A stretch of DNA of 64,000 bases from Flavobacterium sp. UBA6721 (GTDB lineage: Bacteria; Bacteroidota; Bacteroidia; Flavobacteriales; Flavobacteriaceae). Of this stretch, positions 1 through 64,000 are shown piece after piece (position 1 is the stretch's first letter; each line of letters starts with the position of its first letter). The notes under the pieces are model-generated. The model ran no database searches, was not told the origin of the DNA, and saw only the letters and a program-made list of their open reading frames with translations. The position numbers and the translations under genes are program-made. Location: contig DKIJ01000035.1 in NCBI GenBank assembly GCA_002454195.1, forward strand, positions 4,715 to 68,714. Direction: 5' to 3'.

Positions 1-444
1 AATAGCTCCGGCTTGTTTCATATCATACAATTCAGCCATATCTTTTCCTTCAGCATTTTTAGTCAAAGCGCCAATTGGGAAAAGTTCAGTAGCTTGTCCG
101 ATAGCTTTGCTTTTTACAAAATTGATATGCGATTGATTGTCGATTATAGGGAAAGAATTAGGTTGCAAAGCAATGCCTGTAAATCCACTTTTTGCTGCAA
201 CTTCCAGACCGTTTACAATAGTTTCCCGATCTTCAAAACCTGGTTCACCTAAACAAACACTGCTGTCAAACCAGCCTTGTGAAACATGAAGATTGTCTAG
301 TTTTACTTCTTCTGCTGTATCGGGATTGGCTAAGTTAGCACCCATTTTTTCAATGAATCCATCTGCTATTAAAATATCTACCGTTTGATTGTGAAAAGGA
401 CTTTGTGGGTCGATAATTTTGGCGTTTCGGATAATGAATTTCAT
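1..444 (-). CDS. Dihydroorotase-like protein, N-terminal part (runs off left edge)
   Basis: The first 148 residues of an amidohydrolase-superfamily protein starting MKFIIRNAKIIDPQSPF; the reading frame is open to the window edge. The typical N-terminal beta-sandwich is followed by the region where dihydroorotases carry the HxH metal ligands ahead of an EPG motif. Here that stretch reads FDSSVCLGEPGFED, so EPGFED is kept but both histidines are replaced (S and V/C). Known families contain catalytically dead dihydroorotase homologues that support aspartate transcarbamoylase in pyrimidine synthesis, and this copy fits that class. It lies 15 bases downstream of the VWA gene and is probably in one operon with it. 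The C-terminal ligands are outside the window. Confidence 0.8.
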   Translation of the reverse strand, partial: MKFIIRNAKIIDPQSPFHNQTVDILIADGFIEKMGANLANPDTAEEVKLDNLHVSQGWFDSSVCLGEPGFEDRETIVNGLEVAAKSGFTGIALQPNSFPIIDNQSHINFVKSKAIGQATELFPIGALTKNAEGKDMAELYDMKQAGAI

Positions 445-459
445 AAGTAGAATATATTT

Positions 460-2388
460 TTATTTCAGGAATTTTATAATTGCCATTTCGCATAGCAGAA
501 AGAGCAGTGCAAAGATAACAAACCATTTCCAAAGTTGATTATCCATTCTATCGCTTTGTATACTATGAAAAATACTTTCTATTGTATCTGAAGTGGAGTA
601 ATTAGATAGTAAATTGTCATCTAATTGGTTCAGGTTACTTTCGCTTCGGCTGTAATTAAAACTAATGTTTTCTATCCATTGTTTTTGGTTTATTATTTCA
701 AAATTTCCGGCTTCCTTAGGTAAATCATTAAAAGTCAATTTGACCTTAGAATTCATAATTTGCTGAATTGGGATGAATTGTTCGTTTGCATTTTTTATTT
801 CTAAAATACCATCTTTTGAAAGTGATGTGCTTACAATAAAAGGATTGCTTTTTCCAATTGTCAGTGCATTGATACCATTATTTTGATTTGATTGTGCCAT
901 TTTGTAAAAAGTAGGAACAATTAATGGCGATTGTTGAAAGTTAGAGTTTTCAGTATTTATAGGAGCCGAAAATACATAAACGGTCGAAACGGGATTTAAT
1001 AATCCAGCTAGAAAAGCAGTTTGATTTTCATATAATAATGCCGCCGAGCTAGAACTTACAATACTAAAGGAAGCTTTTGTCATTGGGTATTGAAAATTAG
1101 AAATTGTATTTTCGAAAACCCCAGTGAACAAAGGATGATTAAAATTAATCTTGCTAATTAGTTTGTTCGCTATTTCAAGTGATTTGAATTGGATGTTTCC
1201 AAAATTTACCAAGAAAGTATTCAGTGATGCAACATTGCTTTTAGCCGAAGGAATAAGTACAAGATTGCCGCCTTTTTGAACAAAATCTTTTAAGGTTAAT
1301 TGTAATGCTTGAGGGATTTCGTCTAATTCGTTTAAAACAATTACATCTTGTTTTTCAAGGTTGTTATAATCCAAACTGGCTAATTCCAAATTGCTATAAT
1401 TAAATTCGTCATTCGTATAAATACGTTGTAAAAAGTTGCTTTTTTGGCTTTCGCCAATGCTGATAACAGAAGTCTTTTGAGTTTTTGAAATACTAAAATA
1501 AAAAGTATTGTCGTAAGCCAAACTGTTATCCGAGATGGAAACATAACCATGAAAAGCTTGTTTAGGGATACTAAAATGCAATGATTTTTTAGCTGTTTCT
1601 AGATTGCTTACGGTTTTTGCAATCAGTTTGTTTTGATTGTAAATCGCTATTGGAACCGATTTGATGTCTGTACCAAAACGGGATAAATTGACATTGATGT
1701 TGTAGAAATCTTCGGTGGTTTCATCAATATAAACACTATCTATTGACACATTATTGAGTTGCTCTGCCTTTGGAATAATAAAATAACTTAGATCTTCCTT
1801 TGGAAGGTTTTGAAGTTGTTTAGCATTCAATCCTACAGCATCCGTAATGATTATGATATCTTTTTTGCTAGCAGATAGATGCGCATTGATTCGGGCTAAA
1901 ATGGCATTTAGGTCAAAAGGAATTGCAGAGTATTTTAAATTTTGCAGCGTGCTTCTGATAGATTTAATATCGGTATTCCAATAACTTTCGGTATTGGTTA
2001 ATAACGAGAAATTTTTGTTTTCGGGCGTTTCTTCCAGTAATTCCTGAATGGCTCTTTTTAATAATTCCCCTTTTTTCCCTTTGGCATGCATGCTGAAAGA
2101 ATTATCCAGAATAATGTACATTTCATTGGAACGATTATTTGCTTCTTTAGCATCAAAATAAGGTTGGGCAAAAGCCATAATAATACAAAACAGTACTGAT
2201 AAACGAGTGGCAAGTAATAGCCATTTTTTAAGCTTAGAACTTTTTCGGGTTTGTATAGAAATGGATTTTAAAAACCGAACATTAGTAAAATATTCCTTTT
2301 TAAACTTTCTGAATTGAAATAAATGAACCAAAATAGGTAAAATCAATAAAAAGAGAAAGTATAAGTTTTCAGGATGTTTAAAATGCAT
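460..2388 (-). CDS. BatA/von Willebrand A domain membrane protein
   Basis: A 642-residue protein of the BatA/aerotolerance-regulator type. The N-terminus has two membrane segments (about residues 9-26 and 57-76) with a basic loop between them, and a further segment lies near residues 622-638. A VWA domain follows the second segment with a MIDAS-like D95-N-S97-F-S99 motif. The long middle part resembles the glutamine-amidotransferase-like domain of similar Bacteroidota proteins. Such proteins are thought to be envelope metal-binding scaffolds, but the exact role is unknown. It sits immediately upstream of the dihydroorotase-like gene with a 15-base gap. Confidence 0.8.
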   Translation of the reverse strand: MHFKHPENLYFLFLLILPILVHLFQFRKFKKEYFTNVRFLKSISIQTRKSSKLKKWLLLATRLSVLFCIIMAFAQPYFDAKEANNRSNEMYIILDNSFSMHAKGKKGELLKRAIQELLEETPENKNFSLLTNTESYWNTDIKSIRSTLQNLKYSAIPFDLNAILARINAHLSASKKDIIIITDAVGLNAKQLQNLPKEDLSYFIIPKAEQLNNVSIDSVYIDETTEDFYNINVNLSRFGTDIKSVPIAIYNQNKLIAKTVSNLETAKKSLHFSIPKQAFHGYVSISDNSLAYDNTFYFSISKTQKTSVISIGESQKSNFLQRIYTNDEFNYSNLELASLDYNNLEKQDVIVLNELDEIPQALQLTLKDFVQKGGNLVLIPSAKSNVASLNTFLVNFGNIQFKSLEIANKLISKINFNHPLFTGVFENTISNFQYPMTKASFSIVSSSSAALLYENQTAFLAGLLNPVSTVYVFSAPINTENSNFQQSPLIVPTFYKMAQSNQNNGINALTIGKSNPFIVSTSLSKDGILEIKNANEQFIPIQQIMNSKVKLTFNDLPKEAGNFEIINQKQWIENISFNYSRSESNLNQLDDNLLSNYSTSDTIESIFHSIQSDRMDNQLWKWFVIFALLFLLCEMAIIKFLK

Positions 2389-2553
2389 TCTTGTTTTGCG
2401 TTATTATTGAGTATTCAAAAATAGTGAAAACTAAGTACTTTGGTTTTGGCATGCAAGTTTTTTTTAACGACAGATTAACAGAGAATATTTTTTAATAGAA
2501 TGAACGATAATTGATTTATATGTATTTTAGCTTTTATCTAAAAATAAAACAAA

Positions 2554-3663
2554 ATGAATAAAAGTCTTCTCATTGTATTGGTATCCTTCTTTTGTATCAA
2601 TATTCAGGCACAGCAAAAGAAATTTAATTTGGTTATTGGGACCTATACAAAAGGCTGTGACAGTAAAGGAATTTATATGTATGATTTTAATGCCGAAACA
2701 GGGGATTTTCAACTTAGAAGTTCTACCGAAAGTAGTGTCAATCCTAGTTTTATAACGCTTTCGCAAAAGAATGATTTTGTTTATTCAGTCAATGAAGATG
2801 GGGCAAATAGTACGGCCTCAGCATTTAAATATGATGCTAAAAACGGTAAATTAGTTTTTATCAATAAGCAAAATATTCAAAGTCCTGGGCCTTGTTATAT
2901 TATAAATGATGATGCCTTTGTAATTACAGCCAATTATACTGGAGGAAGTGTGGCTGTTTTTGGAAAAAATAAAAATGGAAGTTTGACTGAACTGAAACAA
3001 TTGGTACAGCATTCTGGAAAAGGGATTAATCCAAGTCGTCAGGAAAAATCACATTTACATTCGGTTCAATTTACTCCAGACCATAAATTTGTTTTTGCTA
3101 CCGATTTAGGAACCGACAAAATGTATGTGTACCAATATAATTCAAAAGCGGCAAAACCTTTACAATTAAAGGATAGTATCACTGTGAAAGAGGGTAGTGG
3201 TCCCAGACATTTTGCCTTTAGTAAAGATGCAAAAAAACTGTATTTGTTGCAGGAATTAGATGGAACGCTTTCGGTATTTAATTATGCCAAAGGGAAACTG
3301 AAATTAGTTCAGGAAACTACTGTTGTAGCCGATGGATTTAAAGAAACCTTTACAGCTGCGGATATTCATATTTCACCTGATGAGAAATTTTTGTATGCCA
3401 CTAATCGAAAAGAAGCCAATACCATTACTTGTTTTAAAATTTTGAAAAATGGTCAATTAGAGTTGGCTTCAAGAATTAGTACCATGGGAGATGGACCTCG
3501 AAATTTTGCTATTGATCCAACGGGAAATTTTTTATTAGTGGGACATCAATATACTAATAATGTGGTCATATTTAAAAGAGACAAAACAACGGGAGCGCTT
3601 ACAGATACTGGAAAGCGAATTGAGATGTGTTCGCCGGTTTGTTTAGTGTTTACAGCGCAATAA
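2554..3663 (+). CDS. Secreted lactonase, seven-bladed beta-propeller (6-phosphogluconolactonase-like)
   Basis: A 369-residue protein with an N-terminal signal peptide ending ...CINIQAQ. It has the YVMF/lactonase beta-propeller pattern: repeated FVYSVNE, HLHSVQFTPDHKFVFATDLGTD, GSGPRHFAFSKDAKKLYLLQE and DGPRNFAIDPTGNFLLVGHQ blades. Family members hydrolyse 6-phosphogluconolactone or other sugar lactones, but the signal peptide places this one in the periplasm or outside, so the substrate is more likely a free sugar lactone (inference). It is transcribed alone, converges on the DEAD-box helicase and shares a terminator with it. Confidence 0.85.
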   Translation: MNKSLLIVLVSFFCINIQAQQKKFNLVIGTYTKGCDSKGIYMYDFNAETGDFQLRSSTESSVNPSFITLSQKNDFVYSVNEDGANSTASAFKYDAKNGKLVFINKQNIQSPGPCYIINDDAFVITANYTGGSVAVFGKNKNGSLTELKQLVQHSGKGINPSRQEKSHLHSVQFTPDHKFVFATDLGTDKMYVYQYNSKAAKPLQLKDSITVKEGSGPRHFAFSKDAKKLYLLQELDGTLSVFNYAKGKLKLVQETTVVADGFKETFTAADIHISPDEKFLYATNRKEANTITCFKILKNGQLELASRISTMGDGPRNFAIDPTGNFLLVGHQYTNNVVIFKRDKTTGALTDTGKRIEMCSPVCLVFTAQ

Positions 3664-3671
3664 GTATAAAT

Positions 3672-3709
3672 AAAAGCCTAAAAATGAAATTCTCATCTTT
3701 AGGCTTTTT
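3672..3709. terminator. Bidirectional terminator between lactonase and helicase genes
   Basis: The inverted repeat AAAAGCCTAAA / TTTAGGCTTTT flanks a 14-base loop, with T-runs on both strands. It lies between two convergent genes, so it can serve both. Confidence 0.85.
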
Positions 3710-3711
3710 AA

Positions 3712-5058
3712 TTATTTCTTTTTCTTCTTTTTAGCTTGTTGTTTCAGCATGTTTCTATTAACAGATCCATGTGTTTTTTTCTTGGTTTTTGAAGGGCCTC
3801 CAAGGTTTACTTTTTGGTTCTTTTTCGCCTTATCGTGAAAAGCAGCTCCACCTTCAATTTTTGGTTTTTTCATTAACATTTTAATGGGCTGTCTGTCTTT
3901 TTCAGGACCGATTAATTTGGTAGAAATTTCAACTTCCTCGGGGAAATCCTCGATGTCTAATTCCATATCCATCAATACTTCGGCTTCAATTTTAGCTTCT
4001 TCTTCACGAGGAGAAATAAAACTGATGGCAGTACCATTTGCATCAGCACGACCTGTACGACCAATACGGTGCATGTACAATTCGGCAAATTCAGGCATTT
4101 CAAAATTGATGACGTGTGTGATATCCGAAATATCCAAACCTCTCGCCATAATATCGGTAGTAATCAATCCGCGAAGTTCACCTTCCTGAAAAGAAGCCAT
4201 CGTATTCAAACGGTAATTTTGCGATTTATTAGAGTGAATCACACCAAATTGCCCTTCGAAATCTTCCTCAATGTGTTCGTGAAGCATGTCGGAAATCTTT
4301 TTATTATTAACAAATATCAAAACACGACTCATCTCTTCGTTGGTTTCTAATAAATGTTTGAGCAAGTTTACTTTGGTGTTGAAATTAGGAACATTATAGG
4401 TAATCTGTTTGATTTTTTCCAATGGTGTTCCTGATGCTGCAAGAGTTACTTCTTCAGGATAATCGAAGTAGTCATTCAAAATAGCATCAACTTCATCAGT
4501 CATTGTAGCCGAGAATAAGATGTTTTGACGTTTTTTAGGCATCATTGCAAACAAGGATGTCAGTTGAGTACGGAAACCTAAATTAAGCATTTCGTCAAAT
4601 TCGTCAATAACCAGCTTTTGCATGTCTTCAAAACGAACCACATTATCCAGCGCTAAGTCCATTGTTCTACCAGGAGTTCCTACTAAAATATCGGAACCTT
4701 CGTAGACAGTCTTTTTTTGTGTATTGATATTAACGCCACCATAAATTCCAATAGTTCGAATAGACATATATTGAGTTAATTTTTCTATTTCTTCTACCAC
4801 TTGAACTACAAGCTCACGAGTAGGAACTAATATGACAATTTTAGGGGTATGGGTAATGCTAAACTTGTATTGTTTTAATAAAGGTAATAAGTAAGCAAAG
4901 GTTTTACCTGTACCTGTTTGTGCAATTCCCATCATGTCTCTTCCAGACATAATTACAGAAAAAGATTTCTCCTGAATAGGAGTAGGAGTTGTAAGACCTA
5001 TTTCATCTATTGCTTTTTGTAATGATTTAGGAAGATTGAATTGCTCGAAAGTAGCCAT
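3712..5058 (-). CDS. DEAD-box ATP-dependent RNA helicase (RhlE/CshA-like)
   Basis: A 448-residue SF2 helicase. Visible motifs are the Q motif (F7...PTPIQ), Walker A AQTGTGKT (46-53), PTREL, GTPGR, motif II as DEFD (152-155, Ala replaced by Phe), SAT (183-185), a second RecA domain with VLIFVNNK and TDIMARGLDI, and HRIGRTGR. The C-terminus from about residue 395 is basic and ends in a run of lysines, as in helicases that bind structured RNA. The likely role is ribosome assembly or RNA turnover in the cytoplasm. A -7 box (TATCTTTG) sits 18 bases before the start codon. Confidence 0.93.
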   Translation of the reverse strand: MATFEQFNLPKSLQKAIDEIGLTTPTPIQEKSFSVIMSGRDMMGIAQTGTGKTFAYLLPLLKQYKFSITHTPKIVILVPTRELVVQVVEEIEKLTQYMSIRTIGIYGGVNINTQKKTVYEGSDILVGTPGRTMDLALDNVVRFEDMQKLVIDEFDEMLNLGFRTQLTSLFAMMPKKRQNILFSATMTDEVDAILNDYFDYPEEVTLAASGTPLEKIKQITYNVPNFNTKVNLLKHLLETNEEMSRVLIFVNNKKISDMLHEHIEEDFEGQFGVIHSNKSQNYRLNTMASFQEGELRGLITTDIMARGLDISDITHVINFEMPEFAELYMHRIGRTGRADANGTAISFISPREEEAKIEAEVLMDMELDIEDFPEEVEISTKLIGPEKDRQPIKMLMKKPKIEGGAAFHDKAKKNQKVNLGGPSKTKKKTHGSVNRNMLKQQAKKKKKK

Positions 5059-5292
5059 AAAACGTAAATTTTGTGCAAAGATAGTCTTTTTGAAAATAAC
5101 GTTATTAGCGATTGAAGATATTAAGGAGATTTAAAACCGCAAATTCGCAAATTATTTATTCAAACTAAAGCTAATTTTATTAAAGATACAGTGAATATCA
5201 TTTTTGAAAGCTTATATCTAAATAATTAATTTGCGACTCGAGCGATACTATACAGGCGAAGCAGTTTGCTGTAAATTAAAATAATGAGGGTT
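5059..5292. other. Intergenic region between the helicase and YaiO-like genes
   Basis: It holds AACCGCAAATTCGCAAATTA (near 5132) and TAATTTGCGA (near 5230), related to the AACCGCAAAG units at 43505-43830, and no gene. Confidence 0.45.
5076..5083 (-). promoter_or_regulatory. Promoter -7 box for the DEAD-box helicase
   Basis: TATCTTTG on the minus strand matches the Bacteroidota TAnnTTTG element and is followed by the helicase start after a short leader. No clear upstream TTG at 17-23 bases was seen. Confidence 0.6.
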
Positions 5293-6561
5293 TTATTTGA
5301 ATCTTAAATCCCAAGAAACCGTAAGTGAATAAATCCAAAAATAATTACCTGGGTCAAAACTAATTTCTTGATGTGCCACATCAAATTGTGCACCCCAAGC
5401 ATTTTTATTTTTATTGGTTGTAAAAAAGTAACTTAGATTAAAACGCTGAGTTTGTAAATTTACTATTGCTGTATTGTTAGCATCATTAAATTGGTTTATT
5501 TCTGGCGAAACTCCCATACTGAATAATAAACCGATATAATTATCGGCATTACTGCGGTATTTTCTATAATTTAATGCTGCTGAAGTGCTTGTTCCGCCAT
5601 CACCCGGTGTGAAATAAGGGCGTAATGACCAATAGCTGTTTCCGGTGTACCAACCCAATGAACCAGTGTAAATATTGGTTGTTGAGCTATATTGTAAGTG
5701 TCTGAAACCAGCTGAAAATTCTAAACCATGTGGTAAAGATTTATACAATTCGGCTCCCATTCTGAAATCAGGAAAGATGAAACTATTCGCAAAACCAAAA
5801 TTCAGATAGGCATATAAACCTTTGGTGATTTTTGGGTACATATCTACTTCTGCCTGAACAGCATTTTCATCAAAACGACGGTTTACATTTACCCGGCTAA
5901 TAATACTTCCGTATTTGGTTTGTTTTGTATAACTCAAAGAGTAATATTGCATTGGGTCAAAGGTTTTTGAATACAAGTCAACAGAAGCTCTTAAACCAAT
6001 TGTATTGGTTCGTAAAGAACTATTTAAACCCTCCAGAAAATCAATTGCCCCTTTGTTATCTGGTTGTTTGGTAAGTACTTCTTGAGCAGTACTTTGGGCT
6101 TCCAATGGATTGTTAGTGTTTTTTAAAGCAGCAGCTTTTAATAAGGTGATTTCGGGGTCGTTTGGAAACTTTTTTAATGCTTTTTTTGCCATTTCTAATG
6201 CTTCATAAGGAGCGTCTGCCCATGATTCATTTTTGATAGCTGCAATCCAGTTTTCTTTGTTATCTGGTGCTTTTTGAATAACTTGATCAAATTCTTTTCG
6301 GGCTTTTTTATAATCACCATCCCAAGCGTAAGTCGTGGCTAAGAAAGTACGAATTTCATGGTAATTAGGATATTTTGTCAAAATATTTACCAAGGTGTCT
6401 TGAGCTTGTTTCCTTTGTTGGTTAAAAGCTAATTTGCGAGCCGTTTCAAAAGAGCTATCAGGATCTTCATTGTAAGTGACTTCTTGAGCTTGAGCCGATA
6501 GAGCAAAAGCAAAAGCAAAAGAGAAAACTAAGGTTAATTTTATAATTGATTTTTTTATCAT
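5293..6561 (-). CDS. YaiO-like outer-membrane beta-barrel protein with N-terminal TPR module
   Basis: A 422-residue protein with a signal peptide (MIKKSIIKL...LSAQAQ, cleavage near residue 26). TPR-like helical repeats fill residues about 41-180, then a C-terminal half rich in alternating aromatic/polar strands (YSLSYTKQTKYG, LYAYLNFGFANS, LEFSAGFRHLQYSS) ends in a strand terminating WDLRFK, as expected for a beta-barrel. The order TPR then barrel recalls PgaA-type polysaccharide exporters, though this is the YaiO family. Its start overlaps the stop of the sulfatase gene by one base (TAATG), so translation is probably coupled. Inferred role: passage of a surface glycan through the outer membrane. 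Its TPR module resembles the tail of the neighbouring sulfatase. Confidence 0.82.
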   Translation of the reverse strand: MIKKSIIKLTLVFSFAFAFALSAQAQEVTYNEDPDSSFETARKLAFNQQRKQAQDTLVNILTKYPNYHEIRTFLATTYAWDGDYKKARKEFDQVIQKAPDNKENWIAAIKNESWADAPYEALEMAKKALKKFPNDPEITLLKAAALKNTNNPLEAQSTAQEVLTKQPDNKGAIDFLEGLNSSLRTNTIGLRASVDLYSKTFDPMQYYSLSYTKQTKYGSIISRVNVNRRFDENAVQAEVDMYPKITKGLYAYLNFGFANSFIFPDFRMGAELYKSLPHGLEFSAGFRHLQYSSTTNIYTGSLGWYTGNSYWSLRPYFTPGDGGTSTSAALNYRKYRSNADNYIGLLFSMGVSPEINQFNDANNTAIVNLQTQRFNLSYFFTTNKNKNAWGAQFDVAHQEISFDPGNYFWIYSLTVSWDLRFK

Positions 6562-8987
6562 TATTTTATTTCCTTTTTAAGTTTTAGTATTTCAGAATTG
6601 TTAGGTTGTTTTTTTAGCATACTATCAATGGCTCTTTTTGCCATAGCGATATTATTTGTTCTCTGGTATGCTTTGGCTAATTTAATACCTAATTCTGGAT
6701 TTTTGATTTCATTTTTCAATGCTTTTTTAGCAATTTCTATTCCTTTATTGTCTTGTTCAGACCACCAGTAAATATCCATTAATGCTAAGTAGCTATCATA
6801 ATAGTAAGGGGTTCTTTTTACTACTTCTAATAATTCTTTTTCTGCAGTTTTATAATCTTTATCCCAAGCCAAACTTCTTCCTTTTAAAGTTCTCACATCA
6901 GCATAGTTAGGTAATTCATTTAAAATGTAATTGCATAAAGTACGCGCTTCTTTTCGTTGATTGTTAAAGGCAAAGTCTCTAGCTTTCATGAAAATTTGGT
7001 CATTATTTAAACCTTGAATTTCTTTTTTAATAAAAGCTAATTCTTCTTTTGTGAATTCGTAGTTAGCCTTACTGTAAATCTGTAAATATTTTGGAATGAT
7101 TTTGTTTTTTTGAGTCAAATAAGCGTTCAATTTTTTAGCCTCGAGCATATTCGCTTCAATAGTTTGCATCATTTCACTATCACTAATTTTTTTCGTTTCA
7201 AAGTTTTCGTCAATTTTAAATAATTCACCATTAGAATAAAGATAATCTTTGTAAATTAAATCATTGATAACTCCTTTGTTTTGCATTATTGGAATAGAAT
7301 GAATGTTTCTAAAACGTTTTTCGGTATCTAATCCAGTACTCATCCATGCTGTTTTTTCTATTTTATTCATTTTGTAATTGTTCGTTAAAAATGAAAGTAA
7401 ACTAGGAGTTATATCCCAGTGTGAAGAAACAGATTTGAAAGATTCTGCTTTTTTAAGCATTGGGCTATAGATATACAAAGGCAAGTGAAAACGACATAAT
7501 TTGTCTTTTTGTTCAATAGAGATCAAACGGTGGTCGCCCGTGATTACAAAAATTGTGTTTTTGTAATCTGGTCTTTTAGCATAATTTTCCATGAAAGTTT
7601 GAATCGAATGATCCGTGTATAATAACGAGGCATAAATATCCTTGTAAGTATCAATTTCGGATGCTGAAAGCGATAAATTTTTGTTGGTATTCTTGATATG
7701 CTCCACTTTTCTTAAATATTCTTCTTTTTCAGGAAAGTTAAACGGTTCATGATTAGTCAAAGTCATAATGATATCTAATCGTGGTCCTTTTTTAGTATCC
7801 ATTTCAGAAAGTGTCTTTTTGAAGATTTCAGCATCAGGATATCCCCATGAAAAGCCTTCTTCGTTTTTTTCTGTCATTTTGTAACTTGCGCCAAACTTGT
7901 TAATGTCGACAATATTGTCAATATTGTTGTATTCTAAGAAATTAACACGATGGTCAAAACTTGATTCATCACCGCAATAAAAAGCGGTATTGTAACCGTT
8001 AGATTTTAAAATACTAATCAATGAGCTGTGAGCAGGCAAAGGATTCATTTTTAAGAAACCTTTATTTCCGTAAGGTAATGAACCTAAAATAGAAGGTAAT
8101 GCTCCAAATGTACGACCGGCATTACTCACAAAATTCTCCCAATACAAAGATTTAGGTATCATTGAATCTAAGTAAGGCGTGAATCCTCTATTCGCATTTT
8201 TCCCTATAAATTCATCACCTAAACCTTCCACAATAATCATTACAATATTTGGTTTTTCTTCCTGAATGTTGAAAAAAGGAGCTAAAACGTCAGGTGTAGC
8301 CGATGCAGGTTTTAATAAAGGATATTCTGTTTTGTAGGTTAGATTGGCGATGTCAAATTCTTTTTTGTCTTTTTGAAAACGAATAATTTCATTGGTAAGA
8401 AAAGCCAGTTTGTTTTGATAAGCTGTTTCTGTAGCTTGCGGTAGGAAAGATTTGATTGCGATACAAACTACTGTAAAAGCGCCTGTGAAAATCAATAATT
8501 TTTTAGAATCGATAGCATTCGAAACATATTTGTTTATTCCCCAAAATAGTACCGGGAAAAGAATAAAAGGGACAAAGTAGAGAATAGAGAATTTTTCGGA
8601 AGCAGTTACCGTGATGTACATGTCCTCTACCGAATAACCTAAAAAGTCGGCGCCAAGATTGACTAATGTCGTAAGGTGGTATTTGGTAAGGGCAAATTGT
8701 CCGATAATGATTAGGGTAAAAAGAATTTTTATCGGAAGTTCAGCTAGATTTTCTTTAGCCTTATTCAAAATCCAATACAAAGGAAAAACAATCAGACTAA
8801 TGATTAAAACAGTCCAAAAATCATTGATTAATTTGAAAAATAGTGTAGACAGAATATTGTCGATTTCAATTCCTGTATAGGTTTTTGCAACTACTTCAAA
8901 CAGACTCATTAGGCTAAATACAATCAGTAATGCAAGGCACAAGAAGCCGTAACTAAAACGGTTTTTTAGTTGTTGATTATTCTCCAT
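6561..8987 (-). CDS. LTA-synthase-like sulfatase with C-terminal TPR module
   Basis: An 808-residue inner-membrane enzyme with five predicted N-terminal membrane segments (about 13-33, 55-76, 87-106, 133-153, 163-181). An alkaline-phosphatase-superfamily domain of the LtaS/sulfatase type follows. Candidate catalytic and metal residues are E254 (IIVEGLGDEF), the nucleophile T293 (GRTFGALPS), H413 (TNHEPF) and D485-H486 (ITGDHR). Known LtaS/OpgB/EptA relatives move phosphoglycerol or phosphoethanolamine groups to glycans or lipids on the outer face of the membrane. Residues 669-808 form a TPR module unusual for this family and similar to the YaiO-like neighbour. Inferred role: modification of the polymer made by the adjacent glycosyltransferase. 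Confidence 0.85.
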   Translation of the reverse strand: MENNQQLKNRFSYGFLCLALLIVFSLMSLFEVVAKTYTGIEIDNILSTLFFKLINDFWTVLIISLIVFPLYWILNKAKENLAELPIKILFTLIIIGQFALTKYHLTTLVNLGADFLGYSVEDMYITVTASEKFSILYFVPFILFPVLFWGINKYVSNAIDSKKLLIFTGAFTVVCIAIKSFLPQATETAYQNKLAFLTNEIIRFQKDKKEFDIANLTYKTEYPLLKPASATPDVLAPFFNIQEEKPNIVMIIVEGLGDEFIGKNANRGFTPYLDSMIPKSLYWENFVSNAGRTFGALPSILGSLPYGNKGFLKMNPLPAHSSLISILKSNGYNTAFYCGDESSFDHRVNFLEYNNIDNIVDINKFGASYKMTEKNEEGFSWGYPDAEIFKKTLSEMDTKKGPRLDIIMTLTNHEPFNFPEKEEYLRKVEHIKNTNKNLSLSASEIDTYKDIYASLLYTDHSIQTFMENYAKRPDYKNTIFVITGDHRLISIEQKDKLCRFHLPLYIYSPMLKKAESFKSVSSHWDITPSLLSFLTNNYKMNKIEKTAWMSTGLDTEKRFRNIHSIPIMQNKGVINDLIYKDYLYSNGELFKIDENFETKKISDSEMMQTIEANMLEAKKLNAYLTQKNKIIPKYLQIYSKANYEFTKEELAFIKKEIQGLNNDQIFMKARDFAFNNQRKEARTLCNYILNELPNYADVRTLKGRSLAWDKDYKTAEKELLEVVKRTPYYYDSYLALMDIYWWSEQDNKGIEIAKKALKNEIKNPELGIKLAKAYQRTNNIAMAKRAIDSMLKKQPNNSEILKLKKEIK

Positions 8988-9017
8988 CGAAAAATAAAAT
9001 TGGTTAGTTTAATACAA

Positions 9018-10442
9018 TTAATTGCTACTCATTCCTTTGCGGGTCATTTCGCCCCACTTGATTTTTTTATTAAAATAGTAGTCAAAGTTGCCTTTTATAG
9101 CAGCATATAAAATAACCGGGTGATTGAGTATAGGCTCAGTAAATGCGGTTTTTATAAGTTGCCATCCCATTCCTTTTTTTGAATATTGATGGTAAGTAAG
9201 CTCTTCAGTAATAATTGTAATAATTGAAAAAAGCACATTAAAAAGGTAAGCCAATACAAGAAAGGAAATAGCGTAAATCCAAACTACAAAACCATTAAAA
9301 ATAAGAATTAAGAAGTAAATTAACCCCAGTATTTCCATAATTGGAGCTATTCTTTCAAACAAAAACCAATAAGGGTAACTAATCATTCCTAAGGCTTTGT
9401 ATTCCGGATTAAATCCAATTTTTTTATGTTTTTTAAGTGTTTCAATAGTCCCTCGGGTCCATCTGTTTCTTTGAGAGATAAATATTTTATGACTGTCAGG
9501 GGCTTCCGTCCAGCATAAAGGATCAGGGATATAAGCTACTCTGTATTTTACTTTTTTCTCTTCCATATGGCGTCTCATTCTTACAATGATTTCCATATCT
9601 TCTCCTACAGTTTTAGTATCATAGCCTCCCACTTCTAATGCTATTTTTTTATCAAATAGACCAAAAGCACCAGAAATAACCAGTAATCCATTGAGTTTGC
9701 TCCATGCCATTCGGCCTAAAAGAAAAGCTCTTAAATATTCTAAAATTTGGGCTTTTACGATACTGCTTTTAGGTAAGTTAATATCCAGTAATTTGCCGTC
9801 TTTTATTTTACAGGAATTGGCTATTCTAATTACTCCACCAGCAGCAATTACTTTCTCATCGGTAGATTCTAAAAATGGTTTTATCATTTTTTGTAATGAA
9901 TCTTCCAAAAGTAAGCAATCTACATCAATGCAAGCTACATATTTATTAGTACTTATGTTTAATCCAAAATTTAAAGCGTCGGCTTTTCCACCATTTTCTT
10001 TGTCTACCACAATTAATTTCTCGAATGCAGGATTAGTCGATTTGAAAACTCCATTTCTGAGCGGTTTTGTTGGCAATTGATTGTTAATTAGGTAGTCTAC
10101 TTTTACTAAGTCATAAGCAGCAATTAATTTTTCTAAACTATCATCTTTACTACCATCATTGACAATGATTACATCATAATTTACATAGTGATTTGAAAGC
10201 AGTGAGCGTACATTTTCTACAATATTCAAACTTTCGTTGTATGCCGGAGCAATTATCGAAATAGAAGGTGAAATGGAAGAAGAAAGTATTTCAGTATAGT
10301 TTACAAAACTATTTTTTTTCATATAATTTACTGTTTCAAAGGCAGAAATTATCGCCAAAATAATATAGGATGCTACTGCTGCAATTGCAAAACTAAAGAA
10401 TATAAAATCAAGAAAATCGATGGTGAAATTTGATAGGTTCAT
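9018..10442 (-). CDS. Processive family 2 glycosyltransferase, membrane-bound
   Basis: A 474-residue GT2 enzyme with one N-terminal membrane segment (about 12-35) and C-terminal segments from about residue 360. GT-A motifs: PAYNES (66-71), VNDGSKDDS (94-102), the DVD metal site (173-175), ED (281-282) and QRNRWTRG (324-331, the QxxRW signature of processive synthases such as PgaC, hyaluronan and cellulose synthase). It most likely polymerises an N-acetylhexosamine or other sugar and extrudes it across the inner membrane; the sugar cannot be told from the sequence. It is 2 bases after the HEAT gene and 30 bases before the sulfatase gene. Confidence 0.88.
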   Translation of the reverse strand: MNLSNFTIDFLDFIFFSFAIAAVASYIILAIISAFETVNYMKKNSFVNYTEILSSSISPSISIIAPAYNESLNIVENVRSLLSNHYVNYDVIIVNDGSKDDSLEKLIAAYDLVKVDYLINNQLPTKPLRNGVFKSTNPAFEKLIVVDKENGGKADALNFGLNISTNKYVACIDVDCLLLEDSLQKMIKPFLESTDEKVIAAGGVIRIANSCKIKDGKLLDINLPKSSIVKAQILEYLRAFLLGRMAWSKLNGLLVISGAFGLFDKKIALEVGGYDTKTVGEDMEIIVRMRRHMEEKKVKYRVAYIPDPLCWTEAPDSHKIFISQRNRWTRGTIETLKKHKKIGFNPEYKALGMISYPYWFLFERIAPIMEILGLIYFLILIFNGFVVWIYAISFLVLAYLFNVLFSIITIITEELTYHQYSKKGMGWQLIKTAFTEPILNHPVILYAAIKGNFDYYFNKKIKWGEMTRKGMSSN

Positions 10443-10444
10443 GA

Positions 10445-11548
10445 TTAACTAGCTTTGATTAAGTTGGTTTCAATTGGGTACTCTTCGGCAATGCTGTTGA
10501 TTACAAATGTATTATCATCGTCAACAGTAATTAAATTCATGATTTTCATTACTGAAATTCGGATGTAGAAATTCTCATGATTTATGTGTTCTTTAACAAA
10601 TTCAATGTCATCCGGCATAGACATTTCTTCCATCATTTTAAAGAATGCAATTTGTTCGTCAAGAGTTCTTTTAAAAATATCTGTTTTTAAGATTTCTACA
10701 GCCTCGAAAATCCCTAAAGGATTCACCAGGTTGATAGCCTCAATTCTAATTTCTTCATTAGGATGATTAAAAAGGGCTATGATTTCTTCATTTACACCAA
10801 ATTGATTATGAATTCGAACCAGTTTTAAAGTGAAGGATACGACTGAAGTGTTTTTTGATCGGAGCCATCCACTCATGTCAGGAACATGAAGGTTGTTGAA
10901 TTTGTTCAAAATCTCTAATAGTTGAATTTGATCCCATTCTGAAAGGTCATTTTCAATAACATTCAAAAATTCAAGTCCATCAAAGCGAAATAACTGTACC
11001 AAATATTTTTGAATCTCAAAACGCACTTGTTTTTTGGGATGATTGACTAATTTGATAATTTCATCGTGTGTTTCTTTGATTTCAAATTGGGTTAATTCTC
11101 TAATTGCTTTGGCTACAACATCCCATTTTTTACTTTTTAATTTTGAAGTAGCAGATTCAATTAATCCTGTTTGGCGATATAATTTTTGTATTGCATCGGC
11201 AGTTTCTCCTGTAACATCATTTTTTAGTTTTAAAAAAGTGCTGATGATAATTTTTCTTTTCAATCGGTTTTGAGCACATTTTTTTAAATAAACAACTATC
11301 TTTTGTTGTTGTTCATTTTCCGTTTCATCGTCACTAGCATATAAGTATTCGATTAGATCCGATTCGTATTTTTTTTCATACGTGGATTCCATTCGCTTTT
11401 TTATTTTCAATCGGTCTCTTAAATTTTTCAAATAGACCAATAAAAAGAATATTATGACAGCAAAAAACATTGATATGTAAATACACATTTTGATAATAAT
11501 GTGCATGCTACTTACGGAGTCTAGACTATTTTGGAAAAACTCTAACAT
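10445..11548 (-). CDS. Membrane-anchored HEAT-repeat protein
   Basis: A 367-residue protein with one membrane segment (about 18-41), a charged linker, then repeated helical pairs of HEAT type (for example IRELTQFEIKETHDEIIKLV, VSFTLKLVRIHNQFGVNEEI, IRIEAINLVNPLGIFEAVEI) through to the C-terminus. HEAT solenoids bind proteins, and no catalytic motif is visible. It lies between a receiver-only response regulator and a processive glycosyltransferase in one operon. A signalling adaptor or a glycosyltransferase co-polymerase-like partner is plausible (inference). Confidence 0.75.
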   Translation of the reverse strand: MLEFFQNSLDSVSSMHIIIKMCIYISMFFAVIIFFLLVYLKNLRDRLKIKKRMESTYEKKYESDLIEYLYASDDETENEQQQKIVVYLKKCAQNRLKRKIIISTFLKLKNDVTGETADAIQKLYRQTGLIESATSKLKSKKWDVVAKAIRELTQFEIKETHDEIIKLVNHPKKQVRFEIQKYLVQLFRFDGLEFLNVIENDLSEWDQIQLLEILNKFNNLHVPDMSGWLRSKNTSVVSFTLKLVRIHNQFGVNEEIIALFNHPNEEIRIEAINLVNPLGIFEAVEILKTDIFKRTLDEQIAFFKMMEEMSMPDDIEFVKEHINHENFYIRISVMKIMNLITVDDDNTFVINSIAEEYPIETNLIKAS

Positions 11549-11568
11549 GAAAGTTGTAATTTTTAGGT

Positions 11569-11936
11569 TTATTGTAATAGTCTTTTAATACGAATAATTA
11601 ATTCGTTTGGACTAAAAGGTTTGCTCATAAAGTCGGTTGCACCTAAATTGAAAGCATTCAAAACCATTTCTTCCTGACCTTCAGAAGAAAATACAACTAT
11701 GGGAGTTTTTCTGTCGAGTTTGTTTCTAACGTGACTTATTACCTCTAATCCGCTTATGAAAGGCATCATAATATCGGTTAGAATCATATCAGGATCATTG
11801 TCTTCAATCAAATCAACGGCTTCTTTACCATTGTTTGCTATTAAGAGTTGAAACCTTCTTTCTCTAATTTAAATTGTAATAATTTAGAAAGAATAGAATT
11901 ATCCTCGGCTAAAACAATTTTTTTTGTAAGATTCAT
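11569..11936 (-). pseudogene. Receiver-only response regulator, frameshifted
   Basis: The 5' part (start at 11936) encodes MNLTKKIVLAEDNSILSKLL...EKEGF and then runs into a stop. The rest, in another frame, encodes QLLIANNGKEAVDLIEDNDPDM, the phospho-acceptor region LTDIMMPF, VVFSSEG and SKPFSPNEL, ending at 11569. Joined together they form a single CheY-like receiver of about 122 residues with the acidic pair, acceptor Asp and conserved Lys present. One base is missing near 11849-11853 relative to an intact receiver. It may be a real mutation, a sequencing error or, less likely, programmed frameshifting. It is the first gene of the glycosyltransferase/sulfatase operon, 20 bases before the HEAT gene. 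A near-consensus -7 box (TACTTTTA) lies at 11982-11989. Confidence 0.82.
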
Positions 11937-12153
11937 TTCTTTATAGGTTAGTTGTTTTTATTGTAGGACTTAATTTCAGCATAAAAGTAAGAAATAAAAT
12001 TAAATAAAATCGATTAAGTGTTTAAAAACACCGATAAAATGCATATTTTTTGTATTTTGTAATATAAAAACTACTTAAAAAGAGTATTTGCTGTTTTAGT
12101 CTTACAAAAATGAAGTTGAAAAAGTTTTTTGATGGGATTTTGTAGTGTGAAAT

Positions 12154-12211
12154 TTAAAGTTTTTCAAATACTCCAAGTCCAAAAAAGAGTAAAATCGTAT
12201 TTTACAGGTTT
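12154..12211 (-). pseudogene. Relict 3' end of a second TIGR02757-like gene
   Basis: The minus strand encodes KPVKYDFTLF, then after a one-base shift GLGVFEKL and a stop. This matches the end of the intact TIGR02757 protein encoded at 12607-13371 (DPVKYDFALFGLGVFEGF). Most differences are at synonymous third positions, so the two copies diverged while still coding. Upstream of the remnant an in-frame stop follows at once, so only about 19 codons survive. The orphan gene at 12317-12610 lies between the relict and the intact gene end. Confidence 0.65.
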
Positions 12212-12278
12212 TTGTTGTTAGGAAATTTAAGATTTGAATCTGGAGTTTAATACTTTTTTATTATTTAAATATCTCTCG

Positions 12279-12286
12279 TAACTTTG
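12279..12286 (+). promoter_or_regulatory. Promoter -7 box for the orphan 97-residue gene
   Basis: TAACTTTG matches TAnnTTTG, 30 bases before the ATG at 12317. An upstream TTG at the usual distance is not evident. Confidence 0.55.
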
Positions 12287-12316
12287 CGTTATATCTTAAA
12301 TTAATAGTAAACAAAA

Positions 12317-12610
12317 ATGAAAAATAGAATTGAAATTGATGGGACAAATGATGCTGTTTGGAATTCTGATGGAGCCCGAGCAAGTTGGAATATAGCTACA
12401 TTATTGACTATTAAAAAAGATTTGAAAATAGGTGATAGTAGTTTAATTACTCTGCCAACTGATAATGCCGATAATATTGCAAAGAATGTTTTAGGCTGTT
12501 TAAAATTTTATATAATAAATTTCGAAGAAAATTTCACTTATACAGTCAATTCTAATACAATTGAATTAACCAGAATTGCAGATAGGGAATATTATAAGAT
12601 TGATATTTAG
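12317..12610 (+). CDS. Orphan small hypothetical protein
   Basis: A 97-residue soluble protein that I do not recognise, with no signal peptide or membrane segment. It has its own -7 box and a plausible ATG. Its stop overlaps the stop of the convergent TIGR02757 gene by three bases. It sits between a relict and the intact 3' end of TIGR02757 sequences, which suggests it arrived by insertion or gene replacement. The mixed alpha/beta-looking composition (IKIGDSSLITLP, FTYTVNSNTIELTR) gives no function. Confidence 0.6.
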   Translation: MKNRIEIDGTNDAVWNSDGARASWNIATLLTIKKDLKIGDSSLITLPTDNADNIAKNVLGCLKFYIINFEENFTYTVNSNTIELTRIADREYYKIDI

Positions 12611-13371
12611 AATCCTTCAAAAACACCAAGCCCAAAAAGTGCGAAATCATATTTCACCGGATCTTTTAAATCAAGTGCTCTAAGATTGCAATCTAATTCT
12701 AAAAGTGCTTTGCCGTCATTCTGTTTGCGTTTTAATAAATCCAGTTTTCGGGCCACATTTCCTGAGTGTACGTCCAATGGACAGGAAAGTTTTGAAGGGG
12801 AAATAGATTTCCAAATTCCTAAATCGACTCCTTTGTTGTCCTGACGGCACATCCAACGCAAGTACATGTTGATTCTTTTGGCTGCCGAATTATTCAAAGG
12901 ATCAGAAATGTGTTTTTGAGTGCGGGCAAAATGTGGAACTTCAAAAAATACTTTTTTGAATTCCGAAATGCTTTTTTGCATCGAATTTGCCTCTTGGTTT
13001 TTAGCAAGAACAGCTTCCAGTCCACCGTGATTTTGATAAATGTTTTGCAAACTTTTGATAAAACCCACGAAATCCTGACCATTAAAGGTGCGGTGTACAA
13101 ACGATTCCAATCTTTCTAAATCAGTTTCGCTGTGAGACATCACAAAATCATAAGGAGTATTCCCCATGAATTCCATCATTTTATGGGAATTTTTGATAAT
13201 CATTTTTCGGTTACCCCAGGCAATGGTTGCGCTTAAAAATCCGGCAATTTCGATATCTTCTTTTAGGGTAAATAAATGCGGAATTTGTACAGGATCACTT
13301 TCGATAAAATCCGTGGTGTTGTATTGCAATACTTTTTCGTCCAGAAAATCTTTGAGTTCGGCTTGTGTCAT
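12607..13371 (-). CDS. TIGR02757 (DUF2400) family protein
   Basis: A 254-residue member of the TIGR02757/DUF2400 family, recognised by IAGFLSATIAWGNRKMIIKN near the N-terminus, SAAKRINMYLRWMCRQDNKGVDLGIW in the second half, and the LDVHSGNVARKL segment. The family is common and conserved in Bacteroidota, and the helical LRWM...GVDLGIW part recalls HhH-type DNA glycosylases, but no activity has been established that I know of. It lies 19 bases upstream of the LolD-like gene on the same strand. Confidence 0.82.
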   Translation of the reverse strand: MTQAELKDFLDEKVLQYNTTDFIESDPVQIPHLFTLKEDIEIAGFLSATIAWGNRKMIIKNSHKMMEFMGNTPYDFVMSHSETDLERLESFVHRTFNGQDFVGFIKSLQNIYQNHGGLEAVLAKNQEANSMQKSISEFKKVFFEVPHFARTQKHISDPLNNSAAKRINMYLRWMCRQDNKGVDLGIWKSISPSKLSCPLDVHSGNVARKLDLLKRKQNDGKALLELDCNLRALDLKDPVKYDFALFGLGVFEGF

Positions 13372-13390
13372 TATTTGACTTTAATGGAAT

Positions 13391-14056
13391 TTATGAATTG
13401 CTAATCAATCCATCAATCATAACTAATTTTCTGTCGGCCATATTGGCTAAATCCTCATTATGGGTAACAATCACGAAGGTTTGTCCAAATTCATCCCTTA
13501 ATTTAAAGAATAATTGGTGTAGATTTTCAGCTGAATGCGTGTCTAAATTTCCCGATGGTTCGTCGGCAAAAATAACCGCAGGCTTATTAATAAGGGCTCT
13601 TGCTACCGCCACACGTTGTTGTTCCCCACCGGATAGTTCGCTGGGTTTGTGGTTGATTCTATGGGATAAGCCCAAATAATTAAGTAGTTTTATAGCCTCG
13701 TCTTCGGTTTCTTTTTTAGATTTTTTAGCAATATAAGCCGGAATGCAAACATTTTCAAGTGCTGTAAATTCAGGTAATAATTGGTGAAATTGAAAAATGA
13801 ATCCCAAATTCAAATTTCTAAACTTGGATAAATTTTTGTCGTTCATAGACAAAATATTCTCATTGTTGATTCGAAGTTCAATATCGCTATCGCTATTAGG
13901 CTTGTCGAGTGTACCTAAAATTTGCAAAAGTGTTGTTTTTCCTGCTCCCGAAGCACCTACAATCGAAACGATTTCTCCTTTTTGAATATGTAAATCAACT
14001 CCTTTCAAAACGTGAAGTTGGTCGTAATATTTATGTAAGTTTCGGGCTTGTATCAT
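13391..14056 (-). CDS. ABC transporter ATP-binding protein, LolD-like
   Basis: A 221-residue ATPase with Walker [10 protein letters not shown]-loop region [18 protein letters not shown], signature LSGGEQQR, Walker [13 protein letters not shown] and the switch histidine in VTHN. The DEPSGNLD motif and size are typical of the LolD/MacB/FtsE class, which drive lipoprotein release or other mechanotransmission at the inner membrane. No permease gene is adjacent, so the partner must be encoded elsewhere. Confidence 0.88.
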
Positions 14057-14114
14057 GGTTTGCAGTTTTTACAAAGAAACAAAGATTTTAATGATTATTA
14101 AATTGGTGCAGCTA

Positions 14115-14122
14115 TATTTTTG
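14115..14122 (+). promoter_or_regulatory. Promoter -7 box for msrA
   Basis: TATTTTTG (TAnnTTTG) on the plus strand, about 75 bases before the msrA start. The long leader makes the assignment moderate. Confidence 0.45.
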
Positions 14123-14196
14123 CCTTAAAAAAGCATAAATTTGAGTTAATAAATAATTGGGGGATTTGCCTCCACAATTAAAAAATAATAGTACTT

Positions 14197-14745
14197 ATGG
14201 AAAATGAAAATAAAAAGGAACTAGCTACATTAGCAGGAGGTTGTTTTTGGTGTACTGAAGCTGTTTTTTTAGAATTAAAAGGGGTGCATAAGGTGGTTTC
14301 AGGATATATAGGAGGTGCAACTGAAAACCCAACCTATAAAGAAGTTTGTGAAGGTAATACAGGACATGCGGAAGCTATTCAAATTGAGTTTAACCCTCAA
14401 GAAATTTCTTTTGGTGAGCTATTAGAATTACATTTTGCTACGCACGATCCTACCACTTTAAACCGTCAAGGGAATGATATAGGTACGCAATATCGTAGTG
14501 AGATTTTTTATCATACAGATGAGCAAAAAGCGATTTCTGAAGACTTTATACAGTTTTTAACTCAGGAAGCTGTATATCCTGATCCTATTGTAACTAAGGT
14601 TACACCAGCTACAGTTTTTTATGTTGCCGAAGATTATCATCAAAACTATTACAATCAAAACAAAACACAATCGTTTTGTTCCTTTGTTATTACTCCAAAA
14701 ATAGATAAGGTTAGAACTTACTTTAAGGATAAATTAAAAAGTTAG
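14197..14745 (+). CDS. msrA: Peptide-methionine (S)-S-oxide reductase
   Basis: A 182-residue MsrA with the catalytic GGCFWCTE motif (Cys16) near the N-terminus, VVSGYIGG, the YKEVCEGNTGHAEAIQ block and RQGNDIGTQYRS with the substrate-binding residues. It reduces methionine S-sulfoxide in proteins, using thioredoxin to recycle. There is no signal peptide, so it is cytoplasmic. A small membrane protein gene follows after 17 bases and is probably cotranscribed. Confidence 0.95.
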   Translation: MENENKKELATLAGGCFWCTEAVFLELKGVHKVVSGYIGGATENPTYKEVCEGNTGHAEAIQIEFNPQEISFGELLELHFATHDPTTLNRQGNDIGTQYRSEIFYHTDEQKAISEDFIQFLTQEAVYPDPIVTKVTPATVFYVAEDYHQNYYNQNKTQSFCSFVITPKIDKVRTYFKDKLKS

Positions 14746-14762
14746 TAAGGGAGTAAAAAGAA

Positions 14763-15029
14763 ATGAGAGAAAAACAGCGAAAACTTTTATTAGGGATTCT
14801 TTTTGACTGTATTGGTATGCTATCTTTTTCTGTGCCTTTTTTAGGAGAGTTTTCAGATGTGGTATGGGCGCCCTTATCTGGTTTTTTGATGACTCGAATG
14901 TATAAAGGTTCGTTAGGAAGGTTTAGTGGGCTTATTTCTTTTGTTGAAGAGTTTTTTCCTTTCTCTGATTTTATTCCCACCTTTACATTAACTTGGATTT
15001 ATAATTATTTGATAAAAAAGAATGTTTAA
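14763..15029 (+). CDS. Small conserved membrane protein
   Basis: An 88-residue protein with two likely membrane segments (about 9-45, interrupted by a polar turn, and about 66-83). Charged residues at both ends support a small inner-membrane protein. It is of the kind found widely in flavobacteria without a named function. It follows msrA by 17 bases and overlaps the convergent DUF6787-like gene by four bases. Confidence 0.65.
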   Translation: MREKQRKLLLGILFDCIGMLSFSVPFLGEFSDVVWAPLSGFLMTRMYKGSLGRFSGLISFVEEFFPFSDFIPTFTLTWIYNYLIKKNV

Positions 15030-15337
15030 GCTTTGGGTTCTTTAAAAAAGAATCCTAAGCCCATTCTTTTTAGCATCTTTTTTTCAAATGCCCAGAAAAA
15101 TTTAAATTGGCCAAATAGTAAACCTATAGCAACTAATAGGATTTGGTACAAAGGGAATATGATTAATAAACGGATGGGAGTATGCCAGAAACCAAAATCT
15201 TCTTTAAGAATTCCTAACCAATTACAAACGGGTTTAGAAATCCACGCGGAAGCTGATCCTGTAATGGCAAAAACGATAAAAATAATGGTGAGTTGAAAGT
15301 TAGACTCTATTTTCCAACGTTTTTTTAATTCCTTCAT
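15026..15337 (-). CDS. DUF6787-like small membrane protein
   Basis: A 103-residue protein with two membrane segments (about 14-35 and 55-75) and a C-terminal amphipathic basic part (FFWAFEKKMLKRMGLGFF). It resembles the flavobacterial DUF6787 family; the assignment is from memory of the family pattern. Function unknown. It converges on the small membrane gene downstream of msrA with a four-base overlap. Confidence 0.65.
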   Translation of the reverse strand: MKELKKRWKIESNFQLTIIFIVFAITGSASAWISKPVCNWLGILKEDFGFWHTPIRLLIIFPLYQILLVAIGLLFGQFKFFWAFEKKMLKRMGLGFFFKEPKA

Positions 15338-15371
15338 CTTTAATTTACAATGATTACAAATGTAGTAAAGA

Positions 15372-15809
15372 TTATCTTAAAGGGACACGACCCAATAGGT
15401 TTTGGCGGTAATTATTTTGAAAAAAAATCATGTAATTGTAAATTAGATAATTTACTTCATAGCCATAATTAATATTAGGGTCGTAATCGATACTCATTTC
15501 ATATAAATTGCGATTGTAACGTTGTGGTTGTAAAAAGCGGTTATTCCATTCGTTTATATAAAGTCTGTTTTTGGTTTCTAAATAACTTTGAGAATAAAAC
15601 CCTCTTGGGTAGGCCATAGAAGCCAGCCACATGTTAAAACCCGGATCAATAATGATTACTTCGTATTCCAGTTCTTCATTAGCTATTTTAATAGTGTCAT
15701 TACTGCTGGAAGTTAGACTTGCTTTTTGAGGGATGGTGTTTTTTTGGCTTACACAACTTATAATTATTAGGCCTAAAAGAAATGGTATTATGTATCGCTT
15801 TTTTTTCAT
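15372..15809 (-). CDS. Small lipoprotein (DUF6146-like)
   Basis: A 145-residue lipoprotein with signal MKKKRYIIPFLLGLIIISC (lipobox IISC, Cys19). The rest is rich in aromatics and asparagine (YNRNLYEMSIDYDPN, YEVNYLIYNYMIFF), resembling the DUF6146 flavobacterial family; function unknown. As sequenced, the upstream EF-hand gene reads about 110 bases into its start. This start is well supported by the signal peptide. Confidence 0.72.
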   Translation of the reverse strand: MKKKRYIIPFLLGLIIISCVSQKNTIPQKASLTSSSNDTIKIANEELEYEVIIIDPGFNMWLASMAYPRGFYSQSYLETKNRLYINEWNNRFLQPQRYNRNLYEMSIDYDPNINYGYEVNYLIYNYMIFFQNNYRQNLLGRVPLR

Positions 15810-16473
15810 GATTCAGTACGTTTAGTAGTATTAAATTTACGAATAAAATCTTGTAACTTTGATTTGGATCATAAAACCTAATGTTGTTTTTTGAAGCTGC
15901 TAAGTTGTTTAAATTAAATTTTCCAAAGAGTTTTCCCAGCATTGCGCCCAAGCCACCTTTTTTCGTTAATTCTTTAGCATCTTCTAAATCAATTTGTCCA
16001 TCCGAATTTTGATCCAAGCCAAAATGAATTACGTAAGTATCGATGGCGTCCATGATACTGGCGTGTTCGGGACTATTTCCGCCTGTTAATGATTCTAGAA
16101 TTTCCGAAAGAGTAATACTCTTGTCATTTGGATCCCTTGCCTTACTCATTAAAGAGTGGAGTACTTTTGGAATTAAGTTAGTCGCGGTATTTGTGGCGGT
16201 ATTTTGTTCTATTCCTAATTTCTCAGTTAATGAATTAGAAACTTCAGTAATTATTTTTTGAATTGTAAGATGGTTTTTGTCAATATCCTTTTCTTGTAAC
16301 AAACCTACAATTTGAGTTAAATCTGCGTCATTTGCAATTTTTTCTAAGCTTGAAAAGATAGAATTGCAAGTTTCATTCAAAACAGCATCTTTTTGGTTGA
16401 TAGGTATTGCTTCATTGTTTACAACAACTTCTTGACCAAATTCCTGAACGAGTTGTTTTAGTTGCGCTAACAT
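15700..16473 (-). CDS. EF-hand-containing protein, probably with an artefactual C-terminus
   Basis: A 257-residue predicted protein. Residues 1-186 look natural: a helical N-terminal half and one calcium-type EF-hand loop (DQNSDGQIDLED, residues 154-165), ending in GGLGAMLGKLFGKF. Residues after about 195 read through low-quality sequence into the next lipoprotein gene. One extra A in the A6 run at 15887-15892 would end the protein at 15878-15880, before the lipoprotein gene. The true product is therefore probably about 198 residues and the overlap an artefact or a recent frameshift. It may be a cytoplasmic calcium- or scaffold-related protein. Confidence 0.7.
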   Translation of the reverse strand: MLAQLKQLVQEFGQEVVVNNEAIPINQKDAVLNETCNSIFSSLEKIANDADLTQIVGLLQEKDIDKNHLTIQKIITEVSNSLTEKLGIEQNTATNTATNLIPKVLHSLMSKARDPNDKSITLSEILESLTGGNSPEHASIMDAIDTYVIHFGLDQNSDGQIDLEDAKELTKKGGLGAMLGKLFGKFNLNNLAASKNNIRFYDPNQSYKILFVNLILLNVLNHEKKAIHNTISFRPNNYKLCKPKKHHPSKSKSNFQQ

Positions 16474-16512
16474 GATTTATGTTTTTTGAAGGTTCTTACC
16501 AAATAGAATAAA

Positions 16513-16548
16513 AAAAGGACTCATTACCAATTGATAACGAGTCCTTTT
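16513..16548 (-). terminator. Terminator downstream of serA
   Basis: The hairpin AAAAGGACTC / GAGTCCTTTT is followed on the minus strand by a run of T. It lies just after the serA stop. Confidence 0.82.
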
Positions 16549-16570
16549 GTGTTATAAAAACCTTAAATTA

Positions 16571-17521
16571 TTAGCTCAAAATACTGATGATTTGAGTGGC
16601 TAATTCAGTTCCAATTCTATCTTGCGCCTCATCTGTAGCAGCTCCAATGTGTGGAGTCAAAGAGATTTTTGGGTGCATTAATAATTGAGTAGCTGGAGTT
16701 GGTTCGTTTTCGAACACGTCTAATCCAGCAAAAGCAACTTTACCGCTGTCTAATGCTTTTACTAAATCTACTTCGTTAATTACACCACCACGAGCACAGT
16801 TTACAATACCTACACCGTCTTTCATAGTAGCAAATTCTTTCTCAGTAACGATATATCCGTTTTGAGCAGGAACGTGTAAAGTAATGAAATCAGATTCAGC
16901 AAAAACAGATTCTAATGATTGTGTTTTAATTGTAGTTGTGATTGATTGTCCGTCAAAGAACTCTACTTTTACATCTACTTGTGGGATAAAACTATCCGCA
17001 GCAATCACTTTCATTCCTAAACCAAGAGCCATTTTAGCAGTAGCTTGACCAATACGACCAATACCTACGATACCTAAAGTTTTACCTCTTAATTCAATTC
17101 CATTAGCATAGGCCTTTTTCAATTCGTTGAATTTTGTATCACCTTCTAATGGCATGTTTCTGTTTGAATCATGTAAAAAACGAACACCAGTTAATAAGTG
17201 ACCAAATACTAATTCAGCTACTGATTCTGATGACGAAGCAGGAGTGTTGATTACAGCAATACCTTTGCTTTTAGCGTATTCAACATCAATATTATCCATA
17301 CCTACACCACCACGACCAATAATTTTAATGCCCGGACAAGCATCAATAATGTCCTTACGAACTTTAGTAGCACTACGAACTAAAATAACACTTACGTTGT
17401 TTTCGTTGATGTAGTTAGCTACTTGTTCTTGAGCAACTTTTGTAGTGATTACTTCAAAACCACCTTTTTCTAAAGCTAAGATTCCACTTTTTGAAATCCC
17501 ATCGTTTGCTAATACTTTCAT
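16571..17521 (-). CDS. serA: D-3-phosphoglycerate dehydrogenase
   Basis: A 316-residue D-isomer-specific 2-hydroxyacid dehydrogenase. It shows IGRGGVGMDNIDVEYA, the NAD Rossmann motif GIGRIGQATAKMA, VNCARGGVINE with the catalytic Arg, GLDVFENEP with Glu, and TPHIGA with His. It lacks the C-terminal ACT regulatory domain of long SerA, so it is a short form. It makes 3-phosphohydroxypyruvate for serine synthesis. serC lies upstream on the same strand, 194 bases away, with a repeat element between them. Confidence 0.88.
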   Translation of the reverse strand: MKVLANDGISKSGILALEKGGFEVITTKVAQEQVANYINENNVSVILVRSATKVRKDIIDACPGIKIIGRGGVGMDNIDVEYAKSKGIAVINTPASSSESVAELVFGHLLTGVRFLHDSNRNMPLEGDTKFNELKKAYANGIELRGKTLGIVGIGRIGQATAKMALGLGMKVIAADSFIPQVDVKVEFFDGQSITTTIKTQSLESVFAESDFITLHVPAQNGYIVTEKEFATMKDGVGIVNCARGGVINEVDLVKALDSGKVAFAGLDVFENEPTPATQLLMHPKISLTPHIGAATDEAQDRIGTELATQIISILS

Positions 17522-17578
17522 GTTTTTTTTTTATTACATTATGAGGATACCTCCTCAAATTAATTGAAATGTTTTTAG

Positions 17579-17681
17579 AAGCTGTTTCCCGCTATCCGTT
17601 TCAATCTTGTGTCGGCGTAGATGCCTGCCGCCACAAGGATTTCCACTTCTATCGGGGCTAGAGCCTCCGCTAGCAGCTAAA
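17579..17681. repeat. Structured intergenic repeat, copy A
   Basis: This lies between serC and serA. It holds the flank CCCGCTATCCGTTTCAATC, a hairpin CTTGTG-t-CGGC / GCCG-c-CACAAG (17606-17637), the flank GGATTTCCACTTCTATCGGG, and a small GCTAG...CTAGC palindrome. The flanks match, in reverse complement, those of the element at 40079-40206, while the hairpin sequence differs, which suggests a conserved fold. Probably a multicopy flavobacterial element. Confidence 0.7.
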
Positions 17682-17715
17682 GTTTAAACAAACAAAGAAA
17701 TTTTTTTGTAAATAT

Positions 17716-18786
17716 TTAAACCGCTTTCTCTAAAGCTTGCATTACATCTACTAAAACTTGTACGCTTTCAATAGGCATAGAGTTGTAAATAGATGCTCTG
17801 TAACCACCTACAGAACGGTGTCCTGGTAAACCTGAAATTCCAGCCTCTTTCCACATTTTGTCAAATGTTTCTGTGTGCTCTGGATTTGTTAATAAGAAAG
17901 TAACATTCATTGTAGAACGATCTTCCTTAACGGCTGCTCCTTTGAATAATGGATTTCTGTCAATCTCGTTATAAAGCAACTCAGCTTTAGCGTTGTTTAA
18001 ATTTTCCACCGCTGCAATTCCGCCTTTTTCCTTGATCCATCTCAATGTCAATAGAGACGCGTATACAGGGAATACAGGAGGAGTGTTGTACATACTGTCT
18101 GCTTTAATGTGTTTGGCATAATCTAACATGCTAGGGATAACACGACCGTTTTTACCAAGGATTTCTTCTTTGACAACTACTAATGTAGTTCCAGCAGGTC
18201 CCATGTTTTTTTGAGCACCAGCATAGATAATATCAAATTGAGAGAAATCTAATTGTCTAGAGAAAATATCCGAACTCATGTCACAAACTACTGGGACATT
18301 CGTTTTAGGGAATTCTTTCATTTGTGTACCAAAAATAGTGTTATTTGAAGTACAGTGGAAATAATCTGCATCAGCAGGAATTTCATATCCTTTTGGTACA
18401 TAAGTATAATTGTCTTCTTTTGAAGAAGCAACAATTACTGTTTCTCCAAAAAATTTGGCTTCTTTTATAGCTGCAGTAGCCCATGTTCCTGAATCCAAGT
18501 AAGCTGCTTTTCCGCCTTCTTTCATCAAGTTGTATGGAACCATTAAGAATTCAAGGCTTGCTCCACCTCCAAGAAAAAGAGCTTGGTATCCTTTTCCTTC
18601 TAATCCTAGTAACTCAAGCACTAAGGCTCTTGCTTCGTCCATTACTGCAACGAAATCTTTGCTTCTGTGTGAAATCTCTAAAATTGATAATCCCGAATTA
18701 TTGAAATCTAAAATAGCTTGTGCTGATTTTTCAAAAACTTCTTGTGGTAAGATAGATGGTCCTGCGCTGTAATTGTGTTTTTTCAT
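17716..18786 (-). CDS. serC: Phosphoserine aminotransferase
   Basis: A 356-residue class V aminotransferase starting [14 protein letters not shown]. An in-frame ATG 33 bases earlier would add [11 protein letters not shown], which does not fit the family, so the later ATG at 18786 is preferred. It shows the [18 protein letters not shown] phosphate-binding region, the CDMSSDI(F) motif and the PLP lysine in [12 protein letters not shown]. It makes phosphoserine from phosphohydroxypyruvate and glutamate, and can serve in vitamin B6 synthesis. It is functionally paired with serA just downstream. Confidence 0.95.
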
Positions 18787-18879
18787 GGTGTAGTATAAGT
18801 CCAAAAAATTAAAATGCAAATTTCGATAAAAATGGTCGAAAACACATTAAAATATCCGTAATAATTATTAAAAAAAGCG

Positions 18880-19938
18880 CTATGTTATTAACAAAAACGA
18901 TATAGTGTCGACGTTATCTGCATAATCCCATAATTTAGGCTTTTGTGTTTGTCCAAAGGGAATACTGTTTTTAATTAAATTATTACTCACGATACATTGG
19001 ATTTGTTCGGAGTCATTTTCTAGTTTGTTTTTTACATCTTCAAGGTCTTTGTAGTATTCATAAAAAACACTAGAAATAGGGGAGGAATAACTATTGTCCT
19101 CTTTTATAGTCAAGAAACCATTGTCTAATAATTGAAAATTACTCATCAAGAAAACAGCTTTGTTGTAATCGTAATTGTTAGCGTATTTTTCATATTGAAT
19201 CACATTTTGGTATTCAAACATAGCTTCAAAAAAGGAATCAAAAACATAGCCTTCTGGTACAAAAAGTTTAGAAACATTGCGGCAACCCAGTCCAAAATAC
19301 CTAAAAATATCCTCGCCTAATGCAATTAAATCTTCTTTGGTTTCTTTGCCGTTCAATACCGCGACAGAGTTTCTGTTTTTGCGAATAATAGCGGGTTTGT
19401 CTTTGAAATAATATTCAAAATATCGAGCCGTATTGTTACTTCCTGTAGCAATTACTGCGTCAAAATTTTCTAGTTTACCTTCTGCAAAAGTAATTTTGTT
19501 AGCTAATTCAGGAGCGATATGAATTAAATATTTAGCTAAAAATGGAAGTAAATGTTGATCGTTCGATGAAGTTTTTACAACCACATCATGACCTGTTATT
19601 AGGACACTTAGAAAATCATGAAAACCAACAAGAGGGATGTTTCCAGCAAGAATTAAGGCTACCTTTTTTTGTTTTACATTCTCAAGAGAATAGTTAGAAA
19701 GCCATTGGTTAATACTTTCTTCTGTTAAGGCTTGTGCCCAAGATTGTATTGCAAAATACACCTGTTCAGGAGTGTACCATCCGTTATGCGATTGTGAAAG
19801 ATGAATTAAATCAACAAAAGAATCAAAAAAAACAGCATTCCCTTGAACGTCTTCTCTTTGTTTGTTTTCGGTTTCAGAAAATTGACTTAGAAATTTTCCT
19901 AAGGCTACAAAAATATTTTTTTTGTTTTCTATTGTCAT
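18880..19938 (-). CDS. Acyl-CoA reductase, LuxC-like
   Basis: A 352-residue protein of the LuxC/acyl-CoA reductase family in the ALDH-like fold. It shows VALILAGNIPLVGFHDFL, GHDVVVKTSSND, VIATGSNNTARYFEYYF and a GLGCRNVSKLFVP motif carrying the probable nucleophile Cys. Family members reduce acyl-CoA or acyl-protein to an aldehyde; the physiological substrate in non-luminous Bacteroidota is unclear. It is divergent from a ferredoxin gene, with a good -7 box in the intergenic region. Confidence 0.85.
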   Translation of the reverse strand: MTIENKKNIFVALGKFLSQFSETENKQREDVQGNAVFFDSFVDLIHLSQSHNGWYTPEQVYFAIQSWAQALTEESINQWLSNYSLENVKQKKVALILAGNIPLVGFHDFLSVLITGHDVVVKTSSNDQHLLPFLAKYLIHIAPELANKITFAEGKLENFDAVIATGSNNTARYFEYYFKDKPAIIRKNRNSVAVLNGKETKEDLIALGEDIFRYFGLGCRNVSKLFVPEGYVFDSFFEAMFEYQNVIQYEKYANNYDYNKAVFLMSNFQLLDNGFLTIKEDNSYSSPISSVFYEYYKDLEDVKNKLENDSEQIQCIVSNNLIKNSIPFGQTQKPKLWDYADNVDTISFLLIT

Positions 19939-19976
19939 ATTGTTTGCTTATGAAATGTTTTGATTGTAATTTTGCA

Positions 19977-19984
19977 CAAAAATA
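19977..19984 (-). promoter_or_regulatory. Promoter -7 box for the acyl-CoA reductase gene
   Basis: TATTTTTG on the minus strand matches TAnnTTTG and lies 38 bases before the start codon at 19938. Confidence 0.6.
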
Positions 19985-20073
19985 AGTATAATATAGTCGA
20001 AAGACAAAAGTTATAACTGCTAGCTTGTTAAAACTGTATTGCTTTCGTACTTTAACCATAAAACTAAAACATA

Positions 20074-20424
20074 ATGGCAATTATAATAACAGACGAATGT
20101 ATCAATTGTGGTGCATGTGAACCAGAATGTCCAAATACTGCAATCTATGAAGGTGCTGATGATTGGAGATATAAAGATGGTACTAAATTAAGTGGAAAAG
20201 TAGTTCTTCCTGATGGAACGGAAGTAGATGCTGAAGAGGCTCAAACTCCAATTTCAGATGAGGTGTATTATATTGTTCCAGGAAAATGTACAGAGTGTAA
20301 AGGATTCCATGACGAGCCTCAATGTGCTGCAGTATGTCCTGTTGATTGCTGTATTCCAGATGAAAATCATGTAGAGGATGAAGAAACCTTGTTGAATAGA
20401 CAAGCTTTCTTGCATAATGAATAG
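20074..20424 (+). CDS. 2x[4Fe-4S] ferredoxin
   Basis: A 116-residue ferredoxin of the long-insert bacterial type. The first cluster motif [12 protein letters not shown] is at residues 9-20, and the second, [18 protein letters not shown], has an enlarged spacing. The protein is acidic and has no signal peptide, so it is a cytoplasmic electron carrier. It is divergent from the acyl-CoA reductase gene, and a strong terminator follows. Confidence 0.93.
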
Positions 20425-20452
20425 TGAATTATATTTTTAATTTCAATTTAGA

Positions 20453-20487
20453 AAAAATCCTGAGTATTATGCTCAGGATTTTTTTTG
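20453..20487 (+). terminator. Terminator after the ferredoxin gene
   Basis: The stem AATCCTGAG / CTCAGGATT with a 6-base loop is followed by eight Ts. A-runs on the 5' side mean it can also serve the convergent TonB receptor gene. Confidence 0.88.
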
Positions 20488-20499
20488 TTTTAGAATATT

Positions 20500-23127
20500 T
20501 TAGAAATTAAAACCTAATCGAGCATAGTAATAAGCTCCGCTAAAACCCATTTGGACAGCATCCCAGTAACCACCACCTTCTACATCAGCATCTTGTTGAT
20601 CAGGGTAAACATTAAATAGGTTGTTAGCTCCAATGCTTAGTTTAGAATTTTTGTTTAATTTGAATCCTAAAGTTAAATCGGTTACTAGTTTTGAACTATA
20701 ATAGTCAGTAGCTCCACCATAATCAATTAGCTTAACTTCGCTAAAACGGGTAAATGCTAATCCTGTGTTGAACCAATTTACATCGTAACTAAGGTTTAGT
20801 CCAAATTTATTTTTAGGTGCTGAAGCTAGTAAGAAGGCTTTTTCTCTTTCGCCAAAGAAAATTTCTTTGTCTAAAGTACCATTTTTAACATTTCCAATTT
20901 TCATATCGTTTATGTTTCCAACTAAAGTGGCACTAAAAGTTTGGTCTGCAAATTTCTTTTTCCAAGAAAGGACTACATCCAAACCATAGGTTTTGGTATT
21001 AACGCCATTAACGAAAAATTGCGCTTCATCGACACCTAGATTAAAGGTAGAAGCATCAAAATAACCAGTCAAAACAATTCTGTCTTTGACATTGATAAAA
21101 TAGCCATCAACAGTAGCATTAAAATCACCAAAAGTTGATGTGAAACCAAATGAAGCATTTACAGCTTTTTCTTCATTTAGTTTTTCAATGCCAAATGCTT
21201 TGGTAACTGGGCTGTTATTTGGTGAAAGTAATATTTCAGAAGCACCGCTTGAGCTAAAATTCGTGAATCTTAAATTGTAATAGATTTGCGCCAAAGAAGG
21301 AGCTCTAAATCCTGTACTAATAGAACCTCTAATGTTGAAATTGTCTGAAGCTTTGATACGGGTTGCTAGTTTTCCGTTGAATGTGCTTCCAAAATCACTA
21401 TAATTTTCAAAACGCATCGCTCCGCTAATTAAAAAGGATTTGTTTACATCAAGCTCTAGATCGGTATATAAAGATATATTAGAGCGGCTTTTGTCTACCA
21501 CATTTGCGGGACTATATCCTGGAAATCCTTGTGAGCCTCCGGGTCTTGCTTTATTTGAAATAGGGTCAATTGGTGCTGATTGCGTGCTTGGGTCAGATAT
21601 AGGTCTGCCGTTGGTGTCATAAGTAGCATAAGAACCTTCTTCTCCGGCAAAAATATTAAAAGTTTCGGTTCTGAATTCCGAACCAAAAGCAACGTTTAAA
21701 CCATCTAAAACCGAATCAAAGTTTTTCGAAAAATCTAAATTGGTAGTATTTTGACTTAGGCTATGACCACCTGCATCAAATTCAGTTGGCGAAGCTTCTT
21801 CGAGTGATGCATTAAGAGTTCCTTTGATGTAATAATGGAATAAGTTTTTTCCAAAAGTATTACTGAAGTCTATTTTCCAGCCACTTTTGGTTTCTGTTTT
21901 GATGCCTGCCGCAAAAGAATTGTCAAGAATATTAGAAGTGATTCGTGGTGTATAACCTCCAGGATAAATAGATTCAACCACTCTTTCTCCATCATTTCTA
22001 GTGAACGCATAAGCATCAGTGTCACGATAATTTCGTCCTCCAAAAGCATAAATTTCGGTTTTATCTGAAACGGGTATTGACAGGTTTCCAAATAAGTTAA
22101 AACCTAAAATTGAAGCCTCACCAAATCCTTTTCTGAAATCAAAACCAGGGCGTAATGTTTTGTTTTTGTTTAAATATTCGGTTGTAAAATTGGCATAACC
22201 ACCTTTTTCGCCAACAGCCACGCCATAATTTGCAGATACTTTTACAGAACCTCCATCAAAGGCTTGGTCTTTTCCGAATGTGTTTCCAAAACCGTTTTGA
22301 TCTAATCTGTAACCGTCAGTATTTGCTGTTCCGGTAGGGAAGTCTCCTTTAGCATTAGTGTTGTAGGCGCCGTAAGAAACTGTTCCTGTGAATTCATTAA
22401 TATTATCGTTTAGAACAATATTTACTACCCCGGCAATAGCATCTGAACCGTATTGTGCTGCGGCACCGTCTCTTAAAATTTCAATTCTTTTTATCGAAGC
22501 AGCAGGAATAGCATTTAAGTCGGTACCAGTATTACCCCTACCACGTGTCCCAAATAAATTGATCAAGGAAGATTGATGTCTTCTTTTTCCATTGATTAAC
22601 ACTAAAGTTTGGTCAGGTCCAAGACCTCTTAAAGTAGCGGGGTCTACATGGTCGGCTCCATCAGAGCCTGATTGTTTATTAGCGTTAAATGAAGGTGCTA
22701 CATATTGTAGTAATTCATTGATTTCTAATTTTCCACTCTGGGTACTTACGTCCCTCATGTTGATGATGTCGATAGGAACAGCGGTGTTTACTACGGTTCT
22801 TTTGGTATTTCTCGAACCTACAATTACCACATCACTTAATATTTCGCCACCTTCAGAATTTAGAGTCACGTTTATTACGCTGTTTGTAGCTTGTTTTTCA
22901 GTGGTTTTGTATCCAATATAGCTAAATACTAAAGTTGCACCCTCTTTTACTTTGATGACATATTTTCCATTTAAATCGGTGGAAACGCCATTATTAGTTC
23001 CTTTTTCAATAATATTTACTCCAGGCAGATTGCTGCCAGTTTGGTCTTTGACAACCCCGGAAATGCTTTTTTGTGCTATGATCGAGCTAAAACTCAAAAG
23101 CAGAATTAATAGGTGGACGTTTTTCAT
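20500..23127 (-). CDS. TonB-dependent receptor with CarboxypepD_reg-like domain
   Basis: An 875-residue outer-membrane receptor. It has a signal peptide (MKNVHLLILLLSFSSIIAQ), a carboxypeptidase-regulatory-like domain (about 20-105: GVVKDQTGSNLPGVNIIEKG, FSYIGYKT), a plug domain (about 115-250: LRGLGPDQTLVLINGKRR, RIEILRDGAAAQYGSDAIAG) and a 22-stranded barrel ending in an aromatic strand (YYARLGFNF). It is not SusC-length and no SusD gene is adjacent, so a nutrient other than glycan, or a metal chelate, is possible. It is transcribed alone. Confidence 0.92.
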   Translation of the reverse strand: MKNVHLLILLLSFSSIIAQKSISGVVKDQTGSNLPGVNIIEKGTNNGVSTDLNGKYVIKVKEGATLVFSYIGYKTTEKQATNSVINVTLNSEGGEILSDVVIVGSRNTKRTVVNTAVPIDIINMRDVSTQSGKLEINELLQYVAPSFNANKQSGSDGADHVDPATLRGLGPDQTLVLINGKRRHQSSLINLFGTRGRGNTGTDLNAIPAASIKRIEILRDGAAAQYGSDAIAGVVNIVLNDNINEFTGTVSYGAYNTNAKGDFPTGTANTDGYRLDQNGFGNTFGKDQAFDGGSVKVSANYGVAVGEKGGYANFTTEYLNKNKTLRPGFDFRKGFGEASILGFNLFGNLSIPVSDKTEIYAFGGRNYRDTDAYAFTRNDGERVVESIYPGGYTPRITSNILDNSFAAGIKTETKSGWKIDFSNTFGKNLFHYYIKGTLNASLEEASPTEFDAGGHSLSQNTTNLDFSKNFDSVLDGLNVAFGSEFRTETFNIFAGEEGSYATYDTNGRPISDPSTQSAPIDPISNKARPGGSQGFPGYSPANVVDKSRSNISLYTDLELDVNKSFLISGAMRFENYSDFGSTFNGKLATRIKASDNFNIRGSISTGFRAPSLAQIYYNLRFTNFSSSGASEILLSPNNSPVTKAFGIEKLNEEKAVNASFGFTSTFGDFNATVDGYFINVKDRIVLTGYFDASTFNLGVDEAQFFVNGVNTKTYGLDVVLSWKKKFADQTFSATLVGNINDMKIGNVKNGTLDKEIFFGEREKAFLLASAPKNKFGLNLSYDVNWFNTGLAFTRFSEVKLIDYGGATDYYSSKLVTDLTLGFKLNKNSKLSIGANNLFNVYPDQQDADVEGGGYWDAVQMGFSGAYYYARLGFNF

Positions 23128-23325
23128 ACTAGACTAATTTTAAGTTGTTTGATGTTGCAATATAAAAAAATTTTAACATTTTTTATAATTTAGTTTTTGG
23201 AAAATGTTTAATTGTCTAAAAAATATTTAATGTATTTAAGAAAGGGATGCACTTTTTTAAATAAAATAAAGTAGTAATTTCATTTTTATCTTTCGTTAAT
23301 AGCTTCTAATACATTTATTAAATCT

Positions 23326-23333
23326 TATATTTG
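23326..23333 (+). promoter_or_regulatory. Promoter -7 box for ychF
   Basis: TATATTTG (TAnnTTTG) lies 67 bases before the ychF start, in an AT-rich gap divergent from the TonB receptor gene. Confidence 0.55.
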
Positions 23334-23398
23334 CACACTTTTAAAAATAAATTTTTCAAAAAGCACTTTCTAATTGTGCTGTAAAAAATATAAATAAC

Positions 23399-24493
23399 AT
23401 GAAAGCAGGAATTGTAGGATTACCTAATGTTGGAAAATCAACACTTTTTAATTGTTTGTCAAATGCTAAGGCGCAGAGTGCAAACTTTCCTTTTTGTACT
23501 ATCGAACCTAATATTGGTGTGGTAAATGTTCCAGACCCTAGAATTACACGTTTAGAGGAATTAGTTAAACCAGAGCGTGTTCAAATGGCTACAGTAGATA
23601 TTGTGGATATTGCGGGTTTAGTAAAAGGTGCAAGTAAAGGAGAAGGTTTAGGAAATCAATTTCTGGGTAATATCCGTGAGTGTAATGCGATTATTCATGT
23701 ATTGCGTTGTTTTGATAATGATAATATTGTTCATGTTGATGGTAATGTAAATCCAATTCGTGACAAAGAAACTATTGATATTGAGTTGCAGTTGAAAGAT
23801 TTAGAAACGGTTGAAAAACGTTTGGAAAAAGTAAATCGTGCTGCAAAAACAGGTAATAAGGAAGCTCAGGCTGAAAAAGCACTTTTAGACCGTATTAAAG
23901 ATGCATTATTGCAAGCAAAATCGGCAAGAACTGTAGTTCCACAATCAAATGATGAAGAAGCTTTGATGGAGGAATTTCAATTGATTACTACAAAACCGGT
24001 TTTGTATGTATGTAATGTAGATGAAGCTTCGGCAGTGAATGGTAATAAATATGTAGATCAGGTACGTGAATTAGTAAAAGATGAAAACGCAGAAGTTATT
24101 GTACTTTCTGTAGGTGCAGAGGCTGATATTACAGAATTAGAAAGTTACGAAGAGCGTCAGATTTTCTTAGAAGATTTAGGTCTTAAAGAACCAGGTTCGG
24201 CAGTATTGATTCGTGCGGCTTATAAATTATTAAATTTACAGACTTATTTTACAGCAGGTGTTAAAGAAGTTCGTGCCTGGACAATTAATATTGGTGATAC
24301 AGCTCCAAAAGCTGCGGGAGTTATCCATACTGATTTTGAAAAAGGATTTATTCGTGCAGAGGTAATTGCTTATGAAGATTTTTCGAGCTATGGTTCTGAA
24401 TCTAAAGTGAAGGAAGCTGGGAAATTGCGCGTGGAAGGAAAAGAATACATTGTAAAAGATGGTGATGTAATGCACTTCAGGTTTAATGTATAG
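23399..24493 (+). CDS. ychF: Redox-regulated ATPase YchF
   Basis: A 364-residue member of the Obg/YchF P-loop family. It has G1 GLPNVGKST at the N-terminus, the switch region [31 protein letters not shown] (G3), a coiled-coil insert (about 125-200), and a C-terminal TGS domain ([39 protein letters not shown]). YchF binds ATP in preference to GTP and associates with ribosomes, affecting translation and oxidative-stress response. It has its own promoter and a strong terminator. Confidence 0.96.
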
Positions 24494-24530
24494 TTTTTTA
24501 GAATAAAGAGACAGAAAAAAGAAAATAAAT

Positions 24531-24561
24531 AAAACCGTTGAAGCAATTCAGCGGTTTTTTT
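24531..24561 (+). terminator. Terminator after ychF
   Basis: A 12-bp stem (AAAACCGTTGAA / TTCAGCGGTTTT, one wobble pair) with a GCAA tetraloop is followed by a T run. Confidence 0.9.
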
Positions 24562-24618
24562 ATTTATTAATTTAAGATTTATATGTAATTTCATTTTAAA
24601 TTTTTTAATACTTACAAA

Positions 24619-25287
24619 GTGAAAAGATGTTTATTGGTTTTAGGATTACTCATTTTGATTTCTTGTAAAAAAGTTGAAAATGAGCCTTTTGGATTTAATT
24701 TTTATTTCGAAAAGACTCAGCCTGTAAATGATTCTGAATTGTTAAAAATTCCAAATAAATTTCAAGGATTGTTTATGAATTCTGATTCTATTTATGTTAA
24801 TGTTCAGGAAAATATTATTTTAAAGGAGTATTATAATAAATTTCGATTTCACAAAAAGGATTTTGATTCTATAAAGATAAATTTTGATAAAGTAGGGAAT
24901 AAATATATTTCTAAATTTAACAATGAAGTGTTTGATTATAGGTTGCTTAGGGATTCAGTTGAATTTTTAAACAAACAAATAGATACTTTTTTTGTTTTTT
25001 CGAATAATCAAAAAGCCAAACGATTTGACGGACAATTAGTACTTAATTTCAAGGATTCTATTTATTGGACGATAAAATCAATTCGTTTAGAGAAAAATAT
25101 CCTTAAAATAAAATACATTTATTCCGAAGAAGATTTGAAACTAATGGATTCGCTGACAAAAGTAAAATCAATAATGATTGATTCCTCTTCTTTCATTCTC
25201 AAACCTTCTAGAAATGAATTGAAACGAATTTTAAATTTAAAAAGATTGGGTGAAGAGTTGATGTATAAAAAAGTGAGAAATAATTAA
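24619..25287 (+). CDS. Hypothetical lipoprotein
   Basis: A 222-residue protein starting at a GTG codon with the lipoprotein signal MKRCLLVLGLLILISC (lipobox LISC). The rest is basic, rich in Asn, Lys, Phe and Ile, with no motif that I recognise. It looks strongly AT-biased. It lies 21 bases before an FMN-reductase-like gene on the same strand and may be cotranscribed with it. Confidence 0.62.
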   Translation: MKRCLLVLGLLILISCKKVENEPFGFNFYFEKTQPVNDSELLKIPNKFQGLFMNSDSIYVNVQENIILKEYYNKFRFHKKDFDSIKINFDKVGNKYISKFNNEVFDYRLLRDSVEFLNKQIDTFFVFSNNQKAKRFDGQLVLNFKDSIYWTIKSIRLEKNILKIKYIYSEEDLKLMDSLTKVKSIMIDSSSFILKPSRNELKRILNLKRLGEELMYKKVRNN

Positions 25288-25307
25288 TTTTATAAAATAA
25301 GGAAAGC

Positions 25308-25838
25308 ATGAAAATAATCGCTTTTGGCGGAAGCCCCAGTAAAAACTCTATCAATAAAAAATTAGCCACTTATGCGGCTGGATTGTTTCAAAATGCAGAA
25401 GTGGAAATTTTAGATTTAAATGATTATCAGATGCCACTTTTTACTGTTGATATCGAAGCCGAAATTGGACAGCATGAGTTAGCGAACGCTTTTTTATCAA
25501 AAATTAAATCTGCAGATTTTTTAGTGGTTTCTTTGGCTGAAAATAATGGAAACTATTCAGCGGCTTTCAAAAATATTTACGATTGGTGTTCCCGAATTGT
25601 TCCAAAAGTTTTTCAGGGAAAACCAATGTTGTTAATGGCTACTTCTCCCGGAGGCCGAGGCGGTGCTACCGTTTTAGAAATTGCTAAAAATGCTTTTCCA
25701 CGTTATGGTGCGGATATAAAAGCTACTTTTTCTTTACCGAGTTTCAATGATAATTTTGATGTCGAAAAAGGAAAGATTTCTAATGCCGAATTGGATGGTG
25801 AATTGAAGAAAACGATTGGTGAAATTCAGGAAAAGTAA
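25308..25838 (+). CDS. NADPH-dependent FMN reductase-like flavoprotein
   Basis: A 176-residue flavodoxin-fold protein with the flavin phosphate-binding start IAFGGSPSKNSINKKL, the segment VVSLAENNGNYSAAFKNIYDW and LMATSPGGRGGATVL. Such proteins bind FMN and reduce quinones, azo dyes or chromate with NAD(P)H. No signal peptide, so cytoplasmic. It sits between a hypothetical lipoprotein gene and parE. Confidence 0.88.
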   Translation: MKIIAFGGSPSKNSINKKLATYAAGLFQNAEVEILDLNDYQMPLFTVDIEAEIGQHELANAFLSKIKSADFLVVSLAENNGNYSAAFKNIYDWCSRIVPKVFQGKPMLLMATSPGGRGGATVLEIAKNAFPRYGADIKATFSLPSFNDNFDVEKGKISNAELDGELKKTIGEIQEK

Positions 25839-25954
25839 TCGATTATTTCGTTTTAACGATAAAATTAAATTTTTCTGTCTTGGTATTGGACTTTTCTTAA
25901 TTCTAAAATCTGTTTTTCGCTTTCTCTTTTTCCCACTGTCAATATCATTTTTGA

Positions 25955-25962
25955 TAACTTTG
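25955..25962 (+). promoter_or_regulatory. Promoter -7 box for parE
   Basis: TAACTTTG (TAnnTTTG) lies 62 bases before the chosen parE start at 26025. It is also upstream of the GTG at 25986, so it does not decide the start by itself. Confidence 0.5.
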
Positions 25963-26024
25963 GTCGGAAGCCCTTTTAAAATAGGGTGAAATATGCTATA
26001 TTAGCAAAAAATCCACAAAATTTA

Positions 26025-27887
26025 ATGTCAGATCAAAGTAAATATACCGAAGATAATATTCGGTCACTCGACTGGAAAGAGCATATTCGTATGCGTCCCG
26101 GTATGTATATCGGGAAATTGGGTGATGGTTCTTCACCTGATGATGGTATCTATATTTTATTGAAAGAAGTACTCGATAACTGTATCGATGAGTTTGTCAT
26201 GGGCTCCGGTAAAACGATCGAGGTGACTATCAGGGACAAAACAGTAGCCGTTCGCGATTACGGCCGTGGAATCCCATTAGGTAAAGTGGTCGATGTGGTT
26301 TCTAAAATGAATACGGGAGGAAAGTATGATTCTTTAGCCTTCAAGAAATCCGTTGGTTTGAATGGGGTAGGTACGAAGGCGGTGAATGCTTTATCGACCT
26401 TCTTTAGGGTAGAATCGGTTCGTGAAGACAAACAAAAAGCAGCCGAATTCTCTGCCGGAAATTTGGTTCTGGAAGAAGATATCATAGAAACAACAAAGCG
26501 AAAAGGAACCAAAGTAACCTTTACGCCAGACGAAGCTATTTTTAAAAACTACAAATTCAGAAATGAGTATGTAGTTAAAATGCTTAAAAATTATTGTTAC
26601 CTGAATACTGGATTGACCATCATTTATAATGGTGAGAAATTCTTTTCAGATTATGGATTAAAAGATTTATTAAACGAAAATATTGCCGAAGAAGATAAGG
26701 TTTACGACATCATTCACTTAAAAGGAGATGATATCGAAATCTCTATGACACATAGTAAGTCGCAATACAGCGAGGAATACCATTCTTTTGTAAACGGTCA
26801 GAATACCACTCAGGGAGGTACGCACTTAGTTGCCTTCAGAGAAGCCATTGTAAAAACCGTAAGAGAGTTTTACAACAAAGGTTTTGAACCTTCGGATATT
26901 CGTAAATCCATTGTGGGAGCGGTGAGTATTAAGGTGATGGAGCCTGTATTCGAATCGCAAACCAAAACCAAATTAGGTTCAACAGAAGTAGGTTCGGAAC
27001 CGGGAATGCCATCGGTAAGAACTTTTGTAAATGATTTTGTTAAAAATAATCTTGACAATTATTTGCACAAAAATCCAGAAACGGCCGATTTGTTGTTACG
27101 CAAAATTTTACAAGCCGAAAGAGAGCGTAAGGAGCTTTCGGGTATTCGAAAATTAGCCAAAGACAGAGCTAAAAAAGCGAGTTTGCACAACAAGAAATTA
27201 CGTGATTGTCGTGTGCATTTGCCGGATATTAAAAATCCAAGATATTTAGAAAGTACGCTATTTATTACCGAGGGGGATTCGGCTTCGGGTTCGATAACCA
27301 AGTCGCGTGATGTGAATACACAAGCCGTATTTAGTTTGCGAGGTAAGCCTTTGAACTCCTACGGAATGAGTAAAAAAATTGTGTACGAGAATGAGGAATT
27401 CAACTTGTTACAAGCGGCTTTGGATATCGAGGACGATATGGAAAATCTGCGTTACAACAACATCGTAATCGCTACCGATGCTGATGTCGATGGTATGCAC
27501 ATTCGCTTATTGTTGATTACGTTCTTTCTACAATTTTTTCCAGAGTTAATCAAAGAAGGGCATTTGTATATTTTGCAAACGCCTTTATTCAGGGTTCGAA
27601 ATAAAAAAGAAACGATTTATTGCTATTCTGAAGAAGAAAGGGTAGCCGCAATCGAAAAATTAAAACCAAAGCCGGAAATCACCCGATTCAAAGGTTTGGG
27701 AGAGATTTCTCCAAATGAGTTCCAGCATTTCATTGGCGATGACATTCGATTAGATCCTATTATGATGGATAAAAATACTTCGGTAGAACAATTGTTGTCT
27801 TTTTATATGGGTAAAAATACCCCAGACCGACAAGAGTTTATTATCAAGAATTTGAAGGTGGAAGTGGATACAATGGAAGAGACTTAG
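26025..27887 (+). CDS. parE: DNA topoisomerase IV subunit B
   Basis: A 620-residue GyrB/ParE-type protein. The start is taken as ATG at 26025 ([17 protein letters not shown]); an in-frame GTG 39 bases upstream would add a non-conserved extension. It has GHKL ATPase motifs ([31 protein letters not shown]), the transducer lysine region (QGGTHL), and the Toprim domain ([17 protein letters not shown]) with Mg ligands. It supplies ATP-driven strand passage for chromosome decatenation, with ParC encoded next. The pairing with an adjacent A subunit, and the lack of a GyrB-specific insert, support ParE over GyrB. Confidence 0.93.
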
Positions 27888-27971
27888 TTTTTAAAAGCCA
27901 GATTTTAATTGAGCAAAACCAAGAGTTGGACAAATTTTTATAATAGAAAAACTGAGATAAATTCAGCATAA

Positions 27972-30707
27972 ATGAAAGACGAAGAAGACGATAACATTAT
28001 TCCGGACAACGAAGAAAATAACGAAGAGCAGGATGCAATTGAGGAGAATCAAGATGGCGATGAGTCAGAGGAACCTATTGAAGTAGCCGCTTCTTCTTTT
28101 GAAGGAAGTCATTTTTACGAGAATCAGGACGAAGGAGATGGTAGTGATACCATTACCAAGGTTACTGGTATGTACAAAGACTGGTTTTTGGATTATGCTT
28201 CTTATGTAATTTTAGAGCGTGCCGTTCCGGCTATCGAGGACGGATTCAAACCAGTACAACGTCGTATTATGCACTCTTTGAAAGAGTTGGATGATGGTCG
28301 TTATAACAAAGTGGCCAATGTTGTAGGGCACACCATGCAGTATCACCCACACGGAGATGCGAGTATTGCGGATGCCATGGTACAAATTGGTCAAAAAGAT
28401 TTATTGATAGATTGTCAAGGAAACTGGGGTAATATTTTAACTGGTGACGGCGCAGCGGCTTCGCGTTATATTGAAGCCCGTTTGTCTAAGTTTGCTCTGG
28501 AAGTTTTGTATTCGCCTAAGATTACCGAATGGGGCGTTTCCTATGATGGTAGAAAAGCCGAACCAATCAATCTTCCGGTAAAATTTCCATTATTATTAGC
28601 TCAGGGAGCAGAGGGAATTGCAGTAGGACTTTCGACGAAAGTATTACCTCATAACTTCAATGAGCTGATTGATGCTTCTATAAAAATTTTAAAAGGAAAG
28701 CCATTTACGCTGTATCCTGATTTTATGACAGCGGGTATTGCCGATGTGTCGAACTACAATGACGGTATGCGCGGCGGACGTGTGCGTGTGCGTGCCAAAA
28801 TTGCCCAGCTGGACAAAAATACTTTAGTTATTACCCAAATTCCGTTTTCGACGAATACATCAAGTTTGATTGATAGTATTTTGAAAGCTAATGAAAAGGG
28901 GAAAATTAAAATCAAGAAAATTGAAGACAATACTGCAGCTGAGGTTGAGATATTGATTCATTTATATCCGGGAGTTTCTCCTGATAAAACGATTGATGCC
29001 TTGTTTGCCTTTACTGCCTGCGAAACATCAGTGGCGCCATTAGGTTGCGTTATTGAAGATAACAAGCCTTTGTTTATAGGGGTTTCACAGATGTTGAAAA
29101 TTTCTACGAATAGAACAGTGGATTTATTGCGTCAGGAGTTGGAAATTCAATTGGAAGAATTAAAAAACAAATGGCATTTTTCGACCTTGGAAAAAATCTT
29201 CATTCGTGAAGAAATGTATATTGATTTCAAATTGTACTCTGATAAAGAATCTTTATTCAAATACATGTACGATCGTTTTGAGCCTTTCAAAAAATCATTT
29301 GTTAGAGAAATAAATGATGAGGATTTACAGCGATTGACTCAAATTCCGATGATTCGTATTACGCGTTTCGATTCTGATAAGGCCGATGATTTCATAGCCA
29401 AATTAGAAGAGGAAATGAAGGAGGTAGAATACAATTTGGAACACATTATTGATTTTACTATTGCTTATTTTACCAAACTAAAAGAGAAATATGGTAAAGG
29501 AAGAGAGCGTCAAACGGAGCTGCGTATTTTTGATGATATCGAAGCCACGAAAGTAGTGTTGCGTAATACAAAATTGTATGTAGACAGAGCGGAAGGTTTC
29601 GTAGGTACCAGTTTGAAAAAAGACGAATACGTTACCGATTGTTCGGATATTGATGATGTGATTGTTTTCCTTCGAGACGGAAGTATGATGGTAACTAAAG
29701 TAGATGCCAAAACTTTCGTAGGGAAAGACATTATTCACGTGGCCGTTTTTGACAAGAGTGATAAACGCACCATTTACAATATGGTATATCGAGATGGTAA
29801 ATCAGGTCCTTCTTATATTAAGCGATTTAATGTTTCTGGGGTAACCAGAGATAAATTGTATGATTTGACCAATGGAACTAAAGGTTCTCAAGTCTTGTAT
29901 TTTACTTGCAATCCAAATGGGGAGGCTGAAGTGATTTCGATTCTTTTACGCCAAATAAGCAATATTAAGAAATTGAAATTCGATTTGGATTTTGCCAAAT
30001 TAGCTATTAAAGGACGTGCTTCTAAAGGGAATTTGGTAACCAAATATCCAATTAAGAAAATCGAAATTAAAGAAAAAGGAATCTCAACTTTGTTGCCGAG
30101 AAAGATTTGGTATGATGATACCGTTCAGCGATTGAATGTAGATGGTAGAGGTGAATTATTGGGTGAATTTAGGCCTAGTGATAAAATCCTAATCATTCAG
30201 CAATCAGGAAAGTTGAAGGTGATTATTCCGGAATTATCAACGCACTTTGAGGAAGATATGATTGTTTTGGAAAAATGGATTCCTAAAAAACCTATTTCGG
30301 CCATTTATTATGATGGGGAAAAAGAACGCTATTATTTGAAACGTTTTTTGGTGGAAAATGAAGGCAAAGAGGATATATTTATTACAGAACATCCTAACTC
30401 TCAATTAGAATTAGTTTCTACAGATTATAGACCAATGGTAGAGTTGGTTTTCTCTAAAGTAAAAGGGGTACAAAAAGAAAGTATCACAGTTGATGTTGAA
30501 AATTTCATAGCGATAAAAGGATTTAAAGCCCTAGGAAATCAATTAACAACCGATAAGTTAAAACAGGTCAATGCGTTAGAGCCATTACCTTATGAAGCTC
30601 CTGAAGAAATCATAGCCGAGGAATTAGAGGTTAAAGGCGAATTAAATGCCGATGATACTCAAGTACAATTGGACGAAGACGGTCAGATAGGTTTAGTATT
30701 AGAATAA
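27972..30707 (+). CDS. parC: DNA topoisomerase IV subunit A
   Basis: A 911-residue GyrA/ParC-type protein, longer than E. coli ParC. An acidic, probably disordered N-terminal extension of about 60 residues is followed by the breakage-reunion domain: QRRIMHSL, the quinolone region YHPHGDASIADAMVQ and the catalytic tyrosine in AASRYIEARLS. Beyond about residue 480 comes a coiled region and a C-terminal beta-pinwheel-like half, then an acidic tail. There is no GyrA-box-like QRRGGKG motif, which supports ParC. It lies 84 bases after parE and ends in a strong terminator. Confidence 0.93.
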   Translation: MKDEEDDNIIPDNEENNEEQDAIEENQDGDESEEPIEVAASSFEGSHFYENQDEGDGSDTITKVTGMYKDWFLDYASYVILERAVPAIEDGFKPVQRRIMHSLKELDDGRYNKVANVVGHTMQYHPHGDASIADAMVQIGQKDLLIDCQGNWGNILTGDGAAASRYIEARLSKFALEVLYSPKITEWGVSYDGRKAEPINLPVKFPLLLAQGAEGIAVGLSTKVLPHNFNELIDASIKILKGKPFTLYPDFMTAGIADVSNYNDGMRGGRVRVRAKIAQLDKNTLVITQIPFSTNTSSLIDSILKANEKGKIKIKKIEDNTAAEVEILIHLYPGVSPDKTIDALFAFTACETSVAPLGCVIEDNKPLFIGVSQMLKISTNRTVDLLRQELEIQLEELKNKWHFSTLEKIFIREEMYIDFKLYSDKESLFKYMYDRFEPFKKSFVREINDEDLQRLTQIPMIRITRFDSDKADDFIAKLEEEMKEVEYNLEHIIDFTIAYFTKLKEKYGKGRERQTELRIFDDIEATKVVLRNTKLYVDRAEGFVGTSLKKDEYVTDCSDIDDVIVFLRDGSMMVTKVDAKTFVGKDIIHVAVFDKSDKRTIYNMVYRDGKSGPSYIKRFNVSGVTRDKLYDLTNGTKGSQVLYFTCNPNGEAEVISILLRQISNIKKLKFDLDFAKLAIKGRASKGNLVTKYPIKKIEIKEKGISTLLPRKIWYDDTVQRLNVDGRGELLGEFRPSDKILIIQQSGKLKVIIPELSTHFEEDMIVLEKWIPKKPISAIYYDGEKERYYLKRFLVENEGKEDIFITEHPNSQLELVSTDYRPMVELVFSKVKGVQKESITVDVENFIAIKGFKALGNQLTTDKLKQVNALEPLPYEAPEEIIAEELEVKGELNADDTQVQLDEDGQIGLVLE

Positions 30708-30739
30708 AAAAACTTCCGCTACGGCGGAAGTTTTTTTTT
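30706..30739. terminator. Bidirectional terminator after parC
   Basis: The hairpin ACTTCCGC-tacg-GCGGAAGT is flanked by A7 and T9 runs. It lies between convergent parC and the exonuclease gene. Confidence 0.92.
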
Positions 30740-30745
30740 AGGTAT

Positions 30746-31399
30746 TTACCGAAAGAGTTGGTACAATTTCATCTCTTTATTTTCTTTCAATTTTTTAATG
30801 ATTTTTAGAAAAACAATTGCGGTAATGTAGGCATCCCCCAAAGCGGTATGTCGGTCTTTTTTTGAAATATCAAACTTATCAGCCAAATCATCAAGGGTAT
30901 AATGATCCTTGTGTTGAATCAAGTTGGATTTTATTAAAGTTCTTTTGTACAAAGAAGCGGTATCCAAGGTTTTGTTTTTAAGTGTATCCATTCCATTTCT
31001 TTTCAAAGCATTATTGATCATCGTAATGTCAAATAAGGCATGATGAGCGATAATAATAGAATCACCTACATAATCCAAAAATAACTTCAAAACCTGAATT
31101 TCAGTTTTATGGTCTAATACATCACTACGGATGATACCATGTATTTGTACACTCGTTTTGTCAAAATGTTCTTGATCCATATAGTGTTCAAAAACATTTT
31201 GCAAATTGATAACGCCATTTTCTAATGTTATTGCACCAATGCAAAGAATACGATCGTTTTCATAATCAAAGCCAGTAGTTTCAGTATCTAAAACCACAAA
31301 TCGCTCGGATTCTATAGGCCGATTTAAGGATTCGTCTATGGGTTTTTTCAAAATACCTAATATTTCAAGTATTTCTATGATTTTTTCTTTGAGTGTCAT
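30746..31399 (-). CDS. 3'-5' exonuclease, DEDDh family (DnaQ-like)
   Basis: A 217-residue exonuclease with all three Exo motifs: FVVLDTETTGFDY (Exo I D,E), HHALFDITMINN (Exo II D) and HTALGDAYITA (Exo III H,D). It is a stand-alone proofreading-like or RNase-T-like domain, with no polymerase or helicase part. Its start overlaps the stop of the cNMP/CBS/DUF294 gene by one base, so the two are translationally coupled. The same pair occurs in other bacterial phyla. Confidence 0.9.
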   Translation of the reverse strand: MTLKEKIIEILEILGILKKPIDESLNRPIESERFVVLDTETTGFDYENDRILCIGAITLENGVINLQNVFEHYMDQEHFDKTSVQIHGIIRSDVLDHKTEIQVLKLFLDYVGDSIIIAHHALFDITMINNALKRNGMDTLKNKTLDTASLYKRTLIKSNLIQHKDHYTLDDLADKFDISKKDRHTALGDAYITAIVFLKIIKKLKENKEMKLYQLFR

Positions 31400-33336
31400 T
31401 ATATTGTGATTTTTCCAGGATTAAAACGTATCGATATAACCTCCTGTAATTCTTTAATTGTCTTAAAAGTGGCTTTTAGTTTTACTTTTTCTAATTTGGT
31501 TAGCGCTTCTAATTCGATAAATTGTCCAGAATCATGGTGCAATAAACCTTGTTTAGTTCGGAATTTAAGTAAGGATTTGTAGGAGTAGGCGCAAGACAAA
31601 TACAATTCTTTGTTTTGTGGTTCCAATTCAGCTAGTTTTTCAAAACGTTCAGGAGTATTACTTATTCCTTTTATTCGATGGGATAATATTAAAACCCTTG
31701 CAGCATCGGCTAGTGGCATTAATGCACGGCGTTTTATGTCAAAGAAATCTTTGTGTGCGCCATCTTGCTCAACCAAAAATTGTCTAAAAAATCCCGTAGG
31801 CGAAGGGCTTTGTAGTGCGCCACTAACCAAGTGAACATAGAAAATAGGATTCGCTTCAATATCACCAAAAATATAATCTGCGAGTTCATTTGCCAGTTCT
31901 CTATCGCCATAAGATAAGCTATAATCAAAAAAGATGAACGACAGTAATACTTCATCTTTTCCAGGATTGCTAATCCAATCGTGTACTAATTCTTTCCAAT
32001 GGTTTAAACTCAAGCACCATTTTGGGTTAGAAGCCATCATTTCGGCAGGACAATAATCATAACCAATTTCGAAAAGTCCTTTGTTGACCTCGGCCGCTAA
32101 GTCCAAGAAATACTTGCGTGTTTTTTCTCGAATTACTTCAGGAACATCTTCGTATATCAAGGCATTATCTTGATCGGTGTGTAATAATTGTTCGCTACGT
32201 CCTTGACTTCCTAACGCTAACCACGAAAAACGAGCAGGAGGAGGCGTTTTCATTTTGTCTAAAGACAATTCGATTACGCGTTTGATACAGGCATCGTTTA
32301 ATTCAGTGATAATTTTAGACGTAAGTGTAATAGGAATATTTTGATCTAAATAGCCTTGTAGTAATTGCATGATTTTAGCACGAATAGGCTTGATTGCTTT
32401 CGCTTTTTTAACCCTTTTTAATGCTTTAATTAAAACCGCTGGATTGTTTCCTAAGGCTACCATGACATCATGTTTGGATAAAACACCTATTACTTTCGTA
32501 TTTGTAGTTCCATCTTTAGTCAAACAAAGGTGACTGATATTACTTTTCATCATGGCCATTTGTGCTTGGGTAATGGTCATTTTTTTTGAATAAGTAATTA
32601 CAGGCGAATTCATAATTACATCGGCGGTAGTATTGATGGAATAGTCTCCCGTAACAATTTTATTTCGTAAATCTTTGTCGGTAATAATTCCTATAGGGAG
32701 CATGTCTTCCACCACGAGCATTGCCCCAATATTCTTTTTAGTCATCGTTAGAGCAATTTCTTTAGCAGTTGCTGCTCGGGAACAAGTGACAATTTTTTTT
32801 GAATATTTAATAGGTTGAAGGTCTAATATTTTATTATCCTTATCAATAATGTCACCACTAGCAGTTTCATCCTCTAGAAAGTCACCGTATAGTTTTTTAC
32901 TATGACTTTTAGAATAGGGATTTTGTGTGTTGGAAGCAAAACTGTCAATAATAAATGAACCAACATTTGAATTTTTAATAGCATAGGGTTTAAAAACGTC
33001 AATAGGTATGGCGTAGAGAATACTTTCTTCATGAGCACAAGCTTGCATCATATAATTTTCATGCGCAATCAAAGGGCGTAGACCAAAAATATCGCCTTCG
33101 TCGCACATATCCAGGATATCGTTTTTCGATTTTTGACTAAGTTCAATTGCGCCTTTATGAACCACATAAAAGCAATTGTGTGTTTCTTCATTTTCTTCAA
33201 AAACAATAGCGCCTTTGTCTTTGTAAATAATTGAAACTTGCTCCGAAAGTACTTCGATATCGAATTTGTCTAGAAAATTAAAAGGGGGAAAGTTTTTTAA
33301 AAAGTCGGCTACTCTTTGTGAAATGGTATTTTTCAT
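31399..33336 (-). CDS. cNMP-binding / CBS / DUF294 nucleotidyltransferase-like protein
   Basis: A 645-residue soluble protein. Residues about 15-140 are a cyclic-nucleotide-binding domain (IVFEENEETHNCFYVVHKGAI); about 180-305 are two CBS motifs (GAMLVVEDMLPIGIITDKDLR, VIGVLSKHDVMVALG). The C-terminal half is DUF294 with the nucleotidyltransferase motif LGSQGRSEQLLHTDQDNALIY and a DUF294_C helical part. GlnD-like chemistry is suspected for this family but is not proven. Coupled to the exonuclease gene by a one-base overlap; it may sense nucleotides and act with the exonuclease (inference). Confidence 0.9.
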   Translation of the reverse strand: MKNTISQRVADFLKNFPPFNFLDKFDIEVLSEQVSIIYKDKGAIVFEENEETHNCFYVVHKGAIELSQKSKNDILDMCDEGDIFGLRPLIAHENYMMQACAHEESILYAIPIDVFKPYAIKNSNVGSFIIDSFASNTQNPYSKSHSKKLYGDFLEDETASGDIIDKDNKILDLQPIKYSKKIVTCSRAATAKEIALTMTKKNIGAMLVVEDMLPIGIITDKDLRNKIVTGDYSINTTADVIMNSPVITYSKKMTITQAQMAMMKSNISHLCLTKDGTTNTKVIGVLSKHDVMVALGNNPAVLIKALKRVKKAKAIKPIRAKIMQLLQGYLDQNIPITLTSKIITELNDACIKRVIELSLDKMKTPPPARFSWLALGSQGRSEQLLHTDQDNALIYEDVPEVIREKTRKYFLDLAAEVNKGLFEIGYDYCPAEMMASNPKWCLSLNHWKELVHDWISNPGKDEVLLSFIFFDYSLSYGDRELANELADYIFGDIEANPIFYVHLVSGALQSPSPTGFFRQFLVEQDGAHKDFFDIKRRALMPLADAARVLILSHRIKGISNTPERFEKLAELEPQNKELYLSCAYSYKSLLKFRTKQGLLHHDSGQFIELEALTKLEKVKLKATFKTIKELQEVISIRFNPGKITI

Positions 33337-33445
33337 TAAAAAATATTTTGATGGCTAATTTTTTGGGTTTGTTTGGCTAAAGAAATACGAAATGCATTTC
33401 TTGGTATCAAATGCTAATGTATTAATTTTAATCTTTTAAAACGAA

Positions 33446-33468
33446 AGAAGCTCCAAAATGGAGCTTCA
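33446..33468 (-). terminator. Terminator downstream of the TerC gene
   Basis: GAAGCTCC-aaaat-GGAGCTTC followed on the minus strand by T-rich sequence. It lies 20 bases beyond the TerC stop. Confidence 0.78.
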
Positions 33469-33487
33469 AATTCGTAGTTGATGGGCA

Positions 33488-34258
33488 TTACTTTTTTTTG
33501 GTTGCTTTCATATTGAGAGCTTCTACCATAAGTGAAAATGAAATTGCAAAATACAAATAGCCTTTTGGAATAGGTGTAACATGACTACCAAAAATTAAGG
33601 CATTGGACAAATGCGCACTTTCGGTAACTAACATTAAACCAATTAGAATTAAAAAAGCCAATCCTAAAATTTGAATTGAAGGATGTCTATTAACAAAACT
33701 TCCAACAGGTACAGCAAATTGCATCATAATTAATACCGAAATAATCACCGCTGTAATCATGATGTACAAAGCACCTGCTACGCCATTAGTCATTCCTACC
33801 GCAGTTAAGATACTATCAAAAGAGAAAACAATATCAATCAATATGATTTGGACAATTACACTGCTGAATGTTTTTGCTGCTGCCTTTTTAATTTCTTGCT
33901 CTTCTTCCCCTTTATGGTCTACCTTTTCTCTGATTTCATTCGTACTTTTATAAATAAGGAATAAGCCTCCTAATAATAAAATGATGCTTTGACCCGAAAC
34001 CTGTGCTGTCATCCAGCTAAAATCAATGCTAAACCAAGGTTCTTTCATTGCAATTAAATAGGAAATTCCTAATAACAGAAAAATACGCATGAACATAGCT
34101 AGGAACATACCAATTTTAGTCGCTTTTTTACGGCTTTCTTCCGGTAATTTTCCTGTAGCAATTGAGATGAAAATGATATTATCAATTCCGAGTACGATTT
34201 CTAGAAAGGTTAATGTGATAAGAGCAATCCATGCATCTGGATTTAAAAATACTTCCAT
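33488..34258 (-). CDS. TerC family integral membrane protein
   Basis: A 256-residue protein with about seven membrane segments and the TerC signature: LEIVLGIDNIIFISI at the N-terminus, and LIDIVFSFDSILTAVGM in the middle, each carrying the paired acidic residues used by the family. TerC proteins are linked to tellurite resistance and, in several bacteria, to manganese export or metalation of secreted enzymes. No ter operon partners are adjacent, so a metal-ion role is more likely here (inference). Confidence 0.92.
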   Translation of the reverse strand: MEVFLNPDAWIALITLTFLEIVLGIDNIIFISIATGKLPEESRKKATKIGMFLAMFMRIFLLLGISYLIAMKEPWFSIDFSWMTAQVSGQSIILLLGGLFLIYKSTNEIREKVDHKGEEEQEIKKAAAKTFSSVIVQIILIDIVFSFDSILTAVGMTNGVAGALYIMITAVIISVLIMMQFAVPVGSFVNRHPSIQILGLAFLILIGLMLVTESAHLSNALIFGSHVTPIPKGYLYFAISFSLMVEALNMKATKKK

Positions 34259-34266
34259 TTTGTATA

Positions 34267-34301
34267 GGTTAGGGGTTATGAGTTATGTGTTGTGAGTTTA
34301 A
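34267..34301. repeat. Degenerate 7-mer array
   Basis: Five tandem 7-base units in register: GGTTAGG, GGTTATG, AGTTATG, TGTTGTG, AGTTTAA. It lies upstream of the TerC gene and belongs to the same family as the arrays at 35534, 43159 and 45244. Confidence 0.75.
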
Positions 34302-34305
34302 GGAA

Positions 34306-34683
34306 TTATAATTCTCCAATTTTTGTAACGGTTCCTCGTTGTTTTTGATCGGAGCCTATGATTCCGAATTCAAAGGTATAGGTATTTCCGGAAGTCGTCA
34401 AAATTTTCATGCCAATGGCTTTTTCTTCTGCCATATTTTTAGGATGTTTTTTTTTCAAAACATACTCGCAATCGCTAATCCAGCGGATAGAAGCGGTATC
34501 TGTTTTTCCTTCAAAAGTTTCAATTTCTATGCTGTCATTACGCTCAAAAACGGTTACTTTTTTTTCTCCGTTTACTTCGTATTCAAAACGGAATTTTCCT
34601 GTTTTAAAAGCTGCACAATTGTGTTCTGCCTGATAACAAGATACTAAAAGTAGAAGTAGAGGAAGTAGTATTATTTTTTTCAT
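34306..34683 (-). CDS. Hypothetical lipoprotein
   Basis: A 125-residue protein with the signal MKKIILLPLLLLLVSC (lipobox LVSC). The mature part is a compact beta-rich region (FRFEYEVNGEKKVTVFERNDSIEIETFEGKTDTASIRW, CEYVLKKKHPKN) resembling small lipocalin-like or flavobacterial orphan lipoproteins. Function unknown. It is separated from TerC by a 7-mer array and from the pentapeptide gene by 52 bases. Confidence 0.75.
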   Translation of the reverse strand: MKKIILLPLLLLLVSCYQAEHNCAAFKTGKFRFEYEVNGEKKVTVFERNDSIEIETFEGKTDTASIRWISDCEYVLKKKHPKNMAEEKAIGMKILTTSGNTYTFEFGIIGSDQKQRGTVTKIGEL

Positions 34684-34735
34684 TCTCTTTATTGGGTTAG
34701 ATTCTCCTCTCTCAGATGGGGTAGGAGGTGTGTAT

Positions 34736-35308
34736 TTATTGAATTTTAATATCGTATTTGTCTAAAAGTCCTGGGATTCCCTGCATTGAAAATTTAGCTT
34801 TTCGCATCGGGTTGAATTCAGGGTCTATTTTGTAATTGTAAGCGGTTAAGAAATTCACTTCTTTTAATTGGGTATCATTAAATACCGCATTTTCCAGATT
34901 GCAATTGTCAAAAACCGAATTGGAAAGATTCGTGCCAATGAAACTCACTTCTTTCATCGAACAGGAATTGAATTTGGTTTTAGGCATTTTTTTATTCGAA
35001 AAAGAAGCATAATCCAAAATGCAATCGGTGAAATGAACCGCAAACATAAAATCGGTACAGCTGTTAAATTGAATTCCCAGCAGTTTACAATTAGAAAAAT
35101 GTACGGTTTTTAAGCTCGTTCCTTTTAAGTTGGTCATCGAAAGATTGCAATCGATGAATTCGCAATCCATGAAAGTATTGTTTGAAAAATCACTGTTGGA
35201 GAAATCACAGTTTTTAAAAACACAGTCTTCAAATTCACGATGACTGACTTTTTTATTGATGAAAATGACCTTATCAAAGGTTTTCTGAATGTGAATGAGT
35301 TCTTCCAT
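34736..35308 (-). CDS. Pentapeptide-repeat protein
   Basis: A 190-residue protein formed largely of A(N/D)LXX/F-type pentapeptide repeats (FENCVFKNCDFSNSDFSNNTFMDCEF-like series), giving a right-handed quadrilateral beta-helix. Family members include Qnr-type DNA mimics that protect gyrase, but many have unrelated roles and nothing here proves quinolone protection. Its start overlaps the stop of the upstream DUF6095-like gene by one base. Confidence 0.82.
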   Translation of the reverse strand: MEELIHIQKTFDKVIFINKKVSHREFEDCVFKNCDFSNSDFSNNTFMDCEFIDCNLSMTNLKGTSLKTVHFSNCKLLGIQFNSCTDFMFAVHFTDCILDYASFSNKKMPKTKFNSCSMKEVSFIGTNLSNSVFDNCNLENAVFNDTQLKEVNFLTAYNYKIDPEFNPMRKAKFSMQGIPGLLDKYDIKIQ

Positions 35309-35529
35309 TAATCGTTAAATAAGGCTTCCATTATATATTTCAATCCTAGAAAAATCAAATACATCGAAGCCAAACATGCCACAATTCCAATTCCTAAAAC
35401 CAGATAATGCCAAACGTTTTTTTGGTTCATAAAGGCATTATAAATCAATGATGGTCCAATGAACATTAGCGGCAAAGCGCCTGTTAAGTATTTTACTCCT
35501 TTGGATAATAATTCTTTATTTGTTGACAT
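35308..35529 (-). CDS. DUF6095-like small membrane protein
   Basis: A 73-residue protein with two membrane segments (about 14-32 and 40-64) and short charged ends. It fits the small flavobacterial DUF6095 family; function unknown. It is translationally coupled with the pentapeptide gene by a one-base overlap. The 7-mer array starts right after its start codon region. Confidence 0.68.
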   Translation of the reverse strand: MSTNKELLSKGVKYLTGALPLMFIGPSLIYNAFMNQKNVWHYLVLGIGIVACLASMYLIFLGLKYIMEALFND

Positions 35530-35533
35530 TTTA

Positions 35534-35597
35534 AGTTAGAAGTTAGAAGTTAGAAGTTAGAAGTCACGCATAACGCATAACACCTAACTCATAACTT
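35534..35597. repeat. Inverted pair of 7-mer arrays between two genes
   Basis: Four exact AGTTAGA units (35534-35561) run forward, and then a run of units reading ACGCATA, ACGCATA, ACACCTA, ACTCATA, ACTTATT, which is the same family on the other strand (GTTATGA, GTTAGGT, GTTATGC, GTTATGC). The whole forms an imperfect inverted arrangement between the murQ 3' end and the DUF6095-like start. It is not a CRISPR array: no spacers, and a 7-base period. Confidence 0.78.
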
Positions 35598-36410
35598 ATT
35601 ACTATTATAATAATCCACTGCCTTACGCACGCTACCGTGTTCTTTCAATAACTGAGCGGCTTCTTCGTAGCTTACAGGAATTTCGCCCATAATCATTTTA
35701 GTGCCGCGGTCAACGAGTTTGGCGTTGCTTAATTGCATATCGACCATTTTGTTGCCTTTTACTTTTCCTAACTGAATCATCGTTGCCGTTGAAATCATAT
35801 TCAAAACCAACTTTTGAGCGGTACCGGCTTTCATTCTCGAACTTCCAGTTACGAATTCTGGTCCTACGATAACTTCGATAGGGAATTGCGCTGTTTGCGA
35901 AAGCGGGCTACCAGCATTGCAGGAAATACTTCCTGTGATAATATTATTTTGGTTACAGGCTTCCAAACCACCAATGACATAAGGCGTTGTTCCCGAAGCT
36001 GCAATTCCTATCACCACATCGTTTTCGTTGATGTTGAATTCCTGCAAATCAATCCAGGCTTGGGTAGCATTGTCCTCGGCGTTTTCTACCGCTTTACGAA
36101 TGGCTTTGTCACCACCGGCAATAATTCCCACCACCAAATCAAAAGGCACTCCAAAAGTAGGAGGACACTCTGAAGCATCTACCACACCCAAACGTCCCGA
36201 AGTTCCTGCGCCAATGTAAAACAAACGACCGCCTTGTTTCATTTTGGCAACGATTTGGCTGACCAAAGTTTCAATTTGCGGCAAGGCTTTTTCCACAGCT
36301 AGCGGAACAGTTTTGTCTTCGTTATTGATATTGCTTAATAATTCCGTAACGGACATTTTCTCTAAATGCTCGTATTTTGAGGATTGCTCGGTTGTTTTTA
36401 TGAAAGTCAT
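35589..36410 (-). CDS. murQ: N-acetylmuramic acid 6-phosphate etherase
   Basis: A 273-residue SIS-domain enzyme with GGRLFYIGAGTSGRLGVVDASE (catalytic Glu in ASE), the CPPTFGVP segment and ITGSISCNAGSPLSQ. MurQ cleaves the lactyl ether of MurNAc-6-phosphate during recycling of cell-wall sugars. The usual MurNAc phosphotransferase partner is not nearby, so the substrate probably comes by another recycling route. The ATG at 36410 is the natural start. Confidence 0.93.
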   Translation of the reverse strand: MTFIKTTEQSSKYEHLEKMSVTELLSNINNEDKTVPLAVEKALPQIETLVSQIVAKMKQGGRLFYIGAGTSGRLGVVDASECPPTFGVPFDLVVGIIAGGDKAIRKAVENAEDNATQAWIDLQEFNINENDVVIGIAASGTTPYVIGGLEACNQNNIITGSISCNAGSPLSQTAQFPIEVIVGPEFVTGSSRMKAGTAQKLVLNMISTATMIQLGKVKGNKMVDMQLSNAKLVDRGTKMIMGEIPVSYEEAAQLLKEHGSVRKAVDYYNSNKL

Positions 36411-36754
36411 TCTTTTGAGTTTCTGAGTTGCAAAGTGCCAAAGGTACTACCTTTTCAGCAAGAATGATAGGGGAATTTTGTGGTATTTTTATTTTTTGAA
36501 AGATAGTGTTTGTTCGTCATTGCGAGCGCAGTGAAGCAATCTCACTAAGTAATTCTATAAAGTAGCAGTTCTTTTAGGGTACGGATTTAATAATAAATCA
36601 GATGTATTCTTTTTTTATTAGAGCCACACGAAAGGATTCGTGCGGCAGCGTGGGGCTAGCTAAATCGAAAATTTGGTTGTTTTTATCTGAAAATTAAATA
36701 ACTAAAAAAAGAAATATTAAATTTATACTTTTAATTATGTAAATATTTTTTGTC
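36411..36754. other. Intergenic region between murQ and the MORN-type gene
   Basis: A gap of 344 bases. It holds an 8-base-period run (TGAGTTTC, TGAGTTGC, AAAGTGCC) at about 36417-36444, a repeat GTCATTGCGAG...CTCACTAA at 36516-36548, and a hairpin-bearing fragment near 36628-36665 ending GGGGCTAG, which recalls the end of the copy at 17579-17681. No gene is seen. Confidence 0.55.
36516..36548. repeat. Intergenic repeat GTCATTGCGAG...CTCACTAA
   Basis: It matches in reverse complement the element at 40290-40333 (GTCATTACGAG...GTAATCTCACTAA). The middle differs, and the other copy has a TCCCGAAGTGTCGGGA palindrome there. Confidence 0.6.
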
Positions 36755-38419
36755 ATGAATATAAAATACTTATTGATTATTGGACTATATATTTTTTTTT
36801 CTCCTGTGAGTTACAGTCAAAATTCCATTGCCCCCGAAGGAAATCTGTTATCTTTTTTGTATGATTTCAAACCCTTTGTTGTTCCGGAAATGAAAAAATT
36901 AGACACCTATAATGTTTCTAAACAAGCTGCCAATATTTCAAAAATAGAAGGAGCATTAAAAGAAAATAAGCCTATCAAAGTGATCTATAATGACGGAACG
37001 GTGTTTGAAGGGACCTTGTATAAAAATTATAAAGATTATATACTTAATGAAGGTAATTTGGTGTTTGCTAATGGCGATTCTTATAAAGGAAGTTTTGGTA
37101 GTGTTTATTCTGAGCCTTATACTCAGGGAGTATATAGATTTAAAGATGCTACTTTAGTAACTATTACTACCGAAAAGAAAGAGGCCCCAATTTATTCTTT
37201 AACAACTAGAGATTATAAAATGACTGATGGGGCTAGTTTTATGATAGATAATTATTACATGCGTAATATTTATACCAATGCCAAAGGATACAAATTTAGT
37301 TATTACTTGAATAAAGAAAAAAAGCTAAATTCTCACGCCTATTTTAATTATCCTAACGGGATTTTACTATATGGAAAATATAATAATGGAGTTCCTGATG
37401 GTATTTGGTCAATTTCCAAAAACTCAAATGGAATAAATACATTATGTTTTAAAAATGGACAAGTTACAGGATGTATTAGCAATAAATTTCCTGAAGAAAG
37501 TGATCTCTATTATTTTTATTACGAAAACAAATTACTAAATACCAAAGCAACTTATGCAGGTGCATATTATTATTGTGTGAATGGTGATTGTTTAAATGGT
37601 ACAGGCGAATTGTTTTATTCATCTACAAATGAGAATAAACCTCTTTTTCTGTTTACTAAAGCTACTTTTAATAATAAAAATTCTGTTGGTGAAGCTCATT
37701 CGGTTTTTTATAATGGACAATTAGAAGTTATTAAATATTTAAAAGGTCCTCTTGTAGATTATGAATTTCATGGGAAATGTCATGAAGTGTATGCTGATGG
37801 TTCACCTTGTTTTGTTGGTGAAATGAATATGGGAAATCGAGCAAAGGGCTATTATTTTTATGAAAATTATGGTACGTTTGAAGGTGATTTCAAAGATCAT
37901 TATCCTAGTTTTGGTAAAATTACTCTTCCAGGGTTGGGGTATTATGAAGGTAATTGCAATAGTGAAGGTATGAAAGGCACAGGAAAATTTTATTTTGCAG
38001 ATGGAAGCACAGTGAAAAGTGATAATTTTCAAAAATATTCCGCCGCCGCTGCTACTTATACTCTAAAAAATGGTCAGTCAGAAGTAGGGATATATCATTT
38101 TGACAAAAACACCTTTGAGTATGTTGATTATCTTGGTCAAATGAAAGCCTATATCAAATCATTAGAGCAAGCTAATAAACCACAAATAGCCACTACTACA
38201 ACAACACGATCATCAGGACAATGTGGCACTTGTCATGGGAGTGGAGCTGTTGTAATAACTTGTTCTATGTGTAAAGGGAATGGTAAATCTGAAACTTGGG
38301 TAAAGGTTAACGATTATGGTCGCTACAGCGGAAAAGGAACCTGTATTTATTGCAGAGGAACAGGTACAATGAGTTTAAGTAATTCTTGTAGAAGTTGTAA
38401 CGGTAGCGGGAAAAATTAG
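36755..38419 (+). CDS. Secreted MORN-type protein with a DnaJ-like cysteine tail
   Basis: A 554-residue protein with signal peptide MNIKYLLIIGLYIFFSPVSYSQ. The body shows MORN-like motifs (YNDGTVFEGTLYKNYKDY, FANGDSYKGSF, YFADGSTV, YGTFEGDFKDH) spread over residues about 60-430. After a Thr/Ser linker near residue 480, it has a tail with three or four CxxCxGxG-type motifs (CGTCHGSG, CSMCKGNG, CIYCRGTG, CRSCNGSG), the zinc-binding pattern of the DnaJ central domain. The combination is unusual because DnaJ zinc fingers are normally cytoplasmic. Function unknown; transcribed alone. Confidence 0.82.
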   Translation: MNIKYLLIIGLYIFFSPVSYSQNSIAPEGNLLSFLYDFKPFVVPEMKKLDTYNVSKQAANISKIEGALKENKPIKVIYNDGTVFEGTLYKNYKDYILNEGNLVFANGDSYKGSFGSVYSEPYTQGVYRFKDATLVTITTEKKEAPIYSLTTRDYKMTDGASFMIDNYYMRNIYTNAKGYKFSYYLNKEKKLNSHAYFNYPNGILLYGKYNNGVPDGIWSISKNSNGINTLCFKNGQVTGCISNKFPEESDLYYFYYENKLLNTKATYAGAYYYCVNGDCLNGTGELFYSSTNENKPLFLFTKATFNNKNSVGEAHSVFYNGQLEVIKYLKGPLVDYEFHGKCHEVYADGSPCFVGEMNMGNRAKGYYFYENYGTFEGDFKDHYPSFGKITLPGLGYYEGNCNSEGMKGTGKFYFADGSTVKSDNFQKYSAAAATYTLKNGQSEVGIYHFDKNTFEYVDYLGQMKAYIKSLEQANKPQIATTTTTRSSGQCGTCHGSGAVVITCSMCKGNGKSETWVKVNDYGRYSGKGTCIYCRGTGTMSLSNSCRSCNGSGKN

Positions 38420-38601
38420 ATTTGTTTTTTTACGGTGTTTATTTAAAAACTATATTTTTTTATCGTTGTACTTTGCAGTATTTCCAAACATTTCGGATGC
38501 TACAAAGTTGCTTATCGTTGCGGACACAGAATGCTCCCGAAATGTCGGGACTGCGCTAACGTTTGTGTGTATGTTCGAGCCATCAGGGACGCGTGTTGTG
38601 C

Positions 38602-38931
38602 TTATTTATTATTCAATTTTGGTGGATTCTTCAATGCTTTTTTTACAACTTCATCAATAGAATCAACCGTTATTTCTTTTTTCTTGCAGTAGTCACTTTC
38701 AAGCCAATCCTCAATTAATTTTGATCCTTTACTTGCGTTACACGACATACAACAAAGAGCTATATTATCAGTCCCATTAAGTCTAATATCATTTACAATA
38801 TGCTCCCAAGATGGTTTGTTTTTCCGTGAGTTATTTTCAGTCGTGAATACTATTCTGCAATAAACACATTTAGTATCTCGTTTTTTTACAAATTCTTCAA
38901 TATGCTTTGGTATTCCCCAACGATTTGCCAT
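38602..38931 (-). CDS. HNH endonuclease
   Basis: A 109-residue HNH-type nuclease: CVYC (22-25), the WEHI histidine (His44), NIALCCMSCNASKG (Asn56, Cys60/61, Cys64), so both metal-binding cysteine pairs and the catalytic His are present. It lies 11 bases downstream of a Mrr-type endonuclease gene on the same strand, likely one operon. Two small nucleases together suggest restriction of incoming DNA. No methyltransferase gene is next to it. Confidence 0.88.
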   Translation of the reverse strand: MANRWGIPKHIEEFVKKRDTKCVYCRIVFTTENNSRKNKPSWEHIVNDIRLNGTDNIALCCMSCNASKGSKLIEDWLESDYCKKKEITVDSIDEVVKKALKNPPKLNNK

Positions 38932-38942
38932 ATAGTTCCAAA

Positions 38943-39827
38943 TTAATTATTGTCTTCGAAGAAATCATTGTCCAATTCTTTAACTTCGTATACTGCTTTT
39001 ACTTGAATACCTACATTATATTGATGCATAAGGTCTACTAATTTCAAACCATCAATCAGAATTATTGTGTGATGAGCATCATGAGCTTTTTTCGTTGCAC
39101 CTGTATCAAACGATGATGTCGTGACGAAAACACCTTTTTGGGTGTCTCCACTCATTGCACCAATAAAATTCCGAATATCCTTCTCTCTGACTTTATTTTC
39201 TCCATATCGTTTGGCTTGAATGTAAATTTTGTCCAGTCCAAGTTTATCCTCATTGATTATCCCATCAATTCCACCATCTCCTGTTTTTGCTGTTTCAACA
39301 AAATCACCGTACCCCATTTTTTTGAGAAGAATAAGAATTACTTTCTCAAAATAGAATGGATCAATGTCCTTTAGTTTTTCTAATAATTCATCTTTTACCT
39401 GAATGTCAATTTGGTCAAAACCTTCGTCAATCAGGTCTTGGGGTGAGGCGTTCTCAATATTTGAAGGAGTCGATTCTTTTTTAGAGTTTTCTTGATTATA
39501 GAATTCAAGGTAATTATCAGAATTTTCAACTTGTTTTAAAGACAAGTCTGATTTAGCATGAGTTTTCCCTTTATCTGTTATTTTTACAAATCCTCTCTTT
39601 GGAAATTCAATATATCCACCCTTTTTCAAGTAAGATTTCCCCCAAGCAATTCGGTTAATTATTAAAAGGTCTCCACTTTTTGTTTTTTCTTCCAATTGCT
39701 CTTTTGAAAGATCAGTGTAGAATTTATCAATTACTTTTTGATATAATTCTCTTGCTTGAAGAGTTTCTCCATTTTCTAACACTTTCAAAATCGGGATGAA
39801 AGTCTCATGAAATTTTGGTATTTCCAT
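38943..39827 (-). CDS. Mrr-type restriction endonuclease
   Basis: A 294-residue protein with an N-terminal winged-helix (Mrr_N-like, about 1-85), an acidic linker and a PD-(D/E)xK-type domain: GDGGIDG with D184/D188, then IYIQAKRY with Q204 and K206 (Mrr QxK variant). Mrr proteins cut methylated DNA or act in type IV-like restriction. Context with an HNH gene and unusual flanking sequence suggests an accessory defence unit. Confidence 0.9.
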   Translation of the reverse strand: MEIPKFHETFIPILKVLENGETLQARELYQKVIDKFYTDLSKEQLEEKTKSGDLLIINRIAWGKSYLKKGGYIEFPKRGFVKITDKGKTHAKSDLSLKQVENSDNYLEFYNQENSKKESTPSNIENASPQDLIDEGFDQIDIQVKDELLEKLKDIDPFYFEKVILILLKKMGYGDFVETAKTGDGGIDGIINEDKLGLDKIYIQAKRYGENKVREKDIRNFIGAMSGDTQKGVFVTTSSFDTGATKKAHDAHHTIILIDGLKLVDLMHQYNVGIQVKAVYEVKELDNDFFEDNN

Positions 39828-40078
39828 ATTTTATATTGTTTCGTCGGAGTTCGTTTAAATTAAGCAGAACTCACATATATGTATGTTAAAATCATATAAA
39901 GCCACCCAATTATAGATAGATATTTATGATTACTGTTATACTTTATATTTATCAAATATATAAACAATTCACTACAAAAATCAATAATACTTAATATTAG
40001 TTGCGAAATTTTCGTACTAAGTGAAGTATGAATTAAGAGAGTTTCATTTTTAAAAATGAATTTGTCGGGAGTAGGCTT

Positions 40079-40206
40079 TGCGTGAGGGATGGAAGTGGCA
40101 TCCTTTGTGGCTTTTCTTTAAAGCCACAAAGATATAACGGACAGCCCGACCTCGTTGCATAACGAAAGTTGCTTTTTTGTACTAAGGTTGTGCAACGAGG
40201 GCACGC
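40079..40206. repeat. Structured multi-hairpin element, copy B (candidate RNA)
   Basis: Outer helix GCGTG (40079-40083) / CACGC (40202-40206); inner 12-bp hairpin CTTTGTGGCTTT / AAAGCCACAAAG; a second 10-bp pairing CCTCGTTGCA (40150-40159) / TGCAACGAGG (40191-40200). Conserved-looking single-stranded blocks (GAGGGATGGAAGTGGCATC, AACGGACAGCCCGAC) separate them. Three nested pairings in about 130 bases suggest a folded RNA or a mobile palindromic element. The flanks match copy A at 17579-17681 in opposite orientation. Confidence 0.72.
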
Positions 40207-40289
40207 CCAAGATGTTTTTATGTTAAGGGTGTTTTGTGTTGTTTTGACAAAAGAGACCAACAAGTGAAACAATCACGTAAACATAGCTG

Positions 40290-40333
40290 TTAGTGAGATT
40301 ACTTCGTCCCGAAGTGTCGGGACTCGTAATGAC
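40290..40333. repeat. Intergenic repeat with internal palindrome
   Basis: TTAGTGAGATTACTTCG then TCCCGAAGTGTCGGGA then CTCGTAATGAC. Reverse complement of the element at 36516-36548 apart from the palindrome. Confidence 0.6.
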
Positions 40334-40370
40334 AAAACGGGCTGTATTATCAGGGGTGAACACCCAAAAA

Positions 40371-41066
40371 TTATAAAAAATACGCCAAAACGATTCCCAG
40401 TACAATCATGGAAACTTTGGCAACATTGAATTTGTGTCCTTCGCTGCTTTCGAAAATAATAGTCGAAGAAATATGGAATAAAATCCCGATTACGATAGCG
40501 GTAATTTGGTTATGGTAATGGCTCAGCGTAGTGAGATAATCGGAGGCAAAAGTGCCCAGCGGTGTCATCAAGGCAAAAGTAAGCATGAAGGCAAAAATAG
40601 CCTGCTTGTTCAAATGCGAATTGATGAAAAAAGTGGTCAATATGATGGCAATAGGTAGGTGGTGAATGGCAATTCCCAGTGCTAGGTTGTCATGGTTGTG
40701 CCCCACAGGAAATCCTTCCAAGAAAGCGTGAATACAAAGACTGATGAACAGCAACCACGGAATATGGGACATATTGTGATGGCCGTGAACGTGACCATGT
40801 TCGGCACCTTTGGAGAAAAATTCCAGAATAATCTGGAATAAAATTCCCAGCATGATGAAAATCCCAATGTTGTTGTCGTGACTTTCTACCCCGTCATGTA
40901 GATGACTTTCGTAGATTTTGGGTAGTAGGTGCATCACGGTAAGCGAAAGCAAAAACGAACCACTAAATGCTAATAGCAGTTTGAGGTTGCTTTTGTTTTT
41001 AGGTTTTAAAACCAAAGCAATGATATACCCAAGGAGTACAGAAAGTAAAGGTAAAAGGTAGTTCAT
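40371..41066 (-). CDS. ZIP family metal transporter
   Basis: A 231-residue membrane protein with about seven membrane segments. It has a His-rich loop (EHGHVHGHHNMSH) in the region where ZIP transporters sense or gather metal, and the signature HAFLEGFPVG and HHLPIAIIL in the metal-binding helices (H,E and H,H). It imports zinc or another divalent metal. It lies between an intergenic repeat cluster and the methyltransferase gene. Confidence 0.9.
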   Translation of the reverse strand: MNYLLPLLSVLLGYIIALVLKPKNKSNLKLLLAFSGSFLLSLTVMHLLPKIYESHLHDGVESHDNNIGIFIMLGILFQIILEFFSKGAEHGHVHGHHNMSHIPWLLFISLCIHAFLEGFPVGHNHDNLALGIAIHHLPIAIILTTFFINSHLNKQAIFAFMLTFALMTPLGTFASDYLTTLSHYHNQITAIVIGILFHISSTIIFESSEGHKFNVAKVSMIVLGIVLAYFL

Positions 41067-41127
41067 CTTTATTTGTGGAATCGGTTATTTGTTGACTATT
41101 ATTGTGTTCAACGGTTAAACAAATTAA

Positions 41128-41892
41128 TTATTTGAATATCATAATTAATCGTTCGCTTTCGGTTTTATGGTATTTTTTTAATTTATAATCGCCAAAGATA
41201 TCCAAAAGGTAAATTCCGGCTTCGTCCATCATGGCTTCGAAGTCCTGTAATGTTAGTGCTTTTACTTTTTCGGTAAAATGGTATTTTTTGCCTTGGTCTT
41301 CAAAGTCAATTTCTTTGAAAATATGACCGTCGGCAACATAGCGTTTCAGGTGAAAGTCGATTCCATCTACGGTTTTTACCTCTTCAGGAACCAGCATTTC
41401 AATAACCTGATGTACGTTCATGAAATCAATTACAGCAAAACCATAGTCGGTCAAGCTGTTTTTGATGGCTTTTAAAGTGGTTAAATTGTCGTCGTCATTT
41501 TCAAAATAGCCAAAACTGGTAAACAAATTGAAAATGGCATCGTATTTTTCTTCAAAAGGCTCGCGCATGTCGTGTACCTTGAAGTGCAGGGTTTCGTTGG
41601 CACTTTTGCTGGCTTCGGCGATACTGTTTTCAGATAAATCGGCTCCAATGACGTCAAATCCCAATTGGTTCAAATAAATCGAATGACGTCCTTTGCCACA
41701 GCATAAATCCAAAACTTTGGCATTTTCAGGAAGATTTAAGTAATGCGTTAAATTGTCCATGAAATGTTGGGCATCACGTTCGTCGCGTTCTTTGTAAAGG
41801 ATATGGTAATAAGGAGTGTCAAACCACGAACTAAACCAAGCTTCGCCAGCTTGCTCCTGATTGGGTTGTGTTGGATTTTGTACTTCAGACAT
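41128..41892 (-). CDS. Class I SAM-dependent methyltransferase
   Basis: A 254-residue Rossmann methyltransferase: motif I VLDLCCGKGRHSIYLNQLG, post-I DVIGADLSENS, and IFNLFTSFGYFEND. The substrate is unknown. It is divergent from the THUMP methyltransferase gene, and the two -7 boxes lie only three bases apart. Confidence 0.88.
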   Translation of the reverse strand: MSEVQNPTQPNQEQAGEAWFSSWFDTPYYHILYKERDERDAQHFMDNLTHYLNLPENAKVLDLCCGKGRHSIYLNQLGFDVIGADLSENSIAEASKSANETLHFKVHDMREPFEEKYDAIFNLFTSFGYFENDDDNLTTLKAIKNSLTDYGFAVIDFMNVHQVIEMLVPEEVKTVDGIDFHLKRYVADGHIFKEIDFEDQGKKYHFTEKVKALTLQDFEAMMDEAGIYLLDIFGDYKLKKYHKTESERLIMIFK

Positions 41893-41919
41893 TTATGCTG
41901 TTCAATTAATTCTATCCCG

Positions 41920-41927
41920 CAAATTTA
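41920..41927 (-). promoter_or_regulatory. Promoter -7 box for the SAM methyltransferase gene
   Basis: TAAATTTG on the minus strand (TAnnTTTG), 28 bases from the start at 41892. Confidence 0.58.
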
Positions 41928-41930
41928 GTG

Positions 41931-41938
41931 TATTTTTG
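41931..41938 (+). promoter_or_regulatory. Promoter -7 box for the THUMP methyltransferase gene
   Basis: TATTTTTG on the plus strand (TAnnTTTG), 62 bases before the start at 42001. It sits three bases from the opposing -7 box, so the two promoters can hardly be bound at once. Confidence 0.58.
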
Positions 41939-42000
41939 CGGAAATATACTATTTCAGCTTGTTTGGAATTTAGAATTTAGAAAATTGGAATTTAAAAAAA

Positions 42001-43164
42001 ATGGAAGAAAATTATAAGATGATAGCCAAAACCTTTTTTGGTTTTGAAGAAATATTAGCTAATGAATTACGAAACTTAGGCGCTCAAAATGTAGAACAGG
42101 GAGTACGAATGGTGAGTTTTAAAGGTGACAAAGGTTTTATGTACAAGGCGAATTTGGCATTGCGTACCGCTTTAAAAATCCTAAAACCCATTTATTCTTT
42201 TAGAGCGAATAACGAAAAAGCGCTTTACAAAGGTATTTCGGGAGTGAACTGGTCAAAGTTTATTAGTGCCAATCAGACTTTTGTAATAGACACAACCGTA
42301 CACTCGGAATATTTTAATCACTCGGAGTTTGTTTCTCAAAAATGTAAGGATGCGATTGTGGATCAGTTTAGAGAAAGAACAGGGCAACGTCCTAGTATTG
42401 ATAAGGTACATCCAGATTTACGCATTAACATTCATATTGATAAAGATCAGGTTTCGGTAGCCTTAGATACTTCGGGCAAACCTTTGAACCAACGTGGTTA
42501 CAGAACGTCTACGAATATTGCTCCTATTAACGAGGTTTTGGCAGCGGGAATTTTGTTGTTGTCGGGTTGGGATGGACAGTCTGATTTCTTGGATCCAATG
42601 TGTGGTTCTGGAACCTTCCTTGCCGAAGCGGCTATGATTGCTTGTAATATTCCGGCAAACATTAACCGTAAAGAATTTGCTTTCGAAAAATGGAAAGACT
42701 GGGATAATGAGTTGTTTGACAAAATCACCGATAGTTTGTTGGGCAAAGTTCGTGAGTTTCATTACACCATTAAAGGGTATGACAAAGCGCCTTCGGCAGT
42801 GTTGAAAGCGAAGGAAAATGTTCGAAATGCCAATCTGGATGAATATGTAACCATCTCAGAAAATAATTTCTTTGACAGCGAAAAAAACACCGAAGGAAAA
42901 TTGCATATCGTGTTTAATCCGCCTTATGATGAGCGTTTGGATATCCATATGGAAAAATTTTATAAAAATATTGGGGATACCTTGAAACAAAGCTATCCAG
43001 GAACCAATGCTTGGTTTATTACCGGAAATCTCGATGCGTTGAAATTTGTGGGTTTAAGACCTTCGCGTAAAATTAAATTATTCAACGCCGGACTGGAAGC
43101 ACGTTTGGTGAAATACGAAATGTACGAAGGTAGTAAGCGAACGAAATTTCAGGAGAGAAGTTAG
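42001..43164 (+). CDS. THUMP-domain class I SAM-dependent RNA methyltransferase (RlmL N-domain-like)
   Basis: A 387-residue protein. The N-terminal THUMP-type region (about 5-165: TFFGFEEILANELRNLGAQN, FVIDTTVHS, DLRINIHIDKDQVSVALD) is followed by a Rossmann methyltransferase with SDFLDPMCGSGTFLAEAA and the catalytic NPPYDERLD motif typical of N2-guanine/N6-adenine RNA enzymes. It corresponds to the RlmL half of RlmKL or to YpsC-type enzymes that modify 23S rRNA at G2445. The stop codon lies inside a 7-mer repeat array. Confidence 0.92.
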   Translation: MEENYKMIAKTFFGFEEILANELRNLGAQNVEQGVRMVSFKGDKGFMYKANLALRTALKILKPIYSFRANNEKALYKGISGVNWSKFISANQTFVIDTTVHSEYFNHSEFVSQKCKDAIVDQFRERTGQRPSIDKVHPDLRINIHIDKDQVSVALDTSGKPLNQRGYRTSTNIAPINEVLAAGILLLSGWDGQSDFLDPMCGSGTFLAEAAMIACNIPANINRKEFAFEKWKDWDNELFDKITDSLLGKVREFHYTIKGYDKAPSAVLKAKENVRNANLDEYVTISENNFFDSEKNTEGKLHIVFNPPYDERLDIHMEKFYKNIGDTLKQSYPGTNAWFITGNLDALKFVGLRPSRKIKLFNAGLEARLVKYEMYEGSKRTKFQERS

Positions 43165-43250
43165 AAGTTAGGAGTTAGAAGTTAGAGGTTAGGAGTTATG
43201 AGTCATGAATGTAACTTTAAACTAAAAACAATAAACCATAAACAACAAAC
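43159..43250. repeat. 7-mer array in inverted arrangement, overlapping the THUMP gene stop
   Basis: Forward units AGTTAGA, AGTTAGG, AGTTAGA, AGTTAGA, GGTTAGG, AGTTATG, AGTCATG (43159-43207) are followed by five units ending AAAC (TTTAAAC, TAAAAAC, AATAAAC, CATAAAC, AACAAAC; 43216-43250), the opposite orientation. The THUMP stop codon TAG at 43162 is part of the first unit. The array ends just before the 78-residue gene start. Confidence 0.78.
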
Positions 43251-43259
43251 AAAAAAGTC

Positions 43260-43496
43260 ATGTCAAAATTACAACTAAGAGCATTTTTATACCAACTTGG
43301 TACTTTTGCGAGTTTATTTATATTATCCCGTTATTTAATTCATCAATATGCTGGGCTTACTGGTTTTTGGGAGCCTTTTGCCGCTTTTGTGATTGCAACT
43401 TTTGTTGGGCCTAAGTTTCAGGCTGTAAAAACGAAAGACGGGGAGAAATTGTTTATGAAATGGGTTTTTTCTAAAAATGTTAAAGAAATAGGGTAG
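43260..43496 (+). CDS. Small conserved protein, possibly membrane-associated
   Basis: A 78-residue protein with one likely membrane or amphipathic segment (about 12-50, LYQLGTFASLFILSRYLIHQYAGLTGFW then PFAAFVIATFVGPKF) and a basic C-terminus (KWVFSKNVKEIG). It is seen in flavobacteria with no named function. Its start follows the 7-mer array. Confidence 0.6.
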   Translation: MSKLQLRAFLYQLGTFASLFILSRYLIHQYAGLTGFWEPFAAFVIATFVGPKFQAVKTKDGEKLFMKWVFSKNVKEIG

Positions 43497-43906
43497 GTTT
43501 TGATTAACCGCAAAGTTTTTTAAGTTCACCGCAAAGTGAAGAAAGTTTTAATAGAACCGCAGAGTCGCTGATTGATTTCAGTGGATTTGCGGTTTTGTTT
43601 TTTAACCGCAAAGAGGCAAAGTTTTTCGCAAAGAACATAAAGGATTTAAAGATAAATCTGTGTAAATCTGTGAAATCTGTGGTTTTGTTTTTAACCGCAA
43701 AGAGCACTAAGTTTTCGCAAAGAACACGAAGTTTAGTGAAATAAAATTTGTGTTAATTTGTGTAATTTGTGGTGGAATAATTTAACCGCTAATTCGCAAA
43801 TTTATATAGCTTGCGAATTAGCGGTTTTGTTATTGTGGGTTGTTAGTTCGAGCGAAGTCGAGAACAATTATATAGCCACTCGACTTCGCTCGATGTGACA
43901 GTCGGT
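43497..43906. repeat. Intergenic repeat cluster: AACCGCAAAG units and a CGAAGTCGAG palindrome
   Basis: A gap of 410 bases. Four tandem units of roughly 80-90 bases start near 43505, 43605, 43691 and 43783, each beginning AACCGCAAAG or close, with TCTGTGGTTTTGTTTTT-like ends. The last unit carries a 15-bp stem (43785-43799 / 43811-43825). A separate palindrome TCGAGCGAAGTCGAG / CTCGACTTCGCTCGA (43848-43893) follows. Confidence 0.75.
43785..43830. terminator. Strong hairpin, probable bidirectional terminator
   Basis: ACCGCTAATTCGCAA / TTGCGAATTAGCGGT, 15 bp perfect, with an 11-base AT loop, followed by TTTTG on the plus strand and preceded by A-rich sequence for the minus. It lies between the small plus-strand gene and the convergent DUF6048-like gene. 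Confidence 0.75.
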
Positions 43907-44740
43907 TTATTTTTTCTTTTCTGCTTTTTTGGTATCAGCAGGTTTTACGACTTTTTTGAACATTGGAACAAAATATGTTACCGTATAGTTGAATCCTACT
44001 CCAAAATCACCATTGTACGTACGGTTGAATCCCGGAATGTATAAGTTTTCAAAATTGCTTGGTTGCTTGTTGCTCACCAATCGGTTTAATCGAAGACTGA
44101 AGCCTACAAACACATTGTTGAATACTTTGGCTTTCATTCCGGCAACCACTTCAATCCAACTTGCCGTTAAACCGTTGTATGTTTGCCCAGATGTCAATGG
44201 CGGAATTTCACCAAAATACTGATTGGTATTGTAGATTTTGTAACTGTTCAATTGTTGGCTAAAAGAACTAAAACCATAACGTAAACCAATAGAAATGATA
44301 TTTTCCATATCTAGCCAGTTTTCGTAGCCATTATAATCAAAACCTACTTTGATGTAGGAACCCTTAGTGGTGAAGTTTAATCGGGCGTCATCGGTGGTTT
44401 TATTTTCGTTACCAACTTCGGCAGCGATGTAATGTTTTTTGTCGTAACGATAATCTCCTACTAGTTCAATTCCTTTATAATCTTTGTCATAAAAACTTTT
44501 GCTTAGTTTGAATAAATCGACACCTAAACGAACACCATAACGGTCTTTTTTTATAGGAATTGCAATGGAATCCTTTTTGGGAGTTGTACTCGTTTTAGAG
44601 CTAACAGCCGCTTTTTGAGTGATGATTCCTTTACTTAAACTGTCTTTTGGTACTACTTTAGTTTCTTGTGCTTGTGCAAAAAACAAAGATAAAATCAGGA
44701 AGCTACTAAAAATATATTTCAAGGTGTGTTTCATTTTCAT
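43907..44740 (-). CDS. DUF6048-like envelope protein
   Basis: A 277-residue protein with signal MKMKHTLKYIFSSFLILSLFFAQAQ, a Ser/Thr/Lys linker (about 30-65), then beta-rich strands with aromatic alternation (IGLRYGFSSFSQQL, FVGFSLRLNRLV, FGVGFNYTVTYFVPMF), consistent with a small outer-membrane barrel. It resembles the DUF6048 family. It overlaps the DUF6452-like gene by 35 bases on the same strand, and both follow rlmD, an arrangement I recall in other flavobacteria. Function unknown. Confidence 0.72.
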   Translation of the reverse strand: MKMKHTLKYIFSSFLILSLFFAQAQETKVVPKDSLSKGIITQKAAVSSKTSTTPKKDSIAIPIKKDRYGVRLGVDLFKLSKSFYDKDYKGIELVGDYRYDKKHYIAAEVGNENKTTDDARLNFTTKGSYIKVGFDYNGYENWLDMENIISIGLRYGFSSFSQQLNSYKIYNTNQYFGEIPPLTSGQTYNGLTASWIEVVAGMKAKVFNNVFVGFSLRLNRLVSNKQPSNFENLYIPGFNRTYNGDFGVGFNYTVTYFVPMFKKVVKPADTKKAEKKK

Positions 44741-45236
44741 TAGCTATAATAGGGTTACTTACATAAACCACATTTATCCATTTTTGATCAGGTGTTGCAG
44801 CATCCGAATGTACGAAAGGCGTAGTTGAGTCCAAAGTATAATTTGTTTTATAACCACAAGCACGTGATACATAAATATTTTGGGTTCTGTAATTGAATTT
44901 GATAATATCTTCGTTGGCAGGCGCTACAACACTGGTACTTCCATAATTTAAAATGAATCGAAAAGTAGTCGATTCGGCATTTACCTTTAGCGGAATAGAA
45001 ACCGTACTTCCGTTAATTAAAGTATTTCCACTAAAGCTTACTGCTTCATCCATTCCTTCACTAAAAATACTAAGGTTTGTTACATTCTTAGTTACCGAGG
45101 CGTTATTAGCATCATAAAATGTAATTACTAATCGGGGAGTCGTAATAGTATTCCCATCACAAATATCGTCTTTCTCGCAACTGGAGAAGGAGAAAGCAAA
45201 GCTGAGTACTAATAAGAGCAGTATCGTTTTTTTCAT
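44706..45236 (-). CDS. DUF6452-like lipoprotein
   Basis: A 176-residue lipoprotein with signal MKKTILLLLVLSFAFSFSSC (lipobox FSSC) followed by EKDDICDGN. The mature part is beta-rich with an FRFILNYGSTSVVA core and resembles the DUF6452 family. It is translated with the DUF6048-like gene (35-base overlap). The 7-mer repeats flank its start region. Function unknown. Confidence 0.72.
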   Translation of the reverse strand: MKKTILLLLVLSFAFSFSSCEKDDICDGNTITTPRLVITFYDANNASVTKNVTNLSIFSEGMDEAVSFSGNTLINGSTVSIPLKVNAESTTFRFILNYGSTSVVAPANEDIIKFNYRTQNIYVSRACGYKTNYTLDSTTPFVHSDAATPDQKWINVVYVSNPIIANENETHLEIYF

Positions 45237-45243
45237 TTTTTTT

Positions 45244-45336
45244 AGTTTTTAGTCCTTAGTTTTCAGTCCTTAGTCCTTAGTAGTATTTATGTTTCGAAAA
45301 TACTAAGGACTAGGGACTAAGTACTAATGACTACTT
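45244..45336. repeat. Inverted 7-mer array downstream of rlmD
   Basis: Forward units AGTTTTT, AGTCCTT, AGTTTTC, AGTCCTT, AGTCCTT, AGTAGTA (about 45244-45285) then reverse units ACTAAGG, ACTAGGG, ACTAAGT, ACTAATG, ACTACTT (about 45302-45336). Same 7-base period and inverted layout as the arrays at 35534 and 43159, but a CCTT variant. Confidence 0.72.
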
Positions 45337-46743
45337 TCTTTCCAATAAAACCACATTTTCTACGTGATGCGTTTGCGGGAACATATCCACAGGACGCACA
45401 CGAGTAACTTTGTATTTTTCATCCATCAAAGCCAAATCACGTGCCTGTGTAGCCGAGTTACAGCTTACATACACCACTTTTTCTGGAGCGATTTTCAAGA
45501 TTTGTTCAATCACATCTTTATGCATTCCGTCACGAGGAGGGTCGGTGATAATCACATCCGGTTGACCGTGTTGGGCAATAAAAGCATCGTTAAACACGAC
45601 TTTCATGTCACCAACAAAGAACTCGCAATTGTCAATATTATTGCGTTCTGCATTGGCTTTAGCGTCTTTAATAGCATCCGGAACACTTTCTACCCCAATT
45701 ACTTTTTTTGCTTTTTTTGAAACGAATTGCGCAATAGTTCCCGTTCCGGTATATAAATCGTAAACCGTTTCATTTCCGGTTAATCCGGCAAATTCTCTCG
45801 TGATTTTGTACAATTCATACGCCTGATCCGAATTGGTTTGGTAAAAAGACTTAGCGTTGATGCTAAATTTCAAACCTTCCATTTCCTCTAGAATATAATT
45901 ACGACCTTTGTATAATTGAACATCCTGATCGTAAATAGTATCATTCGCCTTATTATTCACCACAAATTGTAATGAAGTAATTTGAGGGAATTTAGCATAA
46001 AGATGATCTAATAATAATTCTCTATTGGCTTTATCGTCTTCGAAAAACTGAATCAAAAGCATGATTTCGCCAGTCGAAGCCGTACGCAACATCAAAGTAC
46101 GCAATAAACCGGAATGTTCTCTTGGATTAAAGAAAGTCAATCCGTTTGCATTAGCAAAATCACGTACTTCATTACGGATAGCATTCGAAGGATCTTCCTG
46201 TAAATGACATTTTTTGATGTCCAGGATTTTGTCCCACATTTTAGGAATGTGGAAACCTAAGGCATTTTTATTGTCTAATTCTTCGCTGCTTCCAATTTCA
46301 GCTTCGGTTAACCAACGGCTGTTGGAGAACGAAAATTCCATTTTATTTCTGTAGAAAAATTGTTTCTCCGAACCTAAGATAGGTTCAAACTCCGGAAGTT
46401 CAATTTTTCCAATGCGTTGTAAATGATTTTTTACCTCATTGTGTTTAAAAAACAACTGTTGGTCGTAGTTCATGTTTTGCCATTTGCAACCTCCGCAAAC
46501 CCCAAAATGCTCGCAAATAGGTTCCACACGATGTTCCGAAAATTCATGAAATTTCACTGCTTTACCCTCATAATACGCCTTGCGTTTTTTGAAAGTTTGC
46601 ACATCAACCACATCACCCGGAACCACATTCGGGATAAACACTACTTTACCATCCGGCACCTTAGCTACCGAAACGCCTTTTGCACCTGCATCAAGGACTT
46701 TTATCTGATGAAAGACAACTTTGTCTGTATTTTTTCTACCCAT
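45331..46743 (-). CDS. rlmD: 23S rRNA (uracil-1939-C5)-methyltransferase
   Basis: A 470-residue RumA/RlmD enzyme. It has a TRAM domain (about 1-65), the iron-sulfur cysteines CEHFGVCGGCKWQ (C77, C83, C86, with a fourth Cys in KKCHLQ), a SAM domain with VYDLYTGTGTIAQFVSKKA, and the catalytic motifs ITDPPRDGMH and VVYVSCNSAT with the nucleophile Cys. It makes m5U in 23S rRNA. The ATG at 46743 is 4 bases from a perfect -7 box, so the mRNA may be leaderless. Confidence 0.93.
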   Translation of the reverse strand: MGRKNTDKVVFHQIKVLDAGAKGVSVAKVPDGKVVFIPNVVPGDVVDVQTFKKRKAYYEGKAVKFHEFSEHRVEPICEHFGVCGGCKWQNMNYDQQLFFKHNEVKNHLQRIGKIELPEFEPILGSEKQFFYRNKMEFSFSNSRWLTEAEIGSSEELDNKNALGFHIPKMWDKILDIKKCHLQEDPSNAIRNEVRDFANANGLTFFNPREHSGLLRTLMLRTASTGEIMLLIQFFEDDKANRELLLDHLYAKFPQITSLQFVVNNKANDTIYDQDVQLYKGRNYILEEMEGLKFSINAKSFYQTNSDQAYELYKITREFAGLTGNETVYDLYTGTGTIAQFVSKKAKKVIGVESVPDAIKDAKANAERNNIDNCEFFVGDMKVVFNDAFIAQHGQPDVIITDPPRDGMHKDVIEQILKIAPEKVVYVSCNSATQARDLALMDEKYKVTRVRPVDMFPQTHHVENVVLLERK

Positions 46744-46747
46744 GGCG

Positions 46748-46755
46748 CAAAAATA
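46748..46755 (-). promoter_or_regulatory. Promoter -7 box touching the rlmD start
   Basis: TATTTTTG on the minus strand ends 4 bases before the rlmD ATG. Transcription would begin at or inside the start codon. Confidence 0.55.
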
Positions 46756-47188
46756 AGTTTTTGTCCGCTTTTATAAATTCAATTTGGGAAATATTTTTGA
46801 AAAGGGCTGTTTTTTGTAGTGATTTCATTTTTGTGTCATTTGTACAATCGTCAGTTCGAGTGCTTTTAATTTCAAATGCGACAGCTTTTGGGATTAAAGT
46901 GTATCGAGAACTTTCGGAAGTAGTAGAGGTTCTCGATACTTCAAACTAATTTTCTGTCGCAAATTAGTTTTCAACTCGAACTGACGGGTGCAGACTTGTT
47001 TTTTATCTGTGCCCAATCCCGCTTTTCGCTACAAATCCTCGCGTTGCCGGCAGGAACTCTAAGCCATTAAAGGAGCTTCTTTCAGTCGCTCTTTACCGGC
47101 AAGAGTTAGTATGCCAGTAACACTGCGGGTTTTTCGCTATAATCGGGGGCGGGGAGTTGTGGAAATATTTAGGTTTTTGGGTAAAAGA

Positions 47189-47211
47189 AACCTCGTTTAG
47201 TTGACGAGGTT
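47189..47211. terminator. Small hairpin, terminator-like
   Basis: AACCTCGT-ttagttg-ACGAGGTT. Without a T-run it is only a weak terminator candidate; it shares ACCTCG with the ilvD terminator. Confidence 0.4.
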
Positions 47212-47697
47212 AGTTAATGCTTTTTAAGTAGCGCGTTTTGATAGCGTTTTGATAGCGCGGAATTGTATTCCGTGCACACTCCAACAGGATAAAATACTAT
47301 TTAAAATTGAACTGTTTGGTTTTGTAGTTGCTCAACTCAACTTTGTGGGCACGGATTGCAAATCCGCGCTATCGTTGTTTTCGCTATAAACGAAGTTCAC
47401 TGAACTCCTTTGAAAAATGTAATCCAGTGAAGTAATCGGGGGCAGGGGAGAAAATTTCCCACCCCGCCCGCTGTGGCGGGCACCCCTCCGGAGGAGGGGA
47501 AGTCGCGTAATTTCCCCTCCTTTGGAGGGGTGCCCAACGGGCGGGGTGGTTTTTTGTTATTATCGTGGGCAGGGGAGATTTAGTATTGAGTCGCGTTGCA
47601 AACGCTACGAATTGTTTTCACTTGAAAGTAGGTACTCGATGCGATCGGGCACCAGTTGTGGGAAATTAATTGAAACTTACAATAGTTCAAACCGCTG

Positions 47698-47925
47698 TTA
47701 GCGGGTCGTTGTTTTTTGTTCGTCATTAATATATTCTAAAATGTCACCGGGTTGGCATTCTAATACATTACAAATTGTCTCCAAAGTGCTAAATCTAATT
47801 GCCTTTGCTTTTCCTGTCTTTAATATGGAAAGGTTCGATAAAGTCAATCCAACTTTGTCAGAAAGTTCATTAAGTGACATTTTTCGTTTAGCCATTACAA
47901 CGTCTAAATTTACTACAATTGCCAT
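47698..47925 (-). CDS. HTH transcriptional regulator, Xre/Cro type
   Basis: A 75-residue regulator that is essentially one helix-turn-helix (MAKRKMSLNELSDKVGLTLSNLSILKTGKAKAIRFSTLETICNVLECQPGDILEYI), similar to YozG/Cro-C1-like small proteins. It lies 3 bases after the DUF2975 gene; this pairing is common in many bacteria, where the membrane protein is thought to sequester or signal to the regulator. Its targets are unknown. Confidence 0.88.
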   Translation of the reverse strand: MAIVVNLDVVMAKRKMSLNELSDKVGLTLSNLSILKTGKAKAIRFSTLETICNVLECQPGDILEYINDEQKTTTR

Positions 47926-47928
47926 AGC

Positions 47929-48468
47929 CTAAACAGTTAAATCGTTTTCGTTTTGAATATCCACTCCTTTTTTGAAAATAGTCGCAATAATATAGATTAT
48001 AGCTCCCATTAAAATAAATGCTTGACTGTCTGCCCAAAATTGGTTTAAGTTGTCGGTAACAAAACCGTGATGCATTAAATTTTTAACTAACTGTCTGGCA
48101 ATATAACTTAACAGTCCAATTGAAAGAGTGTAATAACTAATTTGTAAAAATTGTCTCGCAACAAAAGTGCTGAACGGTTTTGACAAATCCATTGTGTGCA
48201 TTAGTCTGATAACTGTGTAAAATAGGCAGGCTTTTAAAATTGAAATGGTTAGAATAAAGCTATAGACACCGAAAAAAGTTAATCTACTGTCTTTATACAT
48301 TTCAGTTAAGTCCAACTTATGATAAAGATTTTGGACAAATTCAGGCTTATACAGACTGAAAAAGAAATTTACTATTAAGCCTCCTGCTTCAATGCACAAG
48401 CCGACAAAAATAAGCCAGGCCACAATATATAAGCCACAAAATACGAAGTTGTTTGTTTTCGACATCAT
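47929..48468 (-). CDS. DUF2975 membrane protein
   Basis: A 179-residue protein with four membrane segments (about 8-33, 65-85, 108-130, 148-168). It matches the DUF2975 pattern, a family usually encoded with a small HTH regulator as here. A near-consensus -7 box (TATCTTTA) lies at 48492-48499, 24 bases before the start. It probably senses an unknown signal at the membrane. Confidence 0.82.
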   Translation of the reverse strand: MMSKTNNFVFCGLYIVAWLIFVGLCIEAGGLIVNFFFSLYKPEFVQNLYHKLDLTEMYKDSRLTFFGVYSFILTISILKACLFYTVIRLMHTMDLSKPFSTFVARQFLQISYYTLSIGLLSYIARQLVKNLMHHGFVTDNLNQFWADSQAFILMGAIIYIIATIFKKGVDIQNENDLTV

Positions 48469-48933
48469 TGTTTAAATTAAAGTTGATGTGCTAAAGATAA
48501 TAATATATTATTGAAAAACAATAAAAATAGAGTTTTATTCAAAAATTATTTATCGAATTAAAAAGTGCTTTGTAATAGTTTGCTGATTATTTACGTTTTG
48601 TCGTCACTTGAGATAAGTCTGAATAGGTGAGTTTTGTTTTGGGGTAATTTGACAGAGTTGCGATGTCTTTTTACAATGACCGCTAACTCAAAAATAAGCG
48701 AAACAAACCTTCGCATATAAACCCAAAATCAGCTAGATTGGCGAAACGTTATTTTGTATTATTTATTTTTAAATATATAAAATAATCCTACAAAAAGATT
48801 GAGGTGCTAATTTTTTATTTGTTTTCAAAATGAAAACTTTACTATTACTTTAAATTTTCCCTCTCCAAATAAAAAAGCAATATAGTTAATGATGAAGTCT
48901 TGTAAATACGAAATTGAATGCAATAAATTTATT
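48469..48933. other. Intergenic region between the DUF2975 gene and the toxin gene
   Basis: A gap of 465 bases. It contains the 48492-48499 near-consensus -7 box for the DUF2975 gene, and an AT palindrome (AATAATATATTATT). I see no other gene or clear repeat in the rest. Confidence 0.5.
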
Positions 48934-49251
48934 TTATTTAGTTCTTTTCATGTTAATAGGATTCTGTCTGCAATCAAAGACATCAATAATTTCAATGCGT
49001 TTTTCGGCTTTGTTAATCCAATAAATGATTTTGAAGTTTTTATAGACCAAATATCTGAATTCGTTTGATCTGTCAATAAGCAATTCCTCAATCTGACCTA
49101 TAGTTGGCTGTTTTTTTAGTTTTAAAGTTTCTTTCGCTATTGCTATAGTGATGTTTTTAGCGACTTTTAAACTCCCATTTTCTTTGTAGTATTTGAAAAT
49201 TTCCTTGAGTTGTGTTTTTGAGAAATCAGTCCAGTAAATTTTTAGCTCCAT
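48934..49251 (-). CDS. RelE/ParE-family toxin
   Basis: A 105-residue toxin of the ParE/RelE plasmid-addiction superfamily: N-terminal helices (IYWTDFSKTQLKEIFKYYKENGS), then strands (FRYLVYKNFKIIYWINKAEKRIEIIDVFDCRQNP). It starts inside the last ten bases of the antitoxin gene. Targets in the family are mRNA cleavage (RelE) or gyrase (ParE); which applies cannot be told here. Confidence 0.88.
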   Translation of the reverse strand: MELKIYWTDFSKTQLKEIFKYYKENGSLKVAKNITIAIAKETLKLKKQPTIGQIEELLIDRSNEFRYLVYKNFKIIYWINKAEKRIEIIDVFDCRQNPINMKRTK

Positions 49252-49472
49252 TTCTCTATTTCAGAAATTAAGTCATTTACTTCAGTTATTTTTTTGTTTT
49301 TAGCATCATCTAATGATTGGTCTATGCGCTGATTCAGTTTTTCTATGCTTATGGTATGAAAAGTATCTTTTTTTTCTTTTCTCAAAATACTTTCTAAATG
49401 GGAAATAGTTTCCTCGCTTTGTACTTTAAGGAATTCCTGGATAAATGATAATTTTCTGGCTTCTAAATTCAT
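49242..49472 (-). CDS. Antitoxin of the RelE/ParE pair
   Basis: A 76-residue antitoxin, with an N-terminal helix (SFIQEFLKVQSEETISHLESILRKEKK) and a C-terminal acidic helix (LNQRIDQSLDDAKNKKITEVNDLISEIEKW) that would wrap the toxin. It precedes the toxin gene and overlaps it by ten bases, the usual arrangement. A -7 box lies 19 bases before its start. Confidence 0.85.
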   Translation of the reverse strand: MNLEARKLSFIQEFLKVQSEETISHLESILRKEKKDTFHTISIEKLNQRIDQSLDDAKNKKITEVNDLISEIEKWS

Positions 49473-49490
49473 GGCAAAATAACTTTAACT

Positions 49491-49498
49491 CAAAAGTA
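49491..49498 (-). promoter_or_regulatory. Promoter -7 box for the toxin-antitoxin operon
   Basis: TACTTTTG on the minus strand (TAnnTTTG) 19 bases before the antitoxin start, giving a short leader. Confidence 0.6.
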
Positions 49499-49612
49499 CA
49501 AAATCTATTTATATGAGGAATTAATTTTTTATGAAATTATATTTTTTAATGTGGTCAAGTTGTTGTTTTTAAGGTTTTCAGAGGTCTAAGTTGATGATTT
49601 TTTTCTCAAAAA

Positions 49613-49648
49613 AAACCTCGTTTCACTAATAAAGTAAAACGAGGTTTT
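49613..49648 (-). terminator. Terminator downstream of ilvD
   Basis: AAAACCTCGTTT / AAACGAGGTTTT 12-bp stem, followed on the minus strand by seven T bases and more T-rich sequence. Confidence 0.85.
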
Positions 49649-49662
49649 GTATTTCAAAAAGA

Positions 49663-49700
49663 TTGAATCTTTTAATTTTTCAATCTTTAAATCTTTCAAT
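49663..49700. repeat. Array of degenerate 8-mers next to ilvD stop
   Basis: Units in register: TTGAATCT, TTTAATTT, TTCAATCT, TTAAATCT, TTCAAT. Same idea as the 7-mer arrays, but with an 8-base period; between the ilvD stop and its terminator. Confidence 0.6.
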
Positions 49701-49705
49701 AAAAA

Positions 49706-51394
49706 TTACAAATCCGATCTTAAAATAGCACCGTTACTAGCGTTAGTAACTAATGAACGGTATTGGCCTAACCATCTTGAAGTCAATTCTTTTTTAAGAG
49801 GAACAAATTCAGCTCTTCTCTTAGCGATTTCTTCGTCAGTTAAGTTAACTGATAAGATGTATTGATCAACATCGATGTGGATTTCGTCACCATCTTTCAA
49901 TAAACCAATCATACCGCCTTCAGCAGCTTCCGGAGATACGTGACCGATAGATGCACCTCTGGTTGCACCACTAAAACGACCATCGGTAATTAATGCTACT
50001 TTGCTACCTAATCCCATTCCCATGATTAAGGAAGTTGGCGCTAGCATTTCCTGCATTCCAGGACCTCCTTTTGGACCTTCGTAACGGATAACCACAACGT
50101 CACCCGCTTTTACTTTTCCACCTAAAATTCCTTCGATAGCTTCCGGCTGACCGTCAAAACAAACTGCTTTTCCGGTGAAAACACGGTCTCCCGTAATACC
50201 AGCTGTTTTAATTACAGCTCCTTGCTCGGCTAAATTTCCATATAAAACTGCTAAACCACCTACCGCAGAATACGGATTGTCAATCGTGTGGATAATATTA
50301 GTGTCTTTTATATAAGCGTCTTTGATTTTTTCTAAAATCGTTTCACCAGTAATGGTTAAGTTGTCTAATAGGATATCATCACCTCTTTTAGTCATTTCTT
50401 TCATTACCGCATTTACACCACCGGCAGTATTGATGTCTTCCATGTGAACGGTTGATAAACTTGGAGAAATTTTAGCAATGTGAGAAACTTTTTTAGAAAT
50501 ACTGTTGATGTCTTCTAAGTTGAAGTTTACGTTCGCTTCTTTGGCGATAGCTAACATGTGTAAAACCGTATTCGAACTTCCACCCATAGCCATATCTACT
50601 GCAAATGCATTTCGAACGGCTTTTTCGTTAAGGATGTTTTTCAACTTGAATTTTTCGGTTTGCGCAGCGTCTTTTGCAATTTCGCAAATTCTTCTTGCCG
50701 CCTGACGATACAATTCTTCACGCTCTTTTGTCAAAGCCAAAATAGTTCCGTTTCCAGGAAGAGCAATTCCCATAGCTTCCATTAAAGTATTCATAGAGTT
50801 TGCCGTAAACATCCCTGAACAACTTCCTCCGGAAGGACAGGCATTACACTCGATATCTTTTAATTCTTCATCGGTAATTTCACCCAATTCGTGTTTTCCA
50901 ACTGCCTCAAAAGCTGTTGCTAAATCGATAGGCACTCCGTCTTTAGTATGTCCTTTTTTCATTGGTCCACCACTTACAAAAATAGTAGGAACATCCACTC
51001 TTAATGCTCCCATAATCATTCCAGGAACAATTTTGTCACAGTTAGGAATAGCAATCATAGCATCCAATTTGTGCGCATTCATTACCGATTCGATAGAGTT
51101 AGCAATGATTTCTCTTGAAGGTAAAGAAAAAAGCATTCCGTCGTGACCCATGGCGATACCATCATCTACTCCGATAGTGTTGAATTCAAAAGGCACACAT
51201 CCATTCGCTTTAATTTCTTCTTTGATAATTCTTGACACACGGTCTAAGAAGAAATGTCCAGGGATAATCTCGATATAAGAGTTGGCAACTCCAATGAATG
51301 GTTTGTCAAAATCCTCGTCTACTAATCCTGTTGCTCTGAATAATGATCTGTGTGGTGTTCTTTGATGTCCTTTTTTTACTTCATCACTTCTCAT
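49706..51394 (-). CDS. ilvD: Dihydroxy-acid dehydratase
   Basis: A 562-residue IlvD/Edd-family protein with the cysteines of the iron-sulfur site ([25 protein letters not shown]), the [10 protein letters not shown] and [15 protein letters not shown] motifs. It makes branched 2-oxo acids in isoleucine and valine synthesis. No other ilv genes are next to it in this window. A -7 box lies 62 bases upstream of the start. Confidence 0.96.
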
Positions 51395-51455
51395 AAATAT
51401 GCTTTTTTATATACTTTTTTAAAAGTTGTATGTTTATATAATTTTTTTCTGGGGG

Positions 51456-51463
51456 CAAAGATA
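51456..51463 (-). promoter_or_regulatory. Promoter -7 box for ilvD
   Basis: TATCTTTG on the minus strand (TAnnTTTG), 62 bases before the start. Confidence 0.55.
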
Positions 51464-51544
51464 AGTAATCTTTTAAGTTAAATCTTTGCCGAAAATAGAA
51501 AAGCATTGATAATATTTCTTTAAAATCGCTTATTTGGAAAAGTT

Positions 51545-51577
51545 TTGACCAATTTAAAAGTGGTATTAATATCTTTG
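51545..51577 (+). promoter_or_regulatory. Promoter with TTG and -7 box for the lipoprotein gene
   Basis: TTG at 51545-51547 and TATCTTTG at 51570-51577 with 22 bases between, within the 17-23 range of the known Flavobacterium consensus. The lipoprotein start follows at 51595. Confidence 0.72.
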
Positions 51578-51594
51578 TTTTAAGATTTATAAAA

Positions 51595-52044
51595 ATGAAT
51601 AGTTCTTTAAAACTCAAAAAAGCAGTAATTCAGTTGGTAATTGTTTTTTGTCTAATATTTTCTAGTTGTGATAACAGCATAAAAAATGGTAAGCAGTATT
51701 TTTATCGTGCTATTAATGATAAAGATACTGCACTGCTTCGTTTTACTAAACTAGAGAATAATAGTTTTTTTGGCCAGTATGAAATTCGATACGAAGGAGT
51801 CAGAAAAGATTCGGGTGAGGTAAGAGGTATTATTGTTGGCGATACCATTAAAGGCAGTTTTTATTATTCTCCTTATGGCGGAGGTGTTTTAAAAAGATAT
51901 CCCATTGCTTTGTTGAAACGGAAAAATAAATTATTATTAGGTAAAGGAGTGATTTCAGTATATATGGGGATTCCTTCCTTTTTAAAAGGGGATACTATTG
52001 ATTATTCTAAACCAGAATTTGTATTTGAGGAAGTTAAGAAATAA
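51595..52044 (+). CDS. Hypothetical lipoprotein
   Basis: A 149-residue lipoprotein: signal MNSSLKLKKAVIQLVIVFCLIFSSC (lipobox FSSC), then a beta-rich domain (KQYFYRAINDKDTALLRFTKLENNSFFGQYEIRY, RGIIVGDTIKGSFYYSPYGGG) that recalls small calycin-like barrels. Not recognised further. It is transcribed from a good promoter, opposite to ilvD, and is followed 196 bases later by the adhesin gene. Confidence 0.72.
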   Translation: MNSSLKLKKAVIQLVIVFCLIFSSCDNSIKNGKQYFYRAINDKDTALLRFTKLENNSFFGQYEIRYEGVRKDSGEVRGIIVGDTIKGSFYYSPYGGGVLKRYPIALLKRKNKLLLGKGVISVYMGIPSFLKGDTIDYSKPEFVFEEVKK

Positions 52045-52169
52045 AGACTATTCTTGTAAAAAGTTGGAATGCTTTCGTTATTTGTTTAAAGTGAAAGTTG
52101 TTTCGATTTAAATTCTAATATAGCATACAAAAATCAGTGTTTTTCATCGATATAAGTGGTTGAAATATG

Positions 52170-52198
52170 TTGATTTAAAAGGATATAGAGTATATTTG
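52170..52198 (+). promoter_or_regulatory. Promoter of the SprB-like adhesin gene
   Basis: TTG at 52170-52172, 18 bases, then TATATTTG at 52191-52198. It lies inside an upstream in-frame extension (from a TTG at 52160), which therefore is not translated from this promoter; this supports the ATG at 52241 as the true start. Confidence 0.75.
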
Positions 52199-52240
52199 TG
52201 GACTTTGATATTTTACCCCAAGAAATATAAAGAAAGCTTT

Positions 52241-55200
52241 ATGAAACAACGCTACACGATTATTTTATTTTGGATTTTATTTGCTTCTGTAAATACTATT
52301 AATGCTGGAAATAAAATCCCTTTTTTAAATCCCTTTTATAATTCAGCTTGCAATAAAGCTACTGCTTTGGCTACTCCGACTGCAACAATTGGAGGGACAA
52401 CAACTGTTTGTCAGGGAAACACAAGTACGTTAGTTACTTTTAAAGGAAGTGGCGGAACAGCTCCCTATACTTTTACTTATAAATTGAATGGTGGAACATT
52501 ACAAACAATTACTACTTCGGGAGGGAGTGATTCTGTAACTTTAACGGTTGATACTTCTGTAGCAGGAACGTTTAAATATGATTTATTTAGCGTACATGAT
52601 GATACTTTACCTGTTAATGATGTAACGGTAACTGGTTCAGCTACAATAACAGTGAATCCACAGCCAAATGCTTCATTGGGAGGTACAGGTTCTGGAACAA
52701 CCTTTAATGGTTTGCCTGCTTTTAGGAGTTGTAGTAATTCTAACTTATTATTTACTTTTACAAATACATCAACTACAAGTTCAACTTTAAATACGACTTA
52801 TACTATTGATTGGGGAGATGGAAGTCCAGCTTTTACATCAGCTACTTCTTGGACTTCTACAACTCATACTTTTGGAGTGGGATATTGGAATTTGACTTAT
52901 ACAATAGAAAGTACAAATGGTTGTCCGGTAACAAAAAAGTATGTTGTTTTTGTTGGGTCTAATCCTGCTGTTTCTTTGGGAAATCCCGGAAATACTGATA
53001 TTTGTAATTCAGAACAATTAACATTTCCAATTACGGGAACAGAGAATAATCCCTCTGGAACAACCTATACCATTTCATTCAATGATGGGTCGCCTTCGGT
53101 AACTTATAATCACCCTCCGCCTGCAAGTATTTCTCATGCTTTTTTAAAATCGTCATGTGGTGTTACGAGTTCAGATGGTACAAATTCTTATCCTAATTCA
53201 TTTCGGGCAAATATTGTCGCTCAGAACCCTTGTGGTACTTCGGCAGTGGGTGTAGTTCCAATTTATGTTTCAACTCCACCTGTAGCTGACTTTACAATTC
53301 CTACTAGTGGTTGTGTTAATACTAATATTTGTGTTACAAACACGACTACAGGAGCTTTTGAAAATAATGGTAATGTTTGTGATTCTAGTCCAAAATTTGT
53401 TTGGACAATTACTCCATCAACTGGTTATAGCGTTGTTAGTGGTTCAATTGGAAATGATTTTGGAAGTACAGATCCTAATTTATGGTTGTCGGGTTCTAGT
53501 CCTTTATGTATAAAGTTTTCACAAGCAGGGACATATACTATAACAATTAAAACAGCGAATAGATGTGGTCCAGTCGTAACAAAACAACAACAAATTTGTA
53601 TTGAACCAGCTTTAGTTCCTCAATTCACTTTGAGCAATACTTCTGGATGTACGCCTTTGGCAATTACAACAACCAATACAACGGTAGAAACCAATTCCTG
53701 TACAACACCTACTTATTTATGGACAGTTACTTATGCAGCAGCTAATTGTGGTACAACAGCAACAATTGCCAGTCAGAGTACTAAAAATGCTTCGTATAAT
53801 TTTACTGTTCCGGGTATTTATACCATCAAACTGACAGCTACTAATTCTTGTGGAAGCGTTAATACAACCCAAACAGTTGAAGTTAAAAAGCCACCAACAG
53901 CTACTATTGCTGCCATTCCGAACAGTTGTGGGACAGCAACAATCAATCCAACAGCAACGATTACAAGTTGTGCGCCGGCTTCCAGTACACTAACTTATGC
54001 CTGGAGTTTTCTGGGAGGAACGCCTGCTACAGCTAATACCGCAAATCCGGGAACAATCACTTATAGTACAACAGGGAATTATACAGTGTCTTTAATTGTT
54101 ACTAACGAATGTGGTGCTTCGGCAACTGCTACTCAAAATTTTACAGTCAGTAAAACCCCGACAATAACCAATACCGATTTAAGTCAGACGATATGTTCTG
54201 GTACATCATCAACGGCTATTAATTTGACCTCAGATGATGCTACAACTACGTATAGTTGGACGGTAACTGCTACATCCGATATTTCAGGTTTTGCACCATC
54301 AGGATCAGGAACTGTTATTCCTGCAAAAGTGATAAACACGACAAGTACTTCAGCAGGAACGGTCACTTATATAGTAACTCCTAAAATTGGTAGTTGTTCG
54401 GGGACAGCGGTTAATTTTGTAATTAACGTAAATCCAGCACCTGTATTTACGACGCAACCCGTTTCAAGTACCGTTTGTCAAGGGGGAACAGCTAGCCAGT
54501 TGGCAGTTGCTGTAAATGCTAGTAGCGGAACGCCATCGTATCAATGGTATTCTAATACTTCTAATTCTACAGTAGGAGGGACATTAATTTCTGGTGAAAC
54601 CAATACAACATATAATCCTCCAACCACTACAATTGGAACGGTTTATTATTATAATGTAGTGACCTTATCTTCCGGAGGATGTTCTAATTTGACTTCGAAT
54701 ATAGCGTCGGTAGCGGTGACTGCACAACCGACCATTTCACAACCATTAGCTACTCAAACGATTTGTACAGGTTCGACTATCGCTATAGCGTTATCGGTGA
54801 CTCCTTCGGGAGGAACAGGAACAGCTACGTATCAATGGTATTCGAATACAACTAATTCTAATTCAGGCGGTACAATAATTTCAGGGGCGATAAATAATAA
54901 TTACACTCCTCCTGTTTATACCATTGCAGGTGATTACTATTACTATGTTGTTGTGAATTCTGGTGGTAGTGGTTGTGGTTCGGTAACCAGTAATGTGGCT
55001 CAAGTAACTGTTTTAACTCCACCTACAATAACAACACAACCAATGGCCAGTCAGGTTTTGTGTCAGGGTGAAACTGCAACAGCATTAAATGTTGCAGGTT
55101 CAGGAGGTAATGGTGCTTTTTCTTATCAATGGTATCAGAATAATGTTAATAATACAACATCGGGTACAGCTATTGGCGGTGCCACAAGTGCCACATATAT

Positions 55201-58105
55201 GCCATTAACAACTACTGCGGGTACGTTATATTATTATTGTGTGTTGACGCAAACAGGAGCAGGATGTTCTGTAAAAAGTGCTGTGGCATCAGTACAGGTA
55301 AGTGTTTCACCAACGATTTCTGTTCAACCTACACCTAGTACAGTTTGTTTGGGCGGCACCCCTACAACTTTGTCTTTTACGATAAGTAATGGAGTTGGAA
55401 TACCTACTTATCAATGGTATTCTAATACTAGCAATTTGAATACAGGAGGAACTATTATAGTAGGACAAACAAATGCTACTTATGCTCCGTCAGCAGCAGC
55501 TACAGGAACAACCTATTATTATTGTGTAATTACTTTTCCTTCTTTGGCAGGTGCTTGTGGTGTTGTTACTACCAATGCAACAGCGGTTGTAGTAAATCCA
55601 AAACCAAGTATTGCTGCTGAAAGTGCCATTATTTGTAGTTCTAATACATTTGTAGTTACTCCTGCTGCTTCCGGTTCTAATATTATTCCAACAGGGACTA
55701 CTTATACCTGGACAATCCCTTCGATTAGTCCTGCAGGGACAATTACAGGGGCCAGTGCTCAATCAAATTCACAAACAAATATTAGCCAAACATTAATAAA
55801 TACTTCTATAAATCCTTCGGTTGTGACCTATACGGTTACTCCAACATCAGGGACTTGCGTAGGAAATACTTTTACTGTTGCCGTGACGGTAAATCCGGCA
55901 ATTAATGCCAATGTAGTGATTAATGATAATAAATGTTTTGGGACCAATACCGCTTCTATTTCGACTAATATTACAGGAGGAATTCCTTTTTCGTCAGGTG
56001 CTCCGTATACAATTTCCTGGACAGGTCCTAATGGTTTTAGTTCGTCAGCAACTTCAATTTCAAACTTGCAACCTGGGAGCTATAATTTAAGCATAACCGA
56101 TAATGGGAATTGTCCTTTTTTCAAAACCTATACTATTACTGAACCAACTGACATTGCAATTGCTGTAATTAGTAAAAAAGACATCAGTTGTTTAGGCAGT
56201 GCGAATGGTAGCGTTGATATTAGTGTAACAGGAGGAACAGGAAATTATACTTATGCTTGGACGAAAAACGGCGCTCCATTTGCCAATACTCAGGATATTT
56301 CCAATTTAGGCCCGGGTAATTATGTTGTTTCGGTTAGCGATGCCAATAATTGTGGTCCTAAAACCGCTTCTTATACTATTATTGAACCACCGCTTTTAGT
56401 GGTTAGTTTAAATGATAAAAAGGATGTCGTTTGTTATGGTGATGCGACAGGAAGTATTACGGTTGATGTTAGCGGAGGTGTAGCTGCTGGTTCGGGTTAT
56501 AATTTTGCATGGACAGGACCTAATGGTTTTACGAGTTCAACTCAAAATTTAACCAATATAGTTGCCGGAACTTATAATTTAATAGTGACCGACAGTCAGG
56601 CCTGTTCGAAAAATCTATCGGTGACCATCACACAATCTGCTGAAATAAAAGTTACTTATAGTACCACTCCCATTTTATGTTATGGGGCTAATAATGCTTC
56701 GATTACAGCTACTATTTCAGGCGGAATTCCGCCTTATCAATATACCTGGAGTAATTTGGCAACGACTTTAAACCAGACAAATTTATCTGCAGGTGATTAT
56801 ACTATTTTGGTAACCGATAATGCAGGATGTAAAAAGTCCCAAACTATTACTATTCCTGATGCGCCCATTTTTACGGTTAATCCGGTAAAAAAAGACATCA
56901 GCTGTTTTGGTGCTCATGACGGAAGTATCGCTTTGAATTTGGTTGGAGGAAAAGCACCGATTACTTTAGTCTGGAGTGACGGCAGTACTTCGGGATTAAC
57001 CAGAAATAATTTGGGAGCAGGTACTTATACCGCTACCATTTCTGACGGGACACCTTGCCAAATTGTTCGAACATTTGTCATTCAGGAACCGCAAGCTTTA
57101 GTGCTTTCAGCGAATGTTAGCCACGCATTGGATTGTGATAACGCGAATAGTGGAGCTATTAATCTTTTAGTTTCAGGAGGGACGGCTCCGTTTACTTATT
57201 CATGGTCAAATGGTGTATCAACCGAAGATTTAAACAATGTGCCAGCCGGAAATTATTTGGTAACTGTAACCGATGCAAGAGGTTGTGTAAAAACAGCTCA
57301 GTATTCGATAAATAGACCACCGCCGATTGTTATTGGTGTTACTACAAAAACGGATGTGAATTGTGATACCAAAGAGGTAAAACAAAACTTTACAGCTCAG
57401 GTTTCAGGAGGCCTTCCTCCATACCAATTAAGCTGGTCTAGTGGTGCTGTAAGCGGAGCCAATAATGAAATGATGAGTACCAACCAAAACGGAACTATTG
57501 TATTAAATGTTACGGATGCTTTAGGCTGTAAAGCCAATTATAGTTTTAATGTAGCTATTCCGAAATTAGGAAGTCCTTCGTTTACGACTAATTCTTATGG
57601 TTTTACTACTTATGGTTTTTATTCTATCGAAGACCCAGTCCAATTTACCAATACAGCAACAGATGGTTTTATTGCTGTTTCATGGGATTTTGGTGACGGT
57701 TCTTTGTCAGATGAAATTAATCCTGTTCATGTTTTCAAAAAAGAAGGAAGCTATATTATCAATCAAAGAGTGACTTATCCTTTGGGATGTGCTTATAATT
57801 ATACGCTAAAACTGGAAATTAAAAAAGGATATAATTTAATGTATCCTAATGCTTTTACGCCTAATAAAGATGGTTTCAATGATTATTTTTCGCCGGTTTT
57901 TAAGGGTCTGACAACTATTGTATTTGATGTTTATGATACCTGGGGAGGATTGATTTATTCTGAAACAGGTGAAACGATTAAAGGCTGGGATGGAATGATA
58001 AAAAATCAGGAGGCTGAAAACGGAAATTATTATTTCAAAGTGACAGCCAAAACATTTTACGGAGCAATTATAAAAGACCAGGGTGCATTTGTACTTATAA
58101 AATAA
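52241..58105 (+). CDS. Giant SprB-like adhesin with T9SS type B C-terminal domain
   Basis: A 1954-residue surface protein. The start is taken at 52241 (signal MKQRYTIILFWILFASVNTINA). N-terminal Ig/PKD-like domains (about 25-740) carry IDWGDGSP and many Cys; four Ig-like repeats of about 95-98 residues share YQWYSN (DNA at about 54539, 54830, 55124, 55409). Then about seven SprB-type repeats run from about 55917 to 57580 (KKDISC-GxxxGS, GGxxPxxYxWS). A PKD domain (SWDFGDGS) and the gliding-motility-associated C-terminal domain (YPNAFTPNKDGFNDYFSP...GNYYFKVTA) end it. Known SprB adhesins are exported by T9SS and drive gliding and surface binding. It overlaps the SprF-like gene by one base. Confidence 0.9.
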   Translation: MKQRYTIILFWILFASVNTINAGNKIPFLNPFYNSACNKATALATPTATIGGTTTVCQGNTSTLVTFKGSGGTAPYTFTYKLNGGTLQTITTSGGSDSVTLTVDTSVAGTFKYDLFSVHDDTLPVNDVTVTGSATITVNPQPNASLGGTGSGTTFNGLPAFRSCSNSNLLFTFTNTSTTSSTLNTTYTIDWGDGSPAFTSATSWTSTTHTFGVGYWNLTYTIESTNGCPVTKKYVVFVGSNPAVSLGNPGNTDICNSEQLTFPITGTENNPSGTTYTISFNDGSPSVTYNHPPPASISHAFLKSSCGVTSSDGTNSYPNSFRANIVAQNPCGTSAVGVVPIYVSTPPVADFTIPTSGCVNTNICVTNTTTGAFENNGNVCDSSPKFVWTITPSTGYSVVSGSIGNDFGSTDPNLWLSGSSPLCIKFSQAGTYTITIKTANRCGPVVTKQQQICIEPALVPQFTLSNTSGCTPLAITTTNTTVETNSCTTPTYLWTVTYAAANCGTTATIASQSTKNASYNFTVPGIYTIKLTATNSCGSVNTTQTVEVKKPPTATIAAIPNSCGTATINPTATITSCAPASSTLTYAWSFLGGTPATANTANPGTITYSTTGNYTVSLIVTNECGASATATQNFTVSKTPTITNTDLSQTICSGTSSTAINLTSDDATTTYSWTVTATSDISGFAPSGSGTVIPAKVINTTSTSAGTVTYIVTPKIGSCSGTAVNFVINVNPAPVFTTQPVSSTVCQGGTASQLAVAVNASSGTPSYQWYSNTSNSTVGGTLISGETNTTYNPPTTTIGTVYYYNVVTLSSGGCSNLTSNIASVAVTAQPTISQPLATQTICTGSTIAIALSVTPSGGTGTATYQWYSNTTNSNSGGTIISGAINNNYTPPVYTIAGDYYYYVVVNSGGSGCGSVTSNVAQVTVLTPPTITTQPMASQVLCQGETATALNVAGSGGNGAFSYQWYQNNVNNTTSGTAIGGATSATYMPLTTTAGTLYYYCVLTQTGAGCSVKSAVASVQVSVSPTISVQPTPSTVCLGGTPTTLSFTISNGVGIPTYQWYSNTSNLNTGGTIIVGQTNATYAPSAAATGTTYYYCVITFPSLAGACGVVTTNATAVVVNPKPSIAAESAIICSSNTFVVTPAASGSNIIPTGTTYTWTIPSISPAGTITGASAQSNSQTNISQTLINTSINPSVVTYTVTPTSGTCVGNTFTVAVTVNPAINANVVINDNKCFGTNTASISTNITGGIPFSSGAPYTISWTGPNGFSSSATSISNLQPGSYNLSITDNGNCPFFKTYTITEPTDIAIAVISKKDISCLGSANGSVDISVTGGTGNYTYAWTKNGAPFANTQDISNLGPGNYVVSVSDANNCGPKTASYTIIEPPLLVVSLNDKKDVVCYGDATGSITVDVSGGVAAGSGYNFAWTGPNGFTSSTQNLTNIVAGTYNLIVTDSQACSKNLSVTITQSAEIKVTYSTTPILCYGANNASITATISGGIPPYQYTWSNLATTLNQTNLSAGDYTILVTDNAGCKKSQTITIPDAPIFTVNPVKKDISCFGAHDGSIALNLVGGKAPITLVWSDGSTSGLTRNNLGAGTYTATISDGTPCQIVRTFVIQEPQALVLSANVSHALDCDNANSGAINLLVSGGTAPFTYSWSNGVSTEDLNNVPAGNYLVTVTDARGCVKTAQYSINRPPPIVIGVTTKTDVNCDTKEVKQNFTAQVSGGLPPYQLSWSSGAVSGANNEMMSTNQNGTIVLNVTDALGCKANYSFNVAIPKLGSPSFTTNSYGFTTYGFYSIEDPVQFTNTATDGFIAVSWDFGDGSLSDEINPVHVFKKEGSYIINQRVTYPLGCAYNYTLKLEIKKGYNLMYPNAFTPNKDGFNDYFSPVFKGLTTIVFDVYDTWGGLIYSETGETIKGWDGMIKNQEAENGNYYFKVTAKTFYGAIIKDQGAFVLIK

Positions 58106-59115
58106 TGAGAATGAAATTTAAAATACTATTTACAATTTGTACTTGTTTCTTTTTTACTGTTGTAAAAGCACAAGATCCCATTTTTACACAATATTTCATT
58201 GTTCCCACAACATTAAATCCTGCTTATTCCGGTTTTCAGGAAACTACTTCTGCGGGTATCATTCATCGCTCCCAATGGCCTGATTTAGATTTAAAAATTG
58301 ATACCGATTATGCTTTTCTCAATACCTGGAGTGAGAATATGAAAAGTGGTATAGGAGGGAGTGTTTTAAGTCATAGAGAGAATAATACACATTATAATTT
58401 TACTCAGTTAAATCTTAATTATGCTTACAAAGTAACTTTAAATGACAGATGGAGTTTTAGACCGGCAATAGAAGTTGGTTTTGGAACAAAATCTTTCGGA
58501 TTCAAAAATTTGATTTTAGGAGATCAGATTAATATTGATTCAGGAACTATTAATCCAATATCTAATGATCCTTCCAATTTTCATGATAAATTTACTTTTT
58601 TTGATTTTTCAGCCGGATTGTTATTTAGCAGTGATGAAGCTTGGATTGGTTTGTCATTAAAGCACATTAATAAACCCAATATTTCATTGGTAGATGAAAA
58701 AAATCTTCCTCTGAATATGTTCTTTTCGGCAAGTGTGGGTTATGAATTTTTGGTGGCCGATTATTTGGATGTGATTAGTTTTCCTTATGAAACGAAGTTT
58801 ATGGTATCAGCCAATTATATGAATCAGGGTCAATTTAATCGATTGGATTTAGGCTCTTCCATTATGTTCAGAACGCTTTTTTTAGGAGTATCTACTGCTA
58901 TGAATCCTTTGGCAAAAGCTCAGGATAGTCATTTGGTGACTTCAGTTAATTTTTACGGAGGTTTGCAATATGAAAATTTAAAATTTGGTATTTCTCATGA
59001 TTTTACCACTTCCAAAATGGGAAAAACCGGTGGAATTTATGAGTTGTCTTTAACCTATCAATTTGATTTTGGAGTAAAATGTTTTGGCTGCCCAAATTAT
59101 GAAAGTAAGTATTAA
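58105..59115 (+). CDS. PorP/SprF-family T9SS outer-membrane protein
   Basis: A 336-residue protein with signal MRMKFKILFTICTCFFFTVVKA, then QDPIFTQYFIVPTTLNPAYSG, the hallmark N-terminus of the PorP/SprF family, and a barrel of repeated aromatic strands (FTFFDFSAGLLFSSDEAWIGLSLKH). In Flavobacterium johnsoniae, SprF is needed for SprB to reach the surface, and paralogues are each paired with an adhesin. The start codon overlaps the adhesin stop (TAATGA), so the pair is cotranslated. Confidence 0.93.
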   Translation: MRMKFKILFTICTCFFFTVVKAQDPIFTQYFIVPTTLNPAYSGFQETTSAGIIHRSQWPDLDLKIDTDYAFLNTWSENMKSGIGGSVLSHRENNTHYNFTQLNLNYAYKVTLNDRWSFRPAIEVGFGTKSFGFKNLILGDQINIDSGTINPISNDPSNFHDKFTFFDFSAGLLFSSDEAWIGLSLKHINKPNISLVDEKNLPLNMFFSASVGYEFLVADYLDVISFPYETKFMVSANYMNQGQFNRLDLGSSIMFRTLFLGVSTAMNPLAKAQDSHLVTSVNFYGGLQYENLKFGISHDFTTSKMGKTGGIYELSLTYQFDFGVKCFGCPNYESKY

Positions 59116-59145
59116 AAAGATATTCTTTTTAGAAAGCTAAAATTG

Positions 59146-59189
59146 AAATTCAACATAGACAATTGTTATTACCTATGTTGAATTTTAGT
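59146..59189 (+). terminator. Terminator after the SprF-like gene
   Basis: AAATTCAACATAG / CTATGTTGAATTT, 13-bp stem with a 14-base loop, followed by a short T run. Confidence 0.75.
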
Positions 59190-59250
59190 ATTTCTAGGGA
59201 TTTTAATTTATACCTATTAGATATATAATGGTTTGTTTGTTCTTTTGTCA

Positions 59251-59302
59251 CATCGAGCGGAGTCGAGATGCATTGATGGTTCTCGACTCCGCTCGAACTG
59301 AC
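59251..59302. repeat. CGAGCGGAGTCGAG palindrome
   Basis: CATCGAGCGGAGTCGAGA then TTCTCGACTCCGCTCGAAC about 11 bases later. Same family as 43848-43893, with compensating base changes (GGAG/CTCC for GAAG/CTTC) that keep the pairing. Confidence 0.75.
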
Positions 59303-59337
59303 AATTGGAATGGAATATTACATAAATCTAAATTGTA

Positions 59338-60324
59338 TTACCACAAATGATGCACTTCTTTTTTGATGTAGTGCTGGTATATTTCGTTCATTGCTGCAAT
59401 TTTTTCAGGAGTTAAAGCTGGTAAATCCAAAGTGGAAAGATTGGATAAAACATGACTTTCAGTTGATGCACCCGGAATGATACAACTCACTTCAGGGAAA
59501 CTTAAAATCCATTGTAAGGCAATCGGAGCCAGGTTTTGTACCTCAGGGAATAATTTTTTAAGTTCGTTCACAGCAATCAAACCTAATTCGTAATTAACTC
59601 CTGAGAAGGTTTCTCCTTTGTCAAAAGCCGCGCCTTCACGATTGAAAAAACGATGGTCTTTGCTGTCAAAAATAGATTTTTCAGAAAATTTTCCAGTTAG
59701 TAGACCGCTCGCTAAAGGAACACGGACTATGATACCAACATCTTTTTTTTGTGCTTCTTTGAAGAATAATTCAGATGGACGTTGTCTAAACAGGTTGAAA
59801 ATAATTTGAACTGAAGTTACATTAGGAAATTCGATAGCCTTAAGTCCTTCTTCTACTTTTTCGACACTAACACCTAAATTTAAAATTTTACCTTCTTGTT
59901 TTAATTTGTCAAAAAGTTCAAAAATTTCCGGACGATAATATACTTCTGTAGGCGGACAGTGCAATTGGATTAAATCAAGTGTTTCCAATCCTAATCTTTG
60001 TAAACTGTCTTCCACATATTTTTGCAAAACTTTTGGCTGGTAGCCTTCATTGACATGCGGATTGATGTGGCGACCACATTTGGTAGCTACATAAATGCGT
60101 TCTGAACGAGAACGAACCAATCTTCCAACCGCTTTTTCGCTGAGACCATTTTCATACACATCGGCTGTGTCAATAAAATTGATTCCTTTGTCGATGGCAG
60201 TGTTTAAGAGTTCATCGGCAGATTGATCATAAAAGGGAGAACCCCATTTTCCACCTACTTGCCATGTTCCCAAAGCAATTTCAGATATTTCAAAATTTGT
60301 TTTTCCTAGTTTACGATAGTTCAT
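59338..60324 (-). CDS. Aldo/keto reductase
   Basis: A 328-residue TIM-barrel oxidoreductase: start MNYRKLGKTNFEISEIALGTWQVG, catalytic Asp/Tyr in FIDTADVYENGLSE, Lys in IYVATKCG, and His in LIQLHCPP, with a C-terminal NADPH site (CIIPGAST). Family members reduce aldehydes and ketones with NADPH; the substrate is unknown. It lies 10 bases after the SGNH hydrolase gene, likely cotranscribed. Confidence 0.92.
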   Translation of the reverse strand: MNYRKLGKTNFEISEIALGTWQVGGKWGSPFYDQSADELLNTAIDKGINFIDTADVYENGLSEKAVGRLVRSRSERIYVATKCGRHINPHVNEGYQPKVLQKYVEDSLQRLGLETLDLIQLHCPPTEVYYRPEIFELFDKLKQEGKILNLGVSVEKVEEGLKAIEFPNVTSVQIIFNLFRQRPSELFFKEAQKKDVGIIVRVPLASGLLTGKFSEKSIFDSKDHRFFNREGAAFDKGETFSGVNYELGLIAVNELKKLFPEVQNLAPIALQWILSFPEVSCIIPGASTESHVLSNLSTLDLPALTPEKIAAMNEIYQHYIKKEVHHLW

Positions 60325-60334
60325 TTTATTGTTA

Positions 60335-61006
60335 TTATTGATTGTTTAAAGTTAGTTGTATGGCTTTTTGAATTAGCGGACTCATTATTTCATAACCTCT
60401 CGTGTTGGGATGAACGCGGTCTTCGGATAATTCCGATTTCAAGCCTTTTTCATCATCCACCATTGCCGAATAATAATCTACAAAAGTAATTTGTTTAGTG
60501 GTTGCGTAGTGTTCTAAAGCTTCATTTAGTTCGATAATACGTTCGGCTGGTTTTTCTTTTGGATTCCAATAGAAGAAATTGGCAGGTAATACTGAACAAA
60601 GGATTACTTTGATTTGGTTCACTTGTGCGAGTTCAATCATTGAAATGATGTTATCACATATCATTTTTGTTGTTGCAAAACCAGTATTTCCTGCAATATC
60701 ATTGCCTCCAGCTAATATCACTACTATTGAAGGTTTTAAGTCAATTACATCGGCTCTAAAACGAATAAGCATTTGTGGCGTGGTTTGTCCGCTGATTCCT
60801 CTATTGATGAAATTTTTATTATTGGAAAAAAGTTTATGTTCATTGGACCAAAATTCGGTTATAGAATCACCTAAAAATACTACCCGGTTTTCACTGGATT
60901 CCGGAAGCGAAAGTTTTGCATTTTCTTGTCGGTATTTTGCTAAATAAGGCCAGTCCAGCATTGATGCGCTCTCACTCATTAAACTATTTTTGATTTTATG
61001 AATCAT
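60335..61006 (-). CDS. SGNH/GDSL hydrolase
   Basis: A 223-residue esterase/lipase-type enzyme with all SGNH blocks: FLGDSITEFW (Ser), GISGQTTPQ (Gly), LAGGNDIAG (Asn) and EDRVHPNTRGY (Asp/His). No signal peptide is evident, so it is probably cytoplasmic. The first ATG (MIHKIKNSLM) is used; a second in-frame Met gives MSESASML. It may be a deacetylase or a thioesterase; the substrate is unknown. Confidence 0.9.
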   Translation of the reverse strand: MIHKIKNSLMSESASMLDWPYLAKYRQENAKLSLPESSENRVVFLGDSITEFWSNEHKLFSNNKNFINRGISGQTTPQMLIRFRADVIDLKPSIVVILAGGNDIAGNTGFATTKMICDNIISMIELAQVNQIKVILCSVLPANFFYWNPKEKPAERIIELNEALEHYATTKQITFVDYYSAMVDDEKGLKSELSEDRVHPNTRGYEIMSPLIQKAIQLTLNNQ

Positions 61007-61096
61007 AAAAACAAAGCTAACAAAATTATTTTGAAGTTATTTTAAAGTAATTGTTAGTGACACAATGTTTTTTTATATGAAAAATTTTGTTTTTAC

Positions 61097-61104
61097 TACG
61101 TTTG
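61097..61104 (+). promoter_or_regulatory. Promoter -7 box for the histidine kinase
   Basis: TACGTTTG (TAnnTTTG), 26 bases before the ATG at 61130. No clear TTG 17-23 bases upstream. Confidence 0.5.
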
Positions 61105-61129
61105 AATTCGCTATTAAATTTAATTGTTT

Positions 61130-62182
61130 ATGCAGTTTTATCAAAAATTATCGTCTATTAGATTCCTAAGAAATAGTTATGTGTTTAAGTTTCTTTTTGT
61201 TGCTTTTATCGGAATCCATATTCCATTGATAGGGATTTTGTTTTTTGTACTTTTTGCTAAAACAAATTTTACTACCACAAGCTTACTTGTTTTTTCATTA
61301 GTGATGACCATGATAGCTACAGCAGTTACTTTATTGGTTTTGAAAAAATTAATTCAGCCAATTGAATTAGCCTCCAAAGCGTTGAATGAGTATAAATTAA
61401 AAAGAATTATTACAGATTTACCAATTCATTTTTCGGATGAGGCGGGTTTATTGCTGTCAAATATTCATAATTCTATTTTAGAAAGTGAAACTTTTATGAA
61501 TGAGAAGCAAAACCTGATTTATTTGCTTTCTCATGATTTAAAAACTTTTGCCGGAAATCCCAAATCGTTGGCAACGATGATTTTAGAAACCAATCCATCA
61601 AATGAAGTAAAAGAATTAGCCGAAATGATTTGTGAATCAACAACAGAGCAATTTCAATATATTGAAAATTTTATTAAAATGCTGAAAGAACAGGATGAAA
61701 TGTTGCAAACAGCTTGTGAAGTCAAAACAATTGATTTAGAAAAAATTATTCATGCTGTAGAAAGTCAGACAATACAATGTGCGCTTGCAAAGAAAATTAA
61801 ATTTGTTGAGCAATTTGATTTAAAATCTGCCGATTTAATAATTAATCCGGAATTTTTAACCCGGGTGATTTATAATTTGCTTAGTAATGCTGTAAAGTTT
61901 TCTTTTTCAGATTCTGAAATTAAAATTCATACTTATAGCGATGAAGAATGTGTTTTCATAAAAGTAATCGATCAAGGTATTGGATTTGATAGTGACGATA
62001 GTCAAAAAATATTTGAAAAATTCACAAAAATGAGCAGATTGGGTACTTTTAAAGAAGCTTCTACAGGAATTGGAATGTATTTGTGTAAGCAAATTATCGA
62101 AAGAAATAATGGTTTACTGATAGCAAGTAGTGAAGGGAAAAATAAAGGAGCAATTTTTACGATTGTTTTCAAAAAATCTTAG
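61130..62182 (+). CDS. Sensor histidine kinase, orphan
   Basis: A 350-residue membrane kinase. ATG at 61130 is preferred (MQFYQKLSS) over a TTG six bases earlier. Two membrane segments (about 19-44 and 50-70) flank a short extracellular stretch, then a HAMP-like segment (about 73-125), an HisKA-type helix with the phospho-acceptor H135 (LLSHDLKTF), and the ATPase motifs NLLSNAVKFSF (N), DQGIGFDS (G1), EKFTK (F) and GIGMYLCKQI (G2). No response regulator gene is adjacent. It lies just upstream of an MBG-repeat adhesin gene. Confidence 0.9.
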   Translation: MQFYQKLSSIRFLRNSYVFKFLFVAFIGIHIPLIGILFFVLFAKTNFTTTSLLVFSLVMTMIATAVTLLVLKKLIQPIELASKALNEYKLKRIITDLPIHFSDEAGLLLSNIHNSILESETFMNEKQNLIYLLSHDLKTFAGNPKSLATMILETNPSNEVKELAEMICESTTEQFQYIENFIKMLKEQDEMLQTACEVKTIDLEKIIHAVESQTIQCALAKKIKFVEQFDLKSADLIINPEFLTRVIYNLLSNAVKFSFSDSEIKIHTYSDEECVFIKVIDQGIGFDSDDSQKIFEKFTKMSRLGTFKEASTGIGMYLCKQIIERNNGLLIASSEGKNKGAIFTIVFKKS

Positions 62183-62396
62183 ATATTTAATTAAAAACAC
62201 AGTTCTATGTAGTTTGTAGTCTTTTTTGTGCTTTTATCGGAAATGTGAAATAAATAAAATTTTTGTATCTAAATTAGATATGAGTTAATTGAAATTAGAG
62301 TAAAAACGTTTCTATTTTTCAGACAAATAGAAACTTCATTCTATTGATTTCAATTATTCAGGTTCGGTATACATTTTTTATTTAAATCCCCCATAT
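62183..62396. other. Intergenic region before the MBG-repeat gene
   Basis: AT-rich; a weak TTG (62344-62346) and TACATTTT (62370-62377) lie 23 bases apart and could be the promoter. Nothing else seen. Confidence 0.4.
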
Positions 62397-64000
62397 ATGA
62401 AAACAACTATACCTCAATTCCGTTTTTTATCTTTTGTTTTTTTTATTGCCTCTTTGCTTTTTAGCAATATTTCTTTTGGTCAAACAGTACTGCTTGATCA
62501 GGCTGATTTGGATTATGCTCCCGGAGAAACAGTTCATATAACGGGTTCTGGCTGGCAGCCAGGTGAAACGGTAGCACTGCAAGTAGATAATCTCACTGAT
62601 CCTAATGTAGATTGTGGTCCTGTCACTCCACAGCCCCACGAATTATGGACTGTTGTTGCTGATGTAAATGGTAATTTTACGGCTTCCTGGTATGTAAATG
62701 ATTGTGAATTAAATACTGATTTGATGCTTGGAGCTTTAGGTCAGACATCAGGATTTACATATGAGGTGTTTTTTACTGATAGTGTCAGTGCAACAACTAT
62801 CGATACACCTACTGGATTTACAACTATCAGTGTTGCTCCTGGAGGAACTGTAAATGTACCTTATGCATTTACATATACGACTGGTGGCACAGGCACTACT
62901 ACTGCTACCACTGGATCTACTACTAGCATTACATACAATGTATATTTGCGAATAGGAGGTACAGATTATCTCATTGTCGGCCCTGTAACTCAGACAGGAC
63001 TTTCGAATGGAACTCACTCAGTGGGTTCTGCTGGTTCGCCATTAATTGCATCAGTAACATTTAACGGTGTCGGAGGAAATCCACTTGGGTCGGGTGGAGA
63101 GGGTTATTCCCTTAAAGTAGATGTTGTAAAAAATAATGGGAGTAACCCAGGATCAAATTCAGCAACAGCAAATAACTGGGTGCAAGTTTCATCGTTTGGT
63201 TCAATTGATTCAGTCTCTGTAGGTGCACAGTCTGCTGGAGTTACTTATGGTACGGCAAGCGCTCCAACTTATTCTGTTACTTCTTTAAGAGGTAGTAATG
63301 GAACAGTAAATGGTACATATAGCGTATCGGGATTACCTGCAGGTGTTACTTCAGCGGGTTTTTCACCTTCAGCGACATTTACAGCTACTGGAGGAAATGC
63401 ATTTCCGGGAGTAACCTTAACGTTGAATGTTCCGGCAAACTTAAATGCAGGTTCATACACATTTCAAGTAAACTTATCAGATGGATCGAATTCGATTTCT
63501 ACAGATGCTACCTTAATTGTGGGTAAAGCCAATCCAACGGTAGTTGTTACCCCATATAATGTTACCTATGATGGTGCTGCGCATACCTCAACTTATACTA
63601 TTAGTGGTGTAAATAGTGAATCAGGCGCAACAGTAGGAACGATCAATGTATCAGGAACGACTCATACCAATGCGGGAACCTACACAGGAGACACATGGAG
63701 TTTTACAGGAGCTGCTAACTATAATAATACCAGTGGAGTTGTAATAAACAATGAAATTGGCAAAGCCGATGCAGTAATCACAGTTACTCCTTACGATGTG
63801 ACTTATGATGGTAATTCTCATACTGCCAGCTTTACAGCCGTAGGAGTTGAAAGTCCAACACCTGTAGATTTAACCAGTTTGATGAATGTTAGTAGCACAA
63901 CGCATACCAATGCAGGAACCTATTCTTCTGATTCATGGAGTTTTGCAGGTAATAGCAATTACAACGCCGTAGCGTCAACAACTATTGAAGATAAGATTGG
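62397..64000 (+). CDS. Large secreted protein with MBG repeats (C-terminus outside window)
   Basis: An open reading frame starting MKTTIPQFRFLSFVFFIASLLFSNISFG (signal peptide) that runs past the right edge. Residues about 30-140 form a domain LLDQADLDYAPGETVHITGS...WYVNDCELNTDLML, followed by a Gly/Ser/Thr-rich Ig-like part. From about 63525 come tandem MBG repeats of 79-80 residues (KANPTVVVTPYNVTYDG, KADAVITVTPYDVTYDG, each with THTNAGTY and WSF). Such proteins are large surface adhesins, usually ending in a T9SS sorting domain, which would lie outside the window. The second repeat ends at about 63990. Confidence 0.82.
   Translation, partial: MKTTIPQFRFLSFVFFIASLLFSNISFGQTVLLDQADLDYAPGETVHITGSGWQPGETVALQVDNLTDPNVDCGPVTPQPHELWTVVADVNGNFTASWYVNDCELNTDLMLGALGQTSGFTYEVFFTDSVSATTIDTPTGFTTISVAPGGTVNVPYAFTYTTGGTGTTTATTGSTTSITYNVYLRIGGTDYLIVGPVTQTGLSNGTHSVGSAGSPLIASVTFNGVGGNPLGSGGEGYSLKVDVVKNNGSNPGSNSATANNWVQVSSFGSIDSVSVGAQSAGVTYGTASAPTYSVTSLRGSNGTVNGTYSVSGLPAGVTSAGFSPSATFTATGGNAFPGVTLTLNVPANLNAGSYTFQVNLSDGSNSISTDATLIVGKANPTVVVTPYNVTYDGAAHTSTYTISGVNSESGATVGTINVSGTTHTNAGTYTGDTWSFTGAANYNNTSGVVINNEIGKADAVITVTPYDVTYDGNSHTASFTAVGVESPTPVDLTSLMNVSSTTHTNAGTYSSDSWSFAGNSNYNAVASTTIEDKI

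Follow-up and report, generated by a model that had tools for sequence, protein, structure and literature searches.

Gene layout of the locus

The window analysed here is a 64,000-nucleotide stretch of a contig from Flavobacterium sp. UBA6721, whose assembly is a MAG that is 74% complete. Positions 11936 to 5293 of this window hold five genes, all on the minus strand, which encode in order a receiver, a HEAT-repeat protein, a family 2 glycosyltransferase (GT2), an LtaS-like protein and a YaiO-family protein. The intergenic gaps are 20 (receiver/HEAT), 2 (HEAT/GT2) and 30 bases (GT2/LtaS), and the LtaS-like and YaiO genes overlap in TAATG. These coordinates confirm the layout that a sequence-only reading of this DNA had described (five genes on one strand, gaps of at most 30 bases, TAATG coupling). 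Promoter-like sites number 55 (34.8, sd 5.8, in shuffles) and are scattered across genes and both strands; terminator-like sites number 6 (3.5 in shuffles). None of these sites marks the ends of the operon.

The first gene (11569..11936) encodes a CheY-like, single-domain receiver. The frame is disrupted roughly one quarter into the gene, with the first ~31 codons in one frame and the remainder in another; the 80-residue downstream piece matches Pfam Response_reg (1.1e-18), in agreement with the earlier description of a frameshifted response regulator. Unbroken receivers of 119-145 residues are found at the equivalent position in six unit-bearing loci of the same genus and in 61 loci with the exact gene order, which suggests that the break is peculiar to this assembly; it may be either a true mutation or an assembly error. 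The HEAT protein (10445..11548, 367 residues) matches Pfam HEAT_2 (1.1e-6) and has one predicted transmembrane (TM) helix, residues 22-40, with the rest predicted to be cytoplasmic from hydropathy and flanking charge; this agrees with its earlier naming as a HEAT membrane protein. A profile search of the PDB matched it to alphaRep/HEAT scaffolds.

The GT2 (9018..10442, 474 residues) matches Pfam Glycos_transf_2 (7e-22) and carries the D, DxD, ED and QxxRW motifs, the last as QRNRW (residues 324-328, 9459..9473). All of these motifs are preserved in 175 of 179 aligned GT2 sequences. Together with the TM helices that flank them in the window protein, they match the pattern of processive GT2 synthases, so processivity is predicted. 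When E. coli proteins were used as yardsticks, the GT2 profile reported PgaC (3e-30), YaiP (1e-9) and BcsA (7e-6), and did not report OpgH. Membership in the PgaC/IcaA PNAG synthase family was rejected (TIGR03937, 126.1 bits vs a cut-off of 422.3). A PHROGs search gave weak GT2 matches only.

Conservation and gene fusions

Is the five-gene arrangement a unit or an accident of one contig? Retrieval by LtaS similarity gave 80 named loci, and the exact order receiver-HEAT-GT2-LtaS-YaiO is found in 61 of them. The same unit is seen in other genera, where the neighbouring open reading frames (ORFs) differ, so the association is not due to chance. This five-gene unit is real and is conserved across many Bacteroidota, which settles in the affirmative the gene-order search that the sequence-only reading had proposed.

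The LtaS-like protein is closely tied to the GT2. Among 392 Bacteroidota genomes, all 40 that have this LtaS subfamily also have the GT2, vs 99 of the 392 overall, and a GT2 gene is found no more than 8 kb away from 38 of the 42 LtaS copies. The LtaS gene stands apart in four loci (L209, L213, L214 and L225), and in three of those genomes a GT2 gene is present elsewhere. In 18 loci (16 non-redundant) GT2 and LtaS form a single ORF, and at least six changes of state between the fused and separate forms are needed on the GT2 tree. Such repeated fusions mean that coupling of chain synthesis to decoration can be tested on one polypeptide. One fused protein (L043) was modelled, but the result (pLDDT 67, pTM 0.42, 15 rows) is too poor to show how the two domains are arranged. 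Across 49 loci, distance correlations are highest for GT2-HEAT (0.94) and LtaS-YaiO (0.90); the remaining pairs give 0.71-0.78.

The LtaS-like phosphotransferase

The LtaS-like protein (6561..8987, 808 residues) has five predicted TM helices, a sulfatase-fold domain and a C-terminal TPR tail, and matches Pfam Sulfatase (9e-32) plus TPR. Its catalytic domain (7389..8252) has E254, T293, H413, D485 and H486 in the LtaS active-site columns, and we take these to have the roles known for LtaS: the catalytic T and the metal-binding E, D-H and H. The window protein thus has the residues of an LtaS/OpgB-type phosphotransferase, and this activity is predicted for it. The same E, T/S, H, D, H set is kept in 111 of 116 aligned sequences; it is lost in the other five, at loci that still keep the operon.

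Which member of this family does it resemble? With E. coli proteins as yardsticks the LtaS profile finds OpgB (8e-11), whereas BcsG is not reported at E<=10 with filters off, so membership among BcsG phosphoethanolamine (pEtN) transferases was rejected; there is also a match to PRK12363, phosphoglycerol transferase I (2.4e-8). Similarity to the LtaS family might suggest a glycolipid or teichoic-acid-like polymer, in which LtaS polymerizes glycerol-phosphate on a GT2-made anchor. We regard this as very improbable: its score of 47.7 bits lies far below the 970 that the lipoteichoic acid synthase equivalog model NF053595 requires, and the position aligned with the W of the LtaS substrate pocket is D in the window protein. 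The lipid donor bears on the same question. OpgB kinship suggests phosphatidylglycerol, but PgsA was above its cut-off in none of 11 genomes (our own plus ten), a result that counts for little given that this cut-off let through only 6 of 14 controls; the lipid that such an OpgB/LtaS relative would be expected to use may be absent, which would also speak, weakly, against such a polymer. PS decarboxylase was found in 10 of the 11 genomes. Other CDP-alcohol phosphotransferases are present as well, and one of them (in genome G005) resembles PssA below its cut-off.

The TPR tail and the predicted YaiO exporter

The YaiO-family protein (5293..6561) has a signal-peptide-like N-terminal hydrophobic helix, a TPR solenoid and a 14-strand barrel (residues 186-421, 5299..6006) in an AlphaFold2 model with a mean pLDDT of 94.3. 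Family assignment is clear from Pfam YaiO (5e-65, plus TPR), TIGR04390 (186.7 vs 32 bits) and PF19413 (219.3 vs 23.9). The E. coli YaiO protein matches our YaiO profile at only E=2, yet both proteins exceed the Pfam YaiO cut-off; E. coli BcsC is found by this profile at 2e-12. When the model was compared with the PDB, the cellulose exporter BcsC took ranks 1-2 (2.8e-10 and 4.3e-10), followed by PelBC (2.7e-7) and 4y25 (3.5e-7) at ranks 3-4, which are hardly better than the ordinary porins at rank 5 (3.7e-7). In another YaiO search the 50 matches listed were FadL-like, CymA and OmpG channels, one BAM chain and TPR proteins, with BcsC and PgaA absent among these 50. By prediction, then, one locus holds a synthase, periplasmic TPRs and an outer-membrane exporter, the combination that defines synthase-dependent exopolysaccharide secretion.

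Kinship to OpgB could also be read as pointing to a periplasmic glucan of the OpgH/OpgB kind, with a GT2 product that never leaves the periplasm or envelope and another role for YaiO. The profile match to OpgB and that to PRK12363 would fit. However, OpgH is the protein that the GT2 profile passes over while reporting PgaC, YaiP and BcsA, no OpgG is among the five products, the best structural match of YaiO is an exporter, and YaiO co-varies with LtaS. We consider such a glucan distinctly improbable.

The TPR tail of the LtaS-like protein (6561..7016) is paralogous to the YaiO TPRs (40% identity over 136 residues). YaiO lies directly downstream of 97 of 98 tailed LtaS genes and of none of the 15 that lack a tail. 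Gene conversion between a tail and its own YaiO was considered and is unsupported, since own-locus likeness has a median rank of 40 of 98. Is the LtaS-like protein then mainly a scaffold, linking synthase to YaiO by its membrane part and TPR tail, with head-group transfer secondary or lost? The tracking of the tail with YaiO adjacency is consistent with this, as are the five loci where the protein remains in position, tail included, despite degenerate catalytic residues. Retention of those residues in 111 of the 116 sequences, tail-less fused forms among them, argues the other way, and we judge a mainly structural role unlikely.

Proposed function and relation to known systems

We favour, as the rather more probable reading, that this operon, conserved in Bacteroidota, serves a surface polysaccharide of the synthase-dependent type: it would make, phosphate-decorate and export a glycan, likely in the manner of pEtN-cellulose. 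On this view, the GT2 would synthesize a PNAG-like or otherwise simple glycan and extrude it. At the outer surface of the inner membrane, the LtaS-like enzyme would attach to this glycan a head group taken from a phospholipid (glycerol-phosphate and phosphoethanolamine are candidates), and export would fall to the YaiO TPR-barrel. Because their TPRs are paralogous, the LtaS tail and YaiO are proposed to be the opposite ends of a bridge across the periplasm. The combination of synthase, phosphotransferase and exporter proposed in the sequence-only reading gains from the GT2-LtaS fusions, the YaiO-BcsC structural match and the yardstick scores. Decoration is nevertheless not universal, because the catalytic residues are lost at five loci and, in a GT2-anchored set, no LtaS gene is found within 8 kb of 65 of the 102 GT2 genes. 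The operon makes the production of a phosphorus-containing matrix glycan in Bacteroidota open to experimental test.

Our literature search, with most subscription papers outside its reach, yielded no paper that we recognized as treating this gene set. The earlier statement that no such system has been described needs qualifying, since the overall plan is already that of the pEtN-cellulose system BcsA/BcsG/BcsC (PMC11379886) and E. coli has a yaiP-yaiX-yaiO row. Like E. coli type II cellulose (BcsA, BcsG, BcsC), the operon has a GT2 synthase, an adjoining head-group transferase and a TPR-plus-barrel exporter. It differs in that its five products include no BcsB, its transferase is LtaS/OpgB-like rather than BcsG-like and is sometimes fused to the synthase, receiver and HEAT genes are present instead with no PilZ found, and the YaiO barrel has 14 strands where that of BcsC has 16 (PMC11379886). 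PgaABCD (PNAG) shares the TPR-barrel exporter, a synthase closest to our GT2 among the E. coli yardsticks, and a one-helix partner gene beside it, the HEAT protein perhaps taking the role of PgaD. Unlike PgaABCD, the operon products include a phosphotransferase and no deacetylase, and the GT2 scores under the PgaC model cut-off. In the E. coli yaiS, yaiP-yaiX-yaiO row, GT2, modifier and YaiO barrel likewise follow one another, but the modifier role falls to an acyltransferase pseudogene and a PIG-L deacetylase, no TPR match is found in YaiO, and there is no receiver or HEAT gene. The OpgH/OpgB system also pairs a GT2 with an OpgB-type transferase; in the operon, by contrast, the two are linked or fused, an outer-membrane barrel is present, and the GT2 profile does not extend to OpgH.

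Proposed control of the operon

Control by c-di-GMP via PilZ or another receptor is common, though not universal, in synthase-dependent exopolysaccharide secretion, and modified exopolysaccharides with a c-di-GMP switch are known mostly from Proteobacteria. In 60 genomes (our own and relatives), searched with positive controls that were detected, PilZ was found in none and GGDEF in one, so that PilZ-type control was not found in this group. The operon is best read as a c-di-GMP-independent variant of this type of secretion, and suggests a two-component alternative where PilZ and GGDEF are mostly not found.

From gene order we infer a contact between receiver and HEAT protein. The HEAT protein would be an adaptor seated on the synthase, through which the phosphorylated receiver would turn synthesis on or off. 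The receiver would take its signal from a hybrid kinase whose gene is part of the operon in several genera. A fuller scheme, in which the phosphorylated single-domain receiver docks on the HEAT adaptor and gates the synthase directly in place of c-di-GMP, the head-group transferase forms part of the synthase itself, as in the repeated natural fusions, and the exporter is reached through a TPR arm copied from the exporter itself, is possible but rather doubtful. That the operon is switched by some two-component signal is likely. A hybrid kinase (PAS-HisKA-HATPase-REC) immediately precedes the receiver in a Lutibacter locus (L168), and large receiver-bearing ORFs occupy the same place in other loci.

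Organization of the locus

Five genes lie in a row on the minus strand of the window, running leftward from 11936 to 5293: a CheY-like receiver (right end at 11936), a HEAT protein predicted to span the membrane once, a glycosyltransferase of family 2 (GT2), an LtaS-like protein ending in a TPR tail (LtaS) and a YaiO-family TPR-barrel (YaiO; left end at 5293). The sequence-only reading had them co-oriented and close-packed, as they indeed are, with gaps of 20, 2 and 30 bases and a TAATG overlap shared by the last two. The neighbouring ORFs look unrelated to the unit: judged by eye, one flank carries a DEAD-box helicase and the other a small ORF that Pfam does not match, with a conserved protein and then an ABC ATPase beyond it; a lactonase (Pfam match) lies farther out. 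The source of the window is a 74%-complete MAG, and its GT2 shares 97% identity with the Flavobacterium glycines enzyme. The receiver (11569-11936) is frame-broken in the MAG, as had been noticed from the sequence, by real mutation or assembly error; it is unbroken in unit-bearing loci of the same genus and in 61 loci having the exact gene order.

Conservation of the gene set

Are the five genes conserved as a unit? The proposal that they form one operon is supported by a search for the gene order across Bacteroidota. The exact order receiver-HEAT-GT2-LtaS-YaiO occurs in 61 of 80 loci, which are the best of at least 548 relatives by LtaS similarity and hence skewed toward close kin of the window (among them Flavobacterium, Lutibacter, Polaribacter, Maribacter, Tenacibaculum and Flavivirga). 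One further locus of this sample has the same order with GT2 and LtaS fused into one ORF, four are fused with the receiver elsewhere, three run off the end of their contig, and another 11 deviate. Among deviating loci, a contig end truncates L190, L222 and L238; L224 (Polaribacter) has its LtaS-like gene split into three ORFs with the remainder of the unit in order; L220 and L223 have LtaS-YaiO first, then a kinase, receiver and HEAT; and L209, L213, L214, L219 and L225 have LtaS without an adjoining GT2. Searches of the corresponding genomes found a GT2 of the family elsewhere for L213, L214 and L225, and none for L209. Where the two sets of loci are pooled, as in the analyses of fusions, distances, tails and active sites below, some genomes are present twice (e.g. 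as L031 and L163), and such counts are of sequences, not species.

In a survey of 392 Bacteroidota genomes the GT2 profile (E<=1e-60) gave 110 matches in 99 genomes and 53 of 178 genera. LtaS profile matches occurred in 40 genomes, all within those 99 (hypergeometric 1e-27, kinship ignored), and 38 of 42 LtaS copies lie no more than 8 kb from the nearest GT2. Surroundings were covered for 85 of the 110 GT2 matches (the window, three loci, and 81 in 80 stretches); with nearer relatives these gave 100 loci holding 102 GT2 genes (L122 has no entry in the GT2-side gene-order annotation). A HEAT gene was recognised directly upstream of 90 of the 102, and within 8 kb a single-domain receiver is found for 90, YaiO for 77 and LtaS for 37. 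The GT2 loci without a recognised HEAT gene are mostly remote members, for which the HEAT profile may be too weak.

GT2 and LtaS form a single ORF of about 1134-1296 residues in 18 loci (16 without near-identical ones), both with and without a TPR tail. The GT2 tree (FastTree, some long branches) implies at least six changes of fused state, in whichever direction. Such fusions are a stronger sign than mere neighbourhood that both enzymes serve one pathway.

Pairwise distances were compared for 49 non-redundant loci, drawn from 97 four-gene loci after excluding those in which GT2 or LtaS is present in two copies. Correlations were 0.94 for GT2-HEAT, 0.90 for LtaS-YaiO and 0.71-0.78 for the remaining four pairs; all exceeded every one of 2000 permutations, and shared ancestry inflates them all. 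The difference between the pairs points to two modules, one of synthase and HEAT and one of LtaS and YaiO. Among LtaS loci with a recognised YaiO (those without one were dropped), YaiO follows directly in the same orientation in 97 of 98 with a tailed LtaS and in none of 15 with a tail-less one, kinship not being corrected for. Over 136 residues the tail of LtaS matches the YaiO TPRs at 40% identity; because a tail is no closer to the YaiO of its own locus than in other tail-YaiO pairs, this likeness looks like an old duplication.

Active sites and enzyme type

The GT2 motifs D, DxD, ED and QxxRW are complete in 175 of 179 sequences, the exceptions being L162 (cut by a contig end) and the remote members L151, L154 and L155. 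The LtaS set E254, T293 (T or S), H413, D485 and H486, aligned with LtaS columns, is complete in 111 of 116; these counts too are of sequences, not species. The degenerate loci (L114, L115, L120, L121 and L123) all fall within one branch having enlarged HEAT proteins, other members of which are intact, and they count against decoration, the predicted head-group transfer onto the glycan, as a constant function. With catalytic residues lost, they keep the TPR tail and the place in the operon, and their HEAT proteins have 635-859 aa.

When scored against E. coli K-12 proteins as yardsticks, the GT2 profile ranked PgaC (3e-30) above YaiP (1e-9) and BcsA (7e-6); the LtaS profile matched OpgB (8e-11) and did not report BcsG; and the YaiO profile matched BcsC (2e-12) and PgaA (6e-4), with E. 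coli YaiO at E=2 only. As to the donor, none of 11 genomes (the window's own and ten relatives) had PgsA above the curated cut-off, and 10 of the 11 had PS decarboxylase. Phosphatidylethanolamine may thus be the head-group donor; this is a hint and no firmer, because the PgsA cut-off was reached by just 6 of 14 controls. CDP-alcohol phosphotransferases other than PgsA do occur.

YaiO as the predicted exporter

The YaiO model (pLDDT 94.3, 65-row alignment) is a TPR solenoid plus a barrel of 14 strands, counted from the listed elements. Foldseek against the PDB placed BcsC first and second (2.8e-10 and 4.3e-10), a PelBC chain third (2.7e-7) and 4y25, a polysaccharide secretin that we take to be PgaA, fourth (3.5e-7). 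Ordinary porins follow directly from 3.7e-7, and therefore BcsC alone stands clear. With TM-scores of 0.35-0.53 across its length, the predicted structure indicates a common plan, not close kinship. Barrel alignments made with VIA include, among the matches listed, FadL-like channels, CymA and OmpG. A related YaiO of 941 aa bears many TPRs, like BcsC.

Proposed control and comparison with pEtN-cellulose

In pEtN-cellulose synthesis the nascent chain lets BcsA position BcsG, and the BcsC TPRs are thought to guide the chain to the pore (PMC11379886). The five-gene operon would work in like manner. It is not a member of that system: the operon lacks BcsB, no PilZ was found, and the transferase is of a different type from BcsG. 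It is best described as a new form of synthase-dependent secretion.

PilZ was sought, with positive controls, in 60 genomes (the window's own and relatives, some incomplete) and found in none; GGDEF was found in one. The receiver and HEAT protein would substitute for c-di-GMP control. In the Lutibacter locus L168 a PAS-HisKA-HATPase-REC hybrid kinase directly precedes the receiver, and Pfam confirmed hybrid-kinase ORFs also at L038 and L114; further kinase-like ORFs before receivers were labelled from receiver match and length alone. In one remotely related genome, a protein carrying two REC domains and a single GGDEF domain (L149:5167-6954) lies ahead of GT2, separated from it by one ORF that the HEAT profile did not call. 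This protein sits about where other loci have the receiver.

Related cassettes and neighbours

A sister cassette consists of HEAT-GT2-YaiO and, after them, an ORF of 732-744 aa; it occurs at L104, L106, L108-L110, L128 and L141; the ORF is DUF4838 in L104 and L141, the two tested. Both cassette and five-gene unit are present at L081, L178, L181, L216 and L221. In Flavobacterium the cassette is flanked by ORFs resembling those around the unit in the window, and at times cassette and unit stand in tandem. Ten loci (L096, L098, L100, L112, L118, L124, L126, L131, L133 and L148) have, near GT2 and mostly also LtaS, a family of ~390 aa with, by eye, a hydrophobic N-terminal stretch; for the two or three of them that were searched, neither Pfam nor NCBIfam had a match. 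Elsewhere in the window are two Flavo-1 RNAs (17581-17663 and 40075-40155) and, at 52160-59115, an SprB-repeat/PKD protein of 1981 aa with a type IX C-terminal signal, followed by PorP/SprF.
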